DNA of 64,000 nt from Gallaecimonas sp. GXIMD4217 (GTDB lineage Bacteria > Pseudomonadota > Gammaproteobacteria > Enterobacterales > Gallaecimonadaceae): the NCBI RefSeq assembly GCF_038087665.1, contig NZ_CP149925.1:558001-622000 (forward strand), in the 5' to 3' direction. A program made the position numbers and the translations under genes. This document shows, one piece after another, positions 1 to 64,000 of this stretch. Every line of letters starts with the position of its first letter. Within the stretch, counting starts at the first letter, position 1. The notes beneath the pieces are model-generated. The model saw only the letters and a list, made by a program, of their open reading frames with translations, was not told the origin of the DNA and made no database searches.

Positions 1-45
1 CTGGCCGAACAGGGCTTTGCCAACGTCAAGGTGTTCCGCCCCTAA
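1..45 (+). CDS. thiI: ThiI C-terminal end (partial)
   Basis: Only the last 14 codons and the TAA stop are inside the window, reading LAEQGFANVKVFRP. From memory this matches the end of the rhodanese domain of ThiI, the tRNA 4-thiouridine and thiazole sulfurtransferase. Position supports it: thiI also flanks yajL in E. coli. Its stop overlaps the convergent yajL stop by 4 bp. With so few residues the identification rests largely on synteny. Confidence 0.65.
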   Translation: MAEQGFANVKVFRP

Positions 46-599
46 AGCAGCACCATGGGCGCGGCCACCCGCTGCGCCTTCTCCTTGCCCAGCAGCAGCT
101 CCACCAGGGCCAGGGCAAAGGCCAGGGCCGTGCCCGGCCCCTGGCTGGTGATCAGCCTGTGCTGGTCATCGCGGACCACGGCGGCGCCGGCCTTGAGCCT
201 GTAGTCGCCGAGCAGGTTGTGAAAGCCGGGATGGCCGGTGATCTTGGCCTTGGCCGGGATCAGGCCGTTGGCGGCCAGGGACAGGGCTGGGGCGGCGCAG
301 ATGGCGCCTATCCAGCGGCCCTCGGCCTGGTGGCCCCTGAGCATGCCGACCAGGCCCTGATGCTGGCCCTGGCGCTCGGCCCCACCCAGGCCACCGGGCA
401 GGGCGATCAGCTCGAACTGGAACTCGGCTATTTCCTCGAAGGTGGCGTCCGCCACCAGCCGGCTGCCCCGGGCGCAGGTCACCTGGCGTTCGTCCAGGCT
501 GGCCAGGGTCACCTCCAGATCGGCCCGGCGCAACACGTCCACCAGGGTGATCACTTCCATCTCTTCGCTGCCGTCGGCAACGGTTACCAGAATCGTCAT
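42..599 (-). CDS. yajL: DJ-1/PfpI family protein deglycase/chaperone YajL
   Basis: A 185-residue DJ-1/PfpI protein. The nucleophile-elbow sequence AICAAPA places the catalytic Cys at about residue 101, and the family acidic residue sits in the N-terminal GSEEMEV segment. The C-terminal SQGPGTA motif is typical of the YajL branch, which in E. coli protects proteins from oxidative and glyoxal damage. I chose ATG at 599 over an in-frame GTG at 605 because it forms an ATGA overlap with the panE stop, implying translational coupling. YajL function is inferred from family and synteny. Confidence 0.9.
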   Translation of the reverse strand: MTILVTVADGSEEMEVITLVDVLRRADLEVTLASLDERQVTCARGSRLVADATFEEIAEFQFELIALPGGLGGAERQGQHQGLVGMLRGHQAEGRWIGAICAAPALSLAANGLIPAKAKITGHPGFHNLLGDYRLKAGAAVVRDDQHRLITSQGPGTALAFALALVELLLGKEKAQRVAAPMVLL

Positions 600-1456
600 G
601 GGCACAGCGCCTCTATTGCCACCACCAGCTGCCGATGCCTCGGGGCATCCAGTCCCCTTTGCTCGGCCCTGTCACAAATATAACCGTTGATGAAGGCGAT
701 TTCGGTGGGGCGACCGGCCAGGCGGTCCCTGAGCATCGACGACTGGTTGGCGGCGGTCTGCCTGGCCACCTGCAGGGTCCTGGCCAGGATGGCCTCGGTG
801 CTGGCGTCTATGCCTTCGGCCTGCATCACCGGTGCCAGCTCGCCGGCCAGGGCCTCGAGCTCGGTGCGGTAGCTGGCCTGGCAAAGCTCGCCGTTGCGCA
901 CCCCGTCGCGGGCGGTCAGCGGGTTGATTAGGGCGTTGATGGCCAGCTTCCACCACAGGGGTTCGAAGACGTTGTCGAAGGGCAGAGCCTGCGGCTGGGC
1001 GATGTTGAGCAGGTTGTGGATCTGGGCCTGCTGGGCCGGGTTTGGCCTGGCGCCGGCACTGCCGTACCAGCACTGGCCCCAGCCGGTGTGGTGAACGCCC
1101 AGCTCGTCCTTGAGGGCACCGTGGGTGGTACTGGCCAGCACCAGGGGATTGGGGCAGTTGGCCTGGACCCACAGGTGGGGGCCGAGGCCGTTGTGCATCA
1201 GCACTATGGGGATGTCAGCAGGCAGGGCTGGCAGCAGTGGCGCCAGGGCCGTCTCGACCTGGTAGGCCTTGACGCAGACCAGCAGCAGTGCCGGCGCCTG
1301 GCCCGGTTTCAGGGTGATGGTGTCGCCATCGAGTCGCACCTCGGCGACGGGGCCGTAGCGCCCCAGCAGGGTGACCGGGTGGCCGTGCCTGGCCAGGCGG
1401 CCGGCACAGAGGCTGCCGATGGCGCCGTTGCCTAGGACGGTGACCGGCGTAGCCAC
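596..1456 (-). CDS. panE: 2-dehydropantoate 2-reductase
   Basis: NADPH-dependent ketopantoate reductase of pantothenate/CoA synthesis, cytoplasmic. The N-terminal Rossmann motif GNGAIGS follows a short beta strand, and the C-terminal helical half contains the WWKLAINALINPLTA block characteristic of PanE/ApbA proteins. The longest open frame runs upstream to 1603, but that extension lacks family sequence and lies inside the VanZ-like gene. GTG at 1456 gives the expected N-terminus and about 286 residues. It overlaps the upstream gene by 25 bp and yajL by 4 bp, so the three genes are probably co-transcribed. Confidence 0.9.
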   Translation of the reverse strand: MATPVTVLGNGAIGSLCAGRLARHGHPVTLLGRYGPVAEVRLDGDTITLKPGQAPALLLVCVKAYQVETALAPLLPALPADIPIVLMHNGLGPHLWVQANCPNPLVLASTTHGALKDELGVHHTGWGQCWYGSAGARPNPAQQAQIHNLLNIAQPQALPFDNVFEPLWWKLAINALINPLTARDGVRNGELCQASYRTELEALAGELAPVMQAEGIDASTEAILARTLQVARQTAANQSSMLRDRLAGRPTEIAFINGYICDRAEQRGLDAPRHRQLVVAIEALCP

Positions 1457-1785
1457 AGCACCAGTGCCAGCAGCAGGTGGAAGATGGCGATGCCGGCCAG
1501 ATCGGCCAGCCAGTCCAGCCAGGAGGCCTGGCGGTAGGGCAGCAGCCACTGCATGGCCTCGATCAGGGCGCCGTAGGCGGCCAGGCCCAGCCATTGGGGC
1601 CACAGCGGCCGACGCCAGGCACCGTAGCTGAGCAGGGCCAGCACGAAGAAGGCCAGGGCATGCATGCTCTTGTCGCCACCCGGGGTGGGATAGCTGGCCT
1701 TGGTCACGGCCAGCAGGGCGATGGTCATCACCGCCATGGCCAGCAGGGTCTGGTAGGTTCGGGTGGAAAAAAGCAGGGCCCGCAT
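1432..1785 (-). CDS. VanZ-like family membrane protein
   Basis: A 117-residue protein with about four hydrophobic segments. It has the VanZ-like pattern: a GGDKSMHALAFF loop, then ALIEAMQWLLPYRQASWLDWLADLAG, a helix rich in conserved E, Q and D. The biochemical role of the family is poorly defined; the name comes from a teicoplanin-resistance gene. ATG at 1785 has a GGAGA Shine-Dalgarno 6 nt upstream, whereas the longer frame to 1812 does not. It lies between ampG and panE on the same strand. Confidence 0.8.
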   Translation of the reverse strand: MRALLFSTRTYQTLLAMAVMTIALLAVTKASYPTPGGDKSMHALAFFVLALLSYGAWRRPLWPQWLGLAAYGALIEAMQWLLPYRQASWLDWLADLAGIAIFHLLLALVLWLRRSPS

Positions 1786-1859
1786 AGGTTCTCCGTTCAA
1801 CGTCAGGGCCATTGTAAACTAGCGGCCCCCGCCTTGTTCAAGGGTGAACAGCTGGCAGA

Positions 1860-3104
1860 TCAGTCCGAGGTCCTGTGCCAGGGGGCCACCCAGGGCAGCA
1901 TCAGCATGCCGGGAATGGCCACGGCGGCGCACACCAGGTAGAAATCGACCCAGCCCATGGCCTCCACCATAAAGCCGGTGCCGGCATTGGCCAGCACCCT
2001 GGGCACGGCGGTCAGCGCCGTGAGCAGGGCCAGCTGGGTGGCCAGGTAGGTCTTGCTGGCCTCCCGGGCGATGAAGGCGGTCAGGGCGGCGGCGCCCAGG
2101 CCGACCCCGAAATACTCGAAGGCCACCACGGCCCCCAGCCACCAGAGATCGCGCTGCTCCGCGGGCAGGGAGGCCAGCAGGGCATAACCGAAGATACTGG
2201 CCATCTGCACCAGGCCGAACAGCCACAGGGAACGGTTGATGCCGATCCTGAGCATTACCAGGCCCCCCACCAGGCTGCCGACGACCACGGGCCAGAGCGC
2301 GGCATGCTTGGCCACCAGGCCGATCTCCGACTTGCTGTAGCCCATGTCCAGGTAGAAGGGGGTCTGCAGGGCCGTGGCCATGTTGTCGCCCAGCTTGTAG
2401 AGCACCATGAAGCCGAGCACCAGCAGCGCCTGGCGGACGCCGCCGCGGGAGAAGAACTCCACGAAGGGCGCCACTATGGCCTGCTCCATGGTTTGCGGGT
2501 GGCGCTGGTGTTGGGGTTCGTCGGCCATACAGGTCAGCAGCAGGCCCACCGACATGAAGGCGGCAGTGATCAGGAAGACGCTGGACCAGGGCAGGTGGTC
2601 GGCCAGGATCAGCGACAACGAGCCCGGCACCAGGCCGGCCAGGCGATAGGCGTTGATGTGGATGGAGTTGCCCAGGCCCAGTTCGTTGTCTTCGAGGATC
2701 TCCCGGCGGAAGGCGTCGATGACGATGTCCTGGGAGGCGGAAAACACCGCCACCAGCACCGCCGCCACTATGATGGGTTTCAGCCCCTGGGCGGGGTCGG
2801 TGAAGGCGAAACTGGCCATGGCCAGCAGCAGGCCCAGCTGGGTCAGCAGCATCCAGCCCCGGCGCAGGCCCAGCAGCGGCAGCTCGAACCTGTCCATCAG
2901 CGGCGACCAGAGGAACTTCCAGGTGTAGGGGAACTGCACCAGCGACAGCAGGCCTATGGTGGCCAGATCCACGTTCTGGTCACGAAGCCAGCCCGGGATC
3001 AGCTGGAACAGGAAGAAAAGCGGCAGGCCGGAGGCGAAGCCGGTCAGGATGCAAAGGAAGAAACGGCGCTGCAACAGCAGCTGCCACCAGGATTGGCTTG
3101 TCAA
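1860..3104 (-). CDS. ampG: AmpG-family muropeptide MFS permease
   Basis: A 414-residue, roughly 12-helix major facilitator. The N-terminal motifs GFASGLPL and KFLWSPLMDR, followed by an LRRGWMLLTQ loop and SASQDIVIDA, are diagnostic of AmpG, which imports GlcNAc-anhydroMurNAc peptides for cell-wall recycling and beta-lactamase induction. The start is TTG, with AAGGA about 10 nt upstream; no later Met would keep the first helix. E. coli also places ampG close to yajG and bolA, as here. Confidence 0.88.
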   Translation of the reverse strand: MTSQSWWQLLLQRRFFLCILTGFASGLPLFFLFQLIPGWLRDQNVDLATIGLLSLVQFPYTWKFLWSPLMDRFELPLLGLRRGWMLLTQLGLLLAMASFAFTDPAQGLKPIIVAAVLVAVFSASQDIVIDAFRREILEDNELGLGNSIHINAYRLAGLVPGSLSLILADHLPWSSVFLITAAFMSVGLLLTCMADEPQHQRHPQTMEQAIVAPFVEFFSRGGVRQALLVLGFMVLYKLGDNMATALQTPFYLDMGYSKSEIGLVAKHAALWPVVVGSLVGGLVMLRIGINRSLWLFGLVQMASIFGYALLASLPAEQRDLWWLGAVVAFEYFGVGLGAAALTAFIAREASKTYLATQLALLTALTAVPRVLANAGTGFMVEAMGWVDFYLVCAAVAIPGMLMLPWVAPWHRTSD

Positions 3105-3219
3105 AAGGGACTGTCCTTGCGCGTTCGGGAATGGGCGGTAGCAAGGTCACCAGAGTGCCTTGTCGGGGCCGAGCCTGCAAGGGCATCGGCAGCGCCCGAT
3201 GGCCGGGGTTCAGCTTGGT

Positions 3220-3570
3220 TCAGGGACGGGGGGCAGGGCCTGTGGGGGCCTGGGCGGAGTCCCCCCTCAGGTAGCCCATGCCCTGCAGCAGGATGCTCTT
3301 GGTGGCCCAGTGGCCGCGCAGTCGGTAGGGCTTGTGGCGGCTCATCAGTCCCACCAGCAGCCAGAAGACCCGCTCCCGTTCGTGCTGGGGCTCGCCTTCC
3401 TTGGTGCCCAGGCTCTGCCAGTGCTCCAGCAGATCCCAGAGCGCGGCCTGCAGACCCTGGTCGTCTATGCGGTAGTGAAGCACGCCTTCCGCCAGTGCCA
3501 GCAGGGTCGGGATCTCGGCGTCCAAAAAGGCATTGATGGTGGCGTGCTGCTCATGAAATTGCTTGCCCAT
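3220..3570 (-). CDS. Hypothetical protein, unrecognised
   Basis: A 116-residue soluble protein rich in His, Leu and Gln, with no signal peptide or membrane helix. I do not recognise the family. Visible features are a Trp-rich stretch (ALWDLLEHWQSLG), an ERERVFWLLVGLMSRHKPYRLRG segment, and a disordered Pro-rich tail. Its ATG lies only 14 bp after the cyclophilin stop on the same strand, so it is probably expressed with that gene. Codon use matches the neighbours, supporting a real gene. Confidence 0.6.
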   Translation of the reverse strand: MGKQFHEQHATINAFLDAEIPTLLALAEGVLHYRIDDQGLQAALWDLLEHWQSLGTKEGEPQHERERVFWLLVGLMSRHKPYRLRGHWATKSILLQGMGYLRGDSAQAPTGPAPRP

Positions 3571-3584
3571 GAGCTAAGTATGGC

Positions 3585-4166
3585 TCAGCCCTCGGGCAGC
3601 AGCTTGGCCTCCTTGAGGATGATGGGGGCCGCTGGCACATCGGCGAATTCACCGCGCACCTCGGTGGGCAGCTGGGCGATCTGCATCAGCACCTCCAGGC
3701 CTTCCACCACTTCGCCGAACACGGCGTAGCCCCAGCGGCGCGGGTTGGGATCCAGGCGATCGTTGTCGGCCACGTTGAAGTAGAACTGGCTGGTGGCGGA
3801 ATGGGGATCGTCGGTGCGTGCCATGGCAATGGTGCCGGTGCGGTTGGACAGGCCGTTGCCGGATTCGTTGACGATGGGCTTGTCGGTGGGACGCTCGTTG
3901 AACTTGAGATCATAGCCGCCGCCCTGGACCACGAAATCCTTGATGACCCGGTGGAACTGGGTGTTGTCGTAGTGACCCTTGGCCACGTAGCCGAGGAAAT
4001 TGTCGACCGTGAGTGGGGCCCGGGTGCGGTCCAGTTCAACGATGACGTTGCCCATGTTGGTGCTGAACTGCACGCGGGGGAAGAGGTTGTCTTTCTGGAT
4101 GTCGAGTTCGCCGGCGGTGCCGGCGAAGGTCACCAGCAGCAGTAGGGCGCTGAGCCAGGTGCGCAT
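3585..4166 (-). CDS. ppiA: Periplasmic cyclophilin-type peptidyl-prolyl isomerase
   Basis: A 193-residue cyclophilin. A classic signal peptide (MRTWLSALLLLVTFAGTAG) indicates export. The fold core shows FHRVIKDFVVQGG (catalytic Arg and Phe), TGTIAMARTDDPHSATSQFYFN, and YAVFGEVVEG. It accelerates proline isomerisation during periplasmic folding. Ends with a short ILKEAKLLPEG tail. The neighbouring downstream ORF of unknown function may be coupled to it. PpiA is preferred over cytoplasmic PpiB because of the signal peptide. Confidence 0.9.
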   Translation of the reverse strand: MRTWLSALLLLVTFAGTAGELDIQKDNLFPRVQFSTNMGNVIVELDRTRAPLTVDNFLGYVAKGHYDNTQFHRVIKDFVVQGGGYDLKFNERPTDKPIVNESGNGLSNRTGTIAMARTDDPHSATSQFYFNVADNDRLDPNPRRWGYAVFGEVVEGLEVLMQIAQLPTEVRGEFADVPAAPIILKEAKLLPEG

Positions 4167-4196
4167 GAGGTTCTCCCTGAATTGTTGTTGTGGATC

Positions 4197-5351
4197 CTAG
4201 CCGGGGCACTGTTGCTGCCATTGCCGGTAGAGCAGTCTGGCCTGAAGGCCCCGGGCACTATGGGTCTGACCCAGCAGGGTACCAAAAAGTTGCCTGGCAA
4301 GGGACCAGTCGTGCCCGTGCTGTTGCCACAGGCCCAGTCCCTGCCGGCAGAGCCGATGGCGGGGCTGCAGGCCGGGATAGCGCGGCGGCGGCAGGTTGAG
4401 CGTCGGCAGGCTGGCAAGCAGCTGGCCGTCCAGGCCGGGCAGGGCCAGATCCGGCAGGTCCAGCCGCTGCCGGCGGGCCTGGCCCTGCCAGTGCCAGCGC
4501 AGATCATGGCCGAGGCGGAACAGGGCATTGCCCCTGGCCAGCTCGGCCAGGGGCGCCCAGTCGGCGTTGTACCTGTCCTGCTGGCGGGCCAGTGCGGCCC
4601 GCGGTTCGCTAAAGAGCACCTCGGCCCAGCGCTCACCGGGCTGGAAGCGCCAGGGCCGCTCCTGCTCCTGGCGTTTCGGCAGGCCCCAATCCAGCTGGGC
4701 TTCGCCGAAGTGGGGGGTCCTGAGGGCCTGGGGGGCCAGCGCCGTGAGCGGCGCCGGCACCCCGGCCCAGTTGCGGTAGTGATAGGTCTGGGCGCCGCGG
4801 CCCTTGAGCACCCAGTAGCGGCCGCCGCCCAGGGTGCGCACCCCCTGGTAGCCGCTGCCCTCGCCCAGGGGGAAGCCCAGGCTGAGCCAGTCCAGCAGGG
4901 CATCGCTGTCCACGGCCAGGGGCAGCGGCAGTCGCGACAGCCAGCCGAGGTCGTTGCTGAGCAGCTGGCAGCCCTGGTGTTCCAGGCGGTAGAGGGGCAC
5001 CAGGCCCAGGGGATCGGTGGCGGCCAGCAGGTGGCCGCTGGATGACAGGCCCTGGAGCAGGGCGAAGTGGCCGCGGCAGCGGTCCAGCCAGCGGTAGGGT
5101 GAGCCGTGCAGCAGGGCCAGGCTGGCCTGGCGGTCGGGGTAGAGCAGGGGATGGCCCAGTACCAGGCCAAAGCTGTCGTCGTCCAGCAGCTGGAAGTCTT
5201 CGGCCCTGTCGTACAGGACCAGCCATTGCCGGCGCAGCCAGTGACCGCCGTGGGGGCAGCTCTGGCGATAGGCCGGGAGCAGCAGGCGGACCAGTGGGTG
5301 GTCCAGGCTCAGCTGCCCCCTGGGATCATAGAGACAGGCGATCAGCCGCAT
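4197..5351 (-). CDS. Degenerate asparagine-synthetase-like (class II amidotransferase fold) protein
   Basis: A 384-residue protein. Residues about 90-200 follow the asparagine-synthetase N-terminal pattern: RGHFALL, then LLAATDPLGLVPLYR, LLSNDLGWLSRLP, a DALLDWLSLGFPLGE helix, and VRTLGGGRYWVLKG. The N-terminal nucleophile Cys is absent (the protein begins MRLIACLYD), and no SGGxDS PP-loop occurs in the C-terminal half. It should therefore lack both glutaminase and AMP-forming synthetase activity. The C-terminal 180 residues are Leu, Gln, Arg and Trp rich and unrecognised. It is on the same strand as yajG and ppiA. Function unknown. Confidence 0.6.
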   Translation of the reverse strand: MRLIACLYDPRGQLSLDHPLVRLLLPAYRQSCPHGGHWLRRQWLVLYDRAEDFQLLDDDSFGLVLGHPLLYPDRQASLALLHGSPYRWLDRCRGHFALLQGLSSSGHLLAATDPLGLVPLYRLEHQGCQLLSNDLGWLSRLPLPLAVDSDALLDWLSLGFPLGEGSGYQGVRTLGGGRYWVLKGRGAQTYHYRNWAGVPAPLTALAPQALRTPHFGEAQLDWGLPKRQEQERPWRFQPGERWAEVLFSEPRAALARQQDRYNADWAPLAELARGNALFRLGHDLRWHWQGQARRQRLDLPDLALPGLDGQLLASLPTLNLPPPRYPGLQPRHRLCRQGLGLWQQHGHDWSLARQLFGTLLGQTHSARGLQARLLYRQWQQQCPG

Positions 5352-5398
5352 TGTCTTCCTTGTGCGGTGCGTCGTTATGATCCGAGCTTAGTCCATGT

Positions 5399-5935
5399 TC
5401 AGGGGTGGAAAAAGGCGGCCAGCTCGGGGTCGTTGACCAGGCTGCCGAGGCTCTGCTCCAGCACCCGGTTCAGTTCCGCCTCCAGGCGGCCCACGTCAAC
5501 GCCCAGCGGCGCCTCGAACTGGCCGCGGCTGGTAAAGGTGCGGGTCAGGGTGCGGCCGTCGCGGCTGGCGAGGGCTTCCAGCACCACCAGCTGCCTGGCC
5601 TCGTGCTTGAAGGTGCCGGCGTCGACGCGGCTTTCCAGGCGTTTGAGGGTCACGGTGAGCTGGGTGCCGCCCTGGGGCGTCAGCACATAGCCCTTGTCGA
5701 TCAGGCCCTGGCGCAGCCTGTCGCCGAGACGGGCGATCAATCGGGCGTCGCCGGTAACCTTGGCGTCGGGCAGGTGCAGCACGGCAGGCTCACTGCGGCC
5801 GTCCTCGAAGCGCAGCCAGACCGGGGAGGTGGTCACGGCCCGGCTCACCGCCACCTTGGCGGGATCCAGCCAGGTGGTCTGGGGCGCGGTGGCGCAGCCG
5901 GACAGCAGCATTACCAGGGGCAGTAACAGGCGCAT
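5399..5935 (-). CDS. yajG: YajG family outer-membrane lipoprotein
   Basis: A 178-residue lipoprotein. The signal ends in the lipobox LLSGCA, giving a lipidated Cys at residue 14. The mature part carries the YajG/YajI-type repeat of beta strands with LGDRLRQGLIDKGY and TQLTVTLKRLESRV. The function is not well defined; the gene travels with ampG and bolA in enterobacteria. It starts 2 bp after the rlmG stop, with AAGGA in the rlmG 3' end as ribosome binding site. Confidence 0.85.
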   Translation of the reverse strand: MRLLLPLVMLLSGCATAPQTTWLDPAKVAVSRAVTTSPVWLRFEDGRSEPAVLHLPDAKVTGDARLIARLGDRLRQGLIDKGYVLTPQGGTQLTVTLKRLESRVDAGTFKHEARQLVVLEALASRDGRTLTRTFTSRGQFEAPLGVDVGRLEAELNRVLEQSLGSLVNDPELAAFFHP

Positions 5936-5937
5936 GG

Positions 5938-7083
5938 TTATTTCCTTTTCTTGGCACTGAGGATCACGAATTTACGGTTGCTGGCCACCACGGTGCAACC
6001 GCCAAACAGGCGCTTGAGCTTTAGGTGGTAGCCCAGGTGGCGGTTGCCGACCAGGCGCAGCTCGCCGCCGACCCGCAGCACCCGGTGGGCGTCCTTCATC
6101 ATCTGCCAGGCGATGTGATCGGTGACCGCCTGTTGCTGGTGGAAGGGCGGGTTACACAGCACCAGATCCGCCGACTTGGCCTTGAAGCCGCTCAGGCAGT
6201 CGTTGGCGATGCACTCGACGGCAACGTCCGGCAGGTTGGCGGCAAAGTTGTCCCGGGCCGAGGCCACGGCGAAATGGGACTCGTCCACCAGGGTGTAGTG
6301 GCAGTCCGGGTAGCGGGCGGCAAGGCCGAGGGCCAGCACGCCGTTGCCGCAGCCGAGGTCGATGACCCGGCCGAAATGGCCCTGGGGCAGGTGCTCCAGC
6401 ATCAGCCGGGCGCCAATGTCCAGGCTCTGGCGGGAGAAGACATTGGCATGGTTGGTCAAAGTAAAGGCGGTGCCTTCCAGCGGCCAGCTCTGGGGCCTGG
6501 GCATGGGCAATGGCGCCTTGTCGTCCCTTTGGCTGACAAAGAGCCGGCACTTCTTCCAGCCCAGGCAGCGGTCGGTGGCGCCGATGTATTTGGCCAGCAT
6601 CTTCTCGGCCCGCTCCGGGATGTCCCTGTCGCGGCCTGCGGCCAGTACCAGGCTGTCGTCGGCCAGCAGCGGCTTGAGCATGGCCAGCTGGTATTCCAGC
6701 AAGGACAGCTGCTTGGGCAGCTGGATCAGCACCAGCTGCGGCCGCTGTGGCCAGTCGGCCAGGTTGTCGACCATGGTCGGGCCGCTGAGGCCCAGCTTGG
6801 CCAGGTTGTGGGCCATGGCCAGGTGGCTGATCTGGGAGTCGGAAACGCTGGTGACCGGGAAGTCGGCCAGGGCCGTGGTCAGGGCGCCGAAATGGTCGTT
6901 GAGGATCAGCACCGGCCTTTGCGGATCCAGGCCGGCTGCTGTCACACTGCTCAGCAGATACAGGTCGGCCGCGTCCCAGGCCTGCAGGGGGTCATTGTCC
7001 CTGGGCGGGAAGCGGTCCAGGGATCCAAGATGTGAGGTAGGCAGGTGCAACTGAATTCGCTCCCAAACTGGCAAGGGCCGCAT
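5938..7083 (-). CDS. rlmG: 23S rRNA (guanine-1835-N2)-methyltransferase RlmG
   Basis: About 381 residues in the two-domain RlmG/RsmC layout. A degenerate N-terminal methyltransferase-like half (PLQAWDAADLYLL, PVLILNDHFGALT) precedes a C-terminal catalytic half with VIDLGCGNGVLALGLA for SAM binding and the NPPFHQ motif. It methylates G1835 of 23S rRNA. The frame stays open to 7263, but the sequence before ATG 7083 has no family similarity. This start still overlaps the divergent alkB-like start by 39 bp, so one of the two starts may need revising. Confidence 0.88.
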   Translation of the reverse strand: MRPLPVWERIQLHLPTSHLGSLDRFPPRDNDPLQAWDAADLYLLSSVTAAGLDPQRPVLILNDHFGALTTALADFPVTSVSDSQISHLAMAHNLAKLGLSGPTMVDNLADWPQRPQLVLIQLPKQLSLLEYQLAMLKPLLADDSLVLAAGRDRDIPERAEKMLAKYIGATDRCLGWKKCRLFVSQRDDKAPLPMPRPQSWPLEGTAFTLTNHANVFSRQSLDIGARLMLEHLPQGHFGRVIDLGCGNGVLALGLAARYPDCHYTLVDESHFAVASARDNFAANLPDVAVECIANDCLSGFKAKSADLVLCNPPFHQQQAVTDHIAWQMMKDAHRVLRVGGELRLVGNRHLGYHLKLKRLFGGCTVVASNRKFVILSAKKRK

Positions 7084-7689
7084 TTTGACACAAGCCAGGC
7101 CCCTGTTCACCCGGCGCTGTCCGAGCGGGAACTGTGGCTCTGGCCCTCGGTGATGACGGCGTCGGACGGCCACGAGCTGATGGCGCTGCTGCAGCGGGAA
7201 CTGAGCTGGTCGCAGCCGAAAATCCGCCTGTTTGGCAAGGTGGTGGCCATCCCGCGTCTGCAATCCTGGGTCGGTGACCCGCAGGCTACCTATACTTACT
7301 CTGGCAGGCGGTTGTCACCACTGCCCTGGCATCCCTGTCTCCTGGCGTTGGCCAGGGGGCTGGGCCAGCGACTTCAGCTCAGGTTCAACTCGGTGCTGGT
7401 GAATTGGTACCGGGACGGCCAGGACGCCATGGGCTGGCACAGCGACGACGAGCCGGAGCTGGGGCCGACCCCGGCCATCGCCATGCTGAGCCTGGGTGCG
7501 GAGCGGGATCTGCGCTTTCGCCACAAGGGCGGTGACGACAGGTTTACCCTGGCCCTTCCCCACACCAGCCTGTTGCTGATGGCGGGGCGGCTGCAGCAGC
7601 ATTGGCAGCACGAGGTGCCCAGGCGGCGCCGGGTCAAGGAGGCCAGGCTGAGTCTGACCTTTAGGTGGGTCAACCCCTTGCAAGCTTAA
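7045..7689 (+). CDS. AlkB-like 2-oxoglutarate/Fe(II) dioxygenase
   Basis: A 214-residue AlkB/ALKBH2-type DNA repair dioxygenase that oxidatively removes N1-methyladenine and N3-methylcytosine lesions. The iron ligands are in WHSDDEPELG (HxD), with the distal His in HEVPRR. The 2-oxoglutarate-binding arginines are in RVKEARLSLTFR. NWYRDGQDAMGWHSD is a hallmark of the group. The GTG start at 7045 is tentative; a later ATG at about 7153 would lose family sequence. It overlaps the rlmG 5' end on the other strand, so the two promoters must be intertwined. Confidence 0.85.
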   Translation: MQLNSLPNWQGPHFDTSQAPVHPALSERELWLWPSVMTASDGHELMALLQRELSWSQPKIRLFGKVVAIPRLQSWVGDPQATYTYSGRRLSPLPWHPCLLALARGLGQRLQLRFNSVLVNWYRDGQDAMGWHSDDEPELGPTPAIAMLSLGAERDLRFRHKGGDDRFTLALPHTSLLLMAGRLQQHWQHEVPRRRRVKEARLSLTFRWVNPLQA

Positions 7690-7750
7690 GGAACTAAGCG
7701 TAAAAGTGCGGCCCAGGCCGCAGTAGGCAAATGAGTGCAGGAGTATGCCC

Positions 7751-8074
7751 ATGTCCGTTAAGAGCCGTATCGAAGACAAATTGAACGTGACCTTCAATCC
7801 CCAACACCTGGAAGTGATCAACGAGTCCCACATGCACGCCGTGCCCAAGGACTCGGAAACCCATTTCAAGGTCGTCGTGGTGTCCGCCGACTTCATCGAC
7901 CAGCGCCTGGTCAGTCGCCACAGGGCCGTCAATCAGAGCCTGTCCGACGAGCTGGCCGGCCCCGTGCATGCCCTGTCCATCCATACCTACACCCCGGAAG
8001 AGTGGCAGCAGTACTACGGTGATGTGCCGGCCTCTCCCAACTGCATGGGCGGCTCTCGCCTGACTGCAAGCTGA
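7751..8074 (+). CDS. bolA: BolA family protein
   Basis: A 107-residue BolA with the conserved core LEVINESHMHAVP...ETHFKVVVVS and VNQSLSDEL...VHALSIHTYTPEEW. BolA partners with monothiol glutaredoxins in Fe-S cluster handling and affects cell shape and biofilm transitions. ATG 7751 has CAGGAG 7 nt upstream; ATG 7745 would sit too close to it. The nearby yajG and ampG, now on the opposite strand, echo the enterobacterial ampG-yajG-bolA order. Confidence 0.92.
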   Translation: MSVKSRIEDKLNVTFNPQHLEVINESHMHAVPKDSETHFKVVVVSADFIDQRLVSRHRAVNQSLSDELAGPVHALSIHTYTPEEWQQYYGDVPASPNCMGGSRLTAS

Positions 8075-8136
8075 TTGCAAATTGACAACATTCTGTTTAC
8101 TTTCGGGTTTGCTTGTATCCGGGAGTAAGCAGGGTG

Positions 8137-8607
8137 ATGGTGGCAGTTCTCAATGACAGATTGGCCAGGGCGGCTTCATGGCTGGCCCTGGCCATGGTGT
8201 TTCTGACGGTGCTGGTGGTGGTGATGCGTTATGCCTTCAAGACCGGCTCCATCGCCCTCCAGGAATCCATTCTCTACCTGCACGGCGCCGTCATCGCCTT
8301 CGGCGTCGCCCAGACCCTGGCCCAGGATGGTCATGTCCGGGTCGACGTGCTCTATCGCCATTTCTCCACCGAGCAGCGCCGCTGGGTCAACATGCTGGGC
8401 ATACTGCTGTTGCTGTTGCCGGTGTCCCTGCTCCTGCTGTGGCTGTGTGGCGCCTACGCCTGGCGCTCCTGGCTGAGCCTGGAAGGCTCAGCCGAGGCCG
8501 GTGGCCTGCCGCTGGTATTCGTCCAGAAGACGCTGATGCCGCTGATGTGGCTGCTGCTGAGCCTGCAGGGGCTGGCCGAGCTGGTCCGGCTGTGGCGGAG
8601 GCACTGA
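8137..8607 (+). CDS. TRAP transporter small permease (DctQ type)
   Basis: A 156-residue four-helix membrane protein of the DctQ family. Typical features are the early RYAFKTGSIALQESILYLHGAVIAFGVAQTL segment, then the VRVDVLYR loop, which are strongly conserved in the small TRAP subunit. With DctM it forms the membrane part of a Na+-coupled, binding-protein-dependent importer. ATG 8137 is chosen over TTG 8113 because GGGAG precedes it. Its stop overlaps the dctM start by one base (TGATG). Confidence 0.88.
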   Translation: MVAVLNDRLARAASWLALAMVFLTVLVVVMRYAFKTGSIALQESILYLHGAVIAFGVAQTLAQDGHVRVDVLYRHFSTEQRRWVNMLGILLLLLPVSLLLLWLCGAYAWRSWLSLEGSAEAGGLPLVFVQKTLMPLMWLLLSLQGLAELVRLWRRH

Positions 8608-9965
8608 TGGCGCTGGCCCTGTTCGTCGTGACCTTCCTGGTGCTGCTGGCCGGTTTCCCGGTGGCCTTTACCCTGGCCGGGGTGGCGTTGCTGTTCGCCC
8701 TGGCGGGCAGCCTGTTCGGCTTCTTCGATCCTGTCTTTCTCCAGGCCCTGCCCAACCGCATGTACGGGGTCTTCAACAATGTCACCCTGATGGCGGTGCC
8801 GCTGTTCGTGCTGATGGGGATCACCCTGGAGCGTTCCCAGGTGGCCGAGAAGCTGCTTGAGGCCCTGGCCCGGCTGTTCGGCGGCCTGCGCGGCGGCATG
8901 GCCTTCGCCGTGGTGCTGGTGGGGACGCTGCTGGCGGCCAGCACAGGTATCGTTGGCGCCACCGTCGTCACCCTGGGGCTGCTGGCCCTGCCGGCCATGA
9001 ACAAGGCCGGCTACAAGCCCAGCCTGTCCGCCGGCACCCTCTGTGCCACCGGTACCCTGGGGCAGATCATCCCGCCGTCCATCGTGCTGGTGCTGCTGGG
9101 GGACGTGCTGTCGGCCGCCTACCAACAGGCCCAGCTCAGCCTGGGCATATTCAGTCCCAAGACGGTGTCGGTGGGCGAGCTCTTCGCAGGCGCCCTGATC
9201 CCGGGCCTGTGCCTGGTCGGTCTCTACCTGCTGTTTCTGCTGGTACTGGTGTGGCTGAAACCGCACTGGCTGCCCAAGTCCAACGGCCGGGCCGACCGGG
9301 GCCAGTGGCGGGAGTTCCTGGTGGCGCTGGTGGCGCCCCTGGTGCTGATCCTGGCGGTACTGGGTTCCATACTCGGCGGCCTGGCCACGCCCACCGAGGC
9401 CGCCGCCGTCGGTGCCTTCGGGGCCCTGTTGCTGGCGGCCCTGCAGGGGCGGCTCAGCCTGGCCGTGGCCAGGGACATCGGTGCCGAGACGGTGCGGGTC
9501 ACCGCCATGGTGTTCCTGATCCTGCTGGCGGCCTCGGTGTTTGGCTTGGTATTCCGCGGCCTGGGCGGCGAGACCTGGCTGCACGGCCTGCTCAGCGATC
9601 TGCCCGGCGGCCAGTGGGGCGCCATCCTGATGGTGATGCTGGTGGTGTTCCTGCTGGGCTTTTTGCTCGATTTCATCGAAATCACCTTCGTGGTGGTGCC
9701 GCTGGTGGCGCCGCCGCTGCTGGCCATGGGCGTAGATCCGATCTGGCTGGGGGTCATGCTGGCGGTCAACCTGCAGACCTCCTTCCTGACCCCACCCTTT
9801 GGTTTTGCGCTCTTTTACCTGCGCGGCGCGGCCCCGGACGCCATCAGTACCGGCGCCCTGTACCGTGGCGTACTGCCCTTCGTGGCCATCCAGCTGGGGC
9901 TGATGGCGATCCTGGCCCTGGTGCCGGCCCTGGCGACCTGGCTGCCAAGCCAGCTTTATCAATAG
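8607..9965 (+). CDS. TRAP transporter large permease (DctM type)
   Basis: A 452-residue polytopic protein, about 12 helices, of the DctM family: GFPVAFTLAG, PLFVLMGITLERSQVAEKLL, AASTGIVGATVVTLGLLALPAM, ATGTLGQIIPPSIVLVLLGD, LATPTEAAAVGAFGAL and NLQTSFLTPPFGFALFYLRG. The long cytoplasmic-loop style and sequence resemble the mannitol/chloroaromatic-compound subgroup. The gene ends LPSQLYQ-stop, and its last codons are the first copy of the repeat that fills the space before dctP. Na+ coupling is inferred from family. Confidence 0.92.
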   Translation: MALALFVVTFLVLLAGFPVAFTLAGVALLFALAGSLFGFFDPVFLQALPNRMYGVFNNVTLMAVPLFVLMGITLERSQVAEKLLEALARLFGGLRGGMAFAVVLVGTLLAASTGIVGATVVTLGLLALPAMNKAGYKPSLSAGTLCATGTLGQIIPPSIVLVLLGDVLSAAYQQAQLSLGIFSPKTVSVGELFAGALIPGLCLVGLYLLFLLVLVWLKPHWLPKSNGRADRGQWREFLVALVAPLVLILAVLGSILGGLATPTEAAAVGAFGALLLAALQGRLSLAVARDIGAETVRVTAMVFLILLAASVFGLVFRGLGGETWLHGLLSDLPGGQWGAILMVMLVVFLLGFLLDFIEITFVVVPLVAPPLLAMGVDPIWLGVMLAVNLQTSFLTPPFGFALFYLRGAAPDAISTGALYRGVLPFVAIQLGLMAILALVPALATWLPSQLYQ

Positions 9966-10199
9966 GCGGCTTTATGAGACATGTTATTGGCTGGCCCAGA
10001 TGCTGGCCCCGGCGGCTTGGGTGCCAGGCCAGCTTTATCAATAGGCGGCTCTATGAGACATGTTATTGGCTGGCCCAGATGCTGGCCCCGGCAGCTTGGG
10101 TGTCAAGCCGGCTGTATCAATAGGCGGCTCTATGAGACGTGTGATTGGCGGAATGTACCTGGCCCTGTCGGCCCGGTTTTATCAACAGGAGGAGTTATG
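9951..10199 (+). repeat. 79-bp tandem repeat built from the dctM-dctP junction
   Basis: Matching units begin at 9951, 10030 and 10109 (period 79 bp); a shortened 65-bp unit leads to 10174. Each unit carries dctM-like terminal codons (LYQ plus TAG), a GGCGGC stretch, then ATGAGA, which resembles the dctP start ATGAGG. Because 79 is not a multiple of three, the frames rotate. ATG 9974 gives 49 aa ending at 10123. ATG 10053 is open into dctP. ATG 10132 gives 22 aa whose stop overlaps the dctP start as ATGA. The units look like decayed duplications of the gene junction. Confidence 0.85.
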
Positions 10200-10200
10200 A
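10132..10200 (+). CDS. Putative 22-aa leader peptide coupled to dctP
   Basis: The last repeat unit contains an ATG-initiated 22-codon frame, ending in ARFYQQEEL, whose TGA stop overlaps the dctP ATG. Its ATG lies 8 bp after the stop of the 49-codon frame that begins at 9974. This offers a reinitiation chain from dctM to dctP. Whether it is translated is unknown; the dctP Shine-Dalgarno (GGAGG at about 10189) lies within its last codons. Confidence 0.35.
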   Translation: MRRVIGGMYLALSARFYQQEEL

Positions 10201-11279
10201 GGCGTCTTTTCAAGGGATGGATGCTGGCCGTGCTGGCCCTGGCCGGCTGTGGGGAGCAGAACGGATCCCAGCCGGGCAAGGCGGCCGAGGCGCAGCAGCA
10301 CTATGAGTGGAAGCTGGTCACCGCCTGGCCCAAGAACTTCCCCGGCCTGGGGGTGGCGCCGGAGCGCTTCGCCCGCCAGGTGGAGCAGATGAGCGCCGGC
10401 CGTCTCAAGATCACCGTCTACGGGGCAGGGGAGCTGGTACCCAGCTTCGAGGTCTTCGACGCCGTCTCCACCGGCACTGTGCAGATGGGCCATGCCGCCT
10501 CCTATTACTGGAAGGGCCAGGTGCCCGCCTCCCAGTTCTTCACCTCCATTCCCTTCGGCATGACCGCCCAGCAGCTCAACGGCTGGCTCCATTACGGTGG
10601 CGGCATGGCACTCTGGGAGGAGGCCTATGCCCCCTTCGGCATACTGCCGTTGGCCGGTGGCAATACCGGCACCCAGATGGGCGGCTGGTTCAACAAGGAG
10701 ATCAACAGCCTGGCGGATCTCAAGGGGCTGAAGATGCGCCTGCCCGGCCTGGGCGGCGAGGTGCTGGCGCGCCTGGGTGGCGTGCCCGTGACCCTGCCCG
10801 GCTCCGAGCTGTTCACCGCCCTGCAGACCGGCGCCATAGACGCCACCGAGTGGGTGGGTCCTTACAACGACCTGGCTTTCGGCCTGCACCAGGCCGCCAG
10901 CTACTACTACTATCCCGGCTGGCACGAACCAGGTACCTCCCTGGAGTTACTGGTCAACAAGGCCGCCTTCCAGGCCCTGCCGGCGGATCTGCAGGCCATA
11001 GTGCGCAGCGCCGCCCGGGCCACCAACCAGGACATGCTGGACGAGTACACGGCCCGCAACATCGAGGCCCTGCACGCGCTGAAGGAAAAGGGCGTCGAGA
11101 TCCGTCCCTTCCCGCCCGAGGTGCTGGCGGAGCTGCGCAAGGTCAGTGCCCAGGTCATCGCCGAAGAGGCGGCCAAGGATGCCATGATGGACAAGGTCTA
11201 CCAGTCCTATAAGACCTTCCAGCAAGGGGTGGAGGAGTACCACGCCATAGCCGAAAAGGCCTATGTGTCCCTCGACTGA
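10197..11279 (+). CDS. TRAP transporter solute-binding lipoprotein (DctP family)
   Basis: A 360-residue binding protein. LALAGC gives a lipidated Cys at residue 18, so it is tethered to a membrane rather than free. Family landmarks are WKLVTAWPKNFPGLG, GELVPSFEVFDAVSTGTVQMGH, and ATEWVGPYNDLAFGLHQAASYYYYPGWHEPG, typical of the TakP/FcbT subgroup (COG4663). Characterised members bind 2-oxo acids, lactate or aromatic acids. A monocarboxylate or 2-oxo acid ligand is therefore plausible but unproven. GGAGGAG precedes the ATG. Strong terminator downstream. Confidence 0.9.
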   Translation: MRRLFKGWMLAVLALAGCGEQNGSQPGKAAEAQQHYEWKLVTAWPKNFPGLGVAPERFARQVEQMSAGRLKITVYGAGELVPSFEVFDAVSTGTVQMGHAASYYWKGQVPASQFFTSIPFGMTAQQLNGWLHYGGGMALWEEAYAPFGILPLAGGNTGTQMGGWFNKEINSLADLKGLKMRLPGLGGEVLARLGGVPVTLPGSELFTALQTGAIDATEWVGPYNDLAFGLHQAASYYYYPGWHEPGTSLELLVNKAAFQALPADLQAIVRSAARATNQDMLDEYTARNIEALHALKEKGVEIRPFPPEVLAELRKVSAQVIAEEAAKDAMMDKVYQSYKTFQQGVEEYHAIAEKAYVSLD

Positions 11280-11300
11280 AGGGGTAGCGACTAGACTCTA

Positions 11301-11329
11301 CAGGCGGCAGCGATGCCGCCTGTTTTTTT
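11301..11329 (+). terminator. Intrinsic terminator of the TRAP operon
   Basis: Stem CAGGCGGCA/TGCCGCCTG around a short GCGA loop, followed by seven T. It lies about 20 bp after the dctP stop. Confidence 0.9.
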
Positions 11330-11423
11330 GGCCGCTCCACCCCGGCATTTCCCGGTGTAGCGGTCATTTTCACAAAAGTTCCATGATGTGGGGCAATAGC
11401 CGTGGTAAGTGCGGGGCAAGGGG

Positions 11424-11432
11424 TGTTAAAAT
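11424..11432 (+). promoter_or_regulatory. Possible extended -10 promoter for the nqr operon
   Basis: TGTTAAAAT fits an extended -10 (TGnTAnnnT) about 130 bp before nqrA; no good -35 is visible. A second candidate, TTGAAA at 11440 with TATAAA at 11468, has a 22-bp spacer, which is too long. The leader also contains a 7-bp inverted repeat (GGGAATC/GATTCCC, 11506-11539). Confidence 0.35.
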
Positions 11433-11561
11433 GCGCCGCTTGAAAACCGTGGGCGAGACAACGTCCCTATAAAGAAAACGCTTTTCTCGGTCGCTGCCTG
11501 ACACCGGGAATCAGGTGGCGGTCCAGCATACAGATTCCCAATAACTGTGTTGCAAGTGCGT

Positions 11562-12902
11562 ATGATTACCATCAAAAAAGGATTGGACGTTCCCATCAGC
11601 GGAACTCCTGAGCAGAAGATCCATGATGGCCACGCCGTAAAGACAGTTGCCGTTCTCGGCGAAGAATATGTGGGCATGCGCCCGACCATGTTCGTTCGCG
11701 AGGGTGACACCGTCAAGAAAGGCCAGGCCATTTTCGAAGACAAGAAAAACCCGGGCGTGAAGTTCACCGCCCCGGCCGCCGGTAAGGTGGTAGCGATCAA
11801 CCGTGGTGCCCGCCGGGTGCTGCAGTCCGTCGTTATCGAGGTCGAAGGCAACGAAGAAATCACCTTCAACGCCGTCGACGCCGCCAAGCTGGCCGAGCTG
11901 GACCGCAAGCAGGTCGTCGACCAGCTGGTGGAGTCCGGTCTCTGGACCGCCCTGCGGACCCGCCCCTACTCCAAGATCCCGGCCATCGACGCCGCGCCCC
12001 GGTCCATCTTCGTGACCGCCATGGACACCAATCCGCTGGCAGCGGATCCGGCCGTGGTGATCAAGGGCCAGGAAGCCGCTTTCCAGCAGGGCCTGACCAT
12101 CCTGTCCCTGCTGACCGAAGGCAAGATCTTCGTCTGTAAGGCCGGCGGCGCCGCCATCCCCGGCAGCGACATCGCCCGCGTCGAAACCCACGAATTCGCC
12201 GGTCCTCATCCGGCCGGCCTGGTCGGTACCCACATCCACTTCCTGGATGGCGTGTCCGCCAGCAAGTCCGTGTGGCATATCGGCTACCAGGACGTGATCG
12301 CCTTCGGCAAGCTGTTCGTTGAGGGCAAGCTGAGCGTCGATCGCGTCGTGTCCCTGGCCGGTCCCGCCGTCAAGAAGCCGCGCCTGGTCCGTACCCAGCT
12401 GGGTGCCTCCCTGGCCGAGCTGACCGCCGGCGAGCTGGCCGACGGCGAGAACCGCATCGTCTCCGGTTCCGTGCTGTCCGGCAACACCGCCCACGGCGTA
12501 CACGGCTTCCTGGGTCGTTACCACGTGCAGGTGTCCGTGCTGGCGGAAGGTCGTGAGAAACACTTCATGGGTTGGGCCATGCCGGGCGCTGACAAGCACT
12601 CCGTCACCCGCGCCTACCTGGGCCACTTCGGCAAGAAGCTGTTCAACATGACTACCACCACCAACGGTTCCTCCCGTGCCATGGTGCCGATCGGCAACTA
12701 CGAGCGCATCATGCCGCTGGATATCCTGCCGACCCTGCTGCTGCGCGACATCCTGTCCGGTGACACCGACAGCGCCCAGCAACTGGGTGTGCTGGAACTG
12801 GACGAAGAAGATCTGGCGCTGTGCACCTATGTGTGCCCCGGCAAGTACGAGTACGGTCCGGTGCTGCGTCAGTGTCTGACCAAGATCGAGCAGGAAGGTT
12901 AA
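11562..12902 (+). CDS. nqrA: Na+-translocating NADH:quinone reductase subunit A
   Basis: A 446-residue hydrophilic, membrane-associated subunit of NQR. It begins [14 protein letters not shown], the typical NqrA N-terminus, and includes [34 protein letters not shown] and [14 protein letters not shown]. NqrA is implicated in quinone binding at the cytoplasmic face. ATG 11562 is chosen rather than an earlier in-frame TTG at 11547. It heads a tight operon whose next gene starts at its stop codon. Confidence 0.97.
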
Positions 12903-12904
12903 TG

Positions 12905-14107
12905 ATGAGTCTGAAAAACTTCCTCGAGCGTATCGAGCCGCAGTTCGAGCAAGGCGGCAAATACGAAAAGTGGTACGCCCTCTACGAGGCCGCGGCCACC
13001 ATTCTGTACACTCCCGGCCTGGTCACCAAGAAGGGTGCCCACGTTCGTGACGCCATCGACCTCAAGCGCATCATGATCATGGTGTGGCTGGCCACCTTCC
13101 CGGCCATGTTCTTTGGCATGTACAACATCGGCCTGCAGGCCCAAGGCGCCATCGAAGCCGGTCACCAGCTGGGCGAAGCCTGGCAGGTCGGCCTGTTCCA
13201 GGCCCTGGGCGGCAGCCTGACCGCCGATGCCGGTTGGGGCACCCTGATGTGGTACGGCGCCTGCTTCTTCCTGCCCATCTACCTGACCGTGTTCGTGGTC
13301 GGTGGCTTCTGGGAAGTGCTGTTTGCCTCCATCCGCAAGCACGAAGTGAACGAAGGCTTCTTCGTGACCTCGGTGCTGTTCGCCCTGATCCTGCCCGCCA
13401 CCGTGCCCCTGTGGCAGGCGGCCCTGGGTATCACCTTCGGCGTGGTGTTCGCCAAGGAAGTGTTCGGCGGAACCGGCCGTAACTTCCTGAACCCGGCCCT
13501 GGCTGGTCGTGCCTTCCTGTTCTTCGCCTACCCGGCGCAGATGTCCGGCGACGCCGTCTGGACCGCCGTCGACGGCTTCTCCGGTGCCACCCACCTGAGC
13601 CAAGCCGCTGCCGGCACCCTGGACTACGCCTTCAACGCGGCCTGGTGGGATGCCTTCTACGGCACCATCGCCGGTTCCATGGGTGAAACCTCCACCCTGG
13701 CCATCCTGATCGGCGGCCTGGCGATCATCTTCCTGCGTATCGCCTCCCTGCGCATCGTGCTGGGTACCTTCCTGGGCATGGTGGCCACCAGCTACCTGTT
13801 CAACGCCATCGGTTCCGACAGCAACGCCATGTTCGCCATGCCCTGGTACTGGCACCTGGTGCTGGGCGGTTTCGCCTTCGGCATGATGTTCATGGCCACC
13901 GACCCGGTCTCCGCCTCCTTCACCGACAAGGGCAAGTGGGCCTACGGCATCCTGATCGGTGTCATGGTGGTGCTGATCCGTGTGGTCAACCCGGCCTTCC
14001 CCGAGGGCATGATGCTGGCAATCCTCTTTGCCAACCTCTTTGCTCCTCTGTTCGACCACTTTGTTGTCCAAGCCAACATCAAGCGGAGGGTTGCGCGCAA
14101 TGTCTAA
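12905..14107 (+). CDS. nqrB: Na+-NQR subunit B
   Basis: A 400-residue integral membrane subunit. [10 protein letters not shown] contains the SGAT site, Thr at about residue 229, to which FMN is attached covalently by ApbE. NqrB also carries riboflavin and forms much of the Na+ path. The N-terminus ([29 protein letters not shown]) is standard. Two adjacent ATG codons (12902, 12905) are possible; the first overlaps the nqrA stop. The gene overlaps nqrC by 8 bp. Confidence 0.97.
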
Positions 14108-14903
14108 CAAAGAATCCCTCGGCAAAACCCTGGCCGTGGTGCTGGGCGTGAGCCTGGTGTGCTCCGTGGTGGTGTCCGCCGCCGCCGTGGCCCTCAAGCC
14201 CACCCAGGAAATCAACAAGCAGCTCGACAAGCAGCGCAACATCCTGGAAGCGGCCCACATGCTGCAGCCCGGCATGTCCGGCAAGGAAGTGCGTGAGCTG
14301 TTCGCCAAGCAGATCGACACCCGCATCATCGACATCAAGACCGGCGATTATGTGGCTCCCGAGACCCTGGGCCTGGAAAAGGCCAGCGACTTCGATCAGC
14401 GCAAGGCCGCCAAGACCCCTGAGACCAACCTGAAGCTGAGCGGCGACCAGGATCTGGCCTCCATCAAGCGCCGTTCCAACTACGCCGCCGTGTACCTGGC
14501 CAGGAACGAGCAGGGCGAGGTCACCTCAGTGGTGCTGCCCATGCACGGCTATGGCCTGTGGTCCATGATGTACGCCTTCGTGGCGGTCCAGCCCGACGCC
14601 AACACCATTGTCGGCCTGACCTACTACGACCAGGGTGAAACCCCCGGCCTGGGTGGTGAGATCACCAACCCCAAGTGGCGCGCCCTGTGGGAAGGCAAGA
14701 AGCTGTTTGACGAGAACGGCGACATCGCCATCAAGGTCGTCAAGGGTGTGGCCCCCCAGGGCAGCGCCCACGAGATCGACGGTCTGAGCGGTGCCACCCT
14801 GACCTCCAACGGTGTCCAGTACACCTTCGATTTCTGGTTGAGCGATATGGGCTTCGGTCCGTACCTGACCAAGGTCCGCAATGGAGAATTGAACAATGGC
14901 TGA
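14100..14903 (+). CDS. nqrC: Na+-NQR subunit C
   Basis: A 267-residue subunit: one N-terminal membrane anchor followed by a periplasmic FMN-binding domain. [12 protein letters not shown] contains the flavinylated Thr at about residue 233, the second ApbE target. [13 protein letters not shown] is conserved in the FMN-binding domain. It overlaps nqrB upstream and nqrD downstream by 8 bp each, so translation is probably coupled across the operon. Confidence 0.97.
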
Positions 14904-15528
14904 TACCAAGGAAATGAAGAAGGTCCTCCTTGGACCCATTCTGGCCAACAACCCCATTGCCCTGCAGGTGCTGGGTATCTGTTCGGCCCTGGCGGTCACC
15001 GGCCGCCTGGACAAGGCCTTCGTTATGTCGCTGGCACTGACCACGGTAACGGCCTTCTCCAACCTGTTCATCTCGCTGATCCGCAACCACATTCCCAACA
15101 GCGTGCGGATCATCGTGCAGATGGCCATCATCGCCTCCCTGGTAATCGTGGTTGACCAGGTGCTCAAGGCCTACGCCTACGAGATCTCCAAGGAGCTCTC
15201 GGTGTTCGTTGGCCTGATCATCACCAACTGCATCGTCATGGGTCGCGCCGAAGCCTACGCCATGAAGAGCCCGCCGCTGATGTCCTTCATGGACGGTATC
15301 GGCAACGGTCTGGGCTACTCCGCCATGCTGATGGCCGTTGGCTTCATCCGCGAGCTGTTCGGCACCGGCACCCTGTTCGGCATCGAAGTGCTGCCGCTGG
15401 TGCAAAATGGTGGCTGGTACCAGTCCAACGGCCTGCTGCTGCTGCCGCCGAGTGCCTTCTTTATCATCGCCGGCCTGATCTGGCTGCTGCGGACCTATCG
15501 TCCGGAACAGGTTGAACCTAAGGAGTAA
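14896..15528 (+). CDS. nqrD: Na+-NQR subunit D
   Basis: A 210-residue six-helix membrane subunit. [23 protein letters not shown] and [19 protein letters not shown]-type motifs (here [18 protein letters not shown]) mark the NqrD/RnfE family. With NqrE it forms an inverted pair that holds an intramembrane iron site coordinated by conserved Cys residues. It follows nqrC with an 8-bp overlap. Confidence 0.97.
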
Positions 15529-15534
15529 GGCAAG

Positions 15535-16131
<597 letters not shown>

Positions 16132-16168
16132 GCACGCCTGACGTGCCCAAAACGTAAAGGATAAGTCG

Positions 16169-17401
16169 ATGGACTATCAGACTATTATTCTCGGCGTGGT
16201 GATGTTCACCCTGATCGTGCTGGCGCTGGTGGCCGTTATCGTGGCCGCCCGCACCAAGCTGGTCGCCAGCGGTGACGTGACCATCCTCATCAACAACGAT
16301 CCGGACAAGGCCATCACGTCTTCCGCCGGTGGCAAGCTGCTGGGTGCCCTGGCAGAGAACGGTATCTTCGTTTCCTCCGCCTGTGGCGGTGGTGGCTCCT
16401 GCGGCCAGTGTGAGGTGAAGGTCAAGGAAGGTGGCGGCGAGATCCTGCCCACCGAACTGTCCCACATCTCCAAGCGCGAGGCCCGCGAGGGCTGCCGCCT
16501 GGCCTGCCAGGTGGCTGTGAAGCAGGACATGAAGATCGAACTGCCCGAAGAGGTATTCGGCGTCAAGCAGTGGGAGTGCACCGTTATCTCCAACGATAAC
16601 AAGGCCACTTTCATCAAGGAGCTCAAGCTGGGCATCCCCGAAGGCGAGGACGTACCCTTCCGCGCCGGTGGCTACATCCAGATCGAGGCTCCGCCGCACC
16701 ACGTCAAGTACAAGGACTTCGATATCCCGGAAGAGTACCGTCCGGACTGGGAGCGCTTCGGCTTCTTCAACCTGGAGTCCAAGGTGGATGACACTACCAT
16801 CCGTGCCTACTCCATGGCGAACTACCCGGACGAGAAGGGCATCATCATGCTCAACGTCCGTATCGCCACGCCGCCGCCCAACAACCTGAGCCTGCCCTGC
16901 GGCAAGATGTCTTCCTACATCTGGTCCCTGAAGGCGGGCGACAAGGTCACCATCTCCGGTCCCTTCGGCGAGTTCTTCGCCAAGGAAACCGAAGCCGAGA
17001 TGGTCTTCATCGGCGGTGGTGCCGGCATGGCCCCGATGCGCAGCCACATCTTCGATCAGCTGCGTCGCCTGAACTCCAAGCGCAAGATCACCTTCTGGTA
17101 CGGCGCCCGCTCCAAGCGCGAAATGTTCTACGTGGAAGATTTCGACATGCTGGCCGCGGAAAACGAGAACTTCGAGTGGCATGTGGCCCTGTCCGATCCC
17201 CAGCCGGAAGACAACTGGGACGGCTACACCGGCTTCATCCACAACGTGGTTTACGAGAACCACCTGAAGGACCACGAGGCCCCCGAGGACTGTGAGTTCT
17301 ACATGTGTGGTCCGCCGATCATGAACGCCTCCGTCATCAAGATGCTCAAGGATCTGGGCGTCGAGGACGAGAACATCCTGCTGGACGACTTCGGTGGCTA
17401 A
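16169..17401 (+). CDS. nqrF: Na+-NQR subunit F (NADH dehydrogenase, 2Fe-2S/FAD)
   Basis: A 410-residue electron input subunit. An N-terminal membrane helix leads to a ferredoxin domain with [14 protein letters not shown] and a further Cys in CRLACQV. An FNR-like module follows: RAYSMANYP binds [15 protein letters not shown] binds NADH, and [11 protein letters not shown] closes the domain. It transfers NADH electrons through FAD to the 2Fe-2S cluster. apbE starts 6 bp downstream. Confidence 0.97.
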
Positions 17402-17407
17402 AACCTG

Positions 17408-18436
17408 ATGAGTTTCAAGCAAGTAAGCAAATGGCTGGCCTTCGGGCTGGCCATTTTCATTAGCGCCTGTTCAAGCGAGCCCGAGCTGCTGGCCCTGCAG
17501 GGCCGCACCATGGGCACCAGTTACCACGTCAAGCTGGTCAGCACCGACCAGGTGAGCCTGCCGGACGACCTCAAGGCCGAGCTGGACAGGCGCCTGGAGC
17601 TGGTCAACGACCAGATGTCCACCTACAGGCCCGACTCCGAGCTGAGCCGCTTCAACGCCAGCCGCAGCACCGAACCCTTCGAGGTCAGCGCCGCCACCGC
17701 CGTGGTGGTGCGCGAGGCGCTGCGCATCGGTGAGCTCAGCCAGGGCCAGTACGACGTCACCGTCGGTCCCCTGGTCAACCTCTGGGGCTTCGGCCCGGAC
17801 CAGCGCCCGCAAAGCGTGCCCAGCGCCGAGCAGCTGACCGCCATCCGCGCCAGGGTGGGGCAGGACAAGCTCAGCGTCGGCGAGCGCAGCCTGCAAAAGG
17901 CCACGGCCGACCTGTACGTGGATCTCAGCTCCATCGCCAAGGGCTGGGGCGTGGACGTGCTGGCCGACTACCTGGAGACCCTGGGGGTGACCAGCTACAT
18001 GGTGGAGATCGGCGGCGAGCTGCGTACCGCCGGCAAGAAGCCGGACGGCCAGCCCTGGCGCATCGCCATCGAGAAGCCGGACCCCAGTGGCCAGCGCGCC
18101 ATCCAGGAGGTGCTGGCGCCCGGTGACAACGGCCTGGCCACCAGTGGCGACTACCGCAACTACTACGAGGAAGATGGCGTGCGCTACAGCCACACCATCA
18201 ACCCGGCCACCGGCAGGCCCATAGACCACCGCCTGGCCTCGGTGACGGTGATCCACCCCAGCGCCATGACCGCGGACGGCCTGGCCACCGCCATCAACGT
18301 GCTGGGCGAGGAAGCCGGCTGGGCCCTGGCCGAGCGGGAACAACTTGCCGTCTTTATGGTCATCAAGACTGACGAGGGCTTCAAAGAGCGGTACACTACC
18401 GCCTTCGAGAAGTACCTGGTGGAGGCGCCACAATGA
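17408..18436 (+). CDS. apbE: FAD:protein FMN transferase (lipoprotein)
   Basis: A 342-residue ApbE. FISACS is a lipobox with lipidated Cys at residue 21, placing it in the periplasm. The family motifs are QGRTMGTSYHVK, DLSSIAKGWGVDVLADYL, and YSHTINPATGRPI. It splits FAD and attaches FMN to the SGAT threonines of NqrB and NqrC, so its location directly behind nqrF matches its role. It overlaps nqrM by 4 bp (ATGA). Confidence 0.95.
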   Translation: MSFKQVSKWLAFGLAIFISACSSEPELLALQGRTMGTSYHVKLVSTDQVSLPDDLKAELDRRLELVNDQMSTYRPDSELSRFNASRSTEPFEVSAATAVVVREALRIGELSQGQYDVTVGPLVNLWGFGPDQRPQSVPSAEQLTAIRARVGQDKLSVGERSLQKATADLYVDLSSIAKGWGVDVLADYLETLGVTSYMVEIGGELRTAGKKPDGQPWRIAIEKPDPSGQRAIQEVLAPGDNGLATSGDYRNYYEEDGVRYSHTINPATGRPIDHRLASVTVIHPSAMTADGLATAINVLGEEAGWALAEREQLAVFMVIKTDEGFKERYTTAFEKYLVEAPQ

Positions 18437-18669
18437 CAACCCTGCTGCTGACCTTCGGTCTGTTCCTGGTGGTGATCCTGGCCATGGCCGTGGGCTACAT
18501 CTTCCAGAAGAAGGCCATCTCCGGCTCCTGCGGCGGCCTGGGCAGCATCGGCGTCGACAAGGCCTGCGACTGCCCCGAGCCCTGCGACAACCGCAAGAAG
18601 AAGATGGCCAAGGCCGAAGCCAAGCGCAAGGCCCAGGAAGCGGTCTGGAAGGAGAACCGGATTCTCTGA
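18433..18669 (+). CDS. nqrM: Na+-NQR maturation protein NqrM
   Basis: A 78-residue protein: one membrane helix, then GSCGGLGSIGVDKACDCPEPC with four Cys, then a highly charged Lys/Ala tail. This is the NqrM (DUF539) pattern. NqrM is needed to assemble NQR, probably by delivering iron to the NqrD/NqrE site. The ATG overlaps the apbE stop, completing the full nqrABCDEF-apbE-nqrM set. Confidence 0.95.
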   Translation: MTTLLLTFGLFLVVILAMAVGYIFQKKAISGSCGGLGSIGVDKACDCPEPCDNRKKKMAKAEAKRKAQEAVWKENRIL

Positions 18670-18692
18670 GGTTATTTCTCGGTTGAGATTGG

Positions 18693-18722
18693 AAAAAACC
18701 CTGGCGATGCCGGGGTTTTTTG
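18693..18722 (+). terminator. Intrinsic terminator of the nqr operon
   Basis: AAAAAACCC(T)GGC, a short GAT loop, then GCCGGGGTTTTTT form a GC-rich stem with a T-run 24 bp after the nqrM stop. Confidence 0.85.
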
Positions 18723-18740
18723 TGTCTGTGGCACAGAGGG

Positions 18741-19165
18741 TTATGCCTTTTGGCTTTGTAGGATGGGCGTTGTGTAACCCGCCGAATGCATAGCCTGTCG
18801 TTGGTTCGCGTTCCATTGCACTGGAGGGCTGTTTTCTTCGAGGTCCGCTGCGCGGGGCCCTACTTTCTGTGGCGACAGAAAGTAGGCAAAGAGCGCTCCC
18901 CTGCTCGGGCGGCCTGCGGCTACCTTCGTTTCCACTCGCTTACCGCTGACCGTGCCTGACGCGCTCCCGGCGCGGCAGGCACTCCCTCGGCGTCCATGCC
19001 TCGGGCCAGCTCACGCTCGTTCCAACTCAGCGCCTTCAAAGGGGCCTGACTTGGCCGCTGCGCGGCCATTAAATCTGGCGCAATGCACTTAGCTTATTGC
19101 GTATATGGGATGTGGTACGAATCCCAACGTATTAACTGAGCCCTATAAGCTGCACGAGGTGCCCC
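18741..19165. other. Gene-free intergenic stretch with dispersed-repeat character
   Basis: About 500 bp separate nqrM and the next gene on the minus strand. A 64-codon minus-strand frame (18741-18935) has no recognisable protein features and I do not treat it as a gene. The sequence begins with GGATGGGCG...GTAACCCGCCGAATGC, which resembles short intergenic repeats I remember from other gammaproteobacteria. It then carries a perfect inverted repeat at 18860-18885 and several CGCTGCGCGG-type blocks. No tRNA, transposase or terminal repeats were found. Confidence 0.5.
18860..18885. repeat. Perfect 11-bp inverted repeat
   Basis: CTACTTTCTGT, four-base spacer GGCG, then ACAGAAAGTAG: an exact 11-bp palindrome followed by GCAAAGAGC. 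It has no T-run, so it is not a typical terminator. It is the core of the unexplained intergenic block. Confidence 0.9.
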
Positions 19166-19177
19166 CCAAGGATGGCC

Positions 19178-19762
19178 TTACAGGCAGGGAACCGGCTCAG
19201 TGGTTTCACAATGCTTACCCGTACCCAGATCCACCCAGACATAGAGCGGCTCCTTGAGCTTGCCATAGGGATCTATGGTCAGCTGCAGCCGCTCGCCGCC
19301 AAACTTCAGCGAGCCGGTACGGCTATGGTCGCGATAGTAGAGTTTTTTGCTGCGCATCAGCCCCAGGGGCAGCAGGGTTTCTTCCCTCAGCGAAAGGCCA
19401 AAATCCGTAGTGGCGCCATAGTTGGTCTGATAGAGGCGATACCGTGAAGTGCCGTCGGAGATCGCATCAAGAGGCATTTCTACCGGGTAGTAACCCAGTG
19501 AAAGGCTCTGTATGGCAGCCATGGCGACAAAAGGGATGACGATAATCCAAGGGATGAGGATCACGGCGAGAAAGACGAAGGCAACGCCCCTGACGTCCTT
19601 GTATGGGATCACCATCACCAGCCTGAGCAGGGCCAGGGCTGACAGTATCCAGCAGGCCAGGGTCAGCCAGATATCGGCCACCGGGTTTTGCAGCTCGTAG
19701 GGCAGGGCTCTCCAGAGCCCGATCAGGGCCAGTATGGCCAGGGGGAGCAGCGCCTTTTTCAT
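19178..19762 (-). CDS. Hypothetical membrane protein
   Basis: A 194-residue protein with about three hydrophobic segments (residues 5-20, 30-50, 58-85), then an extracytoplasmic or cytoplasmic domain of about 110 residues rich in aromatic and charged residues, with two Cys near the end (HCETTEPVPCL). I do not recognise the family. AAGGAACGTAT before the ATG gives a plausible ribosome binding site. It stands alone between the intergenic repeat block and map, on the map strand. The GC content looks slightly lower than its neighbours. Confidence 0.65.
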   Translation of the reverse strand: MKKALLPLAILALIGLWRALPYELQNPVADIWLTLACWILSALALLRLVMVIPYKDVRGVAFVFLAVILIPWIIVIPFVAMAAIQSLSLGYYPVEMPLDAISDGTSRYRLYQTNYGATTDFGLSLREETLLPLGLMRSKKLYYRDHSRTGSLKFGGERLQLTIDPYGKLKEPLYVWVDLGTGKHCETTEPVPCL

Positions 19763-19832
19763 ATACGTTCCTTGTTCTTTTTATCGTTTTTAGGCCCCGC
19801 CGGCTAAACAGGGCCTGACTGGGCTCTGTGGC

Positions 19833-20624
19833 TTAAGCCCCCAGGTACCGCTGCACCAGCTCCCTTTCCTCTTCCCTGAGCGTCAGCACCTCCACCCCGG
19901 TCTCGGTGACCAGCACCGTATGCTCCCATTGGGCGGACAGGCTGCCGTCGCGGGTCACTACCGTCCAGCCGTCCTTGAGCTCCTTGGTGCCGGCCTTGCC
20001 GGCGTTGATCATCGGCTCGATGGTGAAGGTCATGCCGGGCTTGAGTTTCAGACCGCGGCCCGGCTTGCCGTAGTGCAGCACCTGGGGCGCTTCGTGCATC
20101 TCCCGGCCGATGCCGTGGCCGCAGTATTCGGTGACCACGGAAAAGCCGGCCCGGCTGGCGTGGCTTTCGATGGCGTGGCCTATGTCACCCAGGCGGGCGC
20201 CTGGCTTGATCTCGGCCATGGCGCGCCACAGGCACTCCTGGGTTACGTCCACCAGGCGTTTGGCCTCGGGAGCGATCTGGCCGATGAGGAACATCCGGCT
20301 GGTATCGCAGATGTAGCCGTCCTTTTCCACCGTCACGTCCAGATTGACGATGTCGCCGTCCTGGAGCAGGTCTTCGGCCCTGGGGATGCCATGGCAGACC
20401 ACCTGGTTGATGGCGGTGGTCATGGCGTGGGGGAAGCCATACTGGCCCTTGGTGGCGGGCCTGGCTTTCAGCTCCTCGATGATAAAGCGCTCCGCTTCCA
20501 GGCTCAGTTCCAGGGTGGTGACGCCGGGCTTGGCCAGGGGGATCAGGTGCTCCAGCACAGAGGCGGCCAGCCTGCCGGCGTTGCGCATCCGTTCGATCTG
20601 CTCAGGCATCTTGATATTGGCCAT
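19833..20624 (-). CDS. map: Type I methionine aminopeptidase
   Basis: A 263-residue MetAP-I. Metal ligands are visible: Asp in NLDVTVEKDGYICDTSRMF (two Asp), His in TEYCGHGIGREMHEAP, Glu in FTIEPMIN and Glu in SAQWEHTVLVTE. It removes initiator Met from nascent proteins. It is not beside rpsB, the usual location of the housekeeping map gene, and instead overlaps a ParD-like gene by 23 bp. It may be a second, regulated copy; the rest of the genome would be needed to tell. Confidence 0.93.
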   Translation of the reverse strand: MANIKMPEQIERMRNAGRLAASVLEHLIPLAKPGVTTLELSLEAERFIIEELKARPATKGQYGFPHAMTTAINQVVCHGIPRAEDLLQDGDIVNLDVTVEKDGYICDTSRMFLIGQIAPEAKRLVDVTQECLWRAMAEIKPGARLGDIGHAIESHASRAGFSVVTEYCGHGIGREMHEAPQVLHYGKPGRGLKLKPGMTFTIEPMINAGKAGTKELKDGWTVVTRDGSLSAQWEHTVLVTETGVEVLTLREEERELVQRYLGA

Positions 20625-20817
20625 CTTCGGGCTCTCCTTGTTGGGCGGCAGCGAGCAGCTGGTGCATCAGTTCCACCCCGGTCAGGGTGGGGTTGAGCTC
20701 GCAGAGGCGGCCGAGGCGGATCCAGTGCTCGGCCTGGGCGTTGATGGAGCGGCTGAGGGCGCGGCTGGCGCTGCGCACCTCGTCGTGGAGCTGGTCGGAA
20801 ATTTTCAGTATGCCCAT
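20602..20817 (-). CDS. ParD-like family protein upstream of map
   Basis: A 71-residue protein beginning MGILKISDQLHDEVRSASRALSRSINAQAEHWIRLGRLCE. This is a ribbon-helix-helix-like N-terminus of the ParD-like family. The C-terminal part is Gln/Ala rich. It overlaps map by 23 bp in another frame. I recall ParD-like genes next to map in other gammaproteobacteria, so the pair may be conserved. No ParE toxin is present. An AT-rich upstream region could be its own operator. Confidence 0.75.
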   Translation of the reverse strand: MGILKISDQLHDEVRSASRALSRSINAQAEHWIRLGRLCELNPTLTGVELMHQLLAAAQQGEPEDGQYQDA

Positions 20818-20825
20818 GATAAACG

Positions 20826-20858
20826 GGGTATATAAAACATATATAAATCGTATATCGC
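20826..20858 (-). promoter_or_regulatory. AT-rich putative promoter/operator of the ParD-like/map pair
   Basis: An AT-only island (GTATATAAAACATATATAA, then ATCGTATATC) in very GC-rich surroundings, directly upstream of the ParD-like start. It contains repeated GTATAT elements, several TATA-type -10 candidates and partial dyad symmetry. An autoregulatory ribbon-helix-helix protein could bind here. No single -35/-10 pair stands out. Confidence 0.4.
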
Positions 20859-20880
20859 TGGTCCGCCCAGCGCAAGGGCG

Positions 20881-23568
<2,688 letters not shown>

Positions 23569-23641
23569 GAAAGCGGGGTTGTGGTGGCAAACTGCCGCCA
23601 TTTTAGCCAGGACCAATGGGCTTTGGGAAACGCCCTTGTGC

Positions 23642-23647
23642 TACTAT
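23642..23647 (+). promoter_or_regulatory. Possible extended -10 promoter for ycaO
   Basis: TGCTACTAT fits an extended -10 (TGnTAnnnT), with TACTAT at 23642-23647, about 50 bp before the ycaO ATG. No good -35 lies at the standard distance. Confidence 0.35.
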
Positions 23648-23695
23648 ATGCGCCGTTTTGTCCGGGCCACGTCGGCCCCCGAATTGGTGACACTC

Positions 23696-25417
23696 ATGAC
23701 CAAGACCTTTATCCCCGGCAAGGACGCGGCCCTGGAAGACTCCATCGTCAACCTGCGCAACGCCATCGAAGGCCTGGGCTTCCATATCGAAGAGGCCCGC
23801 TGGTTGAACCCGGCTCCCCACATCTGGTCCGTGCATATCCGTGATCGCGACTGCCCCCAGGTGTTCTCCAACGGCAAGGGCGCCAGCCGCGACGCGGCCC
23901 TGGCCTCCGCCTACGGCGAGCTGATCGAGCGGATCTCCACCCGCTACCTGTGGGCCGACTTCATGCTCGACCCCATGCTGGCGGAGTTCGGTCATGTGCA
24001 CCAGGCCGACGAGCGCTGGTTCGAGCCCAGCCAGGATTGGCCCGAAGACCTGCTGGACGAGCACTTCAAGGCCATCTACCTGGACGACGGCAAGCCGGCC
24101 CCGGCCGATCTGGCCGACATGAACGGCGGCGGCACCGGCAACGGCATCTGCGCCCTGCCTTACGTGCGCCAGAGCGACGGCCAGACCGTGTACGTGCCGG
24201 TGAACCTGATCGGCAACATCTTCGTGTCCAACGGCATGAGCGCCGGCAACAACCGCGAAGAGGCCCAGGTGCAGGGCCTGTCCGAGATCTTCGAGCGCGC
24301 CATCAAGAACCGCATCCTGGTGGACGCCATCACCTTGCCGGAGGTGCCGGCCGAGGTGCTGGCCCGCTACCCCAAAATAGCCGAGGGCATGGCCTCCCTG
24401 GAGGAGAGCGGCTTTACCCTGCGCGCCCTGGACGCCTCCCTGGGCGGCCGCTATCCGGTGATGTGCGTGACCCTGCTGCACCCGGACGGCGGCGTCTACG
24501 CCTCCTTCGGCGCCCATCCCAAGTTCGGCGTGGCCCTGGAGCGGGCCCTGACCGAGCTGCTGCAGGGCCGCGCCCTGGACGAGCTGGAAGGCTTCCCGGC
24601 CCCCACCACCGACATGGAGCAGGTGGAGGATCCCCACAACCTGGAGCTGCATTTCATCGACTCCAGCGGTTACGTGAGCTGGGCGCTGCTGTCCGATGAG
24701 CCGGACTACGCCTTTGCCGACTGGGACGATGAGCACGACAACAAGTTCGAGCGCCAGGCGTTGATCGAGCTGCTGCACGAGGAAGGTCACCAGGTTTATG
24801 TTGCCGAGTACCAGAAGCTGGGCGCCTATGCCTGTCGCATCCTGGTGCCGGGCTTCTCCGACATCTACCTGCCCGACGAGATGATCTGGCACAACAACAA
24901 CCAGGCCCTGGCCCACCGCCAGACCCTGTTCAACCTGGCGGACGCCGGTGAGGAGCAGCTGGAAGCCCTGCTCAGCCTGCTGGAGTCCGTGGGCGCCAAC
25001 GACCAGCTGCGGGTGCTGGAATGGGCCGGCATCGTCGGCGACAAGGGCACCCCCTGGGCACGGCTGCGCATCGGCGAGCTGAAGCTGTGGCTGCTGCTGG
25101 CCCTGGGCGAGCACGAAGAGGCCTTCGAGGTGCTGGGCTCGGTGCTGGCCTCCGGCCACCTGGAAGCCCACGAAAGGGCCAGCCTGCGTGCCCTGCACGC
25201 GGTGCTGGAGCTGAGCCTGGCCGAGGTGGACATGGCCCATTACCGCCGCGCCCTGGTGGCCTACCATGGCGAGGCCGCCGTCGAACTGGCCCTGGCCCTG
25301 GTGTCAGGTGAAGCCCGCTTCCCCGGTCTGCAGCCTTTGGACGCCGCCGCCCCCACCCTGGGCCACGGCAAGCTGCTGGAGGCCTACCGCAAGGTGCTCA
25401 AGGGCCAGCTGCGCTAA
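23696..25417 (+). CDS. ycaO: YcaO-domain protein with C-terminal helical extension
   Basis: A 573-residue YcaO, close to the E. coli length. The catalytic YcaO domain covers about residues 1-390: KGASRDAALASAYGELIERIS, GMSAGNNREEAQVQGLSEIFERAIKN, HPKFGVALERALTELLQGR and YRILVPG-type ends (here ACRILVPGFSDIYLP). The last 170 residues are helical and TPR-like. E. coli YcaO is linked to RimO-dependent methylthiolation of ribosomal protein S12. No RiPP precursor or partner is nearby, which argues for the housekeeping role. Followed by a strong terminator. Confidence 0.92.
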   Translation: MTKTFIPGKDAALEDSIVNLRNAIEGLGFHIEEARWLNPAPHIWSVHIRDRDCPQVFSNGKGASRDAALASAYGELIERISTRYLWADFMLDPMLAEFGHVHQADERWFEPSQDWPEDLLDEHFKAIYLDDGKPAPADLADMNGGGTGNGICALPYVRQSDGQTVYVPVNLIGNIFVSNGMSAGNNREEAQVQGLSEIFERAIKNRILVDAITLPEVPAEVLARYPKIAEGMASLEESGFTLRALDASLGGRYPVMCVTLLHPDGGVYASFGAHPKFGVALERALTELLQGRALDELEGFPAPTTDMEQVEDPHNLELHFIDSSGYVSWALLSDEPDYAFADWDDEHDNKFERQALIELLHEEGHQVYVAEYQKLGAYACRILVPGFSDIYLPDEMIWHNNNQALAHRQTLFNLADAGEEQLEALLSLLESVGANDQLRVLEWAGIVGDKGTPWARLRIGELKLWLLLALGEHEEAFEVLGSVLASGHLEAHERASLRALHAVLELSLAEVDMAHYRRALVAYHGEAAVELALALVSGEARFPGLQPLDAAAPTLGHGKLLEAYRKVLKGQLR

Positions 25418-25433
25418 GCCGGCCAAGGTAAAT

Positions 25434-25462
25434 AAAAAAGCCGCTCAACGAGCGGCTTTTTT
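25434..25462 (+). terminator. Intrinsic terminator of ycaO
   Basis: AAAAAAGCCGCT, CAACG-containing loop, AGCGGCTTTTTT: a symmetrical stem with a T-run 16 bp after the ycaO stop. Confidence 0.92.
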
Positions 25463-25475
25463 GTGGCCACAAAAC

Positions 25476-25506
25476 TTGGAACGAGGCGGCCCCTGGGTGT
25501 TAATAT
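25476..25506 (+). promoter_or_regulatory. Putative sigma-70 promoter of the DUF4177/membrane cluster
   Basis: TTGGAA at 25476 and TAATAT at 25501, separated by 19 bp (18 if TTAATA is the -10). It lies between the ycaO terminator and the first gene of the cluster. Confidence 0.5.
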
Positions 25507-25551
25507 CGCCTCGTTTTTAGAAATTTCCTAAATGCATCAACAAGGTAAGCA

Positions 25552-25764
25552 ATGAAAGAGTACAAGGCCGTTATCTACCAAGAAGGGATGTTGGGTTCAT
25601 TGTTCCTGGGCCAGTCCAAGATCGATCCCGAGCGCTTTTCCGAGTTCCTCAACGAAAATGCCCGCCAGGGCTGGCGCGTGGTGACCATGGAGAAGGACCA
25701 GCGCCGCATGCTGCTGTTCTGGAAGCGCGAGGCCTATGTGGTGCTGATGGAAAGGGACGCCTGA
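25552..25764 (+). CDS. DUF4177-like small protein
   Basis: A 70-residue protein with the DUF4177 pattern: MKEYKAVIYQEG..., then LNENARQGWRVVTMEK and LLFWKREAYVVLMER. These give two beta-strand/helix segments around a Gln-Gly-Trp core. The family has no assigned function. It is the first gene after a terminator and likely promoter, with its stop one base before the next ATG, so it opens a small operon of membrane proteins. Confidence 0.75.
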   Translation: MKEYKAVIYQEGMLGSLFLGQSKIDPERFSEFLNENARQGWRVVTMEKDQRRMLLFWKREAYVVLMERDA

Positions 25765-25765
25765 T

Positions 25766-25978
25766 ATGCGTTTGGCCGCCATTATCTCCGTAGTGATCCT
25801 GGTGCTCTGGGGCCTGATGGCCCTGGCCCAGCTCTGGTACCAGCCGCTGGACGGCGAAGTCTTCTTCAAGCTCACCCTCAGCGCCGCGCTGATCGAGGTG
25901 GTGGTGGTGGCCGTGGCGCTCATTCGCCGGGAATACCTCACCGAGAAGCGCCAGAGGAAGGACCGCTATATCGACTGA
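25766..25978 (+). CDS. Small two-helix membrane protein, unrecognised
   Basis: A 70-residue protein with two hydrophobic segments (about residues 4-24 and 34-54) and a basic tail REYLTEKRQRKDRYID, predicted to face the cytoplasm. No family recognised. The ATG follows the DUF4177 stop by one base, so they are coupled. Confidence 0.65.
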   Translation: MRLAAIISVVILVLWGLMALAQLWYQPLDGEVFFKLTLSAALIEVVVVAVALIRREYLTEKRQRKDRYID

Positions 25979-26019
25979 AGGGCCCGGGGCCCTTCCCAAC
26001 AACGCCAGGGTAGTCAGGC

Positions 26020-27249
26020 ATGTCGTCGCAAAACAGGAAATGGATTAAGGATCTCTACGAGCGCAGCTGGGAGATGGAGCTGCTGATCTCGGGCTTTGCG
26101 CTGGTGCTCATGGTGCAGGCGCTGGATCAGGTCGGCAACGCCTACCACTGGGTTGCCTATCATATCGTCATTGACGACTACCTGAAGCTGGCCAGCTCCC
26201 TGTTCCTGGTGGCGCTGTTCGCCATGTCCCTGTTCGTGCTGGTGTCTTTCCTGTCGTTGAACCTGGTGTTCCGGGCCTACTGGGTCGCCCTGATCGGCCT
26301 GCTGTCGGCGCGGGAGCCCGGCCTGGGTCGCTTTGAATTCAGCCGTTTCCGCAGGCAGAACCTGCTCCAGAACAGGCAGCTGCGCCAGTCGGAGCAACAC
26401 TTGATCAAGGTGGACAAGGTCGGCAGCCAGCTGTTTTCGGTGGCCCTGCTCTATGTCTGCTACATCGCCTCGGTGGTGCTGCTGGTGCTGGAGTCCGCGT
26501 CCTTGACCCATGGCCTGACTCTGCTGGGCGCCGGGGCTCTGGCGAAATACACCGTATACCTCTTCGATGTCCTGGCGCTGCTGTTCCTGGCCGACGTCTT
26601 CAGTGGCGGCCTGTTCAGCAACAGTCGCTTCCATTGGGTCAGTCGCGCCTTCTATCCCATCTACCGGGCCTTCCGGCTGCTGTCCGGCTATGCCTTCTAC
26701 GAGCATGTGGTGCTCAACATGAGGCGCAACAGGAACCAGCGCCTCATCACCGGCGCCTTCTTCCTGATGCTGGCCGGCGTCATCGCCTTTCGGGGCCTGC
26801 TGGCCGGTGGCGCTTTCTACCATGGCACCGAGACCGTCAAGTTGAACAAGGAGGACTTCTTCGGTTTTAGCGCCGGCTATGCCCCCAAGGCCGGGAGCAA
26901 GGGCCTGGTTTTCCAGACCCTGATCGACCAGCAGCGCTACCAGAGCATGCCGGTGACCCTGTTCGTACCGATGACCGCCAGCCTGAACGGGCAGCTGGAG
27001 AAGGCCTGCGCCAAGCGCCCCCAGTCACCCGAAGACGCCAACTGCATCAACAAGGTGCTGACGGTGAGCCTGGACGGCCAGCCCGTGCCCCTGGACTGGC
27101 ATTTCCACCGCCACCAGCCAAGTGGCACCAAGGGGATCCAGGCCTACCTGGACAGGCCCGACCTGGCCCGGGGCCGGCATCTGCTCGGCTTCCAGTACCA
27201 CTTCCTGGACAAGCCCCTGGAGCTGCCGTTCTGGTATTTCCCCAAGTAA
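26020..27249 (+). CDS. Multi-pass membrane protein with C-terminal soluble domain, unrecognised
   Basis: A 409-residue protein. A charged N-terminus (KWIKDLYERSWEMELLISG) precedes about six hydrophobic helices up to residue 270. A 140-residue extracytoplasmic-looking domain follows, containing two Cys (KACAKRPQ, ANCINKV) and ending in LELPFWYFPK. I do not recognise the family. It is 41 bp after the previous gene on the same strand. The WEMELLISG...YERS start suggests an amphipathic entry helix. Function unknown; the Cys pair could form a disulfide. Confidence 0.7.
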   Translation: MSSQNRKWIKDLYERSWEMELLISGFALVLMVQALDQVGNAYHWVAYHIVIDDYLKLASSLFLVALFAMSLFVLVSFLSLNLVFRAYWVALIGLLSAREPGLGRFEFSRFRRQNLLQNRQLRQSEQHLIKVDKVGSQLFSVALLYVCYIASVVLLVLESASLTHGLTLLGAGALAKYTVYLFDVLALLFLADVFSGGLFSNSRFHWVSRAFYPIYRAFRLLSGYAFYEHVVLNMRRNRNQRLITGAFFLMLAGVIAFRGLLAGGAFYHGTETVKLNKEDFFGFSAGYAPKAGSKGLVFQTLIDQQRYQSMPVTLFVPMTASLNGQLEKACAKRPQSPEDANCINKVLTVSLDGQPVPLDWHFHRHQPSGTKGIQAYLDRPDLARGRHLLGFQYHFLDKPLELPFWYFPK

Positions 27250-27310
27250 CGGCTCGGTAACATGAACGGTGGCGCCAGGGCGGCGCCGAATATGGCAAGG
27301 GACCTGCATC

Positions 27311-27562
27311 ATGATTTGGCTGGTATTACGGTTCTGTTTCTTCACCCTCTGGCTGTTTCCCATCTACCGGGGCTGCCAGAAGCGCCATCCCGACGACAGC
27401 CCCCTGGGGTTTGTGACCCTGGTGATCCTCTTCACCCTGGCCTGGGTGTCGGGCCAGCCGGGCACGGGCCTGGGGTTCCTGCTGGGCTGGTTCACGCTGC
27501 CCTGGTTGGCCTGGGGGCTGGTCAAGGCGCTGCGCAGCCGCTACCGGCCCCATGACGGCTGA
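27311..27562 (+). CDS. Small membrane protein, paralogue A
   Basis: An 83-residue protein with a first hydrophobic helix (IWLVLRFCFFTLWLFP), then YRGCQKRHPDD, a second helix and LGWFTLPWLAWGLVK. It ends with a basic tail. It shares the YRGCQKRHPDD and LGWFTLPWLAWGLVK blocks exactly with the next gene, so they are tandem duplicates. The ATG at 27311 is chosen because the paralogue aligns from this point. No family recognised. Confidence 0.65.
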   Translation: MIWLVLRFCFFTLWLFPIYRGCQKRHPDDSPLGFVTLVILFTLAWVSGQPGTGLGFLLGWFTLPWLAWGLVKALRSRYRPHDG

Positions 27563-27711
27563 CCAGGGGCCTTCCCGGCTTTGGCAACAGCCCCCCGCCT
27601 GCAATGGCGCCTGCCTTGGCAAGATCCCCCCGACTGCACGAAGATAGCCTTTGGCTAATATGGGCCTTCGGCCATTGCTCCTGACACCGTCATTGCTGAG
27701 AGGGTATTGCG

Positions 27712-27981
27712 TTGATACTGCTGGCGATCCGCTTCCTGTTCTTCACCTTCTGGGTCTTCCCCCTGTACCGGGGCTGCCAGAAGCGCCATCCGGACGATCA
27801 GCCCGGCCTGTTCGTGGTGCTGGTGACCCTGTTCACCAGCGCCTGGGTGGTGGCCATACCCGGCAACCAGCTGCTGTTCTTCCTGGGTTGGTTCACCTTG
27901 CCCTGGCTGGCCTGGGGGCTGGTCAAGAGCATGCGCAGCAAGTACAGGAACATCGACAAGCAGGAGCCTAGGCAGCACTGA
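27712..27981 (+). CDS. Small membrane protein, paralogue B
   Basis: An 89-residue paralogue of the preceding gene: MILLAIRFLFFTFWVFP, YRGCQKRHPDD, two central hydrophobic stretches and LGWFTLPWLAWGLVK, then a basic tail. The start is TTG at 27712, supported by GAGAGGG about 8 nt upstream and by alignment with paralogue A. The conserved Cys and HPDD loop between helices suggests a shared, maintained function rather than decay. No family recognised. Confidence 0.65.
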   Translation: MILLAIRFLFFTFWVFPLYRGCQKRHPDDQPGLFVVLVTLFTSAWVVAIPGNQLLFFLGWFTLPWLAWGLVKSMRSKYRNIDKQEPRQH

Positions 27982-28182
27982 AGGCCATGTCGCCTGAACG
28001 GCTGCCTCATCAAGGGCCGAACCGGCCCCGTCCAGATGGGCTGACGGCCGGGGTGGCCATTGCATCCCCATTGTGAACACTGTTTTTCCGCTCCAGGCCT
28101 ATCCTTTTTCTAGGAGCTCATTAAAATCTGCCTGCAAAGGGGCCAAGAGCTCCATCGATGTTGTGTTGTAGGAGTGCTCCAG

Positions 28183-28776
28183 TTGTCTATTCGCTATGTG
28201 GAATCTTCCCGCCTGCCCACCCCCTGGGCCGTTTTCCAGATGCACGGCTTTGCCGACGAGCAGAGCAACAAGGAGCATGTGGTGCTGACCTTGGGCGACG
28301 TGGCCGATGGTGAGCCGGTACTGACCCGCCTTCACTCCGAATGCCTGACCGGTGACGCCCTGTTCAGCCAGCGCTGCGACTGCGGTGCCCAGCTGGAGGC
28401 GGCCCTGAGGGCCATCGCCGCCGAGGGCCGTGGCGCCCTGCTGTACCTGCGCCAGGAAGGCCGCGGCATCGGCCTGTTGAACAAGATCAAGGCCTACCGC
28501 CTGCAGGACGAAGGGGCCGATACCGTGGAAGCCAACGAGCGCCTGGGCTTTGCCGCCGATCAGCGCGAATACAGCCTGGTCAAGCCGATGCTGGAGCGCC
28601 TGGGCATCAAGAAGATCCGCCTGATGACCAACAACCCCCGCAAGGTGGTGGCCCTGGAGGATCTGGGCCTGGACGTGGTGGAGCGGGTGGTGCATCGCCA
28701 TGGTGACAACCCCCATAACGAGAGCTACCTGGCCACCAAGGCCGGTAAGCTCGGCCACTGGATGCACGAGGAATAG
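28183..28776 (+). CDS. ribA: GTP cyclohydrolase II
   Basis: A 197-residue RibA, first step of riboflavin synthesis. [21 protein letters not shown] supplies the three zinc Cys, followed by [15 protein letters not shown] and [16 protein letters not shown]. The C-terminal [19 protein letters not shown] is typical. TTG 28183 with TAGGAG 8 nt upstream gives the E. coli-like N-terminus; GTG 28174 overlaps that site. Flavin supply suits a genome with FMN-dependent NQR. No FMN riboswitch is visible upstream. Confidence 0.93.
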
Positions 28777-28831
28777 GCCAAACCGGCCTGGCCGTTATGA
28801 CTAGGTGCGTCACTGGATGCACGAGGAGTAG
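28756..28831 (+). repeat. Duplicated ribA 3' end
   Basis: The last 21 bases of ribA (CACTGGATGCACGAGGAATAG, positions 28756-28776) recur at 28811-28831 with one mismatch, 55 bp downstream. A GGCCACCAAG block from just upstream (28731) also recurs at 28839. Confidence 0.8.
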
Positions 28832-28877
28832 CCGCCTGGGCCACCAAGAGCAAGGGCTCACCCGAAAGGTGCAATAA

Positions 28878-28906
28878 GGCCGGCGAATGCCGGTCTTGTC
28901 ATTTTT
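28878..28906 (+). terminator. Probable ribA terminator
   Basis: GGCCGGC, GAAT loop, GCCGGTC, then TTGTCATTTTT. It lies between the ribA repeat and the convergent DUF2461 stop, whose TGA it overlaps. Confidence 0.65.
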
Positions 28907-29567
28907 CGAAGGGCGCCTCCATGGCGTGGCAAAGGAAACGCATCCAGCGGTCGGCGCTTCGAAAGCGCTCGGCGCAGTAGGCCACGAAGCCTTCGCCCAG
29001 CACGGCGTCATCATCGATAGGGCAGACGGCGATATAGTCCTTGCGCTTGAGATCCTCCAGATGGGGGTGATCGGCGGCGAAGCCCTTGGGGGGCCTTACC
29101 AGGCTTTCGCCTCTGAGCTGGAAGTGGGAGCGAAAGGCCTTGTCGTCCCTGGCCAGCAGCCAGTTCCTGGGGCTGTCGTCTATGCAGTCGCGGATCCTGC
29201 GCAGGGCCTGGCTCTCGGGGTGCCAGCTGCCCACGCCCAGGAAGCATTGGCCCGGCTCGACATGCACATAGTAACCGGGGGCATGGACGTCCTTGCCCAG
29301 ATCATGGCGGAACTGGATACCCACATTGGTCTTGTAGGGGCGCTTGTCCCTGGCGAAACGGGTGTCGCGGTACACCCGCATCAGACAACGCGGCCCCACC
29401 GCGAAGCGGGGGGCGATCTCGGCCATGGGCGCCGCCATGGCGTCGATAAAGGCCAGGGCCGGGGCCTTCACCCTCCGTTCGTAGTCCTGCTTGTGGTCCT
29501 GGAACCAGTCCCTGTCGTTATTGGCCGCCAGGGCGGCCAGGAAGTCCAGGCTGTCTTGACTGAACAT
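28899..29567 (-). CDS. DUF2461 (TIGR02453) family protein
   Basis: A 222-residue soluble protein with the family pattern FLAALAANNDRDWFQDHKQDYE, YRDTRFARDKRPYKTNVGIQFRH, GYYVHVEPGQCFLGVGSW and HLEDLKRKDYIA. The family is widespread but has no assigned activity. It is convergent with ribA and divergent from dinB, with 77 bp to dinB, so its promoter may overlap the LexA site region. Confidence 0.88.
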   Translation of the reverse strand: MFSQDSLDFLAALAANNDRDWFQDHKQDYERRVKAPALAFIDAMAAPMAEIAPRFAVGPRCLMRVYRDTRFARDKRPYKTNVGIQFRHDLGKDVHAPGYYVHVEPGQCFLGVGSWHPESQALRRIRDCIDDSPRNWLLARDDKAFRSHFQLRGESLVRPPKGFAADHPHLEDLKRKDYIAVCPIDDDAVLGEGFVAYCAERFRSADRWMRFLCHAMEAPFEK

Positions 29568-29588
29568 GATCTCTCCCGCGAATTTTCA

Positions 29589-29619
29589 TTGCCTAACCCC
29601 TCACCCACTTTAGTATACT
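29589..29619 (+). promoter_or_regulatory. Putative dinB promoter
   Basis: TTGCCT at 29589 and TATACT at 29614 (19-bp spacer). The -10 overlaps the LexA box, as expected for repression by occlusion. Confidence 0.5.
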
Positions 29620-29635
29620 GTTTATATATACAGTT
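29616..29635 (+). promoter_or_regulatory. LexA (SOS) box of dinB
   Basis: TACTGTTTATATATACAGTT matches the LexA consensus TACTG(TA)5CAGTA closely: CTG, ten A/T-rich bases, CAG. It sits 10 bp before the dinB ATG and overlaps the -10, so LexA should repress dinB until DNA damage. Confidence 0.9.
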
Positions 29636-29644
29636 GGAGGGGTC

Positions 29645-30697
29645 ATGCGCAAGATCATCCATGTGGACATGGACTGCTTCTATGCCGCCGTGGAGATGCG
29701 GGACAACCCGGCCCTGCGCGGCATTCCCCTGGCCATAGGCGGCAGCCCCCAGCGGCGCGGGGTCATCGCCACCTGCAACTACGAGGCCAGGGCCTTCGGG
29801 GTGCGTTCGGCCATGAGCAGCCACAAGGCCCTGAGCCTGTGCCCCAACCTGACCCTGATCCCGGGCCGCATGGAGGTCTACAAGGAAACCTCGGCGCGGA
29901 TCCGCGACATCTTCGCCCGCTTCACCGACAAGATAGAGCCCCTGTCCCTGGACGAGGCCTACCTGGATGTCACCGACAGCCGCCATTGCCAGGGCTCGGC
30001 CACCCTCATTGCCATGCAGATCCGCCAGATGATCAAGGATGAACTGGGGCTCACCGCCTCGGCCGGGGTGGCCCCCAACAAGTTCCTGGCCAAGATAGCC
30101 TCGGAGGAAAACAAGCCGGACGGCCTGTTCGTGCTGACCCCGGACCAGGTGCCGGATTTCGTGCGCAAGCTGCCCCTTCGCAAGATCCCCGGGGTCGGCC
30201 AGGCCACCGAGGCCAGGCTGGCCCAGCTGGGCCTGAAGACCGGCCAGGACGTGCTGCGGCGGGATCTGGACTGGCTGCTCAACAAGCTGGGCAAGTTCGG
30301 CGCCGTGCTCCACGAGCGGGCCCAGGGCATAGACGAGCGGCCGGTGGCGGTGAGCCGGGTGCGCAAGTCGGTGGGGGTGGAAACCACCCTCAGCGAAGAC
30401 GTGGACGGGCTGGCGGCGGTGATGGCGGTGGCCGATAGGCTCTGGCCGGAACTTAAGCGCCGCCTGGGCGACAGGCCCATCCACAAGCTGGGGGTGAAAG
30501 TGAAGTTCAGCGATTTCGTGCAGACCACCATGGAGCACAGCACGGCGGTGCTGGACAAGGCCATGCTGGAGGGGCTGCTGGCCGGCGCCCTGGAGCGGGG
30601 GGGCGGCAAGAAGGTGCGGCTGGTGGGGCTCAGCGTCGGCCTGCTGGACGGCAACAGGAGCCGGCAACTGCCCCTGGACTTTGACGAAGGCCGTTAA
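29645..30697 (+). CDS. dinB: DNA polymerase IV (Y family)
   Basis: A 350-residue translesion polymerase. [12 protein letters not shown] holds Asp8, and [10 protein letters not shown] holds Asp103/Glu104, the metal-binding catalytic triad. [20 protein letters not shown] and the helix-hairpin-helix [16 protein letters not shown] follow, and the C-terminal little finger ends at RQLPLDF. The ATG has GGAGGGG upstream. The promoter overlaps a LexA box, so expression is SOS-controlled. Confidence 0.96.
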
Positions 30698-30745
30698 GGC
30701 CCCAATAATGAGCCACACCCTACAAATACAAAAGAAGGATTTGCC

Positions 30746-32284
30746 ATGGCCTTTGCCAAGCCGGTTCGCCTTGATTCCCTGAGCGCCGCCACCCAGAGCG
30801 GCGATTTCGACGCCCTCATTCTCATCCATGGCCCCAGGGCCGATTTTCCCGCCGAACTGGCCGACGCCCTGGCCCAGTACCAGGCCTTGGACCAGCGCTT
30901 TGCCAGCGGCACCGTGCTGATCGCCAACGCCGCCGCCCCGGGTGGTCGCATCATCGCCAGCGCCACCGGTCCCCTGGACAGGGACTATGACGACGTGCGC
31001 CGCTTCTACGACGCCGCCAGGCAGGCCGCCCAGGCGGCCCGTGATGCCGGCAGCCGCAATCCCGCCCTGCTGGTGCTGGGCATGCCGGACGACGAGCGCT
31101 ATGGCAATGCCGAGGCGGTGGCGGCCCTGGGCTTCTGGCAGGCCCTGTGGCAGCCCCTGGAGGCCCGCGAGGCGAGAGGGGAGGGCGAGGTGGAGCCGGT
31201 CGAGAGCCTGGGCATCATCTCCGAGCAGGCCGATATCGACCGCCTGATGGCCCTGGAAGCCGGCCGCCGCGCCGGCCGCGATCTCTGCGGCACCGAGCCG
31301 GAGCGCATGGCGCCCCAGCGCTTCGCCGAATACTGCGAGCAGCTCTTTGCCGGCAGCCCGGTCAAGGTGTCGGTGCTGGCGGACGTGGATCGCCTCAAGC
31401 GCGACTATCCGCTGCTGATGGCCGTGGCCAGGGCCAGCCTGGACGTGGACCGCCACATGCCCTGCGTGATCCGCCTGGAATATGTGGGCGAGGGCCCCAT
31501 AGAGAAGACCCTGCTGTTCGCCGGCAAGGGCATTACCTATGACACCGGCGGTGCCGATCTCAAGATCAATGGCGCCATGGCCGGCATGAGCCGCGACAAG
31601 GGCGGCGCCGCCGCCGTGGCCGGCTTCATGAAGACGGTGGCCGAGCTTAAGCCCCAGGGCCTGAAGGTCATCGCCGAGATAGGGGCGGTGCGCAACAGCA
31701 TAGGGGCCGACTGCTTCGTGCCGGACGAGATCGTCACCAGCCATGCCGGGGTGCGCTCGCGCATCGGCAACACCGACGCCGAAGGGCGCCTGGTGCTGGC
31801 GGATCTGCTGTCCCACCTGCGTGAGGACGCCCTGGAGGCGGTGGAGCCGGAGCTGTTCTCCATCGCCACCCTCACCGGTCACGCCGCCCGGGCCATGGGC
31901 CCCTACACGGCGGTGCTGGAAAACGGCCCGGCCCGGGCCCTGCATACCGCCGAGACCTTCATGCACCAGGGCGATCTCTGGGCCGATCCGGTGGAGCTGT
32001 CCCGCCTGCGCCGCGAAGACTACGATTTCGTCCGTGCCCGCAGCCCGGCCGATGACGTGCTGACCAGCAACAATGCGCCGTCCAGCGTCACCAGCCGCGG
32101 TCACCAGTTCCCCATGGCCTTCCTGGCCATCGCCTCTGGCCTCGACAGGCATGGCAACAGCGCCGACAAGCCGCTGCCCTACACCCATATCGACATCGCC
32201 GGCAGCGGTGTCGAAGGGGGCGACTGGCAGCACGGCAAGCCCTCGGCGGCGCCGGTGCTGACCCTGGCCGCCACTTACCTCTGA
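30746..32284 (+). CDS. M17 leucyl aminopeptidase family protein
   Basis: A 512-residue M17 metallopeptidase. FAGKGITYDTGGADLK supplies the catalytic Lys and metal Asp, NTDAEGRLVLADLL the metal Asp/Glu and the bicarbonate-site Arg, and SIATLTGHAARAMG follows. The substitution of GGADLK for the usual GGxSxK and the long N-terminal domain suggest a PepB-like or uncharacterised subgroup rather than PepA. It removes N-terminal residues from peptides in the cytoplasm. It is followed by a terminator. Confidence 0.88.
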   Translation: MAFAKPVRLDSLSAATQSGDFDALILIHGPRADFPAELADALAQYQALDQRFASGTVLIANAAAPGGRIIASATGPLDRDYDDVRRFYDAARQAAQAARDAGSRNPALLVLGMPDDERYGNAEAVAALGFWQALWQPLEAREARGEGEVEPVESLGIISEQADIDRLMALEAGRRAGRDLCGTEPERMAPQRFAEYCEQLFAGSPVKVSVLADVDRLKRDYPLLMAVARASLDVDRHMPCVIRLEYVGEGPIEKTLLFAGKGITYDTGGADLKINGAMAGMSRDKGGAAAVAGFMKTVAELKPQGLKVIAEIGAVRNSIGADCFVPDEIVTSHAGVRSRIGNTDAEGRLVLADLLSHLREDALEAVEPELFSIATLTGHAARAMGPYTAVLENGPARALHTAETFMHQGDLWADPVELSRLRREDYDFVRARSPADDVLTSNNAPSSVTSRGHQFPMAFLAIASGLDRHGNSADKPLPYTHIDIAGSGVEGGDWQHGKPSAAPVLTLAATYL

Positions 32285-32300
32285 GGCTGGCCCTGTCACA

Positions 32301-32327
32301 AGAGGCGGCGAAAGCCGCCTCTTTTTT
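32301..32327 (+). terminator. Intrinsic terminator of the M17 peptidase gene
   Basis: AGAGGCGGC, GAAA tetraloop, GCCGCCTCT and T-run; 17 bp after the stop. Confidence 0.92.
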
Positions 32328-32400
32328 AGGCTGGAGATGTAATTTACTTTCTGGATCTGCCGTTGTCCCGCACTTTTTGCGGCCTTGGTCACAAAATGGC

Positions 32401-32429
32401 TTGTAATAAAATTACACGATGGCTAGAAT
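32401..32429 (+). promoter_or_regulatory. Sigma-70 promoter of the 40-aa mini-gene
   Basis: TTGTAA at 32401, 17-bp spacer, TAGAAT at 32424. It lies in an AT-rich stretch after a terminator, and no other gene is near downstream except the small ORF. Confidence 0.65.
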
Positions 32430-32435
32430 GGCACC

Positions 32436-32561
32436 CGTAATGAGGCAAGGCCCATTACCTCGTGCTCACCCCAGGGAAGGGGGATGGGTATCTCCAGGGA
32501 ACCGAGATCAGGCGCATAGGTGGAGCATCGGCTCCGGTCTGAACATTGTTGGAGGCTTATC
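32436..32561 (+). other. Structured 5' leader of the mini-gene
   Basis: About 125 nt between the predicted transcript start and the small ORF. Visible stems are GTAATG/CATTAC at about 32436-32457, ATCTC/GAGAT near 32492-32510, and GGAGC-ATCG-GCTCC at about 32522-32535, just ahead of the ribosome binding site. No known riboswitch class is recognised. The leader is unusually long for a 40-codon gene, so regulation by RNA structure is possible. Confidence 0.45.
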
Positions 32562-32684
32562 ATGACCAAGGTCACTTTCCCTTTCGGTAACAACGGCGTC
32601 TTCCGCTTTCCCCTGACCACTGACGGCAAGGCGGCACCGCAATTTCGTTACCCCGTCCTCTGGGCGCGAGGCAAGCAGAAATAA
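32562..32684 (+). CDS. 40-residue small protein, unrecognised
   Basis: ATG preceded by GGAGG with a 6-nt gap, 40 codons, TAA. It has its own promoter, leader and terminator, so it looks like a complete small transcription unit. The peptide begins MTKVTFPFGNNGVFRFPLTT and ends VLWARGKQK. It is basic, aromatic-rich and has no membrane segment, with three FPF/FRFP-like turns. No family recognised; it is either a real small protein or the coding part of a regulatory RNA. Confidence 0.55.
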   Translation: MTKVTFPFGNNGVFRFPLTTDGKAAPQFRYPVLWARGKQK

Positions 32685-32688
32685 CCGC

Positions 32689-32716
32689 AAAAAGGCCACC
32701 ATCCGGTGGCCTTTTT
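32689..32716 (+). terminator. Intrinsic terminator of the mini-gene
   Basis: AAAAAGGCCACC, ATCC loop, GGTGGCCTTTTT; 4 bp after the small ORF stop. Confidence 0.92.
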
Positions 32717-32732
32717 GTTGCCCTGGCCTTTC

Positions 32733-32761
32733 TTGCAAAACGTTTTCCCAGGGGGGATAAT
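32733..32761 (+). promoter_or_regulatory. Sigma-70 promoter of the purine permease-gpt genes
   Basis: TTGCAA at 32733, 17-bp spacer, GATAAT at 32756; about 38 bp before the NCS2 permease ATG. Confidence 0.7.
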
Positions 32762-32799
32762 CGCGCGCCAAATTCGTTCCCTTATTTGGCTCCCCTCCC

Positions 32800-34092
32800 A
32801 TGCTGGAAAGACTGTTCAAACTCAACGAACTGGGCACCACGGCCCGCCAGGAAGTGATCGCCGGCATCACCACCTTCCTGACCATGGCCTACATCATCTT
32901 CGTCAACCCCAGCATCCTGGCCCAGGCGGGCATGGATCAGGGCGCCGTCTTCGTGGCCACCTGCCTGGCCGCAGCCCTCGGCTGCCTGATCATGGGCCTG
33001 GTGGCCAACTACCCCATCGCCCTGGCCCCCGGCATGGGCCTCAACGCCTTTTTCACCTATACGGTGGTGCTGACCCAGGGCTACAGCTGGCAGGCGGCCC
33101 TGGGGGCGGTGTTCATGTCCGGCTGCCTCTTCCTGCTGCTGAGCCTGTTTCGGGTCCGCGAGTGGATCATCAACTCCATCCCCGGCGCCCTGAAGATCGG
33201 CATTGCCGCCGGCATCGGCCTGTTTCTGGCGATCATCGCCCTTAAAAATGCCGGCATCGTCGTTGATCACCCGGCCACCCTGGTGACCCTGGGCGATGTC
33301 CACTCCCTGCCGGTACAGCTGGCCATACTGGGCTTCTTCCTGATCGTCGGCCTGATCAGCCGCGGCGTGAAGGGCGGCGTGATGCTGGCCATACTGGCCG
33401 TCACCGGCCTGGGCCTGCTCCTTGGCGACATCCAGTACCAGGGCATTGCCTCCATGCCGCCGTCGGTGCTGCCGACCCTGATGCAGATGGACTTGTCCTC
33501 GGCCCTGGAGCTGAGCATGCTGTCGGTGGTGTTCGCCTTCCTGTTCGTGGATCTGTTCGACACCTCCGGCACCCTGGTGGCGGTGGCCCAGAAGGCCGAG
33601 CTGCTCGACGAGAGGGGCCGGCTGCCGCGCCTGAACAGGGCCCTGCTGGCGGACAGCTCCGCCACCATCGCCGGCGCCGCCCTGGGTACCTCCACCACCA
33701 CCTCCTATGTGGAAAGCACCGCCGGCGTCGCCGTGGGCGGCCGCAGCGGCCTGACCGCCGTGGTCACCGGCCTGCTGTTCCTGGCGGCGCTGTTCTTTGC
33801 GCCCCTGGCTGGCATGGTGCCGGCCTATGCTACCGCCGGCGCCCTGTTCTATGTGGCGGTGTTGATGATGGGCAGCGTCAAGAACATCCATTGGGATGAC
33901 CTCTCCGACGCCGTACCCGTGGTGGTGGTGGCGGCGCTGATGCCGCTGACCTTCTCCATTGCCCACGGCATCGCCTTCGGCTTCATCAGCTTCGCCCTGG
34001 CCAAGGTGTTGGCCGGCAAGGCCAGGGAAGTCACCCCGGCGGTGTGGGTGGTGGCGGCCCTGTTCCTCCTCAAGTTTGCTTTTGCGGGATAA
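32800..34092 (+). CDS. NCS2/AzgA-type purine permease
   Basis: A 430-residue, about 12-14 helix permease of the AzgA/GhxP/AdeP branch (adenine, guanine or hypoxanthine). Signatures are [56 protein letters not shown] and [30 protein letters not shown]. Uptake is probably H+-driven. It starts 4 bp upstream-coupled to gpt, so imported guanine or xanthine can be converted directly to nucleotide. Confidence 0.9.
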
Positions 34093-34096
34093 CAAC

Positions 34097-34564
34097 ATGA
34101 CCAAGAAATACATCGTCAGCTGGGACGCCTTCCACACCGCCTCTCGTGAGCTGGCCGAGCGCCTGCTGCCGGCCGACCAGTGGCGGGGGATCCTGGCCGT
34201 GACCCGGGGCGGCATGATGCCGGCCCTGATCCTGGCCCGGGAGCTGAACGTCCGCCATATCGACACCGTCTGCATCTCCTCCTACGACCACGACAACCAG
34301 CGCGAGCTGGAGGTGCTCAAGGGCGCCCATGAGGCCGTGGGCGACGGCGAGGGCTACCTGGTGGTGGACGATCTGGTGGACTCCGGCGAAACCGCCAAGG
34401 TGCTCCGCCAGATGTACCCCAAGGCCAGGTTCGTCACCGTCTTCGCCAAGCCCCAGGGCAAGCCGCTGGTGGACGACTATGTCATCGACATCGCCCAGGA
34501 CACCTGGATAGAGCAGCCCTGGGACATGGCGCCGGCCTATATCCGGCCCCTGGCCGGGAAGTAA
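34097..34564 (+). CDS. gpt: Xanthine-guanine phosphoribosyltransferase
   Basis: A 155-residue PRTase. The PRPP motif [17 protein letters not shown] is intact, with the N-terminal [18 protein letters not shown] and [16 protein letters not shown] typical of Gpt. It converts guanine and xanthine to GMP and XMP. It begins 4 bp after the purine permease stop and is followed by frsA, as in E. coli. Confidence 0.95.
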
Positions 34565-34572
34565 ACCCCGCC

Positions 34573-34593
34573 GCCCGCCCCATGGCGGGCTTT
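34573..34593 (+). terminator. Weak terminator or attenuator between gpt and frsA
   Basis: GCCCGCC, CCAT loop, GGCGGGC, then TTTGCC. The stem is strong but the T-run is short, so it may only reduce read-through into frsA. Confidence 0.4.
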
Positions 34594-34636
34594 GCCCTTC
34601 CGGGCCCATGCAGTAGGCTGGAGCAGGGAGGTATCC

Positions 34637-35890
34637 ATGCAGCCAATGGACGACATGCTCGAGGAAGACGTGCGCCTGCGTCACAAGACCCAGGCCGACG
34701 AAACCTCGACCCTGGCCAACAGCCACGCCAGGGACGAGCGCCGCTCGTCCCTTTCCAGCCCCTTTTTCCATTTGCACCCCAAGTGGTACCGCCTGCTGCC
34801 CCGGGCCAGGTGGGCCTGGCAGGGCGCCGACCCACTCGAGGTGGAGCGGGGCCTGTCGCTGATTGCCGCCAGCACCCAGGCCCGCACCTGCGACAGCCGC
34901 CTGGATACCGTGGTCGGCTACCGGCCCGGCAACTGGCAGTACGAATGGTCCCAGCTCGGCGCCGTGTACGGCTTCGCGGCCAGGAAACTGGTGGCGGAAG
35001 CGCCGGCGCAGGCCCTGGAGGAAAGCATCCAGGCCATGACCTACTACGGCATCGCCGCCTATCCCCATATGCGCGGCGACGTGCTGGCCAGGGAGGCCAT
35101 GGTCCAGATGCGGGAACACTACCGGACGGCCTGCCAGCTGGCCGGGATCCGCCTGGAAAACCTGGAGGCCCGAGAGGGCGGCAAGGACACCCGGGGCTGG
35201 CTGCACCTGCCCCAATCCGAGGAGCGGGTGCCTGTGGTGGTGGTGATGGCCGGCCCGGATCTCTGCGCCCTGGATTTCTTCAACCTCTACCGCCGCTACC
35301 TGCAGCCCAGGGGCCTGGGCATGCTGACCCTGGACATGGACGGTTGCGGCGATCAGGCCGAGCTGCCGATGAGCGAACGCACCGAGCGGCCGGTGCAGGC
35401 CATGCTGGCGCTGCTCAAGGCGCACCCCTGGGTACAGAGCGACAGGATCAGCGGCCTGGGCATCCGCCTCGGCGCCCTGGGCCTGGTGCGCACCGCCTTC
35501 CTGGACGACACCGCCTTCAGAGCCGTGGCCACCATAGCCCCCTGGTGCCACCAGGCGCTGGTGGACAGGGAGCTGCTGGCGGAGCTGCCGCCCATGATGC
35601 GGGATTGCCTGGCATCCAGGCTGGGGGTGGATGGCGCCAGCGAGGCCAGGCTGGCCCTGGCCCTGGGCAAGCTGAGCCTGCTGCGCCAGGGACTGCTGGG
35701 GCGGCGGCGCCTGAACACGCCGCTGCTCAGCCTGTCCATCAAGGACGATCCCATGGTGCCGCCGGACGACGGCGCCCTGCTCAGGCTGTCCTGCCCCCAG
35801 GCCAAGGTCTATCGCCTGGGCCGGGGCAAGCACTTCGACATGTTCGACACCCTGTTCGGCAAGGCGGTGACCTGGCTGGAGCAGATCTGA
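34637..35890 (+). CDS. frsA: FrsA family alpha/beta-hydrolase-like protein
   Basis: A 417-residue FrsA/YafA. It has an N-terminal helical cap and a C-terminal alpha/beta-hydrolase fold (VVVVMAGPDLCALDFF; GLGIRLGALGLVRTAF at the nucleophile elbow; RGKHFDMFD). The elbow reads GIRLGA, without the usual GxSxG Ser, as known for FrsA. It is reported to bind EIIA-Glc and affect the fermentation/respiration balance; an enzymatic role is disputed. GGGAGG precedes ATG 34637. Same order as E. coli gpt-frsA. Confidence 0.9.
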   Translation: MQPMDDMLEEDVRLRHKTQADETSTLANSHARDERRSSLSSPFFHLHPKWYRLLPRARWAWQGADPLEVERGLSLIAASTQARTCDSRLDTVVGYRPGNWQYEWSQLGAVYGFAARKLVAEAPAQALEESIQAMTYYGIAAYPHMRGDVLAREAMVQMREHYRTACQLAGIRLENLEAREGGKDTRGWLHLPQSEERVPVVVVMAGPDLCALDFFNLYRRYLQPRGLGMLTLDMDGCGDQAELPMSERTERPVQAMLALLKAHPWVQSDRISGLGIRLGALGLVRTAFLDDTAFRAVATIAPWCHQALVDRELLAELPPMMRDCLASRLGVDGASEARLALALGKLSLLRQGLLGRRRLNTPLLSLSIKDDPMVPPDDGALLRLSCPQAKVYRLGRGKHFDMFDTLFGKAVTWLEQI

Positions 35891-35909
35891 GCCCCTAGCG
35901 GGGCCCTGT

Positions 35910-37454
35910 TCAGTGCATGAAGGTGTTGGACAGGCCGGCGATGCGGTCGGTGCTCTGGTTGAGCAGCTGGCCGCTTTCGTCCAGTTCGAGCATGGCCCTG
36001 GCGGTGTCGTCGGTCAGCGCCTTGAGGCGGTGGATATTCTCGTTCACCTCTGAGGCCACGGCGCCCTGCTGCTCGGCGGCGGTGGCGATCTGGGCCGCCA
36101 GATCGTTGATCTCCGCCACCTTATTGAAGATGCCGTCCAGGGTCATGGTCACTTCCTCGGTGCCCACCACGCAGTTCTCGGCGTGCTCGCGATTGCGGTC
36201 CATCAGCTCCCGCCAGGAGTCCAGCATGCGGCCCATGCCGGCCAGGCTATCGCGGATCTCCTCGGCGGACTGCTGGGTGCGGGACGACAGCGCCCGCACC
36301 TCGTCGGCCACCACCGCAAAGCCGCGGCCGTGCTCGCCGGCCCGGGCCGCCTCTATGGCGGCGTTCAGGGCCAGCAGGTTGGTCTGGTCGGCAATGCCCT
36401 CGATCTCGCCCATGATGCTGGTGACCTTCTCGGTCTCCTGCTGCAGGGAAATCGCCGCCAGGGCCGCTTCCTCCACGTCTTTCTGCAACACCCGGATCCG
36501 CTCGGCGGAGCCGTGCAGGGCGTCGCGGGCCTCGGCGCATTGCTGGTGGGTGCCCTGGACGTGATCCGAGGTGGTCTGGCTGGAGCGGGCGATCTCGGCG
36601 ATGGTGGAGGTCAGCTCGTTGATGGCCACCGCCATCTGGTTGGACTGGTCGCCCTGCTCGTTGGCCTGGCGCTTGGCCATGCCGACGCTGCGTACCAGCT
36701 GGTCGGAGACCGCCGCCAGGGAGAAGGTGGCGTCCTTGGTGCGGCCCATGATGGCCATGTTGCGGGCCCAGTTCATCATGGTATCGAAGCGCATGCCGGA
36801 GCCGAAGCGCTGGCCCACATAGATGCTCTTGGACAGCGGCAGGTCGTGGAAATTGGCGGCCTGCTCGTCCATCACCCACAGCGGCCTCAGCCAGGCGAAC
36901 AGGCCCAGGGCGGCGGCGGTGCCACCTATGCCGGCGGCCATGGCGGTCTGCCAGCCGCCCAGGAAGAAGGCGGCCAGGGTGGCCAGGGTGATGGGCAGGC
37001 CACCGTAGACGAAGCCGCTGAGGTCGGTGCTGGGCTTGAAGGCCTTGCCGGCATTGAGGTCGCCATAGGCCTTGGCGGCCTTTTCCTTGAGCTGCTGGCT
37101 GGGCTTGATGCGTACCGACTGGTAGCCGACGCACTTGTCGTTTTCGAAGATGGGGGTCACATAGGCGTCCACCCAGTAGTAGCGGCCGTCCTTGCAGCGG
37201 TTCTTGACCAGGCCGCGCCAGGGCTTGCCGGCCTTGAGTTTTTGCCAGAGGTCCTGGAAGGCCCGGGGCGGCATGTCCGGGTGGCGGACGATGTTGTGGG
37301 GCTGGCCGAGCAGCTCGGATTCGGAGAAACCGGACACTTCGACGAAGGCCGGGTTGACGTAGGTGATGATGCCCTTGGTGTCCGTGGTGGAGACCAGCTC
37401 GGCGGTCTCGGGGAAATGGACTTCGGCGTCGACTATGGGGAGGTTGTTGCGCAT
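35910..37454 (-). CDS. Aer-like PAS-domain methyl-accepting chemotaxis protein
   Basis: A 514-residue redox or aerotaxis receptor. The N-terminal PAS domain (about 20-125) has [17 protein letters not shown] and [26 protein letters not shown], the FAD-binding Aer signature. A hydrophobic hairpin (about 165-210) anchors it without a periplasmic domain. The signalling tip is [23 protein letters not shown]. It probably reports redox state to CheA/CheW. ATG 37454 is chosen because upstream sequence to 37613 has no domain and AAGGA precedes it. Convergent with frsA. Confidence 0.88.
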
Positions 37455-37645
37455 CTGTGACTCTTTCCTTGGCGCTGGTGGCCCTATATCGGCATAAAAA
37501 TCAGGGGCTTTATGCCCGGTGGCGACAATGTGGGAAATGTTAGCAAGTCCCATGCCTTTATTCTGGGTTAAGGCTGGGCCTTGTCGGCGCTTTTTCCCAT
37601 AATGAAGCCACACTCATCGCCATGATTTGCAGGGAAGTCCTTCAC

Positions 37646-40534
37646 ATGCGTCAACTTTCTGTCATCGCCTCGGCCCTGGCCCTGGCTTTCGCCGGCGGCT
37701 GCGCCAACCTCAACACCGATTTCAGCCAGGCCCAGCAGGTCATGGCCCAGGGCCAGGCCAAGGCCCAGGGGCAGTACCGGGAAGGGCAAGTCTGGGGCCA
37801 GGACTATGTGCTAGAGGAGCTGGGCAACGGCCTGCGGGTGCTGGTGGTCAAGACCGCCCACCCCAACGTGGTCAGCCTGCAGATCCCGGTGCAGACCGGC
37901 TCCCGCAACGAGGTGGAGCCCGGCAAGACCGGCTTCGCCCACTTCTTCGAGCACATGATGTTCAAGGGCACCCCCAACTATCCCCAGGCGGTCTACGACG
38001 ACATCCTCAAGAACGCCGGGGTCGACAACAGGGCCTACACCACCGACGACTACACCAACTACCATTTGAATTTTTCCAAGGAACACCTGGAGACGGTGCT
38101 CAGGCTGGAGGCGGATCGCTTCCAGAACCTGAGCTACACCGAGAGCCAGTTCCGTACCGAGGCCCTGACCGTCAAGGGCGAGTACCTCAAGAACTACGCC
38201 AGCCCCATCCGCAAGCTGTTGTCCGAGGCCAGGGCCACCGCCTTCGACCGCCACACCTACAGGCACACCACCATGGGCTTTTTCGAAGACATCGAGAACA
38301 TGCCCAATCAGATGGACTACGCGGCCCGGTTCTTCAAGCGCTGGTACGGTCCCCAGAACACCACCCTGGTGCTCACCGGCGACCTGGACCCGGCCCAGAC
38401 CCTGGCCTGGGTCAAGCGTTACTGGGGCGACTGGCAGGGTAGCGACTACCGGGCCGAGATCCCCGTCGAGCCGGCCCAGCAGGGGGCCCGCTACAGCCAC
38501 CTGAAGGTGGACGGCACCCCGGGCGCCTGGCTGGCGGTGTCCTTCAAGGGGCCGGCCTTCGGCGGCAGCGACAAGGCGGCGGTGGATCTCATCGACGCCC
38601 TCTACTTCTCCAATACCTCCGATTTCTACCAGGAGGTGGTGGTCAACCGCCAGCTGGCCGACCAGTTCTTCAGCTATTTCCCGGACAACAAGGATCCGGG
38701 GCTGATGACCCTGTTCGCCCACGTCAAGGACGTCGCCGCTCTGGCCGAGGTCCGTGACGCCATCGCCCGCACCCTGGTCAAGGCTAGGAGCGAGCCGGTT
38801 TCCGCAAAGCGCCTGGCCGAACTCAAGGCCAACCTCAAGTACGGCCAGGCCGCCGGCCTGGACTCCAACACCGCCATCGGCGGCGCATTGGCCCGCTATG
38901 TGCACTTCGAGCGCGATCCCGAGGTCGTCAACGCCCTGGCCGAGGCCCGTGACGCCCTGACTCCGGTCCAGATCCAGGCCGTCGCCAACCGCTACTTCGT
39001 CGATGACGGCCGCACCACCGTCACCCTGAGCGCAGGCGAGGCCGTGCCCGGCTTCGAGCGGGAGCTCAGCATGGCCAGCCTGCTGGCCCGGGCCGACCGG
39101 CCCGTGGACAACGGCAGGCACATCAAGGTGCTCGACAAGCGCAGCGGCTCGCCGCTCATCGACATCAACCTGCTGTTCAACACAGGCCCGGCCTTCGAAC
39201 CCGAGGGCAAGCGCGGCGTGGCGGCCCTGACCGCCCTGATGCTGTCCGACGCCGGCACCAAGGAGCTGGACTACAAGGCCCTCAAGGAGGCCTACTTCCC
39301 CATGGCCGCCGGTGTTTCCAGCCAGGTGGACAAGGAGATGGTCTCCCTGCGTGGCCGAGTCCACCAGGACAACCTGGAGGCCTACCTGCCGCTGCTCATC
39401 GCTCAGATCACAGAGCCGGGCTTTCGGGACAGCGACTTCGAGCGCCTCAAGAAGCAGCTCATCAACGCCATAGAAACCGACCTCAAGGCCGGCAACGACG
39501 AGGAGCTGGGCAAGGAAGTGCTGTACCTGGACCTCTATCAGGACCACCCCTACGGCAGCCTCAACCTGGGCGACCTCAGCGACCTGCGCGCCCTGACCCT
39601 GGCCGACGTCAAGACCTTCTACGCCAGCCAGTTCAGCCAGGCCAACCTGACCCTGGGCCTGGCCGGCAGCATGGGCGACGCCGCCAAGGCCCGCCTGGAG
39701 CAGGCCCTGAGCCGGCTGCCGGTGGGCCAGGCCCAGGCCGCCATCCCGGCCGCACCCGAGCTCAGGGGCTGGCATGCCACCCTGGTGGAGAAGGACACCC
39801 AGGCCACGGCGGTGTCCTTCGGCTTCCCCATCGACCTCAAGCGCGGCGACCAAGACTGGCTGGCGCTGTGGCTGGCGCGCTCCTACCTGGGCCAGCACCG
39901 CAGTTCCAACGCCCTGCTGTACCAGCGCATCCGCCAGGAGCGGGGCATGAACTACGGTGACTACGCCTACATCGAGTACTTCCCCCGCGGCATGTACCAG
40001 ACCAAGCCGGACGCCAACCTGGGCCGCTCCGAGCAGATTTTCCAGGTCTGGCTCAGGCCGCTGCGCTCCAACAACGACGCCCTGTTCGCCACCCGCACCG
40101 CCCTCCACGAGCTGCACAAGCTGATCGACGAGGGCATGAGCGAAGAGAGCTTCCAGGCCACCCGCAACTTCCTGAAGAACTTCGTGGCCCAGCGCACCGC
40201 CGGCCAGGGCCAGAGCCTGGGTTATGCCCTGGACAGCGACTTCTACCGGATGGACGACTTCCTGGACTATGTGCGCCGGGGCCTGGACGGTCTGACCGTG
40301 GCCGACGTCAACCGGGTGGTGCGCGAGCAGCTGCAGCTGGATGACATCCGCTTCGCCTTCGTGACCCCGGACGGCGCCGACCTCAAGGCCCGCCTGGCCG
40401 GCAACCAGCCCTCGCCCCTGAGCTACAACAGTGCCAAGCCCCAGGCGCTGCTGGACGAGGACAAGATCATCGCCCACTACCCCCTGGACTTCGAGTCCAT
40501 CCAGGTGGTGCCCCTCAAGGCGGTGTTCCAGTAA
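37646..40534 (+). CDS. M16 family zinc peptidase, lipoprotein
   Basis: A 962-residue pitrilysin-type peptidase. An N-terminal signal with a lipobox-like LAFAGGC (Cys at about residue 19) suggests lipidation. The inverted zinc motif HFFEH is at residues 99-103, with the third ligand in EALTVKGEYLKN about 75 residues later. A second, non-catalytic M16 half covers about 480-950 (EQ...ERGMNYGDYAYIEYF). It probably degrades peptides in the periplasm. ATG 37646 with AGGGAAG upstream. Terminator downstream. Confidence 0.92.
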   Translation: MRQLSVIASALALAFAGGCANLNTDFSQAQQVMAQGQAKAQGQYREGQVWGQDYVLEELGNGLRVLVVKTAHPNVVSLQIPVQTGSRNEVEPGKTGFAHFFEHMMFKGTPNYPQAVYDDILKNAGVDNRAYTTDDYTNYHLNFSKEHLETVLRLEADRFQNLSYTESQFRTEALTVKGEYLKNYASPIRKLLSEARATAFDRHTYRHTTMGFFEDIENMPNQMDYAARFFKRWYGPQNTTLVLTGDLDPAQTLAWVKRYWGDWQGSDYRAEIPVEPAQQGARYSHLKVDGTPGAWLAVSFKGPAFGGSDKAAVDLIDALYFSNTSDFYQEVVVNRQLADQFFSYFPDNKDPGLMTLFAHVKDVAALAEVRDAIARTLVKARSEPVSAKRLAELKANLKYGQAAGLDSNTAIGGALARYVHFERDPEVVNALAEARDALTPVQIQAVANRYFVDDGRTTVTLSAGEAVPGFERELSMASLLARADRPVDNGRHIKVLDKRSGSPLIDINLLFNTGPAFEPEGKRGVAALTALMLSDAGTKELDYKALKEAYFPMAAGVSSQVDKEMVSLRGRVHQDNLEAYLPLLIAQITEPGFRDSDFERLKKQLINAIETDLKAGNDEELGKEVLYLDLYQDHPYGSLNLGDLSDLRALTLADVKTFYASQFSQANLTLGLAGSMGDAAKARLEQALSRLPVGQAQAAIPAAPELRGWHATLVEKDTQATAVSFGFPIDLKRGDQDWLALWLARSYLGQHRSSNALLYQRIRQERGMNYGDYAYIEYFPRGMYQTKPDANLGRSEQIFQVWLRPLRSNNDALFATRTALHELHKLIDEGMSEESFQATRNFLKNFVAQRTAGQGQSLGYALDSDFYRMDDFLDYVRRGLDGLTVADVNRVVREQLQLDDIRFAFVTPDGADLKARLAGNQPSPLSYNSAKPQALLDEDKIIAHYPLDFESIQVVPLKAVFQ

Positions 40535-40538
40535 CCCC

Positions 40539-40563
40539 AAAGGCGCCCCAGGGCGCCTTTTTT
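40539..40563 (+). terminator. Intrinsic terminator of the M16 peptidase gene
   Basis: AAAGGCGCCC, short CA loop, GGGCGCCTTTTTT; 5 bp after the stop. Confidence 0.92.
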
Positions 40564-40669
40564 CTTTGTGATCCCGCTGGCGTTGCTAGGCATTTTTGCT
40601 GCCCGCTCCTGGGTTGTTGCTAAGTTTTGGCTTAGGGCCCGCTTGGGCCAAGCAAGAGGGGACAGGATC

Positions 40670-43117
40670 ATGATGAGGGCAATTCTGGCGCTGGCGGCGC
40701 TGCTGGCGGTCGCCATGCCGGCCTGGGCCGAGCGGCCCCTGTTCGGCCACAGCACGGCAGCGCTGCCGGAGCAGGCCGGGGCATTGCGGGCCAGGGCGGT
40801 TGGCATTGATCTCCAGGCCCTGGGCCGGGATCGCCTGCAACTGAATCTCTTTGCCGACCGGCGGCTCTTTGCGGTGCAGACCGGGCGCCGCGACCTGGGC
40901 GAGCGGGGCCAGATCTGGCTGGGACGCCTGCAGGGCGAGCCCGACTCCAACGTGGTGCTGGCCCGGGTCGGTGACGCCCTGAGCGGCACGGTCAGGCTGG
41001 GCGACGAGCTCTACCAGATCCGGCCCCTGCCCGGGGGCGGCCATCTGATCCGCCAGGTCCCGGGCAGTGATCCCCTGCCGGAGTTCGAGCCGGTGGCGCC
41101 GCCGGATCTGGGCGGCCAGGGGGATGACTGGCAGCCGCCCCTGGCCCTGGAGGGCAGCACCATCGCCGATGTGATGGTGGTCTACACCCCCGCCGCCCGG
41201 GCCGCGGTGGGCGGCAGCAACGCCATGGCGTCGCTGATCCAGCTGGCCATCGCCGAGACCAACCAGGCCTACGGCAACAGCCTGATCGACGCCCAGCTCA
41301 ACCTGGTGCACAGCGCCGAGCTGGCCTATACGGAGGCGGCTGAGGGCATGGGGACGGACCTGGACAGGCTCACCGGCACCAGCGACGGCTACCTGGACGA
41401 GGTGCACGGCATGCGCGATGCCTATGGCGCCGATCTGGTCAGCCTCTTCGTCGAGCGCAGCGACTACTGTGGCATCGCCTGGCTGATGACCAGCGTCAGC
41501 AGCAGCTTTGCCAGCCATGGCTTCAGCGTGGTGGAGCATGGCTGCGCCACTGGTTACTACAGTTTTGGCCATGAACTGGGCCACAACATGGGCTCTCATC
41601 ATGGCCGTGAAGACACCAGCGGCAGCGGCGCCTTTCCCTACAGTTACGGCTTCAAGCAGACCGCGGGCAGCAGCAGCGATTTCTTCCGCACCATCATGGC
41701 CTACAACTGCAGCGGCGGCTGCACCAGGCGGCAGTTCTTCTCCAATCCCAACGTCAGCTACAACGGCTATGCCACCGGCATCGACCATGAGCTGGATCCC
41801 GGCAACAGCGCCGACAACGCCAGATCCATCAACAACAGCATCGGCACCGTCAGCGCCTGGCGGGACGCCGTGGCTGGCTCGCCGCCGGCCGCCCCAGGTG
41901 CCCTGGCGGCCCTGGCCAGCTCCAGCACCACCATGGCCCTGAGCTGGCAGGACCTGTCCGACAACGAAAGCGGCTTCGAGCTGGAGCGCAGCGAGGACGG
42001 CACCAGCTGGCAACAGGTGGCCAGCACCGCAGCCAACGTGACCAGCGTCGAAGACGGCGGCCTGAGCCCGGATACCGGCTACAGCTACCGGTTGCGGGCC
42101 TTCAACGGCGCCGGCTATTCCGGCTACAGCAACGTCGCCACCGCCAACACCCAGCCCCTGCCCACCAGCTTCAACCAGTACGTGCAGTCTGAGCAGACCG
42201 CCAGGGGCAGCCTCAGCGGCAGCCTGGCCGATCTGGCCGAGAGCGACGGCCTGGAAGAGATCCTCACCGAGACCCATTCCGGCGGCCGGCCCAGCGGCAG
42301 GACCAGCCTGGCGGAGCACGCCTGGCAGTTCAGCCTGGCCCAGGGCGCCCTGCACAGCCTGGTGCTGGACGCCAGGGTGCTGCCGTCGCCGGAGCAGGAG
42401 GCCTTCGTGTTCGAGCTGTCCCTGGACGGCAGCAGCTACGGGCCGCTGCTGACCCTGGCCCCGGGGGCTGGCGGCCGTTACGAGTTGCCGCTGCTGTCGG
42501 ACTATGCCGGGCCGCTGTGGATCCGGGTACGGGATGCCGATCGCAGCCAGGGCAACACCGCCTACGACGGCGTGGCCCTGGATCAGCTGCTGGTGATCAG
42601 CCAGAACCTGGCCGGCGAGCCGCCGCAGGCGCCCGGCGCCTTGACCGCCCAGGCCCAGGGCAGCGCCAGCATCGCCCTGGCCTGGCAGCGGGCCGCGCCG
42701 GATGACGGCATCCATATCGAGCGCAGCGACGCCGGCGGCCCCTGGCAGCGCATCGCCAGCGTCGATGCCGACGGCTATCTCGATAGCGGCCTGCAGCCGG
42801 CCACCTTCTACAACTACCGGGTGCAGGCCTACAACGGCAGTGGCGCCTCGGCCTACGGCAACGAGGCCGGCGCCAGCACCGAGGCGGCGGCCATCAGCCT
42901 CAGTGCCGACAGCAGCAAGAGCAAGGGCAAGCGTACCGTGCAGCTCAGTTGGACCGGCACCGGCGTGGCGGTGGACGTGCTGCGTAACGGCAGCCTGATC
43001 GCCACCACGGCAGACAGCAGCTATGTCGATGCCGGCATCAAGGGGGGCGGCGTGCTGCAGTATCAGGTCTGCGAAAGCGGTAGCAGCGTCTGCTCCAATA
43101 CGGTCAGCGTGGAATGA
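40670..43117 (+). CDS. Secreted reprolysin-like metzincin with Fn3 modules
   Basis: An 815-residue exported protease. Signal peptide MMRAILALAALLAVAMPAWA; propeptide-like region to about 165; catalytic domain about 165-405 with HELGHNMGSHH (residues 301-311, HExxHxxGxxH) and the Met-turn TIMAYNC. Two fibronectin type III modules (about 408-500 and 645-740) flank an unassigned beta-rich domain with a proline-rich linker, and a last Ig-like module ends in CESGSSVCSN. Two ATG start choices (40670, 40673). It probably digests extracellular protein and binds a surface through the Fn3 tail. Confidence 0.88.
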   Translation: MMRAILALAALLAVAMPAWAERPLFGHSTAALPEQAGALRARAVGIDLQALGRDRLQLNLFADRRLFAVQTGRRDLGERGQIWLGRLQGEPDSNVVLARVGDALSGTVRLGDELYQIRPLPGGGHLIRQVPGSDPLPEFEPVAPPDLGGQGDDWQPPLALEGSTIADVMVVYTPAARAAVGGSNAMASLIQLAIAETNQAYGNSLIDAQLNLVHSAELAYTEAAEGMGTDLDRLTGTSDGYLDEVHGMRDAYGADLVSLFVERSDYCGIAWLMTSVSSSFASHGFSVVEHGCATGYYSFGHELGHNMGSHHGREDTSGSGAFPYSYGFKQTAGSSSDFFRTIMAYNCSGGCTRRQFFSNPNVSYNGYATGIDHELDPGNSADNARSINNSIGTVSAWRDAVAGSPPAAPGALAALASSSTTMALSWQDLSDNESGFELERSEDGTSWQQVASTAANVTSVEDGGLSPDTGYSYRLRAFNGAGYSGYSNVATANTQPLPTSFNQYVQSEQTARGSLSGSLADLAESDGLEEILTETHSGGRPSGRTSLAEHAWQFSLAQGALHSLVLDARVLPSPEQEAFVFELSLDGSSYGPLLTLAPGAGGRYELPLLSDYAGPLWIRVRDADRSQGNTAYDGVALDQLLVISQNLAGEPPQAPGALTAQAQGSASIALAWQRAAPDDGIHIERSDAGGPWQRIASVDADGYLDSGLQPATFYNYRVQAYNGSGASAYGNEAGASTEAAAISLSADSSKSKGKRTVQLSWTGTGVAVDVLRNGSLIATTADSSYVDAGIKGGGVLQYQVCESGSSVCSNTVSVE

Positions 43118-43143
43118 AAAAAGGCGCCTCAGGGCGCCTTTTT
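43118..43143. terminator. Bidirectional terminator between the metzincin and unknown genes
   Basis: AAAAAGGCGCC, TCA loop, GGGCGCCTTTTT. The A- and T-runs on both sides serve either strand of this convergent pair. The stem sequence is nearly the same as at 40539. Confidence 0.9.
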
Positions 43144-43144
43144 C

Positions 43145-43639
43145 TTAGAGGGGCCAGACATCCCAGTCGGCGTCGAAGAGTTCGTCGAACTTGGTGTTGT
43201 CGAACTGGCCTGTGTTCAGCTCGGCAAAGGCGATGGGGCGCCTGGCCTCCAGGCTGAGCGCCAGGCCATGGTCGCCGCCGAGGAAGTCGGCGAAGGCCTG
43301 GTGGGAGTCTTCCGGTGAAGCCTTGGCCATCATCATGGCCTGCTGGCGCAGCTGCGTCGGCGGGGCGCCGGCCTCCCTGGGGGCCATCTCGAATATCGCG
43401 TCCAAGAGGCCCCTGTCTTCCACCCTGAGATTGAGCTCATCGAAGGTCAACACCAGGGCGGCGGCCAGGAAGCGATCCGAGAGCTCCTGGCTGAGGGCAT
43501 CGTGGATATCGTCCCCTCGCCACAGCTCGGGATCCAGCTCGTCGAGGAAGCGGATCAGATCCCGCCCCGAGCCCAGGGACAGGTCGATTTCCAGCTCGCC
43601 GACAGCATGATCTTCTCCATGGAAACGCCTTTTCAACAA
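43145..43639 (-). CDS. Hypothetical acidic protein, unrecognised
   Basis: A 164-residue soluble, acidic protein with no signal peptide. Features include DLIRFLDELDPELWRGDDIHDAL, LTFDELNLRVEDRGLLDAIFEMAP and FDELFDADWDVWPL at the end. No family recognised. The TTG start at 43639 has AAGGA 7 nt upstream. It follows yfhL and trhP on the same strand after a 56-bp gap; a link to tRNA hydroxylation is only positional. Confidence 0.6.
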   Translation of the reverse strand: MLKRRFHGEDHAVGELEIDLSLGSGRDLIRFLDELDPELWRGDDIHDALSQELSDRFLAAALVLTFDELNLRVEDRGLLDAIFEMAPREAGAPPTQLRQQAMMMAKASPEDSHQAFADFLGGDHGLALSLEARRPIAFAELNTGQFDNTKFDELFDADWDVWPL

Positions 43640-43695
43640 GATCTTATCCTTCCAATGGTTAGGCCCATGTTAAAGGAGCGAGACCGCCATGCCAA

Positions 43696-45266
<1,571 letters not shown>

Positions 45267-45387
45267 CTTTGCACCCAAGGCATTCAAAAGGGCGCAAATC
45301 TAGCAGGACGGGTTTGACGATGAGGCGATCTAGGTCAAGCTTGGGTTATAGTCTCTAAGCCTCTCCACAGAATCAGAATTAGAAGTC

Positions 45388-46242
45388 ATGGCTAACGAAA
45401 ACGCACTGCTTGTATCCCTGATCGACAAGATCAAGAAGGACGCCCTGGTCCTGCCGACCCTGCCGGAAGTTGCCCTGCGCATTCGCAGCGCCACCGACAA
45501 GGACGATGTCTCCATGACCGAGCTGGCGGACATCATCCGCCAGGATCCGGCCCTGGCCGCCCGCATCATCAAGGTGGCCAACTCGGTACTCTATCGCCGT
45601 GCCGTCGCCGTCGACTCCATCCAGGGGGCCCTGGCCCGCATCGGCATGCAGCAGATCCGTTCACTGGTCACCGCCGCCGCCATGCAGCAGCTGTTCATCT
45701 GCAACCACCCCATCATCGAGGACGTCATGGTGTCGGTGTGGGAGCAGAGCGTGGAGGTCTCCTCCGCCACCTGCCTGCTGCTGCAGAACTACCTGGCCAG
45801 GGGCGGTGCCAACCCCGCCGAGCTGACCGTAGACGGTGCCCAGCTGGCCGGCCTGGTGCACAATATCGGTACCCTGCCGATCCTGGCCGAGGCCGAGCAG
45901 ATGCCGGATGCCGTTTCCAGCCCCTACCTGCTCAAGAAGGTGCTGGAACGCCTGCAGCAGCCCCTGGGCCTGAACATCATCAAGAACTGGCGTTTCGGCG
46001 AGGAATTCCAGGAGGTGATCAAGCATTGGGCCGATCCCGACTATGATCCCTCCCAGCCCAACTACGCCGACTTCGTGCGCCTGGGCGCCCTGGCCAGCGG
46101 CCACCTGATCAGCCGCGGCGTCGATACCGATGCCCTGGCCGAGAACTACGTGGCCAGGGGCATACTGCCCAGCGCGGATTACTTCGAACAGGACGAGTTC
46201 GCCCAGGCCTACCAGGACCTCAAGGACAGCTTCGATCTGTGA
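45388..46242 (+). CDS. HDOD domain protein
   Basis: A 284-residue protein made almost entirely of one HDOD (HD-related output) domain: LPTLPEVALRIRSATDKDD, ELADIIRQDPALAARIIKVANS, SIQGALARIGMQQIRSLV, and LAGLVHNIGTLPIL. The metal-binding HD pair is replaced (VHNIG), as usual for HDOD, so it is a signalling adaptor, not a phosphodiesterase. It shares an overlap (GTGA) with the next gene, hence coupled. Confidence 0.88.
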   Translation: MANENALLVSLIDKIKKDALVLPTLPEVALRIRSATDKDDVSMTELADIIRQDPALAARIIKVANSVLYRRAVAVDSIQGALARIGMQQIRSLVTAAAMQQLFICNHPIIEDVMVSVWEQSVEVSSATCLLLQNYLARGGANPAELTVDGAQLAGLVHNIGTLPILAEAEQMPDAVSSPYLLKKVLERLQQPLGLNIIKNWRFGEEFQEVIKHWADPDYDPSQPNYADFVRLGALASGHLISRGVDTDALAENYVARGILPSADYFEQDEFAQAYQDLKDSFDL

Positions 46243-46796
46243 TCCCGACCCATTTCCCCGATATCCAGGGGGCGCGGCTCAGGCTGCGCCCCTTCCGTGA
46301 GGCCGACCTGCCGGCCTTCGTGGCCTACCGCAACAACCCGGACGTGGCCCGTTACCAGAGCTGGCACGACTACGACATGGACAGGGCCAGGGCCTTCTGG
46401 GAGCAGCAGCGGGATCTGCAGCTGGGCCTGCCGGATTCCTGGTACCAGGTGGCCATTGCCGACGGTGAAGACCGGCTGGTAGGCGATCTGGCCCTGCACT
46501 TCCTGGAAGACGGTCGCCAGCTGGAGCTGGGCTTTACCCTGGATCCCGCCTGCCAGGGCAGGGGCTATGGCCAGGAGGCGGCGACCCTGCTGCTGGAGCT
46601 GGCCTTTGGCGACTGGCAGATGCACAGGGTGATGGCCATCACCGATGCCAGGAATGCCCCGGCGGCGGCGCTGCTGGCGCGGCTCGGTTTTCGCCGGGAG
46701 GGGCACTTCATCCAGAACATCTGGTTCAAGGGCGCCTGGGGCGACGAGTACCTCTACGCCCAGCTGGCCGGCGAGTGGGCTAGCCGAACAGTCTGA
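46239..46796 (+). CDS. GNAT N-acetyltransferase
   Basis: A 185-residue RimJ/RimL-type GNAT: RLRLRPFREADLPAFVAYRN, LELGFTLDPACQGRGYGQEAATLLLELAF (acetyl-CoA loop QGRGYG) and NAPAAALLARLGFRREG. The substrate is unknown; relatives acetylate ribosomal proteins or aminoglycosides. GTG start overlaps the HDOD stop. The 3' end overlaps the convergent yeiH gene by 17 bp. Confidence 0.9.
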   Translation: MIPTHFPDIQGARLRLRPFREADLPAFVAYRNNPDVARYQSWHDYDMDRARAFWEQQRDLQLGLPDSWYQVAIADGEDRLVGDLALHFLEDGRQLELGFTLDPACQGRGYGQEAATLLLELAFGDWQMHRVMAITDARNAPAAALLARLGFRREGHFIQNIWFKGAWGDEYLYAQLAGEWASRTV

Positions 46797-47736
46797 TCGC
46801 CAGCAGGCCCCATCCCAGCAGTAGGCCGAACAGCACCGCCGCCAGCAGCAGCGGCTTCAGGCCAAGCGCCTTGAGGCGGCGCCAGTGGCTCTCCAGGCCC
46901 AGGGCCGCCATGGCCATGGTCAGGCAGGCCTGGCTGGTCAGGGCCAGGGCCGGTTTGTATTGGCCGGGGACCCAGCCCAGGGAATTGATCGCCACCACGG
47001 CGGCGAAGCCAAAGGCGAACCAGGGCAGTGCTATCCGACCCTGGCGGCCTTCCCCCCGGGGGGCCAAGGCCGTGAGCAGCAGCAGGAAGGGGATCAGCAG
47101 CCCCACCCGCATCAGCTTCACCAGCACCGCCTGTTGCAGCGCCTGTTCGCCCACCGCCTCGCCGATGGCCACCACCTGGGCCACCTCATGCACGGTCGCC
47201 CCGGTGAAGATGCCGAAGTGGTATTCGTCCAGGCCCAGCCAGGGGTAGAGCAGGGGATAGCTCAGCATGCCCAGGCTGCCGAACAGCACCACGGTCGCCA
47301 CCGCCATGGTGGCGTTGTCCTGGCGGGCCCTCAGGGTGCTTTCGGTGGCGAGCACGGCGGCGGCACCGCAGATGGCCGAGCCGGCGCTGGTCAACAACAC
47401 CAGCTCCCGGTCGAGCCCCAGCCAGCGGGTGCCAAGCCAGTAGCCAGCGAGCAGGATCAGCACCACCACCGACAGATCCAGCAGCGCCGGGCCCCAGCCC
47501 AGCTCGGCGAGCTGGGACCAGGTGAGCTGGCAGCCCAGCAGCATCACGCCAAGGCGCAGCAGGCGCTTACCCGCGAAGGCCAGGCCGGCCTCTGCCCCGG
47601 CCGGTGGCCTGAGGTTGCCCACCACCAGCCCCAGCACCAGCGCCAGCACCAGTGGGCTGAGGGCCCCGGCCAGCAAAGCACTTCCCAACCAGCCGCCCAG
47701 GCTGAGCCCAAGACACCACAGCAGGCCTCGCAGCAT
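46780..47736 (-). CDS. yeiH: YeiH/UPF0324 family putative sulfate exporter
   Basis: A 318-residue, about ten-helix transporter-like protein. Family landmarks are GKRLLRLGVMLLGCQLTW, LLTSAGSAICGAAAVLATES, and YHFGIFTGATVHEVAQVVAIGEAV. The activity is not firmly established. ATG 47736 with GGAG 8 nt upstream is preferred over TTG 47745. It is divergent from a LysR gene, the classic yeiH/yeiE-type arrangement, so the LysR probably controls it. Confidence 0.88.
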   Translation of the reverse strand: MLRGLLWCLGLSLGGWLGSALLAGALSPLVLALVLGLVVGNLRPPAGAEAGLAFAGKRLLRLGVMLLGCQLTWSQLAELGWGPALLDLSVVVLILLAGYWLGTRWLGLDRELVLLTSAGSAICGAAAVLATESTLRARQDNATMAVATVVLFGSLGMLSYPLLYPWLGLDEYHFGIFTGATVHEVAQVVAIGEAVGEQALQQAVLVKLMRVGLLIPFLLLLTALAPRGEGRQGRIALPWFAFGFAAVVAINSLGWVPGQYKPALALTSQACLTMAMAALGLESHWRRLKALGLKPLLLAAVLFGLLLGWGLLAIRLFG

Positions 47737-47781
47737 GATCAACACTCCATGACAAAGGATGGCGTCATGCTAGGTGGGGTC

Positions 47782-47800
47782 TTAATATAAAGATAATTAA
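47782..47800. promoter_or_regulatory. Candidate LysR operator between yeiH and its regulator
   Basis: TTAAT, nine bases, ATTAA: a 19-bp dyad within a strongly AT-rich stretch (about 47780-47820), centred between the divergent genes. It fits the T-N11-A style of LysR sites, but other AT repeats nearby could serve. Confidence 0.4.
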
Positions 47801-47832
47801 TAGTTTTGAAATTTTATATCCTCAAAACCGAT

Positions 47833-48723
47833 ATGCCTTTGCCCATCACCCTGCGTCAGTTGGAAATCTTCGTGGCCGTCGCCAAGACCGGACAGGTGAG
47901 CCTGGCCGCCGAGACGCTCTGCCTGAGTCAGTCCGCCACCAGCCAGGCCCTGGCTACCCTGGAACGACAGCTGGATCGGCAGCTGTTCGACCGCCAGGGC
48001 AAGCGCCTCAAGCTCAGCCCCCGTGGCCAGCAGTTGCTGGCCACGGCCGAGGCCCTGCTGGAGCAGGCCGGATCGTTGCTGGCCGGGGAGGGGGGCAGCG
48101 TCCTTGCAGGCCAGCTGCGTCTGGCCTGCAGCACCACCATCGGCAACAACCTGATGCCCGGCCTGCTGGCCTCCTTCTGGCGGCAACACCCGAAGGCCGG
48201 AGTGGAGATGAGCATCCACAACAGCCGGCACATCCAGCAGGCGCTGCTGTCCTTCGAGGCGGATCTGGGCCTCATCGAGGGCCGATGCGAGGAAAGCGCC
48301 CTGGCCAGCCAGATCTGGCGCCATGATGAGTTGGTGGTGGTGGCCGCACCAAGCCATCCCCTGGCCGGAGAAGGGGTGCTGAGCCTGGCGGCCCTGGCGG
48401 ACCAGCACTGGATCCTGCGCGAGCCCGGCTCGGGGACCAGGGAGGTTTTCGAAGGGGCGCTGGGGGCCAGGGTGCCCAGGCTCAATGTGCGACTGGAGTT
48501 GTCACAGCACGACGCCATCAAGGCGTCGGTCAGGGCGGGAGTTGGACTGAGTTGTCTGTCGCGGTTGGTGGTGGCCGAGGAGCTGGCGCGGCGCGAGCTG
48601 GTGGCCCTGGCCACGCCGGGTCTGGATCTCAGGCGCAGCCTGAGCCTGGTATGGCACCCGGGACGTCACCAGGGCGCGCTTTTTCACGCCCTGAGGGAAC
48701 ATCTTTTTCAGGCGTCCAGGTGA
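47833..48723 (+). CDS. LysR-family transcriptional regulator (YeiE-like)
   Basis: A 296-residue LTTR. The N-terminal winged helix has TLRQLEIFVAVAKTGQVSLAAETLCLSQSATSQALATLERQLDRQLFDR; the periplasmic-binding-like effector domain follows from about residue 90. ATG 47833 is chosen from the standard LTTR N-terminus. Divergent to yeiH, it probably regulates it and itself in response to a small ligand, perhaps sulfite/sulfate-related as for YeiE. It overlaps the convergent RDD gene by 16 bp. Confidence 0.9.
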   Translation: MPLPITLRQLEIFVAVAKTGQVSLAAETLCLSQSATSQALATLERQLDRQLFDRQGKRLKLSPRGQQLLATAEALLEQAGSLLAGEGGSVLAGQLRLACSTTIGNNLMPGLLASFWRQHPKAGVEMSIHNSRHIQQALLSFEADLGLIEGRCEESALASQIWRHDELVVVAAPSHPLAGEGVLSLAALADQHWILREPGSGTREVFEGALGARVPRLNVRLELSQHDAIKASVRAGVGLSCLSRLVVAEELARRELVALATPGLDLRRSLSLVWHPGRHQGALFHALREHLFQASR

Positions 48724-49208
48724 GTCTCTTCGAGGGGGCCGCCGATGCGGGCTTCCACTCCCTGCTCCGAGGGCATGATCACCACGGTGTTGGCCAGCTT
48801 GTCGTGCCAGCCCTGCTTGCGGGGATCGAAGGCGGCCCAGAGGAAGCCCAGGCCCAGGCTGAGGCTGCAGAGGATGTAGCCCAGGTAGCGGATCAGGCAC
48901 TGCCTGGTGCTGGGGGGCAGGCCGCTGTCGGCGTCGACGATGGTGGCCCGGAAGGCCATCTTGCCCGGGGTGGCGGCAAAGCGCCGCCATAGCGCCACGG
49001 TGACGACGATCGGCAGCACATAGCTGATCAGGAAGTGGCCCGGGCCCAGGAACAGCTGCCCCAGCTCCCGGGGGGCCGGCTCCACCTGCAGCAGCTGGTC
49101 GCCGTACAGGGCCAGCAGCAGCGGCAGGGTGATCAGGGTCAGCAGCACCGAATCCACCAGCACCGCCACCAGTCGCAGCCAGAAGCCCATGTAGATCCGG
49201 CGGCTCAT
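48708..49208 (-). CDS. RDD family membrane protein
   Basis: A 166-residue protein with three to four hydrophobic helices. RDD-family signs are GFWLRLVAVLVDSVLL at the N-terminus (Arg, Asp) and TPGKMAFRATIVDADSG, then FDPRKQGWHDKLANTVV near the C-terminus (Asp, Asp). Function unknown; some relatives may be Na+ antiporters or membrane organisers. Two bp after rdgC on the same strand. Confidence 0.88.
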   Translation of the reverse strand: MSRRIYMGFWLRLVAVLVDSVLLTLITLPLLLALYGDQLLQVEPAPRELGQLFLGPGHFLISYVLPIVVTVALWRRFAATPGKMAFRATIVDADSGLPPSTRQCLIRYLGYILCSLSLGLGFLWAAFDPRKQGWHDKLANTVVIMPSEQGVEARIGGPLEETHLDA

Positions 49209-49210
49209 GG

Positions 49211-50131
49211 TCAGACCGCCTCGGCCAGGTTGTCGGCCTCGCCGCCCAGCAGCTCGATAAGCCTGGGCAGCAGCTCCTCCAACGTGCGGGTCATCAGCAC
49301 GAAGTCGGCGTCGAAGCGGGCCGCCTTGTCGGTGGGATCGATGTCGTCGTTCTCCTCACGCAGCACGTCGGCGAACTTGAGGCGCTTGATCATCAGGTCG
49401 TCCTGGAGCAGGAAGGAGGCCAGCTCCGGGTAGCCCAGGGCCAGCTTGGAGACCTGGCGCTGGTTGTCCAGCAGGGTGTCTACCTCGTTGTCGCTCAGGG
49501 CCTGCTTCTTGGTGCGAATGACGCCCCCTTCCTCCAGCAGCGACTTCAGCTCGGCCTCGTCTTCCAGCTCCAGGGGGGCAGGGGGGCCCTTCTTCAGCCA
49601 CTCGGTGAGGGTGATGGCGGCCGGGGTGGCCAGGGCCAGGGGCGCCACCGGCAGCGAGCCGATGGACTTCCTGAGCAGGCCCAGCACCTCGTCGGCGCGG
49701 GCGGCGGAGGAGGCGTCGACGATCACCAGCTGCAGCTTGGTGGAGACATAGGCGTAGGTGAAGCGGCTCTTGGAGAAGGCCCGCGGCAGCAGGGTGGTGA
49801 CGATCTCCTCCTTCATGGCCTGCTTTTCCTTGCGGGACACCGGCCGGCCCTGCTCCAGCTGGATGGCCTGGACCTTCTCGTCCAGCTCCTCCTTGATGAC
49901 GCCGCCGGGCAGGATCTTCTCCTCCTGGCGTACGCAGAGCAGGTAGTTGCCGTCACCCACGTGCACCAGCTCACCCTCTTCCCGCCTGGTCAGGGGGCTG
50001 ACCCAGCCGTACTTGGCGATGTCCTGGCTGGAGCAGGGACTGAAGCGGCAGGCGGCCAGTTGCTCGTTCAGGCGGTCATCCAGCTCCAGGGGGCGGGTCA
50101 GGCGGTAGAGTTGCAGGTTCTTGAACCACAT
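49211..50131 (-). CDS. rdgC: Recombination-associated protein RdgC
   Basis: A 306-residue RdgC: MWFKNLQLYRLTRPLELD, FSPCSSQDIAKYGWVSPL, GNYLLCVRQEEKILPGGVIKEELDEKV and QAMKEEIVTTLLPRAFSKS are characteristic. RdgC forms a ring dimer around DNA and counters RecA filament formation. The gene stands divergent to the holin-like ORF. Confidence 0.95.
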   Translation of the reverse strand: MWFKNLQLYRLTRPLELDDRLNEQLAACRFSPCSSQDIAKYGWVSPLTRREEGELVHVGDGNYLLCVRQEEKILPGGVIKEELDEKVQAIQLEQGRPVSRKEKQAMKEEIVTTLLPRAFSKSRFTYAYVSTKLQLVIVDASSAARADEVLGLLRKSIGSLPVAPLALATPAAITLTEWLKKGPPAPLELEDEAELKSLLEEGGVIRTKKQALSDNEVDTLLDNQRQVSKLALGYPELASFLLQDDLMIKRLKFADVLREENDDIDPTDKAARFDADFVLMTRTLEELLPRLIELLGGEADNLAEAV

Positions 50132-50199
50132 AAAAACGTCCTTGACGACAAAAGCGAATTGTCGCTGAGTATAGGGAAGGCACCAGGTGGAGGAAAGGG

Positions 50200-50526
50200 A
50201 TGCTTTGGTACTGGTTTTGGCTCAGTTTATCGGTCTTTGTGGTGGCGCGGCTGTTGCCGGGGATCCACCTCAAGAGCTTCTGGACCGCGGTGGTGGTGGC
50301 CGCCGTGTACGGCATCGTCAACTTCGTGCTCTACAAGGCCCTGGTGTTCCTGGCGCTGCCGCTGGTCGTACTCAGCCTGGGGCTGTTCCTGCTGATCATC
50401 AATGCCTTCCTGCTCTGGCTCACCGACAAGCTGGTGGACGACTTCGCCATCCGCGACTTTCCCACCACCATAGTTGCTGCCCTGGGGATCAGTTTTTGTA
50501 ACCTGATCTTTAACGGTCTCTTCTAA
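50200..50526 (+). CDS. Phage-holin-4 superfamily (YvlD-like) membrane protein
   Basis: A 108-residue, four-helix protein: FVVARLLPGIHLKSFWTAVVVAAVYGIVNFVLYK, LPLVVLSLGLFLLIINAFLLWLTDKLVDDFAI and a last helix. This is the chromosomal phage_holin_4_2 family seen in many bacteria. No phage genes are nearby, so it is not evidence of a prophage. GGAGGAAAGGG lies before the ATG. Function unknown. Confidence 0.85.
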   Translation: MLWYWFWLSLSVFVVARLLPGIHLKSFWTAVVVAAVYGIVNFVLYKALVFLALPLVVLSLGLFLLIINAFLLWLTDKLVDDFAIRDFPTTIVAALGISFCNLIFNGLF

Positions 50527-50640
50527 GGCCGGCATTCTGGGATCCAGGGCACATTTTTACGGTTTTTTACTACAAGGCCCCTGTGCTAGTCTGCCGCCCT
50601 TCGATGGGGTAAATCCCCGCTGACAACGGCAGAGATCGCC

Positions 50641-52143
<1,503 letters not shown>

Positions 52144-52147
52144 GCAG

Positions 52148-52170
52148 AAAGCGGCTTCGGCCGCTTTTTT
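52148..52170 (+). terminator. Intrinsic terminator of alsT
   Basis: AAAGCGGC, TTCG tetraloop, GCCGCTTTTTT; 4 bp after the stop. Confidence 0.92.
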
Positions 52171-52208
52171 GTTATCATGGCCGCCGACCGCGATAAGGAG
52201 CCTTTGTC

Positions 52209-52982
52209 ATGTTGATGCTGATTTCCCCGGCCAAGTCCCTGGACTTCGAGACCCCGCCCCATGTGGCCAGGCACAGCCAGCCGGCGCTGCTGGACCATTC
52301 GGCCGAGCTGATCGAGGTCTGCCGGACCCTGACGCCCCTGGATCTCGGCTCGCTGATGAAAATTTCCGACAAGCTGGCCGGCCTCAACGCCGCCCGCTTC
52401 CAAGGCTGGCAGCGGCCCTTCACCCCGGACAACGCCAAGCAGGCGGTGCTGGCCTTCACCGGCGACGTCTACACCGGCCTGGATGCCGCCAGCCTGGACG
52501 AGGCGGCCCTGGACTATGCCCAGCGGCACCTGCGCATCCTCTCCGGCCTCTATGGCCTGCTGAGGCCCCTGGATCTGATCCAGCCCTACCGCCTGGAAAT
52601 GGGCACCAGGCTGGCCAACCCCAGGGGCAAGGATCTCTACCAGTTCTGGGGCGACATCATCACCGACCAGGTCAACGCCGCCCTGGCCGACGCCGGCTCG
52701 AGCGTGCTGGTCAACTTGGCCTCCAACGAGTACTTCAAAGCGGTCAAGCCCAGGCAGCTGGACGGCCGGCTGATCACCCCGGTGTTCAAGGACCAGAAGA
52801 ACGGCCAGTACAAGATCATCAGCTTCTACGCCAAGAAGGCCAGGGGCCTGATGGTGCGCTACATCATCGATAAGCAGCCCAAGACGGCCGAGGAACTCAA
52901 GGCCTTCGACTACGCCGGCTACCGCTTCAGCGAGGCCGACTCCAGGGGCGACACCTGGGTGTTCACCCGCGCCGAACAGTAA
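52209..52982 (+). CDS. yaaA: Peroxide stress protein YaaA
   Basis: A 257-residue YaaA/DUF328: [62 protein letters not shown], and [12 protein letters not shown] are all family blocks. In E. coli it lowers free iron during peroxide stress and binds DNA. It sits behind the alanine symporter, with its own terminator. Confidence 0.95.
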
Positions 52983-52984
52983 CG

Positions 52985-53010
52985 AAAAGCCCCTCATCAA
53001 GGGGCTTTTT
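52985..53010 (+). terminator. Intrinsic terminator of yaaA
   Basis: AAAAGCCCC, TCATCAA loop, GGGGCTTTTT; directly after the stop. Confidence 0.9.
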
Positions 53011-53077
53011 CTTTTTGCCTGTGGCGCCGCGCCGCCAGGACTTGCCTGACAGCGGCCGGATCCAGTAAAAAAGGGCG

Positions 53078-53116
53078 CCCGCCCCTGTCCTTGGGGCGGG
53101 GCCGACCGTTCGGTCG
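53078..53116 (+). other. Two adjacent hairpins upstream of ykgJ
   Basis: CCCGCCCC/GGGGCGGG (8 bp, 7-base loop) at 53078-53100, then CGACCG/CGGTCG at 53103-53116. No T-run follows. It may be a leader structure of ykgJ or a decayed terminator. Confidence 0.55.
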
Positions 53117-53155
53117 ACTTACTCAGTTCAACTTTTGTGCGAATCGTGAAGCTGC

Positions 53156-53512
53156 ATGACTGTGGTGAATCCGTGCTTAAGCTGTGGCGCCTGCTGCGCC
53201 TATTTCAGGGTGTCTTTCTACTGGGCGGAGGCCGAGGCCGGTGGCGGCCAGATCCCCGACCGGCTGACCAGCCAGGTGAATCACCACCTGAGCTGCATGA
53301 AGGGCACCGAAGCCCGCCAGGGCTGCCGTTGCGTGGCCCTGGAAGGGGACATTGGCGGCCCCACCGCCTGCACCATCTACGAACAAAGGCCCAGCCCCTG
53401 CCGGGAGTTCCAGTATTCCGGCTATCAGGGGCAGGCCAATCCGGACTGCGACAGGGCCAGGGCCTTTCACGGCCTGGCGCCGCTGCCGGTGGTGGTGGAG
53501 ACGGCGGCCTGA
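53156..53512 (+). CDS. YkgJ family cysteine-cluster protein
   Basis: A 118-residue protein with the UPF0153 Cys pattern: [46 protein letters not shown] and a late Cys. It is thought to bind Zn or an Fe-S cluster; function unknown. It has no signal peptide. The ATG follows a hairpin-rich leader. It shares a bidirectional terminator with the convergent nuclease gene. Confidence 0.88.
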
Positions 53513-53521
53513 GGCCGTGAA

Positions 53522-53546
53522 AAAGGGCAGCCTTGGCTGCCCTTTG
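53522..53546. terminator. Bidirectional terminator between ykgJ and the nuclease gene
   Basis: AAAGGGCAGCC, TT, GGCTGCCCTTT; A-run on one side and T-run on the other. The same stem recurs at 55322. Confidence 0.9.
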
Positions 53547-53565
53547 TTTTCTAGGCGAAGCCCTT

Positions 53566-55137
53566 TCAGGGGCACTGGCCGGCGTAGAGCTCCTCGGCCC
53601 AGGCCGGGTTGTCGATGAAGGGGTTGCGGTTCTGCTGGCGCTCGTAGATGCGCTCGTTGCGACGCCGCTCCCAGTCGGAAACCGGATCCTGGCGGTGCCA
53701 GGCCAGCAGGATGCAGAGATCGCCCAGCAGCGGCTCGCCGACCTGGGTGCCGACCCTGTCCAGCAGGCTCAGATCCGGGGTGCCGGAGCTGTCGCCGCCC
53801 TCGTAGCGCACGTCCATGTAGAAGGCCATGCGGGCCACGTCGCCCTTGACGGCGTCGGCGGGCTCGAAGCTGTCGTCGTCGGTGCTGTTGGCGGGGGACT
53901 CGCTCAGGGGCGTACCGCCCATGTCGAAGTCCTTGTTGCCCCGGGCGGAGTTGATGGACAGGTCCGCCGGCCTCAGGTGGTGCAGGTCGGTATAGGCGTG
54001 CTGGCCGCTGGAGGGGAAGCCGTGGCTCTTGGGCCAGACGTGCTCGCGGTTCCAGGCGTCGCTGGAGCTGCTCTGGCCCACCCTGAGGCTCTTGGCCTGG
54101 GAGCGGCCGGAGTAGAGCAGGATGACGTTGCTGGGGTTGGCCGGATCCTCGTCCGTATAGCCCAGCTGGTCCCAGACCTGGCTGTAGCTGTAGCGCACAT
54201 GGCCGCGGATGATCTGGTTCAGGGCCGATCTCAGGGCAGCGCCGCTCTTGCCGACGGCGCCGTCGTAGTAGGCCGGCAGTTGTGGGTCGCTGCCGCTGCC
54301 GTAGCTGGCGGTCAGGCTGGCGCCGCTGAAGGCCTGGTAGCCGTACAGCGTCAGATGGTAGCGGCCCTGGGCCGGGTTGGCGATGGTGCAGCTGTCGTCG
54401 TTGCCGCCGTTGATGCTGCGACAGTCGTAGTCGCCGGTGCCGGCCTCGGCGCCCAGCTTGAGGTAGAGATCGGCATCGCCGCTGCCGCCGGCGACAACCA
54501 CCTCCAGGCTGGCCTGGCCGGTCGGCACGTCCAGGTGGTAGTGCAGCGACTCGCCCTGGCCTGCGGCCAGGCCGGTGATCGCCTGGCCGTTGGCCAGCGC
54601 CTGGCTGGGGCTGCCGCCACCGCAGTCGCCGCTGAGGGGGCCGGTGCCGGGGCTGCCGGCGCTGCTGCCGGTCAGCCAATCGTTTGCGTCCGGGCTGGCG
54701 GAAAGGCGCTGGCGGACCAGGGAGACATTGCTGGCGTTAAGGTTCCAGCCGCTCAGGCCGCCCTCCCAGGCCACCTGGTCCACCAGGCTGCCGGCCTTTT
54801 TCAGCTGCACATAATCGCCGCCGTTGCCAAGGGCCAGGGTCATGCCGGAAAGGTCCGGGCTCTGGCCGAACAGGGTCTGGAAGCCGCTGCTGTCCCTGGC
54901 CACGGTCAGGTATGCCCCCGGCGCCAGCAGGCCGGTCAGGGCGAAGCTGGCGCCGTTGTCGTTGAGGCTGTACTGGCTGAGGTCCACCTCGGCGCAGCCG
55001 GCGTTGAACAGCTCCACGAATTCCTCGGTGCTGTCGTTGTTGGGGGCATCGTAGAGCACTTCGCTCAGGCGAAGCTGGGCCTGTACCGACAGGGCACAGG
55101 CGGACAGGGTCAGTCCCAAAAGCAGTTTGTTCATCAT
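53566..55137 (-). CDS. Secreted endonuclease I-type nuclease with lamin-tail and PPC domains
   Basis: A 523-residue exported nuclease. Signal peptide ends near SVQA. Residues about 20-165 form a lamin-tail domain (LSEVLYDAPNNDSTEEFVELFNAG); about 185-280 a PPC-like beta domain (GDADLYLKLG); about 285-515 the endonuclease I domain with NREHVWPKSHG (363-373), DLHHLRPAD (384-392) and GDVARMAFYMDVRY. It probably degrades extracellular DNA for phosphorus or nutrients. AAAGGA precedes the two ATGs. Confidence 0.9.
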   Translation of the reverse strand: MMNKLLLGLTLSACALSVQAQLRLSEVLYDAPNNDSTEEFVELFNAGCAEVDLSQYSLNDNGASFALTGLLAPGAYLTVARDSSGFQTLFGQSPDLSGMTLALGNGGDYVQLKKAGSLVDQVAWEGGLSGWNLNASNVSLVRQRLSASPDANDWLTGSSAGSPGTGPLSGDCGGGSPSQALANGQAITGLAAGQGESLHYHLDVPTGQASLEVVVAGGSGDADLYLKLGAEAGTGDYDCRSINGGNDDSCTIANPAQGRYHLTLYGYQAFSGASLTASYGSGSDPQLPAYYDGAVGKSGAALRSALNQIIRGHVRYSYSQVWDQLGYTDEDPANPSNVILLYSGRSQAKSLRVGQSSSSDAWNREHVWPKSHGFPSSGQHAYTDLHHLRPADLSINSARGNKDFDMGGTPLSESPANSTDDDSFEPADAVKGDVARMAFYMDVRYEGGDSSGTPDLSLLDRVGTQVGEPLLGDLCILLAWHRQDPVSDWERRRNERIYERQQNRNPFIDNPAWAEELYAGQCP

Positions 55138-55321
55138 GGTTTCCTTTCTTGTTGTTAGGCCTTAAGTGATTGGTTTTATGGGGTTAGATCCCCTTTAAGG
55201 CCGGCCTGATCTTGACAGACTGGTGTTAAGAAATCAGGAAGAAACCATTAATGAATGGGGCTGCTACCCCGGCCAGCTCTCCTTGCTGGGCAGGGGCGTG
55301 GCAATAGGCCGGCAGGAACAG

Positions 55322-55346
55322 AAAAGGGCAGCCGAGGCTGCCCTTT
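55322..55346 (-). terminator. Intrinsic terminator of srmB
   Basis: On the minus strand AAAGGGCAGCC, TC, GGCTGCCCTTTTCTGTT; about 30 bp after the srmB stop. The stem equals that at 53522. Confidence 0.85.
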
Positions 55347-55373
55347 GTTGTTTGATGTGTTGGCGCCGGCACC

Positions 55374-56675
<1,302 letters not shown>

Positions 56676-56740
56676 TGGTTGGCTCCTCTTGGTGGGCCGG
56701 TGATTTTAGGCAAGTCCGAGAGCAGGTACAATCGCCGTCT

Positions 56741-57436
56741 ATGTCGAAAGGTTTTCAATTCAAACAATTCTTTGTCGGCCACCAGCATTGTGCCATGAAA
56801 GTGGGCACGGACGGGGTCCTTTTGGGGCTGTGGACGGCGCCGCCGGCCCAGGGTGCCATCCTGGACGTGGGTACCGGCTCCGGCCTGGTGGCCCTGATGC
56901 TGGCCCAGCGCGCCCCGGGCTGCCGCGTCGATGCCGTGGAGCTGGACGGCGCCGCCGCCTCCCAGGCCAGGGCCAACTTCGACGACAGTCCCTTCGCCGG
57001 GCGCCTGGCGGTGCACCAGGGGGCCATCCAGGACTTCGAGGGTGGTCCCTACCGGCTGCTGGTGTCCAACCCGCCCTTCTTCCATCCCGGCCAGCAGCTG
57101 GCCTGCGAAAAACGGGCGGCGGCCAGGCACTTCTTGGCCCTGCCGCCGGCGGACTTTGCCAAGGCGGCGCAGCGTTTGCTGGCCGAGGACGGCGAGCTGG
57201 CCCTGGTGCTGCCCTGGGACGAGCAGCAGCGCTGGCTGGCCGCCCTGGACGCCTTTCAGCTGCGCCGGCGCTGCGCGGTGAGCACCGTTGAGGGCAGGGC
57301 GCCGAAGCGGGTGCTGCTGCAGCTGTCGCGCCTGGCCGGTCCCCTGGAAGAGAGCGCCCTGGCCCTGCGCAGATCCGACCAGAATTGGACAAACGATTTT
57401 CTTGAGCTCGGCCGCGATTTTTACCTCCATTTTTAG
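56741..57436 (+). CDS. trmN6: tRNA1(Val) (adenine(37)-N6)-methyltransferase
   Basis: A 231-residue class I methyltransferase: FKQFFVGHQHCAMKVGTDGVLLG, LDVGTGSGLVALML (SAM) and SNPPFFHPG (catalytic NPPF). TrmN6 makes m6A37 in tRNA1(Val). ATG 56741 starts directly at the conserved SKGFQFKQF block; the longer frame from 56675 overlaps the srmB start. Divergent from srmB, as in E. coli. Confidence 0.93.
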   Translation: MSKGFQFKQFFVGHQHCAMKVGTDGVLLGLWTAPPAQGAILDVGTGSGLVALMLAQRAPGCRVDAVELDGAAASQARANFDDSPFAGRLAVHQGAIQDFEGGPYRLLVSNPPFFHPGQQLACEKRAAARHFLALPPADFAKAAQRLLAEDGELALVLPWDEQQRWLAALDAFQLRRRCAVSTVEGRAPKRVLLQLSRLAGPLEESALALRRSDQNWTNDFLELGRDFYLHF

Positions 57437-57558
57437 GAAATCGCCCCTGGTCGTATTGAGCCGCGGCCCTTGGCTGTGGTACCCCTTAGCGTTCGCTTTC
57501 GAATAAATCCGCCCCGTCGGAAAGGAACCCGGGGGGCCGCCACGCTAAGAGGTATTGC

Positions 57559-58884
57559 GTGAACAACAGGCTTTCCTTTCAAGACGTCCTCGGCCTGGGT
57601 TTTATGACCTTCGCCTTCTTCCTGGGCGCCGGCAACATGATCTTCCCGCCCCTGGCCGGCCAACAGGCTGCCGGTGATCTGCTGCCGGCCATCCTCGGTT
57701 TCCTGCTCACCGCCGTCGGCATGCCGCTGCTGACCATCATCGCCGTGGCCCGGGCCGGCGGCGGCCTGGAGTCCCTGTCCAGGATACTGCCCAAGGGCCC
57801 GGCCCTGGCCCTGTGCGTGGCCCTGTACCTGATCCTGGGGCCGCTGTTCGCCACCCCCAGGACCGGCCTGGTGGCCTTTGAACTGGGCATGGTGCCCTTT
57901 CTGGACAACGCCAACGACACCAGCCTGGCGTTCTATACCCTGGGCTTCTTCGGCCTGACCCTGCTGCTGGCGCTGCGCCCGGGCAAGCTGCTGGATCTCA
58001 TTGGCAAGGTGGTGACCCCGGTGCTGATCCTGCTGCTGTTGGTGATCGCCGCCACCCTGGCCTTCGCGCCCCTGGCGCCGGTCGGTGACAGCGTCGAGGC
58101 CTGGCAGACGGCGCCGCTGACCAAGGGCTTCCTGGAAGGCTACATGACCATGGATACCCTGGGTGCGCTGATGTTCGGCCTGGTCATAGTCCATGCCCTG
58201 CACGACAAGGGCATCAACGAACCCAGGGCGGTGTTCGGCTATCTGGTCAAGGCGGGACTGATCGCCGCCGCCGGCCTGACCCTGGTCTATGTGTCGCTGT
58301 TCTACCTGGGCGCCACCAGCCACGAGGTGGCCGCCAATCCGGACAACGGCGGCGCCATCCTGGTGGCCTACATCGGCGCGCTGTTCGGCCCGGTCGGCCT
58401 CTACCTGCTGGCGGCGGTGGTGTCCCTGGCCTGCCTGACCACGGCCGTGGGCCTGACCAGCGCCTGCGCCGAGTATTTCTCCGATACCTTCGCGTGCCTG
58501 AATTACAAGGTGGTGGCCCTGGCGGTGGCGGCCGGCTCGGCGCTGGTGGCCAACGTCGGCCTGTCCACCCTGATCGCCATCTCGGTGCCGGTGCTGTTCT
58601 TCATCTACCCCATCGCCATTGCCCTGGTGGCCCTGAAGCTGCTGGAGCCGGTGCTGGGCAACCGCAACGGCGCCCAGCTGATGGTGCTGGCGGTGACGGC
58701 CGTGTTCGCCACCCTGGATGGTGTCAAGATGATCGGCATCCAGGCCCTGGAGCCGCTCTGGGCCAGGCTTGGCGTGCTGCCCCTGTTCGACCAGGGCCTG
58801 GGCTGGCTGGTGCCAAGCGCCTGCGCCATGGGCCTGATGGCGCTGCTGCGCCGGGCCGAACAGGTCAAGCCGGAACTGGCCTGA
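57559..58884 (+). CDS. brnQ: BrnQ (LIVCS) branched-chain amino acid transporter
   Basis: A 441-residue, 12-helix LIVCS symporter: [28 protein letters not shown] and [17 protein letters not shown] are typical, as is [24 protein letters not shown]. It imports Leu, Ile and Val with Na+ or H+. GTG start with AAGAGGT about 8 nt upstream. A leader of 122 bp separates it from trmN6; no attenuator was identified. Followed by a terminator. Confidence 0.93.
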   Translation: [441 protein letters not shown]

Positions 58885-58885
58885 C

Positions 58886-58912
58886 AAAAAAGGCAGCCCC
58901 GGGCTGCCTTTT
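58886..58912. terminator. Bidirectional terminator between brnQ and fldB
   Basis: AAAAAAGGCAGCCC, GGGCTGCCTTTTCTTTT: a long perfect stem with A- and T-runs, between convergent genes. Confidence 0.92.
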
Positions 58913-58929
58913 CTTTTGCCTTGGCCGGC

Positions 58930-59448
58930 TCAGAACAGCTCGGCCGCCTCTTCCAGCACCTGTACGCACCAGGCCTGCAGGCGCTCGTCGGTCTGCTTCC
59001 ACTGGTTGTCTTCGTCCAGGGCCAGGCCCACGAACTGCTTGCCGTCCTCGGTGAGGGCCTTGGAGCCCTCGAAATCGTAGCCTTCGGTGGGCCAGTAGCC
59101 CACGAAGTGCACGCCCAGGGCGCTCAGGTGTTCGTGGAGCATGCCCACGGCGTCCAGGAACCAGTCGGCGTAGCCGAGCTGGTCGCCCATGCCGTACAGG
59201 GCCACCGGCTTGCCGGCCAGGTTCAGCTCCAGCAGCGCCTCCCAGTGATCCTCCCAGTCTTCCTGCAACTGGCCGAAATCCCAGGTGGGAATGCCGAGGA
59301 TCAGCAGATCGTAGTCCTCCATCAGGCCGACCGGGCTGTCCTTGATGTTATGCAGGGTCACCAGTTCGGCGCCGATGACGTCACGGATTTTTTCTGCCAC
59401 GATCTCGGTGTGACAGGTGGTGGAGCCGTAGAAAAGACCGATGCGCAT
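58930..59448 (-). CDS. fldB: Flavodoxin FldB
   Basis: A 172-residue long-chain flavodoxin. [21 protein letters not shown] holds the FMN phosphate loop (GSTTCHTE), and [23 protein letters not shown] and [16 protein letters not shown] the isoalloxazine loops (Trp, Tyr/Asp). It matches FldB by position, next to xerD-dsbC-recJ-prfB. It is an electron carrier for flavodoxin-dependent enzymes. Divergent, with a 12-bp gap, from the ogt-like gene. Confidence 0.93.
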
Positions 59449-59460
59449 GGATAACCAAGA

Positions 59461-59949
59461 ATGAGAAAAAGTGCCGATAGCTTAACAAAACTCAGTGCCT
59501 GGGTGGAGACGCCGGCCGGCCCGGTGGCCATGCGCGAGCTGGCCGGCCAGGTGAGCGAGATCCTGCTGCTGCCAGAGCCGGAAACGGTGCAGTGGACGCC
59601 CCTTGGCAGGCGCTTCGAGGCCCAGCTTGTTCGCTACCTTCAAAGCGGCCGGGCCGACTTCGAGCTGCCGCTGCTGGCCCAGGGCACCGCCTTCCAGCAA
59701 CGGGTCTGGGCCCGCCTGGCCGAGCTGCCCAGGGGCGAGACGGTCAGCTATGGCGAGCTGGCCAGGGAGCTGGGCACCGTGGCCCGGGCCCTGGGCCAGG
59801 CCTGCCGCCACAATCCCCACCCCATAGTGGTGCCCTGCCACCTGGTGCTGAGCGCCTCCGGCATGGGCGGCTTTTCCGGCCAGACCGGCGGCGCCATGCT
59901 GGACTTCAAGCAGTGGCTGCTGAACCACGAAGGGGCCGGCCGTGACTGA
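59461..59949 (+). CDS. Methylated-DNA-protein cysteine methyltransferase (Ogt-like) with PCHL site
   Basis: A 162-residue MGMT/Ogt protein. [29 protein letters not shown] and [22 protein letters not shown] hold the DNA-binding helix with the Arg finger and the acceptor Cys at residue 126. The usual PCHR motif reads PCHL, so the Arg after His is lost; LNHEG ends the domain. It probably repairs O6-alkylguanine, though the substitution could alter activity. It overlaps xerD by 8 bp. Start ATG 59461 leaves only 12 bp to fldB. Confidence 0.8.
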
Positions 59950-60823
59950 GGCGGTCAAGGATTTCCTGCAGGCGCTGTGGCTGGAGGAGGGCCTCAGCGA
60001 GCAGACCCGTGGCAGCTATGGCCGGGATCTGGCCCTGCTGTCGGCCTGGGGCCGGGAAAGGGGACTCGCCATGGAGACCCTGACCACCGACGATCTGCGC
60101 CACTACCTAGACTGGCGCCTGGAGCGGGGCTACAAGGCCAGCAGCACCGCCCGCTGCCTGTCCGCCCTGCGCCGCTTCTACGGCTACCTGGTGCGGGAGA
60201 AGCACCGCGGCGAAGATCCCACGACGCCCCTGCTCAGGCCCAAGATAAGCCGGGCCCTGCCCAAGACGCTGTCCGAGGCCCAGGTGCTGGCGCTGCTTGA
60301 CGCCCCCGACACCGAGACGCCCCTTGGCCTGCGCGACCGGGCCATGCTGGAGCTGCTCTACGCCACCGGGCTGCGGGTGTCGGAGCTGGTGACCCTGGAG
60401 CGGGACGGCATCAACCTGCGCCAGGGCCTGGTGCGGGTGCTGGGCAAGGGCAGCAAGGAGCGCATCGTGCCCATGGGCGAGGAGGCGGTGCACTGGCTGC
60501 AGCGCTTCCTCAGGTACGGCCGGCCGGCGTTGATCCAGGACGGCGACGTGCTCTTTCCCTCCCAGCGGGGCAGGATGATGACCCGCCAGACCTTCTGGCA
60601 CCGTATCAAGCTCTATGCCCAGCAGGTGGGCATCGACAAGGACAGGCTGTCGCCCCATGTGCTGCGCCACGCCTTCGCCACCCACCTGGTCAACCACGGC
60701 GCCGATCTCAGGGTGGTGCAGCTGTTGCTGGGCCACTCGGATCTGTCCACCACCCAGATCTACACCCAGGTGGCTCGGGAGCGGCTCAAGCAGCTGCACG
60801 GCCAGCATCATCCCCGCGGCTGA
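59942..60823 (+). CDS. xerD: Tyrosine recombinase XerD
   Basis: A 293-residue tyrosine recombinase with all catalytic residues: Arg145 (ATGLRVSEL), Lys172 (GKGSKERIVP), His239 and Arg242 (SPHVLRHAFATHL), His265 (LLGHSDLSTTQIYTQ) and Tyr274. With XerC it resolves chromosome dimers at dif. XerD rather than XerC follows from its place between fldB and dsbC. GTG start overlapping the upstream gene by 8 bp. Confidence 0.95.
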   Translation: MTEAVKDFLQALWLEEGLSEQTRGSYGRDLALLSAWGRERGLAMETLTTDDLRHYLDWRLERGYKASSTARCLSALRRFYGYLVREKHRGEDPTTPLLRPKISRALPKTLSEAQVLALLDAPDTETPLGLRDRAMLELLYATGLRVSELVTLERDGINLRQGLVRVLGKGSKERIVPMGEEAVHWLQRFLRYGRPALIQDGDVLFPSQRGRMMTRQTFWHRIKLYAQQVGIDKDRLSPHVLRHAFATHLVNHGADLRVVQLLLGHSDLSTTQIYTQVARERLKQLHGQHHPRG

Positions 60824-60874
60824 GCGAAACCGTGCGGTTAATCGCACCGTCATTGCATGTGGGCGCGCCAGCCG

Positions 60875-60903
60875 GTAACTTTTATAACATTGCCCGGGTC
60901 TAA
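60875..60903 (+). promoter_or_regulatory. Putative sigma-E promoter of dsbC
   Basis: GTAACTT at 60875 and GTCTAA at 60898, separated by 16 bp. This matches the sigma-E consensus (GGAACTT, about 16 bp, GTCTAA) except for one -35 base. It is 33 bp before the dsbC ATG. Confidence 0.6.
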
Positions 60904-60935
60904 GCCAACAGGGCCATATGCAGCAAGGATCAAAG

Positions 60936-61649
60936 ATGAAAAAGTTTACCGCCGGCATCGTTGCCAGCCTGGTCGCGCTCTCCACCGCCGCTTGGGCGGG
61001 CGAGGATCCCATCAAGGAGAAGCTGGAAGCCAGCCTGGGCGTTCAGGTCGACACCATAGCCGAAACCCCGGTCAAGGGCCTCTATGAGGTGGTGGCCGCC
61101 AACAACGTCCTTTACGCCTCCGCCGACGGCAACTATGTCCTGTCCGGCAACCTGTTCTCCCTGAAGGACGGCGCCCCCGAGAGCCTCACCGAGGTCCGCA
61201 AGAACGAACTTCGCCTGTCCGGCGTCGAGAAGCTCAAGGACTCCATGATCGTCTTCCCGGCCAAGGATCCCAAGCACACCGTCACCGTCTTCACCGACGT
61301 GGACTGCGGCTACTGCCAGAAGCTGCACAAGGAGATGGCCGACTACAACGACAAGGGCATCACCGTTCGCTACCTGGCCTATCCCCGTGCCGGCCTCAAC
61401 TCCGGTTCCTCCAAGAAGCTGGACGCGGTCTGGTGCGCCGAGGATCCCAAGGAAGCCATGACCCTGGCCAAGAACCGCAAGCCGGTCGACTCGGCGCCCA
61501 TGGCCTGTGACAGCCCGGTGGCCGACCACTTCCGCCTGGGGCGCCAGTTCCAGCTGAGCGGCACTCCGGCCCTGGTGCTGGACGACGGCTCCCTGGTGCC
61601 CGGCTACCTGCCGGCGGAGCGACTGGCGGCGGCCCTGGAAAGCCAATAA
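60936..61649 (+). CDS. dsbC: Thiol:disulfide interchange protein DsbC
   Basis: A 237-residue periplasmic isomerase. Signal peptide MKKFTAGIVASLVALSTAAWA; N-terminal dimerisation domain (GVQVDTIAETPVKGLYEV); thioredoxin domain with DCGYCQKLH (Cys124, Cys127) and the cis-Pro loop SGTPALVL. A second Cys pair is at VWC/MAC. It reshuffles wrong disulfides. It sits upstream of recJ, as in E. coli, and has a probable sigma-E promoter. Confidence 0.95.
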   Translation: MKKFTAGIVASLVALSTAAWAGEDPIKEKLEASLGVQVDTIAETPVKGLYEVVAANNVLYASADGNYVLSGNLFSLKDGAPESLTEVRKNELRLSGVEKLKDSMIVFPAKDPKHTVTVFTDVDCGYCQKLHKEMADYNDKGITVRYLAYPRAGLNSGSSKKLDAVWCAEDPKEAMTLAKNRKPVDSAPMACDSPVADHFRLGRQFQLSGTPALVLDDGSLVPGYLPAERLAAALESQ

Positions 61650-61670
61650 ACTGAACGCAGCTTTCATTGC

Positions 61671-61697
61671 AAAAAAGGCGGCAATTGCCGCCTTTCC
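61671..61697 (+). terminator. Intrinsic terminator of dsbC
   Basis: AAAAAAGGCGGC, AATT, GCCGCCTTT then CCTTAT; it may partly separate dsbC from recJ, which starts 7 bp later. Confidence 0.8.
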
Positions 61698-61703
61698 TTA
61701 TCC

Positions 61704-63419
61704 ATGACCCAGACCAAGATAGTGCGTCGCCCCGCCGGCGACGAATCCGGGCTGCCCGACAGCCTGCCGCCGCTGCTGCGCCGCCTCTATGCCGCCCGCG
61801 GCCTCAAGTGCGAAAGCGAGCTGGACAAGTCGGTGACGGCCCTGGCCCCCTACGGCGCCATGAAGGGCATAGCCGAGGCGGTGCGGCTGCTGGCCGACGC
61901 CATTGGGCAGCACAAACGCATCCTGGTGGTGGGCGACTTCGACGCCGACGGCGCCACCAGCTCGGCGCTGTCGGTGCTGGCCCTGCGCATGCTGGGGGCG
62001 GCCCATGCCGACTTCCTGGTGCCGAACCGCTTCGAATACGGCTACGGCCTGAGCCCGGAGATCGTCCAGGTGGCCGCCGAGCGCGGCTGCGATCTCTTGA
62101 TGACGGTGGACAACGGCATCTCCTCCCTCAGCGGCGTCGAGGCCGCCAAGGCCGCCGGCATGCAGGTGCTGATCACCGATCACCACCTGCCCGGCGAGCA
62201 GCTGCCGGCCGCCGACGCCATCGTCAATCCCAACCTGCCGGACTGCGGCTTCCCCTCCAAGGCCCTGGCCGGGGTGGGGGTGGCCTTCTACCTGATGCTG
62301 GCGGTGCGGACCGAGCTGCGCGACCGCGGCGCCTTTGCCGGCAAGCCGCCCAACCTGGCCGAGCTGCTGGACATAGTGGCCCTTGGCACAGTGGCCGACG
62401 TGGTGCCATTGGACGCCAACAACCGCATCCTGGTGCACCAGGGCCTGGCGCGGATCCGCGCCGGCCGCTGCCGGCCAGGCATACTGGCGCTGTGCGAGGT
62501 GGCCGGCCGCAATCCGGCGCGCATGGTGGCCTCGGATCTGGGCTTTGCCTTGGGGCCACGTCTCAACGCCGCCGGCCGCCTGGACGACATGTCGGTGGGG
62601 GTCAGCCTGCTGATCACCGACGACCTGCACCAGGCCCGGCTGATGGCGGCGCAGCTGGACATGTTCAACAAGGAAAGGCGGGAGATCGAGGCCGGCATGC
62701 AGGCCGAGGCCCTGCAGGAGCTCAAGGCCATCGAGCTGGGCGAGGTGCCCTCCGGCATCGCCCTGTACCGGCCCGACTGGCACCAGGGGGTGATCGGCAT
62801 ACTGGCGGCGCGCATCAAGGAGCGCTACCACAGGCCGGTGATCGCCTTCGCCCAGGGCAGCGAAGGGGAGCTCAAGGGCTCGGCCCGCTCCATTCCCGGC
62901 CTGCACATGCGTGACCTGCTGGACGAGCTGGACACCAAACACCCCGGCCTCATCCTCAAGTTCGGCGGCCACGCCATGGCGGCGGGGCTGTCGATCCGCG
63001 AGGGGGATTTTGGCCGCTTCGCCGAGCTTTACGCCGAGACGGTGGACAGGGTCATGACCCCGGAGCTGCTGGAGGGCAAGATCCTCTCCGACGGCGAGCT
63101 GGCGGCCCATGAGCTGTGCCTGGAGACGGCCCAGCAGATCCGCGGTGGCGGCCCCTGGGGCCAGGCCTTTCCCGAGCCGATGTTCGACGGCCACTTCCAG
63201 ATAGTGCAGCAGCGCCTGGTGGGCCAGAAGCACCTCAAGCTGGTGCTGGCGGTGGACGGCAGCGACCAGTACATAGACGGCATCTGCTTCAACGTCGATA
63301 CCGACTTCTGGCCCAACAGCGCCGTGCAATGGGTGCGACTGGCCTACCGGCTGGACGTGAACGAGTTCCGCGGCAAGCTCAGTCCGCAGCTGATGATCGA
63401 GCACCTGGAGCCGGCCTGA
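61704..63419 (+). CDS. recJ: Single-stranded-DNA exonuclease RecJ
   Basis: A 571-residue DHH-family 5'-3' exonuclease. GDFDADGATSS (Asp78, 80, 82), VDNGISS, ITDHHLPG (DHH) and NPNLPDCGFPSKALAGVGVAF are all present; SARSIPGLHMRDLL and KFGGHAMAAGLSI form DHHA1. It acts in RecF-pathway recombination and mismatch repair. Same order as E. coli dsbC-recJ-prfB. Confidence 0.95.
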   Translation: MTQTKIVRRPAGDESGLPDSLPPLLRRLYAARGLKCESELDKSVTALAPYGAMKGIAEAVRLLADAIGQHKRILVVGDFDADGATSSALSVLALRMLGAAHADFLVPNRFEYGYGLSPEIVQVAAERGCDLLMTVDNGISSLSGVEAAKAAGMQVLITDHHLPGEQLPAADAIVNPNLPDCGFPSKALAGVGVAFYLMLAVRTELRDRGAFAGKPPNLAELLDIVALGTVADVVPLDANNRILVHQGLARIRAGRCRPGILALCEVAGRNPARMVASDLGFALGPRLNAAGRLDDMSVGVSLLITDDLHQARLMAAQLDMFNKERREIEAGMQAEALQELKAIELGEVPSGIALYRPDWHQGVIGILAARIKERYHRPVIAFAQGSEGELKGSARSIPGLHMRDLLDELDTKHPGLILKFGGHAMAAGLSIREGDFGRFAELYAETVDRVMTPELLEGKILSDGELAAHELCLETAQQIRGGGPWGQAFPEPMFDGHFQIVQQRLVGQKHLKLVLAVDGSDQYIDGICFNVDTDFWPNSAVQWVRLAYRLDVNEFRGKLSPQLMIEHLEPA

Positions 63420-63515
63420 ACGGCCGCCGACGGCCGAGCTGCCCTGCTAGGAATGGCCGGGCAGATCGGCTAAAATTCTGCCTCTTTTGCTTTTCGCACG
63501 CCGAGAGCCGATTCA

Positions 63516-64000
63516 ATGTTTGAAGTAAACCCGATCAAGAACAAACTCCAGGAGCTGTCTGAGCGGACAGACGTCCTGAGGGGGTACCTTTGACTATGAC
63601 GCCAAGAAAGAGCGTCTGGAAGAAGTAAACGCCGAGCTGGAACAGCCCGACGTCTGGAACGAGCCCGAGCGCGCCCAGAACCTGGGCAAGGAGCGGGCCG
63701 CCCTGGAAGCCGTGGTGGGCACCATAGATGCCCTGGACCAGGGCGTCGAGGACGTCGAAGGCCTGCTGGAGCTGGCCGTCGAGGAAAACGACGAAGACAC
63801 CTTCAACGAGATCCAGCCCGAGCTGGACGAGCTGGAAAACAAGCTCGCCACCCTGGAATTCCGCCGCATGTTCAGCGGCGAGATGGACGGCAGCAACGCC
63901 TACCTGGACATCCAGGCCGGCTCAGGCGGCACCGAGGCCCAGGACTGGGCCAACATGATGCTGCGCATGTACCTGCGCTGGGCCGAGAGCCACGGCTTCA
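63516..64000 (+). CDS. prfB: Peptide chain release factor 2 (partial, programmed +1 frameshift)
   Basis: The first 25 codons ([20 protein letters not shown]...) end at an in-frame TGA at 63591. Reading then continues in the +1 frame as [23 protein letters not shown], reaching [15 protein letters not shown] at the window end. This is the RF2 autoregulatory design: scarce RF2 lets the ribosome slip past the stop. The GGQ motif lies beyond the window. It is not a pseudogene. Confidence 0.95.
63579..63593 (+). promoter_or_regulatory. prfB programmed frameshift site
   Basis: Internal Shine-Dalgarno-like AGGGGG (63579-63584), then TAC CTT TGA; the CTT TGA slip site moves the ribosome +1 onto GAC. 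Matches the RF2 recoding signal of E. coli except TAC for TAT. Confidence 0.95.

Follow-up and report, generated by a model that had tools for sequence, protein, structure and literature searches.

Small proteins from short autonomous transcripts

SgrS/SgrT and SR1/SR1P are short autonomous transcripts under sugar or central-carbon regulators, each carrying a protein of about 40 residues. VcdRP of Vibrio cholerae is a dual-function RNA with a transcript of its own of more than 300 nt, in which the ORF starts about 104 nt in and encodes the 29-residue VcdP, with CRP acting at the promoter (PMC8672173). HexR recognises the consensus TGTAATTAAATTACA, and represses from sites located downstream of a promoter while activating from sites located upstream (PMC11906056). 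In Pseudomonas, HexR is released from the DNA by KDPG (PMC5489143), and in Shewanella aceBA is a predicted HexR target (PMC3223726). At the RNA level, CsrA/RsmA recognition is directed at ANGGAN loops (PMC7652899).

The locus described here lies in a window of 64,000 nucleotides from Gallaecimonas sp. GXIMD4217 (contig NZ_CP149925.1, positions 558,001 to 622,000). It is a genuine gene, conserved in evolution, which encodes a protein of 40 residues and is known so far from one genus. Its elements are of known kinds, and Rfam, Pfam and NCBIfam hold no family that the peptide or the leader matches.

Layout of the unit

The unit (32401-32719 of the window) is composed of a promoter, a leader of about 126 nt, a Shine-Dalgarno sequence, a 40-codon ORF and a terminator, and sits just 3' of the pepB terminator. 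The transcript is predicted to be about 285 nt long.

30746-32284: pepB (leucyl aminopeptidase-like), the upstream gene
32301..32327, plus strand: pepB terminator, AGAGGCGGC-GAAA-GCCGCCTCT followed by a T-run, read in the sequence
32401..32429, plus strand: sigma-70-type promoter TTGTAA-17-TAGAAT, 9/12 matches
32436..32561, plus strand: structured 5' leader, its beginning estimated from the position of the -10 box
32550..32555, plus strand: Shine-Dalgarno sequence TGGAGG, 7 nt 5' of the ATG
32562..32684, plus strand: ORF of 40 codons for the small protein MTKVTFPFGNNGVFRFPLTTDGKAAPQFRYPVLWARGKQK (orthologues in three species)
32688..32719, plus strand: intrinsic terminator, a perfect 13-bp inverted repeat (32688-32717) with a T-run
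32800-34092: purine/NCS2-type permease gene, the next gene 3' of the unit in this genome

An earlier note on this DNA had described a self-contained mini-gene with a TTGTAA-17-TAGAAT promoter, a leader, a strong Shine-Dalgarno sequence, a 40-codon ORF and a perfect terminator, placed between two terminators. Each of these elements is present at the coordinates listed, and pepB has a hairpin terminator of its own. The terminator of the unit is bidirectional as judged by its sequence, and the -10 region of the promoter is kept in the congeners as GCTATACTG / GCCATACTG.

Orthologues and distribution

The genome of the window (G000, 3.35 Mb) was compared with those of the other four species of the genus (G001-G004), which is the sole genus of its family among the genomes of the order that were searched. 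The unit is present in four of the five species (G000, G001, G002 and G003), where it is located directly downstream of pepB. Its presence in G001, G002 and G003 is recovered with each of three queries, namely the peptide, a 17-nt leader core and a covariance model built on the leader. The peptide and covariance searches that the earlier note had proposed for related genomes thus both return the unit in three congeners, and the lack of conservation at both levels that would have refuted the proposal is not seen, with both peptide and leader core being conserved.

In G001-G003 the gene order is pepB, unit, pstS, all in the same direction, and in the fifth species (G004) pepB and pstS are present and the unit is absent. 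The 3' neighbour differs in the genome of the window, where the permease gene (32800-34092) stands in the place of the pstS found in the congeners (L004, L005, L007). This difference in gene order shows that the DNA has been rearranged at the unit's 3' border, and the unit goes with pepB and not with pstS.

Beyond G000-G003, the peptide, the core and the covariance model gave no convincing unit in the order (394 genomes) or in the class (369 genomes). A peptide match in G004 (L006) falls in the coding frame of an ion channel and a match to the core motif in G188 (L011) lies inside a transporter gene; both are attributed to chance, as are, by score or context, the weak matches to the RNA model (L046, L047) and to the peptide profile (L051-L053) in the searches of order and class. 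Four matches to the H3 hairpin sequence in a collection of 85,000 genomes (L020-L023) all lie inside long coding frames; about seven matches would be expected by chance. A search of the same collection with the peptide profile gave no confirmed match, a result to be read with confirmation having relied on the most divergent member and with a collection that may omit near relatives of G000.

The small protein

The four peptides align end to end, with M1, K3, P7, F8, N10, G12, F14, Y30, P31, W34 and K40 invariant, and describe a soluble, basic protein of 39-40 residues. Pairwise pS among the four species is 0.68-0.88, which is near saturation, against a pN of 0.16-0.47. The peptide is thus under purifying selection and, as far as the codon pattern tells, a translated, selected small protein. 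Of the features expected of a dual-function RNA, the unit offers a conserved ORF under codon-level selection together with its own promoter and terminator.

The peptide matches no Pfam or NCBIfam family and its best PDB profile match, the eukaryotic eL33, is not significant (E 0.034). An AlphaFold2 model of the peptide is uninformative (pLDDT 61, pTM 0.14).

The leader RNA

The leader holds a core, ATCTCCANGGAACCGAGATCAGGCGC, which is identical in the four species apart from one variable loop base N and is preceded by CCTCGnGCT. The core is thus near-identical while synonymous sites in the same four species are close to saturated. Four helical elements are predicted.

32437..32458, plus strand: hairpin H1, stem at the same place in 4/4 species with differing sequence (predicted folds)
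32469..32482, plus strand: hairpin H2, CCCC-AGGGAA-GGGG with an ANGGAN hexaloop; CANGGA at 32472-32477
32490..32508, plus strand: hairpin H3, ATCTC-CAGGGAACC-GAGAT, invariant in four species bar N; CANGGA at 32495-32500
32509..32541, plus strand: helix H4, CAGGC/GUCUG, in congeners CAGGC/GCCUG; inner stems differ (alignment)

Taken alone, the several stems that had been read in the leader do not go beyond chance, the single-sequence fold being only slightly better than that of shuffles (z = -1.1). Full-transcript folds differ among the species and do not form H2 and H3 consistently; in the G000 transcript other pairings are preferred to these two. A formal covariation test of H1-H4 would need more than four sequences. 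An ordinary fold, together with the absence of the unit from the fifth species, is what would be expected if promoter-, Shine-Dalgarno- and terminator-like sequences had come together by chance in an intergenic gap. This explanation is refuted by the four-species synteny at the promoter, RNA and codon level and retains a vanishingly small probability. The unit is judged to be real because of its conservation, that is its syntenic orthologues, the purifying selection on the peptide and the near-invariant leader core, and not because of the single-sequence fold. The earlier note had suggested either a small protein or an RNA regulator that holds a short ORF, and this suggestion is supported on both sides, for the peptide by the codon pattern and for the leader core by its near-identity. 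The HexR-type operator over the -35 box, the two CANGGA motifs, the orthologues and the apparent restriction to one genus come on top of what that note described.

The Shine-Dalgarno sequence is predicted to be paired in 4/4 species, and a compact, near-invariant structured core 5' of it could be taken for a riboswitch, a cis-acting leader which binds a metabolite and controls translation of the small protein. However, the leader reaches no Rfam family at the gathering score, its weak sub-threshold matches corresponding to the terminator hairpin, and among the genomes searched, 394 from the order and 369 from the class, it precedes no other gene, whereas riboswitches usually recur in front of several genes. 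A riboswitch is therefore very improbable, and the remark that the locus resembles no known riboswitch class or peptide holds, given equally the lack of a Pfam or NCBIfam match. A fixed anti-Shine-Dalgarno switch operated by the CTCC of H3 was likewise discarded as a general mechanism, since the segment with which the Shine-Dalgarno sequence preferentially pairs varies between species.

A different use of the core would be pairing in trans. The unit would then be a dual-function RNA that encodes the small protein and whose 5' half base-pairs with other mRNAs through CTCCANGGAACCGAGATCAGGCGC and the CCTCG upstream of it. The leader core is far better kept than synonymous sites and longer than a CsrA site requires, its C/U-rich CCTCG and CTCC segments are like anti-Shine-Dalgarno seeds, and the size and layout are like those of VcdRP (PMC8672173). 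However, no near-perfect complement to the core was found in G000 on either strand with one mismatch allowed, and the core is predicted to pair within itself; this explanation is fairly unlikely.

A HexR-type operator at the promoter

Two operator-like sequences lie ahead of the unit.

32339..32348, plus strand: distal HexR-like operator, a degenerate remnant TGTAATTTAC that aligns with the intact TGTAATTAAATTAC in three congeners
32402..32416, unstranded: TGTAATAAAATTACA, a HexR-type operator that overlaps with the -35 box

A pattern search of G000, from which the genome-wide motif statistics derive, finds a single perfect copy of TGTAATNNNATTACA in 3.35 Mb, against 0.009 expected from base composition, and this copy is located on the -35 box of the unit. 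The operator or operators ahead of the unit are kept in 4/4 unit-bearing species; two HexR-like operators are found in G001-G003, of which the distal one has decayed in the genome of the window. A GacA/UvrY box, whose half-sites are TGTAAG and CTTACA, was rejected as an alternative, as the half-sites here are TGTAAT and ATTACA and lie three bases apart.

G000 encodes a single RpiR-family regulator, which is HexR (NF008451, 545 bits against a cut-off of 296), with hexR located between zwf and pykA. All five genomes carry the HexR palindrome on either side of hexR, in the zwf-hexR and the hexR-pykA intergenic regions, with two mismatches each in G000 and one in the congeners; in G000 it also occurs upstream of aceB with one mismatch. 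What characterises a HexR regulon in sequence, namely a palindrome at the promoter, an encoded HexR and the motif at classical targets, is thus found, and HexR control of the unit is well supported as a prediction. The position of the operator over the -35 box implies that this control would be repression.

A further HexR-like site, TGTAGTAAAATTACA, lies on the minus strand with one mismatch at locus L018 (G000:C1:2444510-2447524, 1501-1705). It is located 5' of a promoter-like TTGCCA-18-TAGAAT and of a stretch of about 150 nt that ends in a perfect terminator, and a sub-threshold Rfam match to anti-hemB is seen there (30.1 bits, E 2e-5). L018 is possibly an orphan small RNA of the HexR regulon.

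CsrA-type motifs in the leader

Two CANGGA motifs occupy matching places in 4/4 leaders, as CAGGGA/CAGGGA in the window, CATGGA/CACGGA in two species and CAAGGA/CAAGGA in one, so that CA and GGA are invariant and N reads G/T/T/A in H2 and G/C/C/A in H3. Only N varies, which is the position that CsrA/RsmA recognition would leave free. In the window and in G003, H2 has precisely an ANGGAN hexaloop with a C-G closing pair, whereas the loop of H3 has 9 nt in place of the canonical closed hexaloop. A GGAG without a preceding A-N is present in the Shine-Dalgarno sequence of 4/4 species. Of random 130-nt stretches of the window, 2.1% hold at least two CANGGA motifs, a share that is small, though at this level two hits of a 5-nt motif are not rare.

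CsrA is encoded in genomes of the genus, and so are CsrB-like RNAs rich in GGA/CANGGA, whose matches (E down to 1e-18) stay under the Rfam gathering score. G000 has two of them in tandem, which fall narrowly short of that score (L024, L029; G000:C1:936851-937725), and the other four genomes have two or three, likewise in tandem.

Control of the leader by CsrA is about as likely as not. The near-invariant core extends beyond what a CsrA site requires, and another factor may also read it. Since the motif is the same as that in the CsrB-like RNAs of the genus, the CANGGA hairpins might instead serve mainly to sequester CsrA under HexR/KDPG control, with the peptide secondary. However, the unit has only two good motifs, where the CsrB-like RNAs carry about 17-21 GGA, and selection on the peptide is clear. 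Other loci match the CsrB model (RF00018) but the unit does not, and with two CANGGA motifs only it does not classify as a sponge RNA; titration of CsrA as its main role is very improbable.

Proposed mechanism

The favoured interpretation, held with slightly more belief than doubt, is that the unit is a stand-alone small-protein mRNA which is repressed by HexR until KDPG rises, controlled by CsrA after transcription, and encodes a protein that may tune a partner in carbon metabolism. By occupying the palindrome on the -35 box, HexR would block transcription, and a flux of Entner-Doudoroff sugars would raise KDPG to free HexR from the DNA, upon which the transcript of about 285 nt would be made. 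The two CANGGA hairpin loops would then be offered to a CsrA dimer and, together with the structured Shine-Dalgarno region, could set the level of translation. That the small protein would adjust a partner in central carbon metabolism, in the manner of VcdP, SR1P and SgrT, is a guess by analogy.

This mRNA is possibly a dual-function RNA as well. The fullest version would be a genus-specific dual-function RNA which links the two principal carbon-control circuits of gammaproteobacteria, with transcription under HexR/KDPG, CsrA governing either translation or the activity of the RNA, a new family of small proteins that tunes an enzyme of central metabolism, and pairing of the near-invariant core with other mRNAs; this version is rather unlikely.

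If HexR control holds, an autonomous small-protein unit would be added to the HexR/KDPG regulon, and if CsrA binding also holds, sensing of the glucose route would be joined to the carbon-storage system in one gene of 285 nt. The peptide lies outside known families and is a direct target for pull-down. Furthermore, the locus illustrates that a small gene absent from family libraries can be recognised through synteny, codon selection and an operator.

Comparison with known systems

Like the CsrA-controlled leader of glgC (PMC7652899), the unit has a GGA in a hairpin loop, here a predicted one, upstream of the start codon and a GGA in the Shine-Dalgarno sequence, but in the unit the Shine-Dalgarno site lacks a full ANGGA and the CsrA sites are predicted ones. 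With the HexR regulon (zwf, pykA, aceB) it has the 15-bp palindrome in common, which at the unit is located over the -35 box. The known members of this regulon are metabolic enzymes, whereas the unit is an autonomous small-protein gene, a kind of HexR target of which no description was found in the literature. In layout the unit resembles VcdRP, both having a transcript of their own with an ORF after a long leader and a central-carbon transcription factor at the promoter, which is of the HexR type in the unit and CRP in VcdRP; the peptide of the unit has 40 residues. SgrS/SgrT and SR1/SR1P, which are like the unit in being short, autonomous and under sugar or central-carbon regulators with a protein of similar size, differ from it in having SgrR and CcpN/CcpA as regulators and in the placement of the ORF, and SgrT and SR1P appear unrelated to the peptide of the unit.
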